In this document: in pieces, positions 1 to 41,746 of the stretch
Layout: each line of letters opens with the position of its first letter
How positions within the stretch are numbered: the first letter of the stretch is position 1
Assembly (NCBI GenBank): GCA_030697685.1
Contig: JAUYPF010000008.1
Span: forward strand, 1 to 41,746
Origin: a bacterium
GTDB taxonomy: Archaea; Nanobdellota; Nanobdellia; SCGC-AAA011-G17; GW2011-AR17
Reading direction: 5' to 3'
Length of the DNA stretch: 41,746 bases
Position numbers and translations under genes: made by a program
Notes under the pieces: generated by a model
What the model was told of the DNA's origin: nothing
The model's database searches: none
Seen by the model: only the letters and a program-made list of their open reading frames with translations

Positions 1-228
1 AAATATTCTCTTATTAGTTCAAGTATTCTAGAAGTTGAGCCTTCAGAAGTTTATTCTATTGAACAAGGATTAATTTATATATCTAACAACTTTATATCTG
101 TTAAGGCGGATACTTTAGATGTAGGCTATATCACTTCTATCTTAGATGATAGAAACAAAGTTTTTGATAATGGCGCAGTTTATATTGTTGAATTAAGCTA
201 CAATGGGGGAAACAGTTATGAAAGTTAA
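1..228 (+). CDS. C-terminal part of a hypothetical protein (5' truncated by window)
   Basis: Frame 1 is open from base 1 (KYSLISSSILEVEPSEVYSIEQG...YNGGNSYES*), stop TAA 226-228, overlapping the start of the next gene. Confidence 0.6.
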   Translation, partial: KYSLISSSILEVEPSEVYSIEQGLIYISNNFISVKADTLDVGYITSILDDRNKVFDNGAVYIVELSYNGGNSYES

Positions 229-628
229 TGGTTCTCATAAAGAACTCGCATTTTTATTTTGTCTTCTTTGTACTTTACTCTTAGTTTTCTTATTTATTTC
301 TCTAAAGACATCTGAAGAATCCTTTACCGAGCTTTACTTCGAAGATCACACAAACCTCCCAAGTACAATCGCCTTAGGAGAAACCTATGATTTCAGCTTT
401 AGTATTCACAATCTAGAACAAGAAACAACAAACTATGAATACGTTGTATATATAGTGGAAGAGGATGGAACAACTACTTTAGTAGACTCTTCTTCAATAA
501 AGCTCAAGAACGAAGAAACAGCAACTATAGGAGAATCTTTCACTTTAGAAGACTCTTTTACTACAGCAAAATTAGTTGTAGAACTCAATACGGGAGAAGA
601 AATCCATTTCTGGATAACACAACAATGA
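218..628 (+). CDS. Membrane-anchored hypothetical protein, one N-terminal TM plus extracellular beta domain (DUF1616 C-terminal-like)
   Basis: ORF 203-628; start refined to ATG 218 because GGGGGA at 204-209 is a plausible SD. N-terminal TM helix; followed by a DUF1616-like membrane ORF overlapping by ATGA. Confidence 0.6.
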   Translation: MKVNGSHKELAFLFCLLCTLLLVFLFISLKTSEESFTELYFEDHTNLPSTIALGETYDFSFSIHNLEQETTNYEYVVYIVEEDGTTTLVDSSSIKLKNEETATIGESFTLEDSFTTAKLVVELNTGEEIHFWITQQ

Positions 629-924
629 TAATCATAGACATCCTCCACGCAATTATTGGGTTAGCTTTTGCTCTATTTATTCCTGGTTTTCTCCTCACAA
701 AAATCATCTTTAAGGAACAAGAAATTCTTGAAAAAATAGCTTTTTCCATTGCTTTTAGTATTGGTATAGATATCTTTTTGGGGCTCTTTTTAGGAGCAAA
801 TGAGACCATGTTCAAGCTCACAGGGGGCATTACTGAGTTAAATCTCTGGTTTTATCTCATCTTTATTACTCTTCTTTTAGGTGTTATCCTCTTCATTAAA
901 GAGAAAAAACTTCTTCATAAATAA
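625..924 (+). CDS. Small integral membrane protein, DUF1616-like
   Basis: 99 aa, three hydrophobic segments (IIGLAFALFIPGFLLTKIIF...); ATGA overlap with upstream gene. Confidence 0.6.
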   Translation: MIIIDILHAIIGLAFALFIPGFLLTKIIFKEQEILEKIAFSIAFSIGIDIFLGLFLGANETMFKLTGGITELNLWFYLIFITLLLGVILFIKEKKLLHK

Positions 925-1087
925 GCCTATTTTAACCTTATTTCTTAAAAATAACTCAAAATTAACCTGAAATAGAGCTATATCCTCTAGTTATAGAATC
1001 ACTTGAAAGTTAATACAAAACCATAAGGTATATAAATAGGTTCTAATTTTAAAGTAGTAACAATTCCTTAAGGAGGAGTACAATAAA

Positions 1088-2020
1088 ATGATGAAAAGAC
1101 TATTAATAGCATTGATGTTTGTGCTTAGTCTAGTTGCTGTACCTGCTCTAGCAGACACAAGTTCCAACTATGTTGTAAACAATGTGTATGTAGATGGTAT
1201 GGTTCTAAGTGCTAACACAATCTATGTTGAAAGAGGGGAATCCCAAGATTTAACTGTATACTTAACAGGTACTGGGGAAACCACAGACGTAAATATTCGA
1301 GCATGGATCGGCGGATATGAATATGATTCAGTTCAAGTAGCTTCTGCAATGTTTGACATTGAAGATGGCGTTTCTTACCAAAAGAAATTAACTCTTGAAT
1401 TTCCAGAAGACCTTGACGCAAACCAAGAATACACCTTATATGTTGAAGTATACGATGATGTAGACTCTGTTACATACCAAGGTACAATCTTAGTAAGCAA
1501 AGTTCGACATTCCCTTGAAATCCAAGACGTTATCTTAGACTCAAGCTTAGATGCTGGTGATTACACCACAGCTACAGTGAGACTAGAAAACCTTGGTGAC
1601 AAGAAAGAAGAAGACATTAAAGTAACAGTTTCTATCCCTGAATTAGGCATAGAAGAGTCCACTTTTGTTGACGAACTAACCAACGACGAACTTGACAATG
1701 AAGATGAAGAATCATCTGGCGATGTCTCCTTGACCTTCCAAATTCCTAAAGATGCAGAATCTGGGGACTATGAAGTACAAGTAAGCGTAAGCTACAACAA
1801 AGGTTATGATACTTTAGAAGAATCTACTTCTGTAAGTGTTGAAGCTCTTGAAGTTGCTGAAGCTGAAGAAGACAGCACTGTTACCGTAGTTGTTGCTGAA
1901 ACTGAACCTAGTGAAGATGCAGATGAAGGAACAGACTTCTCTACTGCATTAAGACTTGGCTTTGGTATCTTGGCTGTATTAATCGTTATCCTTGCATTGA
2001 TCTTGATCGTGCGAAGATAA
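1088..2020 (+). CDS. Secreted or surface protein with signal peptide, Ig-like/COG1361-like repeats and C-terminal TM anchor
   Basis: Signal peptide MMKRLLIALMFVLSLVAVPALA; C-terminal LRLGFGILAVLIVILALILIVRR; TATA-like ggtatataaatagg near 1028 and SD AAGGAGG near 1069. Confidence 0.75.
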   Translation: MMKRLLIALMFVLSLVAVPALADTSSNYVVNNVYVDGMVLSANTIYVERGESQDLTVYLTGTGETTDVNIRAWIGGYEYDSVQVASAMFDIEDGVSYQKKLTLEFPEDLDANQEYTLYVEVYDDVDSVTYQGTILVSKVRHSLEIQDVILDSSLDAGDYTTATVRLENLGDKKEEDIKVTVSIPELGIEESTFVDELTNDELDNEDEESSGDVSLTFQIPKDAESGDYEVQVSVSYNKGYDTLEESTSVSVEALEVAEAEEDSTVTVVVAETEPSEDADEGTDFSTALRLGFGILAVLIVILALILIVRR

Positions 2021-2021
2021 A

Positions 2022-2046
2022 TTTTTTCTTTTTTTTCTTTTTTTAT
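2022..2046 (+). terminator. Poly-T archaeal terminator after the 1088-2020 gene
   Basis: aattttttcttttttttctttttttatg directly after the stop. Confidence 0.55.
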
Positions 2047-2177
2047 GATACTTTTTCTCAGAATTTTAGCTTTTGTAAAGAGAGTTCTTCAATACACAAT
2101 TACTTTGATAAAGAATCTATTGTAAACTACTAATCTCCTACTAAAAACGACTAACAAAAAGAAAAAAAATAATTTTG

Positions 2178-3191
2178 CTATACACCACAGCCGGCCGCAG
2201 TTGCTGAGCCCCCTTGAGTGTCAAATCCGAAACCTGGTGCAGGTGTGCCAAAAGAGGTTAGATCAGTGTCACACGCGGAAGGTTGGTTTACAAATGCTCC
2301 ACAGATTGTATTTAGTAGGCTAGCTGCGTCTCTTCCAGATTCGACTTGCTCTCCATTAATAACTAGTGTTGGGGAGCCTTGGATGGCGTACTGTTTATTT
2401 TCTGCGTCGTGCACTAAAAATTTAGGGAATCTGCCGCTACTCCAAGATGATTTGTCTTCGAGGTTTTTTGTAACATCAAATTTCGCATCTGTTTCTTCTA
2501 TGCATACGCTAATGTCTTCTGTAGTGAGATCTGCTGCAGCGAGTGCATCTTCGTAACTGCTGGCTTCAAGGAATTTACTCAGGTAGGTTAGATACTTTTC
2601 TTTGTACTCCTGTTGGATACAGTATTGTCTGAGATTCTCCTCAACCTCACCAGATGAGGGATGCATAGCATAGTTTACGAATTTCACCTCGAAATCTATG
2701 GTACTTCCAAGGGCTTTGACTACTGGTATTATCCCTTTTTCTACTTGCGTACCATAAGGACAATAGGACATGATGAACAATTCCACGTTAGGAGTTTCAG
2801 ATGTGGTTATTTCTTGCGTTTGAGATGTTGCACTGTTTGTTTCCAGAGGCTCATCGATGTTTATTGCTTGGGTGAAAAGCTTCGTGCCATCTTTTGTTAC
2901 GTAGGAATCAAACTCTTGTCCGTTTACGTCTAATTTTAGTAGGTATAGACCTTCAGATTCCTCTATACTCTCTATGGTTGCTTGGGCTTGACCATTCAGC
3001 ATGTTTTCGTTGATGTATTGGACAGTTTTGTCTGCTACTACGTCACCACTTAGTATTTCCTCATTTGCGAATTTGAATCCACTGGTCATTACCGCAGCGA
3101 TGAGAGATATTGCCAATATTGCGGTAGATATCTGCCACAACATCAGACTTTTTCTTTTTGACTTATGTATTGTTTGTTCATTTTGTTCCAT
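2178..3191 (-). CDS. Membrane-anchored DsbA/thioredoxin-like protein (CPYG active site)
   Basis: N-terminal TM; MSYCPYGTQVEKGIIPVVKALG motif; cis-Pro region GSPTLVINGEQVESGRDAASLL; Cys-containing tail. Confidence 0.8.
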   Translation of the reverse strand: MEQNEQTIHKSKRKSLMLWQISTAILAISLIAAVMTSGFKFANEEILSGDVVADKTVQYINENMLNGQAQATIESIEESEGLYLLKLDVNGQEFDSYVTKDGTKLFTQAINIDEPLETNSATSQTQEITTSETPNVELFIMSYCPYGTQVEKGIIPVVKALGSTIDFEVKFVNYAMHPSSGEVEENLRQYCIQQEYKEKYLTYLSKFLEASSYEDALAAADLTTEDISVCIEETDAKFDVTKNLEDKSSWSSGRFPKFLVHDAENKQYAIQGSPTLVINGEQVESGRDAASLLNTICGAFVNQPSACDTDLTSFGTPAPGFGFDTQGGSATAAGCGV

Positions 3192-3326
3192 TTTTCACCT
3201 ATAGTATTACAAGCTAAATTAAGCTTTACATCCTCTGTAATAGTAAAGAATATTTAAGCTTATCGGTGCATGAAAAGTTTTACGCATGAAGTAACTTATA
3301 AAAAGGGGCACGTCATTTGTTTTGTC

Positions 3327-3680
3327 ATGAGTGATGATGATATACAAAAATTTAAGTCGGTTCTCAGTCCATTAGAATATGGAGCTTTGCAACTTCTGTG
3401 GAAATACAAAAAGATGCGCGTAAGGGAGATCTGTGAGCATTTGCAATCTTCCAGAGATGTTGCTGTAAGTAGTGTTGCAGTTATATTAGATCGACTACAT
3501 GAGAAGGGTGTCGTTGGAAGGGATGTTGAGACTGGAAAGGGCGGGCTGCGATATATCTATTATCCCTTGAAGGATCAGAAGCAATTTGAAACGTCTATCA
3601 TTGAGATGTCTGTTAATAGTCTTATAGAAAAGTTTGGAAAGTCTGCCGTGAGTTATTTTAATCAGAGATTTTCCAAGTAG
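3327..3680 (+). CDS. BlaI/MecI/CopY-family winged-helix regulator
   Basis: LSPLEYGALQLLWKYKKMRVREICEHLQ...VAVSSVAVILDRLHEKGVVGRD matches the BlaI fold pattern. ORF track starts at 3270; TATA-like cttataaaaa at 3294-3303 lies about 26 nt before ATG 3327, suggesting a leaderless start there. Confidence 0.75.
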   Translation: MSDDDIQKFKSVLSPLEYGALQLLWKYKKMRVREICEHLQSSRDVAVSSVAVILDRLHEKGVVGRDVETGKGGLRYIYYPLKDQKQFETSIIEMSVNSLIEKFGKSAVSYFNQRFSK

Positions 3681-4495
3681 TGGAGGGAATGGTGTATTGT
3701 GCTGAATGTTCATTAGGTTTCTTTTATAGTCCAGTGAAGGTGGGAGTAGTGCTGTTATCGATATTGGTTTCTTTAAGTCTATTATACATTTTGAAGAAGT
3801 ATACAATTGTTGATCTAAAGAAACGTCTAGCTTTGATTTATGGGCATGTTTTTACTTTGGTGTTTCCCTTTGTGTTTTTTGTTCTCTTTCAGGGTTGTCA
3901 GGTTTTGATTTCTTCTTGCGATGGTTTTGAGAAAGTGATATCATTGCTTCTCATAACTATGTTTATTTCACTGATCATCGGCCTTCTGGTGACTCCATAT
4001 TTGTATGTTAGTATTGCTAGGAAGCATTGTGTGCGCGTTACGGATGAACACATTTCCCGCTTTGTGCAAGAAAATGCAGAAAGTCTTCAGGTGTCGGAGC
4101 CTAGGGTTTGTTTCTTGAATCTTGGTAAGCCTATTGCATTTTCTTTCAAATATTTTCGATCCGCAATCTTTTTGTCGATAGGATTATTGGATTTGTTGAA
4201 CCAGAAAGAGAGGGAGGCTGTAGTTCTCCATGAGATGTATCATCTCAAGGAGAGGTCTTCGCTGTATACATATTCATTACGAATCTTGCGTTTTGTTTCG
4301 CCACTGGCTTTCTTTACAGGTTTTGAAAAAGAGTTTATATTGGAGGAACAGCGTGCGGATGCGTTCGCTAGTCAAATGCAAGGTACTTCTGAGTATGTTG
4401 CTTCTGCGAAGGAAAAAATGGATAAGTACTACGAAGATTCTGTAAGAGAACTTATGAGAGAAAGAAAAAAGAGAAAATTACTTTTAAAAGACTGA
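3680..4495 (+). CDS. Membrane zinc metalloprotease, M56 (BlaR1-like) / M48-like
   Basis: TM segments; HExxH (AVVLHEMYHLKER) and downstream EEQRADAFA; GTG start overlaps the regulator stop TAG at 3680. Confidence 0.78.
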   Translation: MEGMVYCAECSLGFFYSPVKVGVVLLSILVSLSLLYILKKYTIVDLKKRLALIYGHVFTLVFPFVFFVLFQGCQVLISSCDGFEKVISLLLITMFISLIIGLLVTPYLYVSIARKHCVRVTDEHISRFVQENAESLQVSEPRVCFLNLGKPIAFSFKYFRSAIFLSIGLLDLLNQKEREAVVLHEMYHLKERSSLYTYSLRILRFVSPLAFFTGFEKEFILEEQRADAFASQMQGTSEYVASAKEKMDKYYEDSVRELMRERKKRKLLLKD

Positions 4496-4599
4496 ATAAA
4501 TGAAACCAAAAATAAAAAAAGAGTGTATTGAAGGATATTCAAAAGTGAGTATAGATGAAGAATGGGAAAGCTTAGAAACATCTACAAACAAGAAATAGT

Positions 4600-5058
4600 C
4601 TAAACTGTTTCTACAAACAACCAAACAAAAAACACAAGCATCAGAAAGAAAAAAACCATTTCTAACAAGCCTCCAGTTTTAACAATCCCACGCACCTTAG
4701 GCCCTAACCAAAAAGGGCGAATACCGCTCAAAGTCAATGCATCGCTCACAAGATGCGCACAATAACCTCCTGCAATCGCTGCACCAATCCAAAAAACATC
4801 CAAATAATATCCCAGAGCAAGGAATCCTAAAGGAACAAAAATACTATGCAAAAATCCTCTGTGCCCAAAAAAGAAGGAAATAACTGAAGACAGTGGCCAA
4901 ATTTTCCGTCCTAAAGTACTTCCCGGATGATCCACATCTGGAAGCAGTGCTGCAAAACAAAAAAGAAGAAAAAAAATGATTGGATGAGAAAAAGAAAATA
5001 TATTCACAAAAAGAAAAGCAAAAACTACTGCAAAAAGAAGATGTGTGATGCCCAGCAT
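4600..5058 (-). CDS. DUF457/YdjM-like membrane metal-dependent hydrolase
   Basis: Motifs LLPDVDHPGSTLGRK, GHRGFLHSIF, GYCAHLVSDALT. Confidence 0.8.
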   Translation of the reverse strand: MLGITHLLFAVVFAFLFVNIFSFSHPIIFFLLFCFAALLPDVDHPGSTLGRKIWPLSSVISFFFGHRGFLHSIFVPLGFLALGYYLDVFWIGAAIAGGYCAHLVSDALTLSGIRPFWLGPKVRGIVKTGGLLEMVFFFLMLVFFVWLFVETV

Positions 5059-5066
5059 AAGGAAAT

Positions 5067-6077
5067 TTATTGCAATTCCATTGCCAATTCTTTAGGATCA
5101 GCAGCAAAAACATTATTCGCAGTAAACTCTAATCGATTAAAGAAAGTATTTTTATTTACTTTGCCTTGTATACGCAATTGTTTTCCAGCAACTTTTCTTT
5201 GCACTTCACGAAACATTTCTGGGCTATCTTTGAGTGCAGAAACATCATCCATTTCCAGTACATTCTTTACAGCATCTCGGAAGCAGACAACTCTAATATT
5301 TTCTGTTCCATCATCAAAGACCAGGTTTAGAATTGCTTGCGGAACACTCATAACAGCCCCATGATTCACACAGGTGAAGCCCTCACCAACAAATTCTACT
5401 TTTTTTGTACATGTTGGACATCCATCATAAAATCTTGGTTCAAAAATTTGTACAATAGTCCCTACAACAGTTGCATTATCATACTCTTGTAAATCTTTTA
5501 TTGCCTTTCTCTGAGCTGGCACAAAACCATTCATATTAGAAGGAATAGCAACAGCTCCTAATATTTCTCCAGAAGGATTAAATGCCCAGATTGCTTGATT
5601 TCCCATATGCACTTCTTTTCCGCTAAAGCTATTTTCTCGAACATAACAATTTTGAATTTTGAGTGTCATTCCTTCTTTGACAAATCCTTCTTCCACTTCT
5701 TTAATTTGTTTTTCATCCCAAAGAACAAGACGACAGCTCCCACTTTCATCCCCTACAAGAAGATTTAGAACTCTGCCTTCACGTGCAGCAGTTTTAAACG
5801 TTCGTACTTCATTGATTTTCAAGACTTTAACAAGCATTTCTACACCCTTAAATGCAGGATTCAATTCACTCACAGTAATCCTTCTTCCAAGATTTTTAGG
5901 GATTTCATAGACTTTAACACCTAATTCATTTGCAACAATATGTGCAGCTCCTTCTTTAGAGATAAGATCAGATAATTGTTTGAGTTTTTCTTTTACACGA
6001 AGATGTACCTCTTCATGATCCATTTTTTTCTCTTCACAGATTTTCTTAACTATTTCCTCATATACTAGTGTTGTCAT
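5067..6077 (-). CDS. RPA-like single-stranded DNA-binding protein (OB folds plus zinc finger)
   Basis: OB-like segments (EVRTFKTAAREGRVLNLLVGDESGSCRLVLWDE), zinc finger CPTC...CVNH. Start refined from 6107 to ATG 6077 (MTTLVYEE), preceded by GAGGAG. Confidence 0.8.
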   Translation of the reverse strand: MTTLVYEEIVKKICEEKKMDHEEVHLRVKEKLKQLSDLISKEGAAHIVANELGVKVYEIPKNLGRRITVSELNPAFKGVEMLVKVLKINEVRTFKTAAREGRVLNLLVGDESGSCRLVLWDEKQIKEVEEGFVKEGMTLKIQNCYVRENSFSGKEVHMGNQAIWAFNPSGEILGAVAIPSNMNGFVPAQRKAIKDLQEYDNATVVGTIVQIFEPRFYDGCPTCTKKVEFVGEGFTCVNHGAVMSVPQAILNLVFDDGTENIRVVCFRDAVKNVLEMDDVSALKDSPEMFREVQRKVAGKQLRIQGKVNKNTFFNRLEFTANNVFAADPKELAMELQ

Positions 6078-6221
6078 AAAAAAATTCTCCTCAGAAAAGA
6101 TCTTCATGAAAACAAGTTTAAATACTTTTGTACGACATAGAATATAATGAATAATTTCTTATAGAATTACCACGAAAAAAGAGTATTATGCAATATTCAT
6201 GAGAACAAAGAACTACTATTT

Positions 6222-6608
6222 CTATTTTGTACTGCAACTGACTTCTAAAGCTGTCTGCTCTTGCTCTAAGACTCTTTCTATATCTTGCTTCAGCTTAAGT
6301 TCTTTATTTCTTGATTTTGTGAGCAAGAGGATTTTTATCTGAATTCTTTCTCCTTTAATGAGGATATCATAACGAAAAAAAGAAATTTGGCGAAGCGCTT
6401 CTTTAGAAACATCTAAAACTCTTGAAGCATCTTCTATTTCAAGACCCATAGTTAATCCTCCTGGATCAAAATGAACTGTATAATCATCTATATCTACTGA
6501 TTTTTCATATAAGAGGTCTTTTACTTTTAAAAGAAGTATGTCATGCTTTAAATCATAGTTCCATACTCCCTTCCCAATACCATTATAGATTAGATTCTTT
6601 GTTTTCAT
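6222..6608 (-). CDS. DUF2283-like protein (possible antitoxin partner)
   Basis: YEKSVDIDDYTVHFDPGGLTMGLEIEDASRVL resembles DUF2283; ATGA overlap with upstream ORF. Confidence 0.5.
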   Translation of the reverse strand: MKTKNLIYNGIGKGVWNYDLKHDILLLKVKDLLYEKSVDIDDYTVHFDPGGLTMGLEIEDASRVLDVSKEALRQISFFRYDILIKGERIQIKILLLTKSRNKELKLKQDIERVLEQEQTALEVSCSTK

Positions 6609-6931
6609 GTCCTCAGTATAGGAAGCGTATCTTTCTTCATAAAGCTTACTACTTCTATCTCTCCCTCCTTTATTTCAATGATTATATTTAAGTAAAAAAA
6701 TTTTCTGTGATAATAGATGGTATATCTCCCATTTTTTTGTAAAGCTACAAAATGTGCTACTTCTCTTTGAAGAGGCAGCTTTAGAGCTTCTTCTGTAAAA
6801 AGAGCTCTTTGTGCATGATATATTTTCTCAAAAGCATGAGGACAAATGGTGATAACTTTTTCCTTTACTTGCTCCAGTAACCATCTTCCTTCTCTGACTT
6901 CTATTATTTCTCTATGAGACATAAGGAGCAA
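6605..6931 (-). CDS. Small hypothetical protein, possibly DUF4258-like RelE-fold
   Basis: 108 aa, translationally coupled to the DUF2283-like ORF; fold assignment is a guess. Confidence 0.4.
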   Translation of the reverse strand: MLLMSHREIIEVREGRWLLEQVKEKVITICPHAFEKIYHAQRALFTEEALKLPLQREVAHFVALQKNGRYTIYYHRKFFYLNIIIEIKEGEIEVVSFMKKDTLPILRT

Positions 6932-7033
6932 TCACATTTTTCGATTCATAAAGATGCGCCCATTTTTTTTGGAAGATTTCCGAGAGCTTTAAAAGCAATC
7001 TGAAATATTTCCGGAAGATCGAGAGAGCAAAAA

Positions 7034-7267
7034 CTACTTCTTCTTCCAAAGGATATATGCTCGTATATAAAGGATAACAAGAACAGAGTTTGCAAAGAGT
7101 AATCCTAGAGAAGCAGAGAGTATTCCTATAATTGTCCAAAGAATATTCCCTAAAAGTGCAATAATAAAACCATATCTTTTCTTATTTCCTATAGTATAAA
7201 TCCCTAAAAAAGTAAGAAGCATAGCAAGAATATCAATGCCATAGTATTTTGTAAATAATTCTATCAT
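7034..7267 (-). CDS. Small PnuC-like membrane protein
   Basis: Three TM segments (LTFLGIYTIGNKKRYGFIIALLGNILWTIIGILSASLGLLFANSVLVILYIRAYILWKK); start refined to ATG 7267. Confidence 0.55.
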   Translation of the reverse strand: MIELFTKYYGIDILAMLLTFLGIYTIGNKKRYGFIIALLGNILWTIIGILSASLGLLFANSVLVILYIRAYILWKKK

Positions 7268-7269
7268 AA

Positions 7270-8193
7270 CTAAGGCTCTAGCCAAATGTTAGTAGAAGGA
7301 ATAATATCCTCATATCCAAAGCCACTGAGAGTAATAGTAATCTCACTTGCTTGTGAACCTAAGTTTGTAGAATCTATTCCACTAACAAGACAAGTAACAA
7401 CATCTGTTTTATCTCCTCTACTAAGCTTAACACTATCAGGGCATTCTGGTTTGTAAGCTCCGTCAACATCTATTGTAAATTCTTCTCTATAACCAGCATC
7501 TCTATATTCAAAGCATTCATTTAAAGAAGGGACAATGGTTCCAGTGCCAACATTTTCTAAATAAATTTTGAATCGCATTTCCCCATTTGCTTCTCCTTGA
7601 TCAATATCTACAGGATTTTGTTCGATTTGTGTGACTTGTACACTAGAAGGGGGATTAGATCCGCTAGGTAAGTTTGTTCCAATCTCTTCTGCATTAGCAG
7701 TATAGTATAAATATGCTTTCACCACAACAGGCTCTTCATAACAATACAGTCCTGTAATTTCTTTATTTATGGTAGTAGTAATATCTCCTTCATACACAAT
7801 AGGACCAACATCAACTTCTGTAGTTTCTTCTAAACAAGTATCTGGATCAATAGAATACAAAGTTTCTGCATTCTTCTCTTGTGCTCCAGAGAAAATAGTA
7901 TTAATAGCTGCATCACCAGTTAATCGTACTCGTGCCTTTCCAGCATCGATATCATCTGAGAATTTATTAATAAGAACAACTTCCACATCAATATCATCAC
8001 CAGCTTGATAAGGATTTGTTTCAGAGCTCACAGGTGCAAAGTCTGCGAATGCTGCACTAACCATTTGTGTTTCATCCCCATTACAATTTGCATATGCTCC
8101 TGTAACTCCACTGGTTGTTTTAGAAGTAGTACATGCAGAAATAAAAATAATTCCTATTAGGAGAATAAACAATACCTCTTTTGTACGAATCAT
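7270..8193 (-). CDS. Lipoprotein-like secreted protein
   Basis: Lipobox-like FILLIGIIFISAC at N-terminus; beta-rich body; C-terminal similarity to the next two ORFs. Confidence 0.65.
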   Translation of the reverse strand: MIRTKEVLFILLIGIIFISACTTSKTTSGVTGAYANCNGDETQMVSAAFADFAPVSSETNPYQAGDDIDVEVVLINKFSDDIDAGKARVRLTGDAAINTIFSGAQEKNAETLYSIDPDTCLEETTEVDVGPIVYEGDITTTINKEITGLYCYEEPVVVKAYLYYTANAEEIGTNLPSGSNPPSSVQVTQIEQNPVDIDQGEANGEMRFKIYLENVGTGTIVPSLNECFEYRDAGYREEFTIDVDGAYKPECPDSVKLSRGDKTDVVTCLVSGIDSTNLGSQASEITITLSGFGYEDIIPSTNIWLEP

Positions 8194-8233
8194 AATTCCC
8201 TAGAAAGATGTTTTGAATTTATTAATCTTTCTG

Positions 8234-9145
8234 TTACTCACTCACAACATCAAAAGCAACAGATTGAATCTCTTGATATCCATAATCAATTCTAATCCAT
8301 CCATCATATTCTTTTTGCCCACCAATGAATCTATCTGTATCTACATTCTCAATCTTACACGTAATTGTTGCTGTATCCTCCCCTTGATCAAAAGTGATTT
8401 TTCCACAATCATTGGATTCACCAAAAAGAATAACGGAAACATCTGCACTTGTTTTTTGATCTGTATTTGTTAACAAACAAATAGAATCTGAAGTTTCGTC
8501 AAGTTCAACAAGCTGTGCAGTATCATCTAAATTTGCTTCTGCTTCGATACGAAGTCGTAAATTAACTGCATTTCCACCTATATTAGTCAGTTCTTCACTT
8601 ATTGATATAATTTTTAGTGGACCAGAAGAAGATCCAGTGACTTTATTTCCTTCAACAGAACATTCTTTTTCATTATATGGATCTCCAGTAAGACAAAGAG
8701 TAAAAGGTCCATATGCTGTATAAAGATATCGAGTATACATAGTCATATGATGAGAACCAGATGCATCTTCAGAAACAAAACTGGGGCTAAAATCTACTCT
8801 AGTCTTTTCAAAGTTTGCATCATCAGTATCATCAATGCTAATGTAGAAACTTTCACAGTTGCATCCACCTAATCCAGAAAAAATACTCCCGTCTAATCCT
8901 GTAATACATACAAGTCCTTCTGCATTAGATTCTCCTCTATCTTCAAGATTTGCAGAAACAGCAAGCCTATCTCCAACATACACATTTCCTTCATCTTGTG
9001 GGCTATTCACTGTAGTAACAATGGAACTACTTCCTCCACTGCAATCAGGAGGGCAAGTGCCTGCTAATTCTTCTCCTTCAGGAGTTTGTTGTGTACACGC
9101 CACTAAAAAAAGAACGGCAAAAAAAAGAAGAATAAATTTTCTCAT
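8234..9145 (-). CDS. Lipoprotein-like secreted protein, paralogous to 7270-8193
   Basis: Lipobox-like LLFFAVLFLVAC; C-terminal TITCKIENVD...EYDGWIRIDYGYQEIQSVAFDVV; ATGA overlap with upstream gene. Confidence 0.65.
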   Translation of the reverse strand: MRKFILLFFAVLFLVACTQQTPEGEELAGTCPPDCSGGSSSIVTTVNSPQDEGNVYVGDRLAVSANLEDRGESNAEGLVCITGLDGSIFSGLGGCNCESFYISIDDTDDANFEKTRVDFSPSFVSEDASGSHHMTMYTRYLYTAYGPFTLCLTGDPYNEKECSVEGNKVTGSSSGPLKIISISEELTNIGGNAVNLRLRIEAEANLDDTAQLVELDETSDSICLLTNTDQKTSADVSVILFGESNDCGKITFDQGEDTATITCKIENVDTDRFIGGQKEYDGWIRIDYGYQEIQSVAFDVVSE

Positions 9146-10470
9146 GATACAATTTCCTGTTCCACTACAAGAGAATCTCCTCTAGGAACAATGCTGATAG
9201 TTTCTTGTTCTTCTTCAGTTTGATAAAGATAACTTACATCAACTTCATATTCCTTGACAACATATGGAGCATCTCCAAGAAAATCTTCCTCAACTTCAAT
9301 CCAACATTGGAAAGTTCTATAGTTAGACTTGCCAAAGAATGCTTTTGTTTTGATATAATAAGTAAATAATTCTTCTTTTGCAGAATCATCAAGAACATAC
9401 ATATTTCTTCTTTCATCTCTTCCTGCAGAAACCAAAGGACATCCTGCATTTGCTTCTCCATTAAGTTCTTCACTTAGGCTAATACCATCAGGAAGATATA
9501 ATGTAACTGATTTTAATTCTGCAATATTTCCTTTCCATTCATTTGTTAAAGTAATTCCTACAGTATTAAAAGAAGAAGTCTCTCCTCCTCGGAGGATAAC
9601 TGGTTGCTGTTCTTCTCCCTCACCACCAACACCAATTGCAACACTAATAGGCTCTCCATTATAAGTTACTTGAAGATCACCTTGAGAAATAGGAAGATCA
9701 TAAGCATCAAAGAAATCTGTATCCCCTAATTGATCGGCCAATTCTCCTGGAATAAAATACACAGGAAGAACTGCATCTTTTGTTTCAAAAGCAAAAATAA
9801 AGCTCCCATAAAATGTATATGCCCCATTAAGATCTTCTGTATCTTCCTCATGAATGCGGCAATACGTAGTACTTCCTTTTCGAATAATACCAGCATCAGA
9901 AGAAATAATTTCTCCTTCTTTTCTTTCAGGAGGATCTACTTTTGTATCTCCAATCTTACTAACATTAAAATAACAAGAAAAATCTCCTTCATAGGAACTG
10001 CTTGCAGGAACATTATAATATTCTATATCATACAAAATATCAAAATTCTTTCCTGCTGGAAATGTTTCTCCGGCAATTGCTCGGAAATCATCTAAATCAA
10101 TACCTTTCTTTGTACTGGAACTATTAATATTTGTAGAGAAATAATCTCCAGAACCAAAAGAAAAAATACTTGCAATGAGATCAAGTGCTGGATCAAGTGT
10201 ATATTTTTCAATAGTTGCAATAAAATCCTGTACAGCTCTCTGTCCTCGTTCAGAGCTGAAATATCCATATGCAAAGACTCCTGCAACAAGAAGAGCAAAA
10301 AGAAGCACAGCAATCATAATCCCATTTCTTCCTGTACTTTGTGCACCGCCAGAGGAATGATTATAATTTCCACCACTGCTTGGACTTCCACCAGAAAGAA
10401 TCTGTCCTCTTTTTTCAAAAGATACCTCTCTTAAAATTCTATTCCTTGCACTAGAGCGAAACCACCTCAT
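9142..10470 (-). CDS. Single-pass membrane protein with large extracellular domain
   Basis: Cytoplasmic RSSARNRILREVSFEKRGQ..., one TM (IMIAVLLFALLVAGVFAYGYF), C-terminal domain FQCWIEVEEDF...YEVDVSYLYQ. Confidence 0.65.
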   Translation of the reverse strand: MRWFRSSARNRILREVSFEKRGQILSGGSPSSGGNYNHSSGGAQSTGRNGIMIAVLLFALLVAGVFAYGYFSSERGQRAVQDFIATIEKYTLDPALDLIASIFSFGSGDYFSTNINSSSTKKGIDLDDFRAIAGETFPAGKNFDILYDIEYYNVPASSSYEGDFSCYFNVSKIGDTKVDPPERKEGEIISSDAGIIRKGSTTYCRIHEEDTEDLNGAYTFYGSFIFAFETKDAVLPVYFIPGELADQLGDTDFFDAYDLPISQGDLQVTYNGEPISVAIGVGGEGEEQQPVILRGGETSSFNTVGITLTNEWKGNIAELKSVTLYLPDGISLSEELNGEANAGCPLVSAGRDERRNMYVLDDSAKEELFTYYIKTKAFFGKSNYRTFQCWIEVEEDFLGDAPYVVKEYEVDVSYLYQTEEEQETISIVPRGDSLVVEQEIVS

Positions 10471-10514
10471 AAGAGCATAGATAAGTTTAAGAATATTTAA
10501 ATCTTTGTAGGCTC

Positions 10515-10778
10515 ATGGCATTAGGAGTATGTGCAGAAGGCTTAATTCGTTTATTTTTTGTCTTCATTGCATTTGGAATTAATAATATAGGCTGGGGAAT
10601 AACAATTCTTTTTGTACTATTCCTCATTTTTTGGCTTTTTGGGAAGTTTGGCCTAGGTATTTTTACCAGTGCAGCTATTCTCCTTATAGTTTTCTTTATT
10701 TTCTTCTTTGCAACAGCTTGGTATACAGGCGCACCTTTGTGTGAGTTTGCAAATGAAGTAAGTTTACTATTCGTGTAG
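10515..10778 (+). CDS. Small integral membrane protein
   Basis: 87 aa, hydrophobic; upstream TATA-like gaatatttaaatc. Confidence 0.45.
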   Translation: MALGVCAEGLIRLFFVFIAFGINNIGWGITILFVLFLIFWLFGKFGLGIFTSAAILLIVFFIFFFATAWYTGAPLCEFANEVSLLFV

Positions 10779-11084
10779 ACTTTCAATATGACTGACTTTA
10801 TGTTTGAAAAGAATAAGTCGCAAATGATTATCAATGAGAACTCCTCTTTGAGAAAACATTCTTTTTAATTGTGAATAAAGTTTTTTTCCTTCACTATCTA
10901 AGTCAGTAAGAAGAACAATTTCTTTTGTGTTAATACTTTCTACAACTTCAAAGAGAGCTTTATCCTCCAATGTAAGCACTTTTCTACAGCCTAATATTTC
11001 TAAAGCTCTTTTATCTTTCTTTCCTTCAACAAGAATAACTTTATTCCTAACTTTATGAATTGCCTCAAGAATCTCTTCATCCAT
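10767..11084 (-). CDS. Small Toprim-domain protein (COG1658-like)
   Basis: VILVEGKKDKRALEILG (Toprim Glu) and VLLTDLDSEGKKL (DxD). Confidence 0.75.
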   Translation of the reverse strand: MDEEILEAIHKVRNKVILVEGKKDKRALEILGCRKVLTLEDKALFEVVESINTKEIVLLTDLDSEGKKLYSQLKRMFSQRGVLIDNHLRLILFKHKVSHIESLHE

Positions 11085-11125
11085 GTATATATCCTAGAAG
11101 GAGAATTATTTAAAATGTTACTTTT

Positions 11126-11380
11126 TTAATCAGCAAGTTCTTCAATTTCTTTAAGTTTCTTTGGATTAAGACTTACTTCAAGCCCATAATGTGTTGGTTT
11201 TGAAAGGAGAATATCTTCCTTAAGTAATTCTTCTATTGCTTTTTTTACTTCCTTAGAACTACGAAGCTCATTGGAAAGACCTTTGGAAAGGTTATTAATG
11301 CTGGTATGCTTATGTAACCACATTCTTTGTCGATACATTTTTCGTACAATAAACTTTTTAATAGTAAACCTTTGATCCAA
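11126..11380 (-). CDS. Small 'KPT[HN]YG' protein (possible wHTH), copy A of divergent module
   Basis: HKHTSINNLSKGLSNELRSSKEVKKAIEELLKEDILLSKPTHYGLEVSLNPKKLKEIEEL; TTG start with TATA-like GTTATAATAA about 30 nt upstream on the minus strand. Homologous to 36610-36882. Confidence 0.6.
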   Translation of the reverse strand: MDQRFTIKKFIVRKMYRQRMWLHKHTSINNLSKGLSNELRSSKEVKKAIEELLKEDILLSKPTHYGLEVSLNPKKLKEIEELAD

Positions 11381-11482
11381 GATAACTTCTAAAATGGAGT
11401 ACTCATTATTATAACTTCCGTTTTAATAGCCATTAATACGTAAATAGGAAACCTTAAATAATAGAAGTGCACTGTACTAACC

Positions 11483-11815
11483 ATGGAAGAACAAGAAGAA
11501 TCACCAAGCGTATTTGTTGAATACTTTGGGAATTACCCTCTAATAAGAATTTTGGATTTTTTAGTCTGTGCAAGAGAGATGGATTACAGTATGACTGAGA
11601 TTGCAAAGAACTCTGGTGTAGGTTGGACTTCATTTTCAGAAATATGGCCCTCATTGATTAAGAAAGAAATCGTTCTAGAAACAAGAAAGATTGGGAATGC
11701 AAAGTTATTTACTCTCAATCAAAAAAATCCTTGGGTAAAAGAACTCATAAGAATGGATAAAGTCATTACAAAGATGGAAACAGAGAAAATACTTACTAAA
11801 AAAATGTTGGCTTAG
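11483..11815 (+). CDS. Winged-helix DNA-binding protein, copy A of divergent module
   Basis: RILDFLVCAREMDYSMTEIAKNSGVGWTSFSEIWPSLIKKEIVLETRKIGNAKLFTLNQKNP; TATA-like ccttaaata about 26 nt before ATG. Confidence 0.75.
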   Translation: MEEQEESPSVFVEYFGNYPLIRILDFLVCAREMDYSMTEIAKNSGVGWTSFSEIWPSLIKKEIVLETRKIGNAKLFTLNQKNPWVKELIRMDKVITKMETEKILTKKMLA

Positions 11816-11871
11816 AAAGAGTATATTAAATAATCTAAATTATTTAAAAAAGCTTTTCATTCTTTATAATA

Positions 11872-13320
11872 ATGCGCGGTATTTTTCTGACTATTTTATT
11901 CTTCATGTATGTACTGCAGATCACTCTTGCAGATACCCCAGATCCATATGCTCCACAATTTAATTTTACCTATATTACTTCCATTTACAAAACAAATCCA
12001 GTATACACAAACATTTCAACACCTTTCGCTAAAGGCGATGCTATTTTGATTGAAGCACGTATGTATGGCACAGATCCTTCTGCAGCAATTCCTTACTATA
12101 AACAAGCACTAGACAGAACAAATGTAGAAGAACAAGCAATACTTTTTGAAACTATAGCCTCTCTAGAAAATAATCCTTCTTACTATTGGGCTTCGTATGT
12201 GCGTTGGAAATTTATGAGAAATAATTTTCGTGCAAACATAGATTATCATCTCCTCAATAGAAAATTAATCCCATATCAATATGAAGACTATCCTTTGAAA
12301 GAAATCTATTTTGCAACACCAAAAAATGCAACAACATTAACGATAGGAGAATCTTCTTTCACCTTAACAAAAAAAGATATTTTAGTATCACAAGTAGATC
12401 GTGTGACACGAGACTGGTTATCCTCACAATTACAAGACCCTAATGCAAAAACCATTTTAACAATATTTTCAGAAAAGTATGATGTAGAAGATATTGGTTG
12501 GCATGAAGGAGGAAGAATAGCACAATACAAACAAGCAATAAATCTCACGCATATTTCAGTAACAGGAACTATTGTAAGAAAAATAAATAACAATTGGTAT
12601 GCGCCAAATGAGCAAGGAATATTCATGTTTGATGTTCCTTTAGATAAAGTACAATATCCAACAACACGCTTCCTAAGAGAGGATCTTGCACTAATAATTG
12701 ATACACATGGAATAAATATGTTAGTCGAACAAGCAATAGAACAAAATGCAACAGTAGTAATGGGCTGCTGTGACCATATAGGAAAAATCAAAGCAGCTCT
12801 CTACTTAAATGAGAGAGGAATCAAAGTAATATGCAATACAGATAAATATCTTCCACTTGCTTTAGGACAAACAAATGAAACTTTAGGTTCTGCTCCATTT
12901 AAGAAACAAGAGAATACTTTACTCTTTGGTGCACAACCTATAAAAATAAATCTTTCTGAGAAAATAATTGTCCTTAATGCAACAGAATACTATGGTTTAT
13001 CTTATTACGCAACATCAACAATATATTTTACACAACTACAAAAACAAACTTTGCTTCCTTTAGATCTTGTATTTGTAACTATTGATGATTATAACCAATT
13101 ACAAAAACTTGTGGATAAAGCAGAGGAGGCAAATGCAACAGTAATTGCAGCACGTGTCTATAATGAAGATGATTATGTAGTTTTAAGCGAATGGTTAGAA
13201 TCTTCAGAAAAAAAAAGAATTATACTTTTTCACTCAGAAGCATATCCTTATGGATATTTATTATTAAGAAATTATCCCGCACAAGTAACCTTTGATGATA
13301 TTATGCCTTCTTTTTCCTAG
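11872..13320 (+). CDS. Secreted hypothetical protein, sequon-rich
   Basis: Signal peptide MRGIFLTILFFMYVLQITLADT; nine N-x-S/T sequons; no recognised family. Confidence 0.6.
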   Translation: MRGIFLTILFFMYVLQITLADTPDPYAPQFNFTYITSIYKTNPVYTNISTPFAKGDAILIEARMYGTDPSAAIPYYKQALDRTNVEEQAILFETIASLENNPSYYWASYVRWKFMRNNFRANIDYHLLNRKLIPYQYEDYPLKEIYFATPKNATTLTIGESSFTLTKKDILVSQVDRVTRDWLSSQLQDPNAKTILTIFSEKYDVEDIGWHEGGRIAQYKQAINLTHISVTGTIVRKINNNWYAPNEQGIFMFDVPLDKVQYPTTRFLREDLALIIDTHGINMLVEQAIEQNATVVMGCCDHIGKIKAALYLNERGIKVICNTDKYLPLALGQTNETLGSAPFKKQENTLLFGAQPIKINLSEKIIVLNATEYYGLSYYATSTIYFTQLQKQTLLPLDLVFVTIDDYNQLQKLVDKAEEANATVIAARVYNEDDYVVLSEWLESSEKKRIILFHSEAYPYGYLLLRNYPAQVTFDDIMPSFS

Positions 13321-13369
13321 ATATTCTTTTTTCTATTTCTTTTTAAACAAAAAATAAAAAGCTCTGTTC

Positions 13370-14683
13370 ATGGATAGAAAGATCTTTGCAGTTATTTTAC
13401 TTTCTTTACTCACAAGAATAATTTATCTTTTCTTTGATAAAAATATCTGGTGGGATGCTGCAGTATATCTTGCTATGGGGGAGCATATAGCTACTCTAGG
13501 GCAGTTAGGATATTGGGAGCCTATTCGGCCTTTAGTCTGGCCATTTATTTTAAGTTATAGTTTTATTTTAGGAATAAATCCAATTATATGGGGGCATATT
13601 TTTTCTACAATATTCTCCTTAGGATGCATATATCTTACCTACCAGATAGCCAAAAAGTTATTTAATGAAAGGACTGCTTTTCTCTCATCCATACTTCTCA
13701 GCTTTACTTGGATATTTTTCTTTTTTAATGCAAGATTATACACAGAAATTCCTGCAGTTTTTTTTGGTTTATGTGCATATTATTATTTCTTGAATAACAA
13801 ATATTTTGAAACTGGATTAATGATTGGTATTGCATTTCTTACAAAATTCCCTATGGGGATTATTCTTGTAATCTTAGGCTTATTCTCATTAAGAAAATTA
13901 AAAAATGTTTTTTATTTGTCATTAGGTTTTATTCTCATAACTCTTCCTTATTTTCTTTTCAATTACTTCGCCTATGCTTCTCCATTTGCAATTCTTATCT
14001 TCGCACAAGAATTTTTAGCCTATGCTGGTATTTGGATTTTTCAACAGCCTTGGTGGTATTATCCTCTAGAATTAGTAAAACAGAATATTCTTTTCTTTTT
14101 TGCAATCCCAGGACTTCTTTTTGCTTTCTACAAAAAAAAATACAGTGTCGTAGCAATATTTCTAATAATTTTACTATATTTCTCGCAAATGGCACACAAG
14201 GAACTTCGCTTTACAATCCTTCTCCTTCCATTCCTTTCAATTCTTGCAGCATATGGCTATCAAAAAATCTTTAAAGAAACACAATCCTTTATGTTCATAG
14301 TCCTCTTAATATTTATTTTGCATTTCTCAATAGAAGCCACAGTTACAAATGAATACTTTACCTATTTTGAAGACAAAGATACAACTGGAGAAATTCTTGT
14401 CACCCATCCTCTCACTGGATATTATGCACAGAAAAATGTTACATTGATGTATTATCCTTGGTTTAATGCAAGTCAAGCAGATTATTGGAAAGGATATATA
14501 AAAGAAAATATACCAGAATACATTGCTTTAGATACTTGCGAAGGTGGCTTCCTTTGTCCTCCTGAGGATATTAGTTGTGAAGAAAAACAAAATAGTTTAC
14601 TTTTGTCTATAAATGAAAGCTATACAGAAGAATGGAAAAATGTCTTAGGGAGCTGTAAATATATCATTTACAAAAATACATAG
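13370..14683 (+). CDS. GT-C fold membrane glycosyltransferase (GT39/ArnT-like)
   Basis: Multi-TM; early-loop acidic motif (IWWDAAVYLAMGEHIATLGQLGYWEPIRPLVWPFIL) as in PMT/ArnT-like enzymes. Confidence 0.65.
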   Translation: MDRKIFAVILLSLLTRIIYLFFDKNIWWDAAVYLAMGEHIATLGQLGYWEPIRPLVWPFILSYSFILGINPIIWGHIFSTIFSLGCIYLTYQIAKKLFNERTAFLSSILLSFTWIFFFFNARLYTEIPAVFFGLCAYYYFLNNKYFETGLMIGIAFLTKFPMGIILVILGLFSLRKLKNVFYLSLGFILITLPYFLFNYFAYASPFAILIFAQEFLAYAGIWIFQQPWWYYPLELVKQNILFFFAIPGLLFAFYKKKYSVVAIFLIILLYFSQMAHKELRFTILLLPFLSILAAYGYQKIFKETQSFMFIVLLIFILHFSIEATVTNEYFTYFEDKDTTGEILVTHPLTGYYAQKNVTLMYYPWFNASQADYWKGYIKENIPEYIALDTCEGGFLCPPEDISCEEKQNSLLLSINESYTEEWKNVLGSCKYIIYKNT

Positions 14684-16057
14684 GCTATTCCCTTTGAATA
14701 AAATCTCGCATGGTTCTTCTGAGATAGTATAGTTATAGATTTTATCTAAACGATAATTTAATGTTTCTATATACAGTTTATCTACAGTTTCAATAGCCTT
14801 ACATCCTTCTCCAAGAACAATATATTTCTCCGTTTCAAGAAGTATAGGATATTGGTGAAGAAGATTACTATTCGTAATATACATTGGTTCTCTAGCATCA
14901 TAATAAAAAATAATATAATAACCATCATTAAGAGAGTGATTCAACATTTGTTGAGAAGGAAAAGGCTCACTTAATCTTCCTTGGTAACTCAATGGCACCC
15001 ACACATTACTTTGTAATGCACAACTATCAATACTTTTTATTCCAGAAAGAAGCTGCGAATAATCTTCTTGATGATATTGAGTAAAAGAATAGAGAGTAAA
15101 GATAACAGTAAAAAGAATGAAGATAACCACAATAAATCTTTTTTTCTTTTCAGAAAGTTTTTGTATACCATAAACAGAAAAAAACACAAAAGGAATGGTC
15201 AAATATATGTAATATCTTGCAACATCGGCTTTTATAGAATAAACAGAATATAAAATAAACAAAATAGCACTTCCTAAAATCAAATATTCTCGAGAAAAAT
15301 CTCTTTTAGAAAAGAAATACCATATCCCTAAAATAATAAATGGGAGTAAAATATTTGCAACAAAAAATAAAGAAGAAAAGTTAATAGTATGTGGAACATA
15401 TTCACGATAAAGAATATTCAGCGCATAGCTATCAGCAATAGAAGAAAAGATATTTCCGTAATAAATTTTATTATAAACAAACCATGGGATAAAAGGCAAA
15501 ACAAAACTAAATACACTAATAATTTTCATTTTCCAGCCTTTATGGAAAAATAATAAAGGAAAGAAAACAACGAGAGGGTATCGTGTCAAACAAACAAAGC
15601 CTAAGAACATTCCAGCATACCATTTATTCTTAATAAGAAATACTAAAAATAACTCCAGCAAAGCCAAAGCAAGTAATTCAGTGCCTTCAACAAGTCCAAA
15701 AAGAAGTACAAAAGCATTTGCACTAAAAAGATAAAAATAGAGTTCATTCAACCTCAAAGTTCGTGCAAGAAATATTGAAGAAAAGAAGAATAATGTAGAC
15801 GCAAAAAGAATGTACATATACTCAGCAGTTTTCCATCCAAGGAAACTAAATATTCCTAAAAAAACACTCATCAAAGGTGCTCTAGACAATTCAAAATAAT
15901 TTCCATCAGCAAACATATATTGTGCGTTTAAAACATAAACAGAAAAATCCCAGCCATGATATAAAAAATGCTGCAGAAAAAAAAAGAAAGTAGCAATAAG
16001 AAATATTAAATGGAGTTTAGACAAATGTTGCGTTAAGAAGTTCTTTAATTTCATCAT
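14645..16057 (-). CDS. GT-C fold multi-TM membrane protein, glycosyltransferase-like
   Basis: Multi-TM with early loop HGWDFSVYVLNAQYMFADGNYFELSRAPLMSVFLG; C-terminal soluble domain. Confidence 0.6.
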   Translation of the reverse strand: MMKLKNFLTQHLSKLHLIFLIATFFFFLQHFLYHGWDFSVYVLNAQYMFADGNYFELSRAPLMSVFLGIFSFLGWKTAEYMYILFASTLFFFSSIFLARTLRLNELYFYLFSANAFVLLFGLVEGTELLALALLELFLVFLIKNKWYAGMFLGFVCLTRYPLVVFFPLLFFHKGWKMKIISVFSFVLPFIPWFVYNKIYYGNIFSSIADSYALNILYREYVPHTINFSSLFFVANILLPFIILGIWYFFSKRDFSREYLILGSAILFILYSVYSIKADVARYYIYLTIPFVFFSVYGIQKLSEKKKRFIVVIFILFTVIFTLYSFTQYHQEDYSQLLSGIKSIDSCALQSNVWVPLSYQGRLSEPFPSQQMLNHSLNDGYYIIFYYDAREPMYITNSNLLHQYPILLETEKYIVLGEGCKAIETVDKLYIETLNYRLDKIYNYTISEEPCEILFKGNSLCIFVNDIFTAP

Positions 16058-16673
16058 AGTTTACATATCCTTCTTTCTTGGTATTTCCATTAATAATAAT
16101 TGTAGGTGTAACAGTCACATTATAATATAATTTTACTGTTTCTAAAGCACCATCCCCTTCATAATCTTTATTGATAGAGAAAATATCTACAGTTCCATTG
16201 CTTCTATCAACAATTTTATCCAGCACATATCCTTGTTTCTGTGATTCTTCATCCTCAAAACCATAAAAATAGAGTATAACATCATTTTGAATTGCACAGT
16301 TTTCTTTGAGTTCATTATATAAAATATATCCTCTGATTTCTAAAAGAAAATATCTTCTTGCTAAGTATTGAAATTCATCTTCTTCAAAAATATTTTTTTT
16401 TTGGTAACTATTAAGATATTGTCCAAGTTCAGCAAGTTCTGCAGATAAAGAATTTAATCTTAATTCTGCAAAACGGCAATCTTCTCCGCCATAACTATCC
16501 CAGAAAGCTCGTTCAACAAGATAACTCTCTGTATCTAATTCATTATTTCGTAAATCGCTAAGAAGCTCAGAACTTCGTAATGTATCAAGATTCCAACCTA
16601 GAAAAAGTCCTGCAACAAAAACAAGAAGTGTTATTACCAAACTTGTTAAAAATATATATTTTGGGAATGCCAT
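16017..16673 (-). CDS. Membrane-anchored thioredoxin-like protein
   Basis: N-terminal TM; TIIINGNTKKEGYVNYDEIKELL like the cis-Pro region of thioredoxin folds (VTPTIIING); no CxxC seen. Confidence 0.5.
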   Translation of the reverse strand: MAFPKYIFLTSLVITLLVFVAGLFLGWNLDTLRSSELLSDLRNNELDTESYLVERAFWDSYGGEDCRFAELRLNSLSAELAELGQYLNSYQKKNIFEEDEFQYLARRYFLLEIRGYILYNELKENCAIQNDVILYFYGFEDEESQKQGYVLDKIVDRSNGTVDIFSINKDYEGDGALETVKLYYNVTVTPTIIINGNTKKEGYVNYDEIKELLNATFV

Positions 16674-16676
16674 TTT

Positions 16677-17939
16677 CTACTTCCATTTATTTTTTGTTTG
16701 AAATATTTCTTTATAGACAGCAACTATCCAATGTAAAGACCGTAAAAAAGGATAGATGGTAAGATAACTTCCTAATGCAAAAGGATACTTCCATTTCTCT
16801 TTTAAACTTTTGTGTGCTAAATGGTAGATAAGAAGTGCTATAAGGAAAGAAATAGCTATAGGAAAGAGTAGTAAAATATTCATGTTTAAAAAAAGTTCTT
16901 TAATCGTTGGAATATTATTCACATCAAAAGCAAAATATTCCCAGCCTATAGCATGAAGTTTAGAAAATTGTGTTATAATTGTAGTAATGATGGTATAACT
17001 CAATAAAATAAACATAAGAACTAAAGTAAAAAGCGTAAGAATATTTAATGGATATTGAAAACTTCCTATCAAGTTATATTTTTTATTAAAAATCATCTTT
17101 CTATATTTAATACTATTATAAATAAATCCACGAAACCAACGCACACGTTGATTCCATAAACTTTGAAAAGTATCTGGAACTTTAGTATAAGTAATACTAT
17201 TTTGTGCAAGTTTAATGGTATAATGATGATAACGAAGGCGCATGGCCATTTCTAAATCTTCTGTAATATTATTCTCATCAAAACCACCATATTTATCAAA
17301 AAGAGATTTTCTATAAATACTCAATGCTCCTGGAGTAACATGCAAGGTGTCTATTTTAGACATTAAACTACGTGTAAAAGTTGCAAAAATATATTCTAGA
17401 TGTTGAATTTTCTCATACATATTTTTTGCTTGTTGTACTTTAATGGTGCTAATAACAGCTCCAACTTGTGCATCTTCAAAATAAGCCACCATTTCTCGCA
17501 AACAATTTCTCATAACAAGAGTATCAGCATCAACACAGGCAATAAATTCTCCTTTAGCATATGCAAGTCCAGCATTAAATGCGTGGGCTTTCATTTCATC
17601 TTGCTGTCTTTTTTTCTCTACAAGAATAATTTTGTAAGAAGGATACTGTGCAATGACCTGTTTTGCAATCTCAGCGGTTTTATCTGTAGATCCATGGTCT
17701 ACAATAATAATTTCTAATTTTTCTTTAGGGTAATCAACAGAAACAAGAGAATGCACTGTTTTCCAAAGCCCTTTTTCTTCATTCCTAGCAGGAACGATAA
17801 GGCTCACTAAAGGAAAATAGTTAGTATCTTTTTTAACTTTTTCTTGAAAAGAAACAACATGTAGCCAAAATACTCCAACATATAAACTAAGAAAAGAAAC
17901 GCCTAAGATAATCCATTCTATCATAACCCAACTCTCCAT
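16677..17939 (-). CDS. Membrane family 2 glycosyltransferase (BcsA/NodC-like)
   Basis: SLIVPARNEEKGLWKTVHSL, EIIIVDHGSTDKT, ACVDADTLV, NITEDLEMAMRL, QRVRWFRG, plus C-terminal TMs. Confidence 0.88.
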   Translation of the reverse strand: MESWVMIEWIILGVSFLSLYVGVFWLHVVSFQEKVKKDTNYFPLVSLIVPARNEEKGLWKTVHSLVSVDYPKEKLEIIIVDHGSTDKTAEIAKQVIAQYPSYKIILVEKKRQQDEMKAHAFNAGLAYAKGEFIACVDADTLVMRNCLREMVAYFEDAQVGAVISTIKVQQAKNMYEKIQHLEYIFATFTRSLMSKIDTLHVTPGALSIYRKSLFDKYGGFDENNITEDLEMAMRLRYHHYTIKLAQNSITYTKVPDTFQSLWNQRVRWFRGFIYNSIKYRKMIFNKKYNLIGSFQYPLNILTLFTLVLMFILLSYTIITTIITQFSKLHAIGWEYFAFDVNNIPTIKELFLNMNILLLFPIAISFLIALLIYHLAHKSLKEKWKYPFALGSYLTIYPFLRSLHWIVAVYKEIFQTKNKWK

Positions 17940-19318
17940 ATTTCTACACCTTTTTTATTATAGATTTTTTTAAAATCTTTTGTATATTCAAGGATAAAGA
18001 GAAGTCCTTCAGTATCATACTCCCAAATCTCTTCTTTCATTGCAGAATCGATCCATACATAAGATATATCATACTTTTCAAAAATGGCACGTGTTGTTTT
18101 TATATCTCTGGAATAATAAAGTGTTTGGCTATCCTCAAAACGTTCTTGTGCATCTGAAACAAACAAATAATTCTCATCAAGAACGGTACTATGCCCAGCA
18201 GCAGAAATCCAAATCCCCCTTGTATAATCTGTAAAAACTACTTCTTCTTTTTGTTCTGCAAGAAAAGCAAGCCCTTCAAGAACAGCATCATCTGGAGAGG
18301 ATTCTACCAAAGAATCTATTTGTGAGATACCAGAAAATACCAAGCCTGAAAGAAGAACAAGAATAACAAAATTTCTATATTGAAAATTATTCCACTCTAT
18401 TTGTAAAAGATATATAAATCCTTTTGTGGCAAGAAAAATAAAAAAGAGAGACAAAAAAAGAAGACTTTCTGGTCTAAAAATTGAAAAGATAAACAAAAAG
18501 AGAACACTAAAAAATAAAAATAAATTGGAATATTTCCTTTCCCAAGAAACAGCAACACCAACCATTGCTAGTAGACTAATAAAAATTCCTAGTCCATAAG
18601 AACTTCCTAAGTCAAAGAATATTTTTTGAAGAAATAAGAATTGCCCACTAGAATCAAAATTTAATGCTTGAGGAATTCCTGTATTATAAAGAATATATCC
18701 ATAATAAAATCCTGAGACAATAAAAGTACTGATAAGACTTATTAAGAATAATTTTCTCCGTTCTTTTTTCCAAAAGAAACTGTAAAAGAAAAAAATGAAA
18801 AGAATTGCACAGGCAAGAACAATATTAAAAAGTGGAATGAGTATAACAATAGGAACACTAAGCCATTTTCTTTTCTTTTGAATGAAAAAATAAAACGCAG
18901 CAAGCGATAAAAAGAATGCTATGAAGAGGCTATTTGTAAAACTAAAAGTATAGATAAAACCTGGTGAAAGCAAAAGGAAAAATAAAGAGAGATGTACAAA
19001 AATAGGATCATCATGAAACGAAGAAATTATTTTTCCAAAAAGAACAAAACTAAGTATTCCTAAAAGAAAAGGAAGGATTTGAATAAGAATTCCTGGTGCA
19101 ACACTAAGAACAAGAGCTGTGCCCCATTCATATGCTGCAAATTGTCCTCCAGCACTTAAAGGATCATACCATGAAGGATCTTGTGCAAGTCTATAATAAA
19201 GAAGTGATTCGCTTCCAATCCAAGGCCCTTTCAAAAGAGGTACAACTAAAAGAATCACACAACAAAGTGCGAAAAGTATATACTTAACATACCACTTGGT
19301 AAATAATTCCAAACTCAT
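17921..19318 (-). CDS. GT-C fold membrane protein, glycosyltransferase-like
   Basis: Multi-TM, loop PWIGSESLLYYRLAQDPSWYDPLSAGG; start refined from 19363 to ATG 19318. Confidence 0.6.
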   Translation of the reverse strand: MSLELFTKWYVKYILFALCCVILLVVPLLKGPWIGSESLLYYRLAQDPSWYDPLSAGGQFAAYEWGTALVLSVAPGILIQILPFLLGILSFVLFGKIISSFHDDPIFVHLSLFFLLLSPGFIYTFSFTNSLFIAFFLSLAAFYFFIQKKRKWLSVPIVILIPLFNIVLACAILFIFFFYSFFWKKERRKLFLISLISTFIVSGFYYGYILYNTGIPQALNFDSSGQFLFLQKIFFDLGSSYGLGIFISLLAMVGVAVSWERKYSNLFLFFSVLFLFIFSIFRPESLLFLSLFFIFLATKGFIYLLQIEWNNFQYRNFVILVLLSGLVFSGISQIDSLVESSPDDAVLEGLAFLAEQKEEVVFTDYTRGIWISAAGHSTVLDENYLFVSDAQERFEDSQTLYYSRDIKTTRAIFEKYDISYVWIDSAMKEEIWEYDTEGLLFILEYTKDFKKIYNKKGVEIWRVGL

Positions 19319-20750
19319 TTTTGTATACTTCCTTAAAGCAATTTTCATCACTTGTATAAGCAAGAGATTTTACATCATATAATTCTTGTGTTTTTTTTGA
19401 AAAATAAATATAATCTACACTATATTTGTCCATGGCTTTTTTTGCCTTTATTAATGATTCGGTTGTATAGATAATTTCTACATCTGTAATTCTATTTTCA
19501 GCATGAAAAAACTGTGTATCCCAGACATTTGTTCTATCTGCAAGATTGATAATAAGATTTCCTTCATAGGCATTCCCAAGAATAACACTAGATCGAGGAG
19601 TATTAAATTTCAACCATTGCATCGCCTCTATTTCTTCTTTTTGAATACCTGTATCAATAAGATTCGTAGCTACACCAACAGAAGGGATAACTAAACTCAC
19701 AACAGTAAGAAGAATAAAAGAGCTCAAGACAATTTTTTCTAATCGTGCAAGTTTTGTTAATCTAAAATATTGGATAAATTTATCCATGCTAATTCCTGCA
19801 GTGATGCAAAGAATAACTGCCATAAAAAGAATTCCTTCCTGGAATGGAATAAGTCGTAAGAGAAGTAAAGTAAAATCTGCGATAAGAATTGCACGAAAAA
19901 GTGTAATAGTCCTATTTTTCTCTTTGTAAATAATAAGACCGATAACACCCAAAATAAGGGGAATAAAACCAATATAGTTAATCGTTTCGAGAATATTAAA
20001 ATTTTGAAAGATTTGTCCATATAATTCTAAAGGGAGATTTTGCCAGATTGCAGCAAGTCCTTGTTTAAGATAAAGAGATTTGTAAAGAATAAGATTCACA
20101 AGAAGAAAAAAAACAATAAATAGGCCTATACTTTCTTTTTCCTCTTTTTTGAGGCTCAAAGATTCTGCATACATGAGAAGTGCAAAAATAAAAAGAGTAA
20201 AAATCATCAAGAGATTTAAAGGGTCTAATAAAATAAGAATGACTGACAAATAAAGAAACCATTTTTGTTTTTCTTTTATTTCTAAGAAAAAATAAAGGCC
20301 AAGAAGAAGCAATGGAATAAAAAGACTCAATACAGAAATTTGATTGAGTGTTGTTTCAATATAAATGGGAATAAATGCTGCAAGCAATGCACCAAATAAT
20401 GCTGCAAAATCATTTTTTGTAATATCCTTGATAAAATAATAAATGATGATAACAATACTACTTGCAAGAAGAGCAGGAAGGATTTTATAGACAATAACAT
20501 CAGTGAAAAGAAGATCAAAAATACTGAGAAAATAATGAAAGATATGTGTATTAAGAATAATGTTACCTCCATAGCTTTGAGGATCATAAATGAGTGGAAG
20601 AAAATTTTCTAGGATATACTTACTATGTCGAAGATTAAAATATGCTTCATCACTGCTAAAAAAAGGAACACGAAATAAAAATATAAGACGAAAACCAAAA
20701 GCTAATAAAAAAATAAGAAACAGAATAATTTTATCTTTTTTAATTTCCAT
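19284..20750 (-). CDS. GT-C fold membrane glycosyltransferase-like (GT39/STT3-like)
   Basis: FRVPFFSSDEAYFNLRHSKYILENFLPLIYDPQSYGGN early loop plus multiple TMs; start refined to ATG 20750 (MEIKKDKIILF), adjacent to the ScpB stop. Confidence 0.6.
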   Translation of the reverse strand: MEIKKDKIILFLIFLLAFGFRLIFLFRVPFFSSDEAYFNLRHSKYILENFLPLIYDPQSYGGNIILNTHIFHYFLSIFDLLFTDVIVYKILPALLASSIVIIIYYFIKDITKNDFAALFGALLAAFIPIYIETTLNQISVLSLFIPLLLLGLYFFLEIKEKQKWFLYLSVILILLDPLNLLMIFTLFIFALLMYAESLSLKKEEKESIGLFIVFFLLVNLILYKSLYLKQGLAAIWQNLPLELYGQIFQNFNILETINYIGFIPLILGVIGLIIYKEKNRTITLFRAILIADFTLLLLRLIPFQEGILFMAVILCITAGISMDKFIQYFRLTKLARLEKIVLSSFILLTVVSLVIPSVGVATNLIDTGIQKEEIEAMQWLKFNTPRSSVILGNAYEGNLIINLADRTNVWDTQFFHAENRITDVEIIYTTESLIKAKKAMDKYSVDYIYFSKKTQELYDVKSLAYTSDENCFKEVYKNEFGIIYQVVC

Positions 20751-20751
20751 C

Positions 20752-21477
20752 TTAACACTTAGATCCGAAATCATCTGCATCAAGGCTTAAGATAACTTCT
20801 TTAGGCATTATTTCTATCTCTAAATGTTTATTGAGAGCAACAGCAATTTCTTGACTCTCAATTTTTTTCTTTTTCTTTTCTTTGATTATAGGAATAGGAT
20901 ATTCTTTCTTTTCTTCTTCTCTTTGTAGAATCTTTTCTTCATTTGAGATTTTATCTTGAACATCTTCACTAAGTTTTTCTTGTTTTTCCATAGTTTCTTC
21001 TAATCTTTTTTGTAAAGCCTCTTGTACAACATCAAAATATTCAAAGAATTTTGGAGCAAGTTTTAATGTTCTTGTTCTTCCAGATTTTTCAGAAACAATA
21101 AATTCCATATCTTTCAGTGAGTGAATATGATCATATGCAGTGTTTCCTCGCATTTTAATTATTTCTGCTTGTTTTACTGGTTGTTTATACGCAATAAGTG
21201 CAAGAGTAGCCTGTGTCGGTGCATCTAGTTCTGCTGCAGAAAGTAATTTCATAGAAAGATAATTATACTGTTTTTGAATATTCAAACGATATTTACCTTC
21301 TTCTTCAATGATTTCAAGACTTCCAACACGTGTTTCATAATCTTTTCGTAACGCTTTCATAGCCTCTTTAATAGTTCCAATGCTTCCAATATTACAAAAC
21401 TGTGCAATTTCTTCAATGCTCATAGCCCGTGCTGTAATAAAGAGCACTGCTTCTATCTTGTTCTTGAGATCTTGCAT
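20752..21477 (-). CDS. scpB: Segregation and condensation protein B (ScpB)
   Basis: LKNKIEAVLFITARAMSIEEIAQFC...SAAELDAPTQATLALIAYKQPVKQAEIIKMRGNTAYDHIHSLKDMEFI. Confidence 0.88.
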   Translation of the reverse strand: MQDLKNKIEAVLFITARAMSIEEIAQFCNIGSIGTIKEAMKALRKDYETRVGSLEIIEEEGKYRLNIQKQYNYLSMKLLSAAELDAPTQATLALIAYKQPVKQAEIIKMRGNTAYDHIHSLKDMEFIVSEKSGRTRTLKLAPKFFEYFDVVQEALQKRLEETMEKQEKLSEDVQDKISNEEKILQREEEKKEYPIPIIKEKKKKKIESQEIAVALNKHLEIEIMPKEVILSLDADDFGSKC

Positions 21478-21585
21478 ATTCCCTTTAATATATAGAGATT
21501 TAAAAAGTTTCTGTTAAAATTAGTATTACTTGGGAGTAAATCATTAATAAAAAAGTTTATATAATCTTATTTAATTACCAAAAAT

Positions 21586-22263
21586 ATGAGCTACAGATTA
21601 AAATACCTTAATACAAAGCCTTTTTTACAGGATTTAGAAGAATCTAAAGTTCCTTGGAGTTTTGTAGATATTTGTATGGCAAGGACATTTTATCCTAATT
21701 TTAAGAATATTTCTTTAGATACAAGCACTCTTGTTCTTTTTGGGAAAGGAGGAAAATGTAAAATAACAAATAACTTTCCTTGGAGACAAATAAAACCAGA
21801 ATATCTAGGAAATTCTGAGCTTGGAGAAAAGTCTGTAATTGAAATCCTCCCAGATGAGTATGATAGTATTGATGCAAAAGAATTACAAATAGTTTATTTA
21901 CAGGATACTATGATAAAGAAATTTGTTATACCTGCATCACAATATACAAAAGGAGGAATCTATAAAGAAAAAGAACTTTTAGATATGGGAGCAAGTCGTT
22001 TAGGAGAAAAACTGAAAACTAAAGAAAGGAGAACGCATCATATTTGGCAAGCTCTTTTCAATAATAATCCAAATTCATTAGAGAAATTTATAAAATTTGT
22101 AGATTCTAATAAAGGAGAGGAAGATTCTATGCCTATATATCTGGAGAATGCAGGAAAATATATGGCAGTGCCTTGGGAGACTGGCAGTCTAGAAAGACAT
22201 TATTGTGCAATAGGAAATGCAGGCTTTGATCTTAAGAAATCTTTTCTTTTAGATATTATTTAA
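21586..22263 (+). CDS. Hypothetical protein
   Basis: 225 aa ORF with TATA-like gtttatataatc about 26 nt upstream; no recognised domain. Confidence 0.55.
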   Translation: MSYRLKYLNTKPFLQDLEESKVPWSFVDICMARTFYPNFKNISLDTSTLVLFGKGGKCKITNNFPWRQIKPEYLGNSELGEKSVIEILPDEYDSIDAKELQIVYLQDTMIKKFVIPASQYTKGGIYKEKELLDMGASRLGEKLKTKERRTHHIWQALFNNNPNSLEKFIKFVDSNKGEEDSMPIYLENAGKYMAVPWETGSLERHYCAIGNAGFDLKKSFLLDII

Positions 22264-22269
22264 AAATAA

Positions 22270-23760
22270 TTAGCCCAAGGAAAATCGTAAAATTGCAGCA
22301 ACCTTTCCCAAATCTCTTAATTGTTCTCCTTCGCTTGTATCTGTGCTTATCATAATAAATTCAGCACCAGAAGCTTCAGCTTTTTGTTCATATTCCTCAG
22401 CTTTATCATCCTCTAATTTTTCAGAAACAAGTAATTTATCAACAGCCCCCATTTTCAATGCTTTTTCTACTTCGTTCGTCCCATAAGCAACTTTATTTGG
22501 TTCTGTTGCAAGGAGTTTAAAAAATTTATTCATAATTTCTCGTTCCTCAGTAATTGCTTCTTTTGCAAGAACATCCTTACTTTTTTCAACAAGTTCTCTC
22601 AAACCAAATTCTCCAGTGTAACTTAAATCCTGAATGCTAATAACTTTTCTTTTCAGTTGTTCATTGAGAAATCCCTCAGTTAAAAAACTATTTTTTGTCA
22701 TACCTGGCCCACCAACAAGAATTCCTTTCAGTTCTTTAATCTCCAAAAATGCTTTATTTGCAGCTTCACTAATTCTATTAAAAAATTCTTTCGTAGCTTC
22801 TTCTCGAATTCGTGCAAATCTTTGTGCAGAGTTATGTACAACAATTCCTCCAGCAACAAAGTTTTCTTGTGCGACTTTAATATCAATAAGAGAAATATTT
22901 TTTTCTTCCACAATAATCTTTTTAATGCATGTGCCTTGTCCTTCTTCATTTAAAAGATTCATTCCAACTTCTAATTCTTCTGCCGCTTTTTCAGTCCCAT
23001 CTTCTAAAAAGAAAACATGATCTGCGGAAGAAACAACCATTTCTTCACCGGCAGTAATTTTGTATACTTTATCTTTTGTCACTTCCCATTTATCAAGCAC
23101 TTCTGAGGAATGAAATTCTTTTGTAGCAAAATCATAACTCATAACCATGTCTCCTTTTTCTAATTCCTCAAGAGAGATCCATTGCCCATCATCAAGAAGT
23201 ACAGCTGTTTCTGGATCAAGGCATTGTCCTCCAGCTCTCGTTTTTCCAGGAACAGCAGAAGTCATATCTGTCAATTCCTGAATTTGTGTTCCCTTAAGTA
23301 ATCCAATATTTGCTTCTCTTTTATCTAAAACAATAAGTCCAAATGTTTCTTTGATATCAGCCATATCTCTAATAATATCCAGGACAAAAGTTTGATCGCA
23401 CCGATATAATCGCATTCGCAAAGGCAAAGGAGGTTCTATACTAAAAACTTGAATATCAGATTTTCCTTCTTTATCAGAAATATTTCCAGAAAAAATTGCC
23501 AATCCAGTCTCGGGAGTTTTTTTAAATAATCGTAAATGCCTAATCATTCTTTCTAAAGAATCAATGACATGCTGCTGTGTGGTTTTATCCTTAATATTTG
23601 AAGCAGTTCCTTGTTCCTGTTGAAGATGCTGAATAATCTTAATCATTTCATAGCCTGCAGGAATATATACAGAAACAAGTTCAGTATGCCTTCCACGAAT
23701 CTTTTCTAAGCTACGAATAAATCGTTTCAGTTTCTGTTTTTCTTTTGTATTTATTGCCAT
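22270..23760 (-). CDS. prf1: Archaeal peptide chain release factor 1 (aRF1), intein-containing
   Basis: N-domain TASNIKD, YRCDQTF, GKTRAGGQ and post-intein SAQRFARIREEATKEFFNRI; about 365 aa after removal of intein. Confidence 0.93.
   Translation of the reverse strand: MAINTKEKQKLKRFIRSLEKIRGRHTELVSVYIPAGYEMIKIIQHLQQEQGTASNIKDKTTQQHVIDSLERMIRHLRLFKKTPETGLAIFSGNISDKEGKSDIQVFSIEPPLPLRMRLYRCDQTFVLDIIRDMADIKETFGLIVLDKREANIGLLKGTQIQELTDMTSAVPGKTRAGGQCLDPETAVLLDDGQWISLEELEKGDMVMSYDFATKEFHSSEVLDKWEVTKDKVYKITAGEEMVVSSADHVFFLEDGTEKAAEELEVGMNLLNEEGQGTCIKKIIVEEKNISLIDIKVAQENFVAGGIVVHNSAQRFARIREEATKEFFNRISEAANKAFLEIKELKGILVGGPGMTKNSFLTEGFLNEQLKRKVISIQDLSYTGEFGLRELVEKSKDVLAKEAITEEREIMNKFFKLLATEPNKVAYGTNEVEKALKMGAVDKLLVSEKLEDDKAEEYEQKAEASGAEFIMISTDTSEGEQLRDLGKVAAILRFSLG
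22831..23223 (-). other. Mini-intein (about 131 aa) inserted directly after GGQ of aRF1
   Basis: Starts Cys (CLDPETAVLLDDGQWISLEEL, block A), block B ITAGEEMVVSSADHVFFL, block F/G SLIDIKVAQENFVAGGIVVHN followed by Ser; flanks GGQ / SAQRFAR; no LAGLIDADG insertion. Confidence 0.93.
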
Positions 23761-23804
23761 AAGAGTAGTATTTCCTAAAATAATGATGCTATTTAAGTTT
23801 ACCG

Positions 23805-26204
23805 CTATAACCTAATTTCTAATTTTTTTCCAAAACTAATCTTCTCAGCTTTTGTAACAGCCTTTAAATCCTCAATAAATATTTCTACATCTTCTTTTTT
23901 GAAAGGAATGATGAGTTCTTTTACTGGTTCTTTTAGAGAAAGATTTTTCCCAGATTTTGCTTTTCGTACTTCAGAAATAATCTTGACAAGCTCATCCCCT
24001 AATGTTTCCAATTTTGTATCAACAAGATGAGAATCATAACTAGGCCAAGCACTTACATGAATAGATTTTTGTTTTTCTATCTGTGCGTAATGCGCATGAT
24101 AAATCTCTTCAGTAATATATGGCATAATAGGTGCAAAGAGTTTCAATATCGTGAGGAACGTTTCATAAAGTGCATACTGTCCAGACTGCCGAGCTTCTTT
24201 TCCTCTTTGATCTGAATTATACAATCGATCCTTCACAACTTCAAGATAAATATCACAGAAGGAAATCCAAAAGAACTTTTCAGTTTCTGCTTTAACCCGT
24301 GAATATTCATATTTCTCAAAATTATCTGTGCAGTCTTTCACAATAAAATTTAATTTAGAAAGAACCCACTGATCAAAACCTTCTAGTTTTTTTGGTTTTT
24401 CCTTGTAATTGTAATCTTCAAGATGGCTAAAGCTAAACTTTGCTGCATTCCAGAGTTTGGTAACAGTTTTTTGTCCTGTCAAGAGATCTTTTTCTAAATA
24501 ACGAAGATCGTCTCCAAGTTTTGATCCAGCAGCCCAGAATCGTAATGCATCTGCAGGATATTTTGCTAAAACCTCTCTAGGTTCAACAGTATTCCCCTTT
24601 GACTTATGCATTGCTTCTCCTTTTGGATCAAGAACATGCCCAGAAACAACAACGTCTTTCCATGGTATTTCATTTTGATGATATATACCTTTCACAATAG
24701 TATAGAAGGCCCAAGTCCGGATAATGTCATGAGCCTGTGGCCTCAGAGAACAAGGATACATTTTCATAGAAGTATCATGTCCCTTATCTTCGACCCAATT
24801 CAAAATAATTTGTGGACTAACACTAGATGTAGCCCAAGTATCCATAACATCTTTTTCACCTTCAAATGAATGAGAACCACAAGAACATTTTTTCTTAGGT
24901 TTGTCTGTAAGCGGATCAACAGGAAGATCTTTTTCATCAGCAACAAAGATTTTCTTACATGCAGTGCATTTCCATACTGGAAATGGAACACCAAAATGCC
25001 TTTGACGAGAAATACACCAGTCCCAACCTAAGCCTTCAACCCAATGTTCATATCGTGTCCTCATAAATTCTGGATACCAATGAATTTTTTTTCCAGCATC
25101 TAAAAATTTCTTTTTATTTTCAAGAATTTTTATAAACCACTGTGTAGAGCTAAGAAACTCAATCTCAGTACCACATCGTTCATGCACATTTACAGTATGC
25201 TTAATATTTTTCTTAGAAATGAGGAGCTTTTCTTTTTCTAAATCATGGAGAATTTCTTTTCTTGCTTCTTTTATTGTAAGCCCAGCATACTTTCCAGCAA
25301 GTGTGTTGAGCTTTCCATCTGGTGTAAAAATAATCCTTGGCTCAAGTTTTCTTTTATGTATAGCTTCGACATCATACTTGTCCCCATAAGAACAAATCAT
25401 GAGAATACCTGTACCTTTTTCAGGATTTGCTGATGGATCTGCAAAGAGAGAAACTTTATGATGAAACAAAGGGACTATAACCTGTTTTCCAACAAGTTTT
25501 GTATATCTCTTATCATCAGGATGCACATATACGCAGACAACTGCAGCTAAAAGTTCTGGTCTAGTTGTTGCAATAATAATTTTTTCCCCTTTTTCTAAAG
25601 AAAATGTAACTTCATTAAAACTAGAGTCAAATTCTTTATCTTCTAATTCTGCCTGTGCAATTGCAGTTTGACATTGTACACACCACATACTTGGAGCTGT
25701 ATGTTGATAAACAAGATTTTTTTTATACAAATCTAAGAAGGATTTTTGTGATGTTTTAATACAATGGTGATTAATAGTAGAGTAAGCTTCAGAAAAATCA
25801 CAGCTCATTCCAATAATTTTCCAATCCTGAATAAAATCTGGTTTAATTTCTTCAATAGTTTTTTCACAGAGTTCAACAAAACTATGCCTTGTCATTTTGG
25901 TAGACTTAACATTTTTTAATTTTTCAACAAGTCGTTCAGTAGGCAAACCATTATCATCTGTTCCGAAGGGATAGAAAACATTTTCTCCTTTCATTCTATG
26001 GTATCGAGCAATAAAATCTTGTTGACTATACGAGAAAGCATGTCCTATATGCATCTTTCCAGAAACAGTTGGTGGAGGGGTATCTATGGAATAAATCTTT
26101 TTCTTAGATTTAGGATCAAAACTATAAATTTTCTCCTTATCCCAATATAATCTCCATTTCTTTTCAGCTTCACTATAGGTATATTCTTGAGACGCTTCTA
26201 TCAT
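23805..26204 (-). CDS. valS: Valyl-tRNA synthetase
   Basis: PPPTVSGKMHIGHAFSYSQQDFIARYHRMKG, ATTRPELLAAVV, GWDWCISRQRHFGVPFPVW, AMHKSKGN; start refined from 26210 to ATG 26204 with TTTTAAA about 26 nt upstream. Confidence 0.93.
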   Translation of the reverse strand: MIEASQEYTYSEAEKKWRLYWDKEKIYSFDPKSKKKIYSIDTPPPTVSGKMHIGHAFSYSQQDFIARYHRMKGENVFYPFGTDDNGLPTERLVEKLKNVKSTKMTRHSFVELCEKTIEEIKPDFIQDWKIIGMSCDFSEAYSTINHHCIKTSQKSFLDLYKKNLVYQHTAPSMWCVQCQTAIAQAELEDKEFDSSFNEVTFSLEKGEKIIIATTRPELLAAVVCVYVHPDDKRYTKLVGKQVIVPLFHHKVSLFADPSANPEKGTGILMICSYGDKYDVEAIHKRKLEPRIIFTPDGKLNTLAGKYAGLTIKEARKEILHDLEKEKLLISKKNIKHTVNVHERCGTEIEFLSSTQWFIKILENKKKFLDAGKKIHWYPEFMRTRYEHWVEGLGWDWCISRQRHFGVPFPVWKCTACKKIFVADEKDLPVDPLTDKPKKKCSCGSHSFEGEKDVMDTWATSSVSPQIILNWVEDKGHDTSMKMYPCSLRPQAHDIIRTWAFYTIVKGIYHQNEIPWKDVVVSGHVLDPKGEAMHKSKGNTVEPREVLAKYPADALRFWAAGSKLGDDLRYLEKDLLTGQKTVTKLWNAAKFSFSHLEDYNYKEKPKKLEGFDQWVLSKLNFIVKDCTDNFEKYEYSRVKAETEKFFWISFCDIYLEVVKDRLYNSDQRGKEARQSGQYALYETFLTILKLFAPIMPYITEEIYHAHYAQIEKQKSIHVSAWPSYDSHLVDTKLETLGDELVKIISEVRKAKSGKNLSLKEPVKELIIPFKKEDVEIFIEDLKAVTKAEKISFGKKLEIRL

Positions 26205-26286
26205 TACCAATCATGAATGAGGAGTGCTTTAAAAGCCTTTTTGTCCTAGCAAAGCTTATATATCTCCATAAAAAAAGGAGAAAAAT

Positions 26287-26787
26287 ATGGGCCTCAAAGC
26301 AATATTGACAAGCTTAGAAAGAGAAGGAATAACTGATATAGATTTATCAATGGGAGAAGAAAGCATTGCAAAAAGTTATCAAGTAACATTCCAGTTCTCT
26401 TTTGAAAAAGGCACTCTACACGATCCTATTAGCATTCCTCAAAATATTTCTTATCAAATAACTGAGCATGAAAGAATTCCTTATAGAAAGATTTGGGAAA
26501 ATATTTCAAAAATATGCCCTCCTCATCCATTAATATATCTTGGTCCAAATTTAACAGAGGATTATACTAAAAATATCCCCAATGCTTTACACCTAATAAG
26601 TGGCTGGCTTCTCAAAAGAAGAAAATTAGAATCTATAATAAAAGAAAGAAAACTAAATATACAAATAAATAAAATAGGAGAATATTCTTATAATCCAGAG
26701 CTTTTAGATCTCATAGAAAATATTTCTGTAGAATGCTATCCTGAGTTGTATAGGTCATATATTACAAAAGATGCAGAAGTATTCTAA
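26287..26787 (+). CDS. Hypothetical protein
   Basis: 166 aa ORF; TATA-like gcttatatatct and aaaggag before ATG. Confidence 0.55.
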   Translation: MGLKAILTSLEREGITDIDLSMGEESIAKSYQVTFQFSFEKGTLHDPISIPQNISYQITEHERIPYRKIWENISKICPPHPLIYLGPNLTEDYTKNIPNALHLISGWLLKRRKLESIIKERKLNIQINKIGEYSYNPELLDLIENISVECYPELYRSYITKDAEVF

Positions 26788-26827
26788 AGAGATAGATTTA
26801 ATAAGGATATGAACCTCCAAAAATAAA

Positions 26828-28384
26828 ATGGGAAGTCCATTAGTGAATCTCACAACAAAGCTTATTTCTTTAACAAAAAAGCAATTAGAAATAATTCAAG
26901 ATTTTGATGTTCGTTTTGAATCTTTTCAAAAGCACAATGAAATTGCAAATTTGTTTATAGAAACTGGAGAAAAGCTTATTAGAAATACAAACCAAAAGTT
27001 ATACGAACAATTTTCAGAACAAAAAAAGTTATTAGAAAAAGAAATTACATTTTCTCTTCGTTTTTTATCCCAAGAAGAAGCAGAAGAGGGGAAAGAGAGT
27101 GAACTTTTAAGTGAAGAGAAAGAAGCAGATAAAGCCGTATTACAAATTTTAGAAACAGAAAGTGCAGAACTTTGGAGAAATTTAAAACTTCTTCGTGAAG
27201 GGGAAGTTAAGTATGCTCTAGAAGAATTCTTAGAGGAGTTAGGAAGAGAAAAGGAAGAGCTTGTAAAAGAACAAAAAATAAATAATTATATTGAAACTTT
27301 ATTAAAAGGACTAGCAGCAATAATTGAAGAAGAACAGAGAGAGCTCGAGTTGGAGTTAAGTTTACTTCAGCAGAAATGTACTTTTTCTTATTCTGAATTT
27401 AACGAATTTAAGAAAGCAGAGCTTAGTACTACCCTAGAAATGTTAGATAAAAATATAAAGAATCTAGAAAATCTCTTAAAAAGAGAACAAGGAAGATTCA
27501 TTAATCCCTATAAAGTATTTACTAACCAAAAATATATTGTAACAAAAAAGATTCTTAATTTTGCAAAGAAAGGAGTTATTACAAGAGCAATGGTAAAAGA
27601 AGATTTACGATCCTTGAATCCTATACAAGCACAAGAGTATTTAGAGCAATTACTAAAACATTATGAACAATTTGAGCAAGCTTCTGTAAAATATTTTTAT
27701 CGTTTCAAACATTTTTTTTATGTGAAATCAAAAGGAATAGAAGCAAAAGAAAAAGCTTTGAATACAGCAACAGTTGCGAACTTACGAAGACAAGCAAAAT
27801 ATGATCCTTTAACACAAGTAGCAAATAGAAGACTTGCAAATGAGATACTTGCAGAAAGAATTTGGTTAGCTTTGAAGCAAGGTGGGAGAATTTCAATATT
27901 CTTAATTGATGTTGATTATTTTAAAAAAATAAATGATGAATATGGCCATCGAGCAGGGGATATTGTGCTTGTACAACTTGCATCTATATTAAATTCTTTT
28001 TTTGCACCTCCACATGATTTAGTATCTAGGTGGGGTGGCGAAGAATTTCTAGTTATTTTTGCTCCAACAACACTTCCAGAAGAAGCTGAACAGCATGCAG
28101 AGAAAATACGAGGAATTTTAGGAAAAGAAATAAAAGAGAGTATAAGTAAACATCCTGAAGAAGATATAGGAATAGCAGATTTAAAAAAGGATGTACAAAG
28201 TGGGAAAAAACTTATTACAATTAGTGGTGGAGTTGCTTCTATAGATCTAAAGCCAAAAAGATTCCCAGAAAAAGAAGATACACAAAAAATTATGGCTATG
28301 CTTACACAAGCGGCTGATGATAAATTATATGAAGCAAAAAGAAGTGGAAGAAATGCAATTCACTCTGTAAGATTAGAAGCTTAA
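26828..28384 (+). CDS. GGDEF-domain protein (putative diguanylate cyclase) with coiled-coil N-terminus
   Basis: YDPLTQVANRR, FLIDVDYFKKINDEYGHRAGD, VSRWGGEEFLVIFAPTT; long charged alpha-helical N-terminal region. Confidence 0.9.
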   Translation: MGSPLVNLTTKLISLTKKQLEIIQDFDVRFESFQKHNEIANLFIETGEKLIRNTNQKLYEQFSEQKKLLEKEITFSLRFLSQEEAEEGKESELLSEEKEADKAVLQILETESAELWRNLKLLREGEVKYALEEFLEELGREKEELVKEQKINNYIETLLKGLAAIIEEEQRELELELSLLQQKCTFSYSEFNEFKKAELSTTLEMLDKNIKNLENLLKREQGRFINPYKVFTNQKYIVTKKILNFAKKGVITRAMVKEDLRSLNPIQAQEYLEQLLKHYEQFEQASVKYFYRFKHFFYVKSKGIEAKEKALNTATVANLRRQAKYDPLTQVANRRLANEILAERIWLALKQGGRISIFLIDVDYFKKINDEYGHRAGDIVLVQLASILNSFFAPPHDLVSRWGGEEFLVIFAPTTLPEEAEQHAEKIRGILGKEIKESISKHPEEDIGIADLKKDVQSGKKLITISGGVASIDLKPKRFPEKEDTQKIMAMLTQAADDKLYEAKRSGRNAIHSVRLEA

Positions 28385-28426
28385 GAGACCAAAAAGTTTA
28401 AGTATTCTTTTTTCTTTAATTTTTAG

Positions 28427-29533
28427 ATGGTTACAGTAACACCTTGGGAAGTGAAAGGAAATATTGATTATGAAAAACTAATAAAAGAGTTTGGTCTTCA
28501 AGAATTTAAAGAATTTCCAAAGGAATGTAATACTCTTCCGTTATTTAGGAGAGGCATTATTTTTGCTCATAGAGATTTTGGAAGAATTTCTGAGGCAATA
28601 GAGAATAAGAAAAAATTTGTGGTCATGACTGGTTTAATGCCATCTGGAAAATTTCATTTTGGTCATAAGATGGTTGCAGAACAATTGGTTTTATATCAAT
28701 CATTGGGCGCAAAAATTTATTTAACTGTAGCAGATTTAGAAGCATACAATTCAAGAATACCAGATATGAAAGCTTTACAACAAACTGCGATAGAAGAATA
28801 TCTGACAAATTATTTAGCCTTGGGATTAGATTTAAAAAAATGTGATTTTTATTTTCAATCAAAAAGATCAAAAGATGGGAAAAAATCAAATGCATATTAT
28901 TCCTTAGCAAATATGTTTGCAAGGCATATTACTTTTAATGAATTCAAAGCAATTTATGGGGAAATTACTCCTGGAAAAATGACTTCAGCATTATTACAAG
29001 CTGCAGATATGCTGCATCCACAGCTTCCAGAGTTTGAAGGAAAAGCACAGCCAGTACTTGTGCCTGTAGGAGCAGATCAGGATCCACATTTGCGATTAGG
29101 GCGTGATGCATCCCAAAGAATAAAAGAATATAACTTTGTACAATTAAGTTCTACTTATCATAAATTTCTTCCTGGTCTTGGAGGAGGAAAAATGTCTTCT
29201 TCAGATCCAACATCTTATATTGCATTAAGCGATTCTCCAGAAGATGCTGCACATAAAATAAAAAAATATGCTTTTTCTGGTGGTCAAGCAACATTGGAGG
29301 AACATAGAAAAAAAGGTGGAAATCCTGATGTTGATGTTTCTTTCCAAATCTTACGATATGGTTTAGAACCAGATGATAAAAAACTTCAGAAGATATCTGA
29401 TGAATACAAATCTGGAAAATTATTAACAGGTGAACTAAAAGCAATAACTATAGAAAAAATCACATACTTCTTGAAAGAACATCAAAAGAGAAGAGAGAAA
29501 GCAAAGAAACAAGTAGACAAGTTTTTATTTTAA
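28427..29533 (+). CDS. trpS: Tryptophanyl-tRNA synthetase
   Basis: GLMPSGKFHFGHKMV (HIGH-like), GADQDPHLRLGRD, GGKMSSSDPTSYI. Confidence 0.92.
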   Translation: MVTVTPWEVKGNIDYEKLIKEFGLQEFKEFPKECNTLPLFRRGIIFAHRDFGRISEAIENKKKFVVMTGLMPSGKFHFGHKMVAEQLVLYQSLGAKIYLTVADLEAYNSRIPDMKALQQTAIEEYLTNYLALGLDLKKCDFYFQSKRSKDGKKSNAYYSLANMFARHITFNEFKAIYGEITPGKMTSALLQAADMLHPQLPEFEGKAQPVLVPVGADQDPHLRLGRDASQRIKEYNFVQLSSTYHKFLPGLGGGKMSSSDPTSYIALSDSPEDAAHKIKKYAFSGGQATLEEHRKKGGNPDVDVSFQILRYGLEPDDKKLQKISDEYKSGKLLTGELKAITIEKITYFLKEHQKRREKAKKQVDKFLF

Positions 29534-29534
29534 A

Positions 29535-29885
29535 ATGGATTGGAAAACAAAAAAGAATTTAGAAAATAAGCTAGGTACTTGTGCACTTCTTTTTATTCTT
29601 GGCATAGGAGCAAATAGTTGCATATACAAGCCTATACAAGCATATATTGGCCTAACAGAATCTTTTAAAGAAGTATTTGATTTTAATAACAGAAAGATTA
29701 CAGACATTAATAATGATAGCTTTCTTTCTAAAGAAGAAGGAATAATAAGAAATAGAATTTACGAAGAGTGTAAGAGTACTTTGTATATAATAGGATTTGC
29801 ATATAGTTTTCCTACGAAAAGTTTAATTAATGAGAGTGAAAGAATTCTTGCTTGTGTAGAGGAAGAATATAAAAAGTTAAAATAA
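29535..29885 (+). CDS. Small membrane protein with one EF-hand-like loop
   Basis: Hydrophobic N-terminus (TCALLFILGIGANSCI); DINNDSFLSKEE fits DxNxDxxLxxxE. Confidence 0.5.
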   Translation: MDWKTKKNLENKLGTCALLFILGIGANSCIYKPIQAYIGLTESFKEVFDFNNRKITDINNDSFLSKEEGIIRNRIYEECKSTLYIIGFAYSFPTKSLINESERILACVEEEYKKLK

Positions 29886-30554
29886 TTCCTTCACTTTACC
29901 AAATGCGTAGACAGTATCAGAAACAATAAAAACTTCAAATTGATTCAAGTTCTGTTGAAGGTAAGGAGATAATCTTTCACTTCTGATAACATCTGTCCCT
30001 TCAGTAGCTAAATTACAAGAAGGCATTGCAATAAGAATAGATTTTTTATATTTCCCTTTCAAGAAGCATTTAAATTTCTCAATGCGTATTCCCTCTTTCA
30101 AACCAATGGCGCAATGTTCATGACCAATAATAATTATTTTTGCTTCTTCTTTGAGAAGAGCATCCCCATGTGCAATAAGTACATCTCCTAATTTCAAAAA
30201 AGGAAGAATTTTGATTTTCAATACAAAAGGAAGAATGGGATCATGATTTCCTTTAATCACAATAACATTTTTTCCTTCAAGTATACGAAAAAGTTCATCA
30301 GTTCCTTGCCATTCACTGGAACTCATACCAGCAAATTCATGTTTCAGGTCTCCGTTAATAACAACAGTATCTACATGATCTAGCATTTTTTTTAAACGTT
30401 CAAAGAATTCTCTTAAGTACACTCTTGGGATAAGCACGCCTTGCCTGTTTAATGCTTCTTCAAATCCAATATGAATATCACTAATAATAAGAGTTTTTTC
30501 TTTGATAAGATACAAACCTAAATCTCGAATTTTAATATTATCGTGGATAAGCAT
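29877..30554 (-). CDS. Metallophosphoesterase (archaeal phosphoesterase, TIGR00024/SbcD-related)
   Basis: TLIISDIHIGFEEAL, VINGDLKHEF, VIKGNHDPIL, VLIAHGD, IIGHEH. Confidence 0.88.
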   Translation of the reverse strand: MLIHDNIKIRDLGLYLIKEKTLIISDIHIGFEEALNRQGVLIPRVYLREFFERLKKMLDHVDTVVINGDLKHEFAGMSSSEWQGTDELFRILEGKNVIVIKGNHDPILPFVLKIKILPFLKLGDVLIAHGDALLKEEAKIIIIGHEHCAIGLKEGIRIEKFKCFLKGKYKKSILIAMPSCNLATEGTDVIRSERLSPYLQQNLNQFEVFIVSDTVYAFGKVKELF

Positions 30555-30605
30555 AGAGAAAAAAATATCTAAAAGTATTTAAAAGTCCTTTGCTTTTACA
30601 TAAAT

Positions 30606-31256
30606 ATGCCTTTAGAAGAGAAGATTCAGCATTGCATAACAAAAATAGAAGAAGTAAAACTCCTCTTAAAAATAAAAAAAGATTTTAAAGAACTTAAAGC
30701 AAGGATGTATGAGTTGCTAGCTATTTTTTCAGAAATTTATGAACAAACAAATATTGAAAATCCTAATCTTGCAAGGTTAATTGAATGGCCACTATCTCAA
30801 GAAATAAACTCTTACTTTCAGAAAGAAATTTCCCCTTTAACTGAAAAGGAAGTAAATTCTAATAAAGAAATTTATTTTCCTCTGTTTGAAGATGATCTCA
30901 TCCCAAGATTAGAGATTATGAAAAAGGCATATACAAAACTAAAAGAAGTAATATCTGAAGCAAAAATCGAAATATTTTATGATAGCAAATATATAAAAGA
31001 GAAAAAAGATTTTCCTGCACAGCAAGCCCTCATTAACAAAGTAGAAAATGAGATTATACAATATCTCAAAAAAGGAGGAAAATTAAGAAAGAATACATTA
31101 ACCATCACAGATAGAACAAATATAAAACTTCTCCATGCACACGTTCCAGCACCATTAGACGATTATAGGATACAATACCTATATGAGAAAGAAAAGAAAC
31201 AGATAACATTCTTAAGATTCGCAAGGGGAAAAGACTTAGGTTATTCCAATCATTGA
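30606..31256 (+). CDS. Hypothetical protein, helical N-terminus plus possible RelE-like C-terminus
   Basis: C-terminal APLDDYRIQYLYEKEKKQITFLRFARGKDLGYS resembles the 'gdYRI.Y....i.il..GhR' strand pattern of RelE-type folds; by eye only. Confidence 0.5.
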   Translation: MPLEEKIQHCITKIEEVKLLLKIKKDFKELKARMYELLAIFSEIYEQTNIENPNLARLIEWPLSQEINSYFQKEISPLTEKEVNSNKEIYFPLFEDDLIPRLEIMKKAYTKLKEVISEAKIEIFYDSKYIKEKKDFPAQQALINKVENEIIQYLKKGGKLRKNTLTITDRTNIKLLHAHVPAPLDDYRIQYLYEKEKKQITFLRFARGKDLGYSNH

Positions 31257-31594
31257 GTAAAATAAGCCTTAAGCATTTCAACCAAATCAGGAACATATTC
31301 TTTGGTGTTTCTTTTGACTATAGCTATCTTGTTGGCTTCACTTCTTTCTATTTCACTAAGTTCCGGGATGGGAGTGCTTGTAAGGTTATAACTAAAAGAT
31401 TGTACAAAGAAATTGTTTGGGTAGATTTGACAAAGTTGATGGAATTTATGCCTTGCTTCAAGGGGTCTATGGGTAGAGAATATAACACTTTTCCGGCGTA
31501 TAGAAAAATTTTCTTCATTCCCAGGATAAGTCAAGCTATCTCCTTGCAAAACATAATTCTCTAGTCCAACGCGCTGAATAAGGTCTTCAAACAT
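31250..31594 (-). CDS. Hypothetical protein downstream of Lhr-like helicase
   Basis: 114 aa; TATA-like ggtttataaatagg about 26 nt before ATG 31594. Confidence 0.5.
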   Translation of the reverse strand: MFEDLIQRVGLENYVLQGDSLTYPGNEENFSIRRKSVIFSTHRPLEARHKFHQLCQIYPNNFFVQSFSYNLTSTPIPELSEIERSEANKIAIVKRNTKEYVPDLVEMLKAYFTQ

Positions 31595-31625
31595 AGTATT
31601 TTTGCAAAGAAGCCTATTTATAAAC

Positions 31626-34238
31626 CTATCGAGAGCTTTTCAAAGCAATCTTCGCCTTGACCATCTGGTGCATTCTCTGCAAAAACTGCTGCCTGTCTTC
31701 CATGCGCAAAATATCAGAGTATCCCTGCATAACAAGATTCAAAGCAAAAGGGCTAGGAATAAAAGTATGTATTTCTTCAATCTTAATCTTCTTCTCTTCA
31801 ATACTTTGCAATACTTCTAAAGCAGAATCATAATCCATGAGATCTTCAAGCACTTCTCTTCGTGTTTCTCGCAGGATAAAGAAATTTTCAGAGATTCTTC
31901 GCACTGCATTAAGAAGAATCATAGAACTCACTTGTTGTCTTCCTACTCTCCTTTTTATTCCACCATACGTTCGTAAAATCATCAACGCTCGTCCAGCACA
32001 GTGCCTAAATCTTCGCTTGAGAATCTCAGATTTATCTACTGCAAGCTCTAATACTTTTCGCAGCTCTTTACTTTTCAGCATAGAGAATGCCTTAGAAACA
32101 TTCACATTTCGATCATACGAAATATAAAATCCATTATCACTAATACCTAATTCAACATCTTTATGCTGTGCGCGAGAAATCGCAAAAGCAACAGCACGAG
32201 AAAGCACATCATTCACTCGCCTTCCATAGAGTGCATGGAACACAACATAATTCTTCATATTTTCATCACGGTAATGCTCAATCAATAATTTTTTAGAACT
32301 AGGCATGCCAATATAATCATATTGATCCTTACAATAATTATACAATGCATCCGCAGCAACTTTATCCACATAAAGATACTCATGAATAAAATGGAGAACT
32401 TCTTTTTTGTCTTTCTTTTTCTTGAACTGATTTTCAATAAGCTCTCGAAAGTTTCCAATACCATTCGCAAGATCATATGATAATGGTAGTCGATCAGAAT
32501 ACCACGATGGTACGGTTGGTTTTTTTCCAGGCATAGGAATAACTTGTGCCACCATCCCTCGTGCAAAACTAAATTGATAAGTATTTCCTCCTAAAACAAA
32601 GATATCCCCTCTGTCCAGTTTTTCAAGGAAAGCCTCATCAATCATTCCAATCTTATTTCCTCGTTGGTCTTTGACAAGAACTCCTTGATGATCTGGAATA
32701 GTTCCAATGTTTGTCATATAAATAACTCTAGACATACGCCCTTTCTTTCCGACTTTTCCCTCTTCCTTATTCCACCAAATACGTGCATAAATATACCTCT
32801 CTTCAAGAGAAATAAAATTCCCAGCAAGATAATCAAGCACTTCTTCAAAATCTTTTTTTGTAAGATCTCGATAGCAATAGGAGCTCTTCACAACAGTATA
32901 CATCTCTTTAACATCCCACACTCCTTCAAGCGCCATTCCAAAAAGTTGCTGTGCAAGAACATCAAGACAATTCGTAGGGATATGAATTCTATCTATCTTT
33001 TTTTCTTTTGCAAACTTTAACATGACTGCACATTCAACAAGATCATCTCTGTCCTGCACGAGAATTTTTCCTTTAGTAATACCACTAAGCTGGTGGTTTG
33101 ACCGCCCTATTCTCTGAAGCAATCGAGAAACAGACTTAGGGCTTCCTAAACAGATGACAAGATCAATAGATCCTATATCCAATCCTAACTCTAAACTTGT
33201 TGAAGTCGCAACACAACGTAGTTTTCCTGCACGCAAATCATTTTCTAATTTTAGTCGATGTTCTTTAGAAAGAGATCCATGGTGTGCTCCAATCAAATCT
33301 GTTTTTTCTTTTGTTTCTTCATCCAATGCTACATACTTATGTGGGAACTTTTCTTTGAGGTGGTGTACAACTCTCTCAGTAGCTGCTCTTGTATTGGTAA
33401 AAATCAAAGTAGTTTTATGTTCTTGAATAAGCTGATCTAAAAGATTATAAGTTGCTTTTTCAATCTCTGAATAACTTTCATTCACAAAATCTTCTACTGG
33501 GGAAATAACTTGAATATCATTTTTTTTCAAATATTGTACATCTATGATTTTACAATCTCTCTCATTTCCAACAAGATACTGTGCGACAGTTTCTAATGGA
33601 TAAACAGTGGCGGATAAACCAATTCGGCACATTCCAGGAGATAATCTTTGTAATCTCTCTAAGCTCAGAGAAAGGTGTACTCCCCTTTTACTATCACCAA
33701 TTGCATGAATTTCATCAGAAATAATCCACTCTACCTGCTTCAGATGTTCACAGAACTTTATCGAAGAAAGAAGAAGTGCTAATGTCTCAGGAGTTGTGAT
33801 AAGAATATGCGGAACTTTTTTAAGCATTTTTTGTTTTTCCGTGGGAGTTGTATCTCCTGTTCGAACAGCAACACGAATACCAAATTTTTTCCCTGCAATT
33901 TTTTCCATTTCTTCTAGTGGCCCTAAAAGATTTTTTTCAATGTCATTATTGAGTGCTTTGAGCGGCGAAATATAGACTGCATAGATTTTCTCTTGAAGAA
34001 TTCCTTTTTCAGAACAGTCAACAAGTGCATTAAGAATGGATATAAATGCTGTGAGAGTTTTTGTTGCTCCTGTGGGAGCCGACACAAGAATATTATTTCG
34101 TGCATGAACTTCACTGACTCCATACAATTGTGGGAGTGAGAACTCTTGAAATCGTGAAAAGAACCATTGCTTCACAATAGGATGCAAAAGCCCTTCAACA
34201 TCTTTTTTAGTATCTGCTTTTTCTTTAAATGTAATCAT
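31626..34238 (-). CDS. Lhr-like superfamily 2 helicase
   Basis: SAPTGATKTLTAF, DEIHAIGDSKRGVHLSLSLERLQ, GLSATV, TNTRAATERVVHHL, CVATSTSLELGLDIGSIDLVI, RLLQRIGRSNHQ. Confidence 0.9.
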   Translation of the reverse strand: MITFKEKADTKKDVEGLLHPIVKQWFFSRFQEFSLPQLYGVSEVHARNNILVSAPTGATKTLTAFISILNALVDCSEKGILQEKIYAVYISPLKALNNDIEKNLLGPLEEMEKIAGKKFGIRVAVRTGDTTPTEKQKMLKKVPHILITTPETLALLLSSIKFCEHLKQVEWIISDEIHAIGDSKRGVHLSLSLERLQRLSPGMCRIGLSATVYPLETVAQYLVGNERDCKIIDVQYLKKNDIQVISPVEDFVNESYSEIEKATYNLLDQLIQEHKTTLIFTNTRAATERVVHHLKEKFPHKYVALDEETKEKTDLIGAHHGSLSKEHRLKLENDLRAGKLRCVATSTSLELGLDIGSIDLVICLGSPKSVSRLLQRIGRSNHQLSGITKGKILVQDRDDLVECAVMLKFAKEKKIDRIHIPTNCLDVLAQQLFGMALEGVWDVKEMYTVVKSSYCYRDLTKKDFEEVLDYLAGNFISLEERYIYARIWWNKEEGKVGKKGRMSRVIYMTNIGTIPDHQGVLVKDQRGNKIGMIDEAFLEKLDRGDIFVLGGNTYQFSFARGMVAQVIPMPGKKPTVPSWYSDRLPLSYDLANGIGNFRELIENQFKKKKDKKEVLHFIHEYLYVDKVAADALYNYCKDQYDYIGMPSSKKLLIEHYRDENMKNYVVFHALYGRRVNDVLSRAVAFAISRAQHKDVELGISDNGFYISYDRNVNVSKAFSMLKSKELRKVLELAVDKSEILKRRFRHCAGRALMILRTYGGIKRRVGRQQVSSMILLNAVRRISENFFILRETRREVLEDLMDYDSALEVLQSIEEKKIKIEEIHTFIPSPFALNLVMQGYSDILRMEDRQQFLQRMHQMVKAKIALKSSR

Positions 34239-34398
34239 TTTATTATATCTCAGAACCCCTTCTTTTTAAGGCTCACGCGTCCATGCCTTGTCCAAATGGA
34301 TGCTCCAATATATACCTTATAAAGCTTTGCTAAGTCCCCTTGAGAGGAGAGTTTTTTTTAACCAAAATCTTATAAATAATTGAAGGGAAAAATAAACG

Positions 34399-34650
34399 AT
34401 GAGAATTAACGAAATTGTAGCAAAAGCATCTGAATCAAATGGTTTAGTGGGAAAGACTCTTTTTGGTTTAATTATTGGCTCTGAATATGGGGTTAATGTG
34501 AAAGATACAATTTTTACAGGCACATTTTATGGAATTGAAGACAGAAAATTAATTTTAAGATCAGGAACACAAAGAACAGAGACAACAATTACCTCTTATG
34601 AAAGAGCTGAAATATCTTTGGGTTCAAGACCTAAGTTTTACCCTCTTTAA
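34399..34650 (+). CDS. Small hypothetical protein, possibly Sm-like beta barrel
   Basis: 83 aa; TATA-like cttataaataatt about 28 nt upstream; KDTIFTGTFYGIEDRKLILRSG...AEISLG vaguely Sm-like. Confidence 0.45.
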   Translation: MRINEIVAKASESNGLVGKTLFGLIIGSEYGVNVKDTIFTGTFYGIEDRKLILRSGTQRTETTITSYERAEISLGSRPKFYPL

Positions 34651-35303
34651 TTCTTTTTCTTCAATGCAGAATACAAACGATCAAAGTATTCTTTTTTCAA
34701 GAAAGTATTTTTTTTCAAGTTTTCAAGAGTCTCTTCTAAATCAAGCACAGCCCAGTCATTTCCCTGTGTATGCTGATAGATAGCCTCATCAATAATAGCC
34801 TCCCAATTGAGTTTTTTTTCTTTTTCTACAATAATCTTAATATCCTCAAAATCCTTATCTCTATGGGTAATCCCTTTTAAAAAAAGAATATCCTCTTTTC
34901 CTAGAACATAAACAGTAAGAGTATATTTTTCAGATTTAAAATCATACCTCCCCCAAACTCGTTCCTTCATGCCATTGCTAAAAACAGTACGAAACACATT
35001 CCCTACAAAAAGATCAAATCGTTCATCACCTCGAGTATACATTTCAGGCTTTTTGGGATCCTTTTCTAAACGCTCAGGATAAATTGTTTTTAAGCTCATC
35101 TTTTGATAGTTCAAAGAAGTAATTGCATCAACAAATATTTTTTTATCTTGAATATTTTCAAAGAGAATATCAATGTCTTTTGTTGCAGCCTTATAACCAT
35201 AGTACATCATCGCATTTCCTCCAAATGCATAACACTGAACATCTTTCTTTAAATTTCGTGCAATCAATTGGAAGAGTGCATCTTGATCATCCTTCGTAAT
35301 CAT
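34647..35303 (-). CDS. Nucleotidyltransferase-fold protein (AbiEii-like toxin candidate)
   Basis: CYAFGGNAMMYYGYKAATKDIDILF; ATGA overlap with upstream wHTH gene. Confidence 0.7.
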   Translation of the reverse strand: MITKDDQDALFQLIARNLKKDVQCYAFGGNAMMYYGYKAATKDIDILFENIQDKKIFVDAITSLNYQKMSLKTIYPERLEKDPKKPEMYTRGDERFDLFVGNVFRTVFSNGMKERVWGRYDFKSEKYTLTVYVLGKEDILFLKGITHRDKDFEDIKIIVEKEKKLNWEAIIDEAIYQHTQGNDWAVLDLEETLENLKKNTFLKKEYFDRLYSALKKKN

Positions 35304-35923
35304 TGCATATCCTCCAGATCAGCTTTTGCTAAGGGTATGATCACATGCCATTTTTTTTGGATCTTTAAAAGTCTCTCATCGTTTGTTTGTAAGTGGGGGA
35401 GTATGACAATATATTTTTTCTTTTTTTTTCGAAGAAGACTATTATAGATATTTTCTGGCATCCTTCGTGTTCGAAGAACGACTCGTGCGGTATCATAAAG
35501 AGCCCCTATAACTGGTTCAAAGTGTTTTTCTTTTGCAAGTGCATGCAATCTCTTCCAGTTTGTAATATGGCCAAAGAGCCAGAGACTAGATTGGAGAAGA
35601 CGAAAGTCTTTTTCTTGAAGTGCATCAATAAGAGCATTTTCTGGTCCATATTTCCCATGAACAACATGAACAAAAGATGGTCGAAGCTTTATTTTAGAGT
35701 AGTGGTTAATAAGAGTAAACATCCCATTTTCCTGAGGGATAACTTTTTGTGAGATTTTATATATCCTCTTTTGTTTTCCCCCTCCCATTGTTTGTATATA
35801 CCCTTCTTTTTTGAGTTTACTAAGTGTATTCAAAACAGAGCCTCTACGAAGATGAAAATCCTCTACGAGAGTATCCAAGGTCTGTAGTCCTTCTGCTTTT
35901 CTTAAAAATTCTTCTTTATTCAT
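35300..35923 (-). CDS. wHTH regulator/antitoxin candidate (AbiEi-like arrangement)
   Basis: LVEDFHLRRGSVLNTLSKLKKEGYIQTMGGGKQKRIYKIS wHTH; start refined from 35941 to ATG 35923 with TATA (tatataaa on +) about 26 nt upstream. Confidence 0.65.
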   Translation of the reverse strand: MNKEEFLRKAEGLQTLDTLVEDFHLRRGSVLNTLSKLKKEGYIQTMGGGKQKRIYKISQKVIPQENGMFTLINHYSKIKLRPSFVHVVHGKYGPENALIDALQEKDFRLLQSSLWLFGHITNWKRLHALAKEKHFEPVIGALYDTARVVLRTRRMPENIYNSLLRKKKKKYIVILPHLQTNDERLLKIQKKWHVIIPLAKADLEDMQ

Positions 35924-36007
35924 ACAAGTTATGTATATCAACTAATATATAAACTTTCCTATCTATCTGTGATGTAAGTGGGCTATATAAAGATGTATAA
36001 GAAAAAA

Positions 36008-36238
36008 ATGATGAAATATATGAATTTCTTGAAGGCTGGCTTGCATATGCCTCTCATGCAAATACGAAAAAGGATTACAGACACATTTGAAAAACAATGC
36101 AATGAAGTAGGAACAAAAGAAGTAAATAGACTATTAAAATTTAATGTTCCAACGCCTTCATACCATAGTTTAGGAAGAAAGAATCTCTATCTCAAAGAAA
36201 TTTTGAGAGGCATTTCAGGAGTTATGATTCTACAATGA
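36008..36238 (+). CDS. Small hypothetical ORF
   Basis: ORF track 35978-36238; TATA-like gctatataaag at about 35982-35992 upstream of ATG 36008/36011. Confidence 0.35.
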   Translation: MMKYMNFLKAGLHMPLMQIRKRITDTFEKQCNEVGTKEVNRLLKFNVPTPSYHSLGRKNLYLKEILRGISGVMILQ

Positions 36239-36548
36239 GTTCTTTCCGACTCGTTAGAAGCATTGCCTGTCGTATTAATGTTGATTCTAGTTCTAAGATC
36301 TTCTTGGTAATAGGACTCTCAGTGTTCAAAGTATAAAGTTTAGCCCTACCAATGCTTCTCGTTACTTTAACTATCATATATTTTTCAAGCTCTGGCCAGT
36401 AGTTGAACAGTGATGCTTTCGATATCCTTGCACCAGCAGCAATGTCTTTCTTCATGAAGTCCATTCCTTTATTGTCTACAAAGAAATCGAGAATCCTAAA
36501 TAATGGTGTTTCTCCAGTAAGCCCTAGTAATAATGATTTCTCATCCAT
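36222..36548 (-). CDS. Winged-helix DNA-binding protein, copy B of divergent module
   Basis: PLFRILDFFVDNKGMDFMKKDIAAGARISKASLFNYWPELEKYMIVKVTRSIGRAKLYTLNTESP; start refined from 36590 to ATG 36548 since GATTTATATACC lies about 26 nt upstream. Confidence 0.72.
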   Translation of the reverse strand: MDEKSLLLGLTGETPLFRILDFFVDNKGMDFMKKDIAAGARISKASLFNYWPELEKYMIVKVTRSIGRAKLYTLNTESPITKKILELESTLIRQAMLLTSRKELIVES

Positions 36549-36609
36549 ACAGATACAATGGGGGAAAGGTATATAAATCTTGCCTTTCAAAGTCTATTAT
36601 GGTAGACCT

Positions 36610-36882
36610 ATGAGCTGGACTGATAATGAGATTAAGGGAAAAATACTGCACAAACTATCGCGTTTTGGAAAATTTGAACATAGCCACACAGCAATTGAGC
36701 ATCTGCAGAAAGGTTTTCCAAAAGATATGATTGGTAGAGTGAAAACTATGACTCAAAATCTAAAGAAGGAAGGAATTCTCAAGACCAAACCCACAAATTA
36801 TGGGGAGCATATTTCAATCAATGTGGAGATGATGGAAAAGATCATGGAATATATTGATATATTCTTAAAACACAAAGAGTAA
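36610..36882 (+). CDS. Small 'KPT[HN]YG' protein, copy B of divergent module
   Basis: HSHTAIEHLQKGFPKDMIGRVKTMTQNLKKEGILKTKPTNYGEHISINVEMMEKIMEYI; ORF track uses TTG 36580, ATG 36610 is alternative. Confidence 0.65.
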   Translation: MSWTDNEIKGKILHKLSRFGKFEHSHTAIEHLQKGFPKDMIGRVKTMTQNLKKEGILKTKPTNYGEHISINVEMMEKIMEYIDIFLKHKE

Positions 36883-37120
36883 TATTAGACACAAGGTATC
36901 AATAATAAAATGACCTTTCTCCTGATGAATATATCCCAGAGAAAAAAGACTCAAGCAAATATTCCAGTGCCACAGCTGCTTCTCTAACTCTCCAAAGCCT
37001 TCATCACAATCGTCGCATACGCACCTTTGGGCAAATAAAAAGAAACTTCTTGTACTATTCATAAACTAAAAAAGATTATGGAAGGAAGATGAAATTTGAC
37101 GGTGAGAAACAAAAGTCTTA

Positions 37121-37148
37121 TATACTATTAGTAGTATAATTATATACT
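37121..37148. promoter_or_regulatory. Putative autoregulatory operator: TATACT / AGTATA / TATACT alternating half-sites
   Basis: TATACTATTAGTAGTATA (16 of 18 positions palindromic) at 37121-37138, then ATTA and TATACT to 37148, overlapping the TATA region of the MNT gene. Confidence 0.5.
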
Positions 37149-37151
37149 AAA

Positions 37152-37742
37152 ATGCTAACAAAGACGCAAAAAGACATACTTTGCCTCCTGCTAAACAATA
37201 AAGAAAAGAACTGGAGTATGCTTTCTCTTGCAAAGCAGCTTAAAAAATCTTATGCACTTACCTACAACAATATAAAAAATTTGGAAGAAAAAGAAATTGT
37301 TAGAAAAGAAAGTATAGCCCCTTCACAAATCATAAAAATTCATGAATACATTCCAAATAATATTCTTTTTGAAATAGAGCTAGAAAGAAGAGAAAGATTC
37401 CTAAAAAAATACTCTTGGATGAAAGTTTTCCTATCAGAACTAGTTAAGAATGCAGATCACCCCTTCTTTATACTCCTTCTTTTTGGATCCTATGCAAAGG
37501 GTGAAGAAAAAAAACAATCTGACATAGATCTCCTCCTAATCACAAAAACAAAAAATGACAATCTAGAAAAAACACTAAGCCAGGAATATACAAAAGGAAG
37601 AAAAAGCATTATTCATATTGACGAAAAAGACTGGAAAGAAATGCGTAGAAATACAAAAGAATTCAATATAGGCAATGAAGCAGAGAGGCAGCATATTATT
37701 TTGTATGGCATAGAACTATTTTTTCAGCTGGAGCAGCAATGA
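37152..37742 (+). CDS. HTH-fused minimal nucleotidyltransferase (MNT) antitoxin candidate
   Basis: N-terminal wHTH (TKTQKDILCLLLNN...ALTYNNIKNLEEKEIVRKE); LLLFGSYAKGEEKKQSDIDLLLITK. Confidence 0.82.
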   Translation: MLTKTQKDILCLLLNNKEKNWSMLSLAKQLKKSYALTYNNIKNLEEKEIVRKESIAPSQIIKIHEYIPNNILFEIELERRERFLKKYSWMKVFLSELVKNADHPFFILLLFGSYAKGEEKKQSDIDLLLITKTKNDNLEKTLSQEYTKGRKSIIHIDEKDWKEMRRNTKEFNIGNEAERQHIILYGIELFFQLEQQ

Positions 37743-38356
37743 ACGAAAAAAGAATAAAGGAGGCAGAAACAAGAGTAAAAGAACTATGGGAAACAAATCT
37801 CATCAAAAGACTAAAAGAACCAGAGAATTTTCAACTGAAAAAATTCTATGAAATGAAAGCAAAACAAAGACTGCGCACTGCAAAAGTGATCTTCAAGCTA
37901 TCTCAATCGGAAACAGAAAAAGAGAAAAATAAACTTCCAAATGACTACAATGATTTTAGTGAAGTCTTTGCTACATCATATTATGCAATGTATTATATGA
38001 CGCATGCCTATCTTGCACAAGAACCAAAAATCAAGCTCAAAGAAAACACCAGAGGCATCCATACTATTACTCTTTTTCTCATATTGTACTATCTTGTGAA
38101 AACAAACAAGCTCGCAAAACATCTCTACGAAGCCTATGTAAAAAGCCTAGAAACAACTGCAGAAATACAAAAGCTTTCACTAGAATATTTTAAAAAGCAA
38201 GCTATAGAATTTGCAGAAGACTATGAAACAAGCAAGACTGCAAGAGAGGATTTTACCTACAAAACCACAGCAAGAGCGGAAGCCTTCCATGCAGAACAAG
38301 CAGTTAAAACTGCAGAAGAATTCATAAACACGATACAACAGCTTCTCCAAAAATAA
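37739..38356 (+). CDS. HEPN-domain protein (toxin candidate)
   Basis: FATSYYAMYYMTHAYLAQE helix; C-terminal RAEAFH (Rx4H) at codons 38273-38290; ATGA overlap with MNT gene. Confidence 0.75.
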   Translation: MNEKRIKEAETRVKELWETNLIKRLKEPENFQLKKFYEMKAKQRLRTAKVIFKLSQSETEKEKNKLPNDYNDFSEVFATSYYAMYYMTHAYLAQEPKIKLKENTRGIHTITLFLILYYLVKTNKLAKHLYEAYVKSLETTAEIQKLSLEYFKKQAIEFAEDYETSKTAREDFTYKTTARAEAFHAEQAVKTAEEFINTIQQLLQK

Positions 38357-38479
38357 GACTTGAGAGTATAGATAATTTTTAACTCTTCAAAAATTTGAAA
38401 ATTAATTCTAAAAATGAAAATTATTTCATTGTTAAATTTTTTCTAACAATAAAAGGATATAGAAACCTTTATAAAATAA

Positions 38480-38495
38480 TTCCTCTTAAGAGGAA
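38480..38495. promoter_or_regulatory. Perfect 16-nt palindrome TTCCTCTTAAGAGGAA downstream of TATA box
   Basis: Perfect palindrome just after ctttataaaataa (38467-38479) and upstream of the 38515 gene. Confidence 0.5.
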
Positions 38496-38514
38496 AGAGA
38501 AAAGAGGTTGATGA

Positions 38515-40287
38515 ATGAAGCACTTATATAATGTAATTTTGATCCTTAGTATTATTTCTCTACTCTCTTTTTCTGTATTAGCTGCTGAAACAAACACTAC
38601 AGAAACAAGTAGTAGCTCTTCTTCTTCAACAGGTTTCTCTGCACAGAATGGTTTTGATTGGTTAGCAGATCAAATAGATAGTGATGGGTCTGTGGATGGG
38701 GATGTGAAAAAGACTTCTTTTACAATTATGGCTCTTGATGTTGCTGGTTATGATACAAGCGCGTCACAAGCATGGCTTGAAACAAAACTTTCTTCTGATT
38801 CTTGTTATCCTGCTGGCGCATGTACTGTTCCTGAAACTTCTTATGCTGTGCTTGCATTGAATGAAGTGCAAAATGATGCTAATTTTGATGATATTTCTCC
38901 TTGGTATACTGAAGCACTTTCTGATGCGGATCTTTCTGGAAATTGGTATCTTGAAGTGGTTACGTCTGCAAATGGAACTTGTACGGTCTCTTATGAATTA
39001 GAAGGAACATTGAAGGAAATTGAAATTGCTGTTGATGCTGGAGTGTTTACTGCTTGTGGAAATAGCCATTTTTTAGATCTTGATACCTGTCTCCAAGCTG
39101 GACTAATTTCTTCTTATCCTGGAATTAGTTTAGATGTGGATTGTGGAGATCTTGAGGGAAGTGTGGTTCTTGCACATATCTACAAATCTTCTTCTACATA
39201 TTATTTATTAGCAAATGAAAATGCTGCACAAACAGAGTTCCAAGTAAATAATGGCTGCTTTGGAAAAGCTGCAGGAAGTGCATGTGATGTGGATAGCACT
39301 TTGTATGCAGGGTGGGCTCTGAGTAAATTGGATAATTCCTTGAGTACTCTTGTATATTTGAAAGAAAATTATGATAGTTCCCAGGCAAAGCGTGCTGCAT
39401 TGATGTATTTTGTTACAAAAGATGATACTTATTTAACAGACCTTGTTTCCTTGCAGAAAAGTGATGGAAGCTTTGATAGAGATCATTATACTACTGCATT
39501 AGCAATTCTTGCTTTGAATGAAAATTCTTTGTATTCTGCTGAGGTAGAAGATGCGAAATTGTACCTTCGAGAAGAACAAACGACAAATGGAGATTGGGAA
39601 GCAAATGTAGAAAATACTGCTATGATTCTTTATGCTGCGTTTAGTGGTGATGATGTGAGTCCAAGTACTGTTTCTGATGAAGAACTTATTTCTGAATGTG
39701 ATAGTAATGCTGATTGTGAGCTTCTTTATGGTGAGAATAATATTTGTGATGATGGTAGTTGTAGCTACGCAGGTGCAGGTTGTACAACAGATAGTGATTG
39801 TGACACTGGAAAATGTTTAGATGCTGCTTGTGTTGAAAGTGATTGTGATTATGGTGAATATTGTAAAGAAGGAAAAAGCTGTTGTGATTATGTTGCTGGA
39901 TTTAATGAAAATGTATATAATTGTCCAAGCGACTGTAGCTGTGGAGATGCTGTCTGTGATGATATAGAATCAGATGCAAGTTCTGGTGATGAATATTATT
40001 GTGCAGAAGATTGTGATGATGAGGAAGAAGAGGAAGATACACCTGCGATTGATCCTGGAAATAATGAAGGAGAGGAAGAAGATGGAAGTGGAATCTTTAC
40101 TATTATTATTGTTCTCCTATTACTTATTGGATTAGCTGTTGGTGGATATTTCGCATATAAAAAAGGATATTTTGATTCACTCTTGAGTAAATTTAAAGGT
40201 GGAGGAAAGGGTTCAAGTCCGCAGCCACAACCATCTTACAATCCTTTTACCAGTCGTGTACAGGGTCCACCAAAGAGGCCATTTTAA
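38515..40287 (+). CDS. Secreted protein with prenyltransferase/alpha-toroid-like repeats, Cys-rich region and C-terminal TM
   Basis: Signal peptide; NGFDWLADQIDSDGSVDGDVKKTSFTIMALDVAGYD and LVSLQKSDGSFDRDHYTTALAILAL repeats; C..C-dense segment 39695-40015; TM IFTIIIVLLLLIGLAVGGYFAY; SD AGAGGTTGAT. Confidence 0.75.
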   Translation: MKHLYNVILILSIISLLSFSVLAAETNTTETSSSSSSSTGFSAQNGFDWLADQIDSDGSVDGDVKKTSFTIMALDVAGYDTSASQAWLETKLSSDSCYPAGACTVPETSYAVLALNEVQNDANFDDISPWYTEALSDADLSGNWYLEVVTSANGTCTVSYELEGTLKEIEIAVDAGVFTACGNSHFLDLDTCLQAGLISSYPGISLDVDCGDLEGSVVLAHIYKSSSTYYLLANENAAQTEFQVNNGCFGKAAGSACDVDSTLYAGWALSKLDNSLSTLVYLKENYDSSQAKRAALMYFVTKDDTYLTDLVSLQKSDGSFDRDHYTTALAILALNENSLYSAEVEDAKLYLREEQTTNGDWEANVENTAMILYAAFSGDDVSPSTVSDEELISECDSNADCELLYGENNICDDGSCSYAGAGCTTDSDCDTGKCLDAACVESDCDYGEYCKEGKSCCDYVAGFNENVYNCPSDCSCGDAVCDDIESDASSGDEYYCAEDCDDEEEEEDTPAIDPGNNEGEEEDGSGIFTIIIVLLLLIGLAVGGYFAYKKGYFDSLLSKFKGGGKGSSPQPQPSYNPFTSRVQGPPKRPF

Positions 40288-40288
40288 T

Positions 40289-41491
40289 TTGAAAATTCTT
40301 TTCCTTCTCTTTATTTTAAGTATTTCTTTAGTTTCTGCTGCGGAAATATCTGTGTTGCAGGAAAATTATCTTGCAGGGGAAACAGTTCAGGTGTATGTCA
40401 ATGCAACAAACTTGACAAGTAGTGATATTGTGTTGTATGATGTGAATCATAGCCAAAAGCAAATAATTCCTCTCTTTACAGAATATAGAGATGGAAAGTA
40501 TTTTGTTTCTTTTGATCTTTTTGAAAATTATTTTAATGGAAAATATACTTTAGAGATTCAGGATGCCAAAGATACGTTTTCCATTATCCCTACAAATGGG
40601 CAGGCTGTTCTTCAAATTAAACCAGGATTTATTCTTCTGGATTCTCGTGATGATACTTTTTCTTTTGAGCTTTCTAATATAGGAGATAGCTCTAGTACGC
40701 TTTCCATACTTGAATCTAATGCTGTTCTTTTGGCTAGGAAAAATCAACTCTCTATAGGTCCTAGTGAACAAAAAAATAATTATGTTGATTATGTGTATTC
40801 TCGTATTTCTTCTGATCTTTTTATGAATATTAGTTATGATGATCAGTATTATATTCTCCCTGTATTTTATCCTGATCTTGTTGTTGTAGAAGAAGTTGTT
40901 GTAGAAGAAGAAAGTGAAGAAGAAGTTGTAGAAGATCTTGTTGCTGAAGAATCTTTTGCCTTATTAATTAGTAAGCCTACAGTGAGTTGGAGTTTAGAAT
41001 ATAATAAATCTATATATGGAGATCTAAAAGTACAAAATCTGTTGAATGAAACTCTTATCATTGAATATAGTCTTACAGAAGATTTGGAAGATATTATTTT
41101 ATTGAATGAAAGTCGTGTGACTTTAGCTGCTGGAGAAATCTATTCACAAAGAATATGGTTTAATCGTGCCAATAATTCTCGTGTTGGAGAGTATAGTGGA
41201 GAAATTATTTTAACTGATGGTAGTTATTCAAAAAATATTTCTGTTTTTTTAGATGTTGTAGAGAGCGTTGTAGCTTCTCTTGAAGAAGATGTGCTTAATG
41301 ATACCATACCTCCTTTTGTTTATGAAGGAGAGACTCTTGAAACAGAAGAGAGCAATACCGGCTTGTATGCTATCGCTGTGTTTTTGATTATTCTTCTTCT
41401 TGCTTTGATTGTTCTTGTTGCTTTAAAATTGCGACAGAAAGATGAAAAGAAGTTTCATGAATATATTGAAGGGACGAAGAAGAGGAAGTAG
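40289..41491 (+). CDS. Secreted or surface protein with C-terminal TM
   Basis: TTG start at 40289 right after the upstream stop gives signal peptide (M)KILFLLFILSISLVSAAE; C-terminal TM GLYAIAVFLIILLLALIVLVAL. ORF-track start 40199 overlaps the previous gene. Confidence 0.7.
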   Translation: MKILFLLFILSISLVSAAEISVLQENYLAGETVQVYVNATNLTSSDIVLYDVNHSQKQIIPLFTEYRDGKYFVSFDLFENYFNGKYTLEIQDAKDTFSIIPTNGQAVLQIKPGFILLDSRDDTFSFELSNIGDSSSTLSILESNAVLLARKNQLSIGPSEQKNNYVDYVYSRISSDLFMNISYDDQYYILPVFYPDLVVVEEVVVEEESEEEVVEDLVAEESFALLISKPTVSWSLEYNKSIYGDLKVQNLLNETLIIEYSLTEDLEDIILLNESRVTLAAGEIYSQRIWFNRANNSRVGEYSGEIILTDGSYSKNISVFLDVVESVVASLEEDVLNDTIPPFVYEGETLETEESNTGLYAIAVFLIILLLALIVLVALKLRQKDEKKFHEYIEGTKKRK

Positions 41492-41628
41492 TTTACTTTT
41501 TTGGAATAAAGTTTGTGAAAAGTGTAATGTAATTATATTTGATTAGAATTATTTAGATAAACTAGAAAAAGGATTAGTCTTAAAGAAGAAACTGGGTAGA
41601 AAAAAGAAAGATTAAATCCTATTTATTT

Positions 41629-41746
41629 TTAGAGATTCTCTATTTTATATCTTTCAGAAAGAATTTTTGCCATTCTATGGAAATTATCCTTTGTAAACTC
41701 TAGTGATTCTGTATTAATATTTGGGTGGAAATTAACAGTCTCTGCG
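41629..41746 (-). CDS. C-terminal fragment, possibly YbaK/ProX-like aminoacyl-tRNA deacylase (truncated by window)
   Basis: Minus-strand frame AETVNFHPNINTESLEFTKDNFHRMAKILSERYKIENL*; 'FHP..NT.S' and terminal F.R pattern is ProX-like; by eye. Confidence 0.4.
   Translation of the reverse strand, partial: AETVNFHPNINTESLEFTKDNFHRMAKILSERYKIENL

Follow-up and report, generated by a model that had tools for sequence, protein, structure and literature searches.

A predicted class 1 mini-intein in the catalytic GGQ loop of release factor aRF1 of a Woesearchaeota-type DPANN archaeon

The aRF1 gene and its insert

The window, which here means the whole stretch of DNA analysed, covers positions 1-41,746 of the forward strand of contig JAUYPF010000008.1 (assembly GCA_030697685.1), and its genome is designated G000. 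A gene for the archaeal release factor aRF1 is coded on the minus strand, with the following features:

22270..23760, minus strand: aRF1 gene (peptide chain release factor), single copy, 496-aa precursor, recognized by TIGR03676 and eRF1_1/2/3
23224..23760, minus strand: N-extein, residues 1-179, with AGGQ at its end, from alignment to solved aRF1s and intein-free relatives
23224..23232, minus strand: catalytic GGQ motif, residues 177-179, with Gln179 as the intein -1 residue
22831..23223, minus strand: mini-intein, residues 180-310, 131 aa, Hint fold without endonuclease, from profiles, AlphaFold, and Foldseek
23221..23223, minus strand: intein Cys1, predicted first splicing nucleophile, Cys in 86/86 distinct inteins
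23017..23028, minus strand: block B Ser-Ala-Asp-His, Ser replacing the usual Thr; Ser in 99% and His in 100% of the 86
22882..22884, minus strand: block F aspartate, intein residue 114, Asp in 100% of the 86
22831..22836, minus strand: block G, penultimate His and terminal Asn, HN in 86/86
22828..22830, minus strand: Ser311, predicted +1 nucleophile and first C-extein residue, Ser in 86/86
22270..22830, minus strand: C-extein, residues 311-496, plus stop codon, from profiles and alignment to solved aRF1s

The precursor scored 393.8 bits with TIGR03676 (aRF1_eRF1 equivalog, cut-off 234.7), and the best stretch of this profile, positions 1-174, ends at residue 180. The three Pfam domains eRF1_1, eRF1_2, and eRF1_3 were all above cut-off, the YxCxxxF and NIK motifs are present, and the GGQ loop is regained once the insert is removed. 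Alignments with solved aRF1 chains stop at residue 180 and restart at 311, with a one-residue overlap of Cys180 and Ser311. The insert joins the exteins between Gln179 and Ser311, directly after GGQ; without it, the product is an ordinary aRF1 of 365 residues, and the same GGQ-S site is uninterrupted in intein-free relatives. The insert is neither a chance feature nor an assembly artefact, because an insert is present in all seven genomes of the genus and in 15 of 18 genomes of the family.

The original prediction had placed a 131-aa mini-intein at 22831-23223, and both its coordinates and its junctions proved exact. Its statement that removal of the insert restores the conserved aRF1 context is borne out by the solved chains, whose alignment rejoins at Gln179/Ser311, and serine is the first C-extein residue not only in the window but in each of the 86 distinct inteins. 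The alignment with intein-free aRF1s that it proposed revealed the empty site.

Splicing residues, fold, and relation to known inteins

The sequence of the insert, CLDPETAVLLDDGQ...NFVAGGIVVHN, matches the Intein_splicing, PT-HINT, and Hint profiles as well as solved inteins. In this profile search, one of the checks named beforehand, PT-HINT was above cut-off (7.6e-8), TIGR01445 (intein_Nterm) gave 3e-4, and Intein_splicing was slightly below its cut-off of 35.8 with 33.2 bits (5.7e-8), or 38.9 bits together with the neighbouring piece. An AlphaFold2 model computed from 27 homologous minis has an all-beta Hint fold with a mean pLDDT of 97.4, and Foldseek related it to the solved inteins BIL2, Cth (C. 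thermocellum) BIL, gp41-1, Npu DnaB, and Mtu RecA (TMq 0.84-0.93). The model of the whole aRF1 precursor had a low pTM of 0.43, and therefore no domain arrangement was drawn from it.

Cys1, the His-Asn end, and Ser+1 are kept in 86 of the 86 distinct inteins found at the aRF1 site. Judged by these residues together with the block B Ser-x-x-His and the block F Asp, the insert is assigned to the class 1 cis-splicing inteins, as had been proposed from the window alone. Block B lacks its usual Thr and block F its usual His; the window has Ser and Glu/Gln/Lys, respectively, at these positions. Among inteins, both residues are helpers that vary and do not strictly define class 1. The replacements are general across the 86-intein set, and on these sequences Ser-for-Thr and the absent block F His are taken as an old feature of the aRF1 intein allele. 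No LAGLIDADG match was obtained by profile search over the 131 aa, in contrast to the long relatives, which do match, so the earlier remark that the space is too short for a homing endonuclease holds. The window copy carries no endonuclease and is not an active homing intein.

The segment could instead be a permanent extra domain of aRF1 that is never excised; its in-frame position and its occurrence in about half of the order would suit such a structural insertion. This reading has a negligible probability. The invariance of the splicing residues (86/86) led to its rejection, and such a domain would occupy the very loop with which the factor has to reach into the peptidyl-transferase centre. 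Furthermore, the exact site is retained in intein-free orthologues, and homologues of the insert carry homing endonucleases.

Very probably, then, the sole aRF1 gene of this Woesearchaeota-type DPANN archaeon is interrupted by a class 1 cis-splicing mini-intein, an endonuclease-free remnant of a homing element. Sequence, fold, and the conservation of the catalytic residues in all 86 inteins predict that it splices. In the precursor, the GGQ loop would continue into a 131-residue Hint domain and should then be unable to fit the peptidyl-transferase centre, making the precursor presumably inactive. Cys1 would attack the Gln179-Cys180 bond, the ester would be transferred to Ser311, Asn310 would cyclise, and Gln179 would be ligated to Ser311 to give the 365-residue aRF1.

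The class 1 mini-inteins gp41-1, Spl DnaX, Npu DnaB, and the Mtu RecA splicing domain share with the aRF1 intein the Hint fold, Cys1, the His-Asn end, Ser/Cys/Thr at +1, and a length of about 130-140 residues. The aRF1 intein differs from them in its host, a translation termination factor, and in having block B Ser and no block F His; its sequence identity to solved inteins is at most about 31%. LAGLIDADG homing inteins of archaeal core genes (RFC, RadA, DP2, RtcB) likewise interrupt highly conserved functional motifs of essential proteins, and the long aRF1 relatives contain LAGLIDADG_3 as they do, but the window copy is without endonuclease and many long aRF1 forms add an XRE-type HTH_3. Bacterial intein-like (BIL) domains include the best fold matches, BIL2 and Cth BIL, but they sit in variable regions of their host proteins (PMC5874633) and need no +1 nucleophile, whereas the aRF1 insert interrupts the loop that is conserved best and its +1 Ser is invariant, and BIL membership was rejected on these grounds. 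Inteins in a factor required by every translating ribosome are known from fungal eIF5B/IF2 (PMC5784728), and one was found in EF-2 of G000; unlike aRF1, these hosts are GTPases. No report of an intein in aRF1/eRF1 was found in the open-access full text searched.

Distribution and evolutionary history

In the family, 13 of the 18 genomes carry an insert of 130-132 aa, two carry one of 505 aa, and three have none, the site being identical. The order comprises 104 genomes, of which about 91 have a scorable aRF1; approximately 45 of these aRF1s have an insert at the GGQ site (three of them fragments, the others read completely as 27 mini and 15 long forms) and 46 do not. The free state was scored in 41 by the uninterrupted GGQ-S pattern, in four as GG[FWY], and in one (G080) by a profile match without a break. 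The survey of related aRF1s suggested with the original prediction thus returned the same insertion well beyond the genus, and in about half of the order's genomes aRF1 appears oversized in annotation. About 28 further genomes elsewhere in the class have the same split signature, judged by E-value alone. GTDB contigs scanned with both junctions yielded 118 confirmed loci, of which 79 were kept, with records named Woesearchaeota, Pacearchaeota, Diapherotrites, Aenigmatarchaeota, AR20, one Nanohaloarchaeon, and one Thaumarchaeota; the aRF1 of the last places among Diapherotrites. Two complete genomes, CP045477 (Diapherotrites) and CP010426 (AR20), are among the carriers. Wherever both junctions were resolved, the site reads GG[Q/W]-C...HN-S, with the intein running from C to HN.

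The 86 distinct inteins comprise 40 minis and 46 longer forms. LAGLIDADG_3 was present in the long inteins scanned (359-510 aa), with E-values down to 2.5e-22 and above the Pfam cut-off. The three inteins of 505-510 aa scanned (L062, L068, and L093) have an XRE-type HTH_3, placed after block B and ahead of the LAGLIDADG endonuclease, which perhaps adds DNA-target recognition. The 359-aa intein of L074 has a single LAGLIDADG stretch left, and that of L137 is 275 aa long. Empty, full, shrinking, and mini stages coexist at the site, and this matches the prediction of the homing cycle. A free-standing Hint-like ORF of 131 aa was noticed at L164:2995-3390(+), within a few kb of the UBA9640 aRF1 that carries an intein; it starts with MAFDPET, ends with FVNE, has neither Cys1 nor a final HN, and is possibly a stand-alone Hint relic or a domesticated protein.

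The tree built from the aRF1 exteins requires at least 21 changes between presence and absence, and at least 37 among the three states. The very close sisters G098 and G099 differ, as one has the mini and the other does not. Distances among minis are correlated with those among their hosts (Mantel r 0.79 for the full set of minis and 0.71 for the window's group), more strongly than in the long forms (r 0.47). Long inteins L152, L153, L166, and L072, hosted by one Pacearchaeon, two Diapherotrites, and one Woesearchaeon, cluster against the host tree with SH-aLRT 100. The difference in correlation and the groupings against the host tree fit long forms that would be mobile and minis inherited mostly vertically. 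In a first intein tree, the minis stood apart from the long forms with 2 changes, but this separation was discarded, as LAGLIDADG residues from the long forms lay in linker columns; after removal of columns 91-97 and of three rows with long branches, the tree has 4 changes and is poorly resolved. When free and intein-bearing aRF1s were compared in pairs, neither identity nor synonymous differences near the site signalled a co-conversion tract: one such pair gave p=0.03, but a free/free control also gave p=0.017. No part of the mini alignment is conserved strongly enough to serve as a probe for a viral vector.

Inteins have dN/dS well below 1 and higher than the exteins, 0.08-0.27 in the genus, with dS near saturation in most pairs. 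Values were 0.08 for the intein and 0.02 and 0.02 for the exteins in L016/L017, and 0.19 against 0.02 and 0.06 in L014/L015.

An ancient, fixed insert inherited purely vertically, with no homing, would account for mini distances that follow host distances and for the occupation of the site in several phyla. It is nevertheless improbable, given the minimum of 21 presence/absence changes, the four long inteins grouped against the host tree, and the endonuclease domains above the Pfam cut-off in the long forms. More probably, the insert is what was left, minus the endonuclease, of a LAGLIDADG-type homing intein with the aRF1 site as its specific target. Its life history would have run from invasion through endonuclease loss to long retention under purifying selection, with occasional precise loss. 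The retention may be explained by the essential host gene, because without splicing there would be no termination, and any deletion would have to be exact.

Splicing and translation termination

The only other eRF1-type (eRF1_1) match in the genome of the window was identified as Pelota, and it was dismissed as a second aRF1 copy. An uninterrupted GGQ-S loop was not matched by DNA pattern in any of the approximately 45 intein-bearing genomes of the order, and missing data are therefore no explanation everywhere. Unspliced aRF1 would be unable to release the peptide, because the GGQ loop must reach the peptidyl-transferase centre for release (PMC6514570). Dependence of the cell's termination on splicing, as it was originally put forward, is well supported by the single gene and the lack of a free loop in intein carriers. 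The GGQ methylase would act only after splicing, as the Gln that it targets directly precedes the intein (-1).

Eight aRF1s of the order are without the GGQ glutamine, having GGF (G029, G073), GGY (G046), or GGW (G030, G031, G032, G035, G036). They fall in three places on the tree; four have no intein (L045, L046, L050, L056), and the other four, all GGW, are also intein-bearing (L066, L074, L080, L082). All eight read GG[FWY]SQ[QA]RY, whereas Gln at the SQ position occurs in just 18 of 110 GGQ forms; GGxSQ is the motif of aVLRF1/acVLRF1 (PMC6514570). Catalysis is perhaps taken over by this Gln two residues downstream. No further intein-free GG[FWY] aRF1s were found by a class-wide DNA pattern. 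TIGR00537, an archaeal HemK-related family which we take to be the GGQ methylase, was below cut-off in seven of the eight genomes (G029-G032, G035, G036, G046, G073; loci L180-L182, L184, L187), and in the eighth, G073, it reached 87.4 bits against a cut-off of 87, with NAPY in place of the NPPY motif. Absence in eight of 66 GGQ genomes gives a Fisher p of 2.6e-5 against the GG[FWY] set, uncorrected for relatedness, which suggests that the modified Gln and its methylase were lost jointly. G068 and G069 have kept GGQ, and their TIGR00537 score is weak. The GGQ-less aRF1s have a direct bearing on the catalytic mechanism of peptide release by release factors.

On the 1.07-Mb genome G000, about 17 further intein loci (L198-L214) were found, or about 18 in total; two CDC48-type pieces may be one gene. 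The hosts are gyrase/topo IV A, an EF-2 type GTPase, RFC, DNA polymerase DP2, topoisomerase I, RpoB, RadA, two HerA-type ATPases, CDC48, RtcB, UDP-sugar dehydrogenase, IMPDH, Lon, and some unnamed by Pfam. In L212 (G000:C40), an RpoB frame with an intein match is broken by TAA inside the intein region into 503- and 511-aa frames, pointing to a split intein gene or else to an error of the assembly. The aRF1 intein is one instance of a heavy infiltration of core genes by inteins.

It had also been suggested that the insert is a conditional switch. The mini-intein would then be domesticated as a post-translational brake on termination, and slow splicing, or splicing dependent on a cue such as redox, temperature, salt, or ribosome state, would set the level of active aRF1 and with it termination and readthrough. 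Such splicing is documented for other inteins (PMC5790916, PMC8557812, PMC6195587); those of P. horikoshii RadA and mycobacterial DnaB likewise interrupt essential proteins in their active region, and a position in the active loop would put the splicing rate in control of function. The endonuclease-free form is retained throughout the genus at the low dN/dS given above, but purifying selection is expected already because splicing must work. The conserved residues give no hint of condition-dependence, and among the 86 inteins no cysteine except Cys1 is conserved (the next commonest occurs in 25 of 86), which argues weakly against a switch. The many gains or losses of the insert, its difference between the sisters G099 and G098, and the number of other inteins in G000 also speak against the switch. 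Both the brake and the cue-dependent switch are very doubtful, and this part of the original prediction was not upheld.

The best reading is a new host gene and insertion site for a known kind of element, with all stages of the homing cycle represented. Dozens of genomes hold this one site in empty, full-length, shrinking, or mini form, which makes it well suited to studies of the homing cycle and of the cost of splicing in an essential gene, and it offers material for studying compact inteins that have Gln before them (-1) and Ser after them (+1). With aRF1 as a host, translation termination joins the processes predicted to depend on protein splicing, and the insert interrupts the factor in its most conserved catalytic loop.
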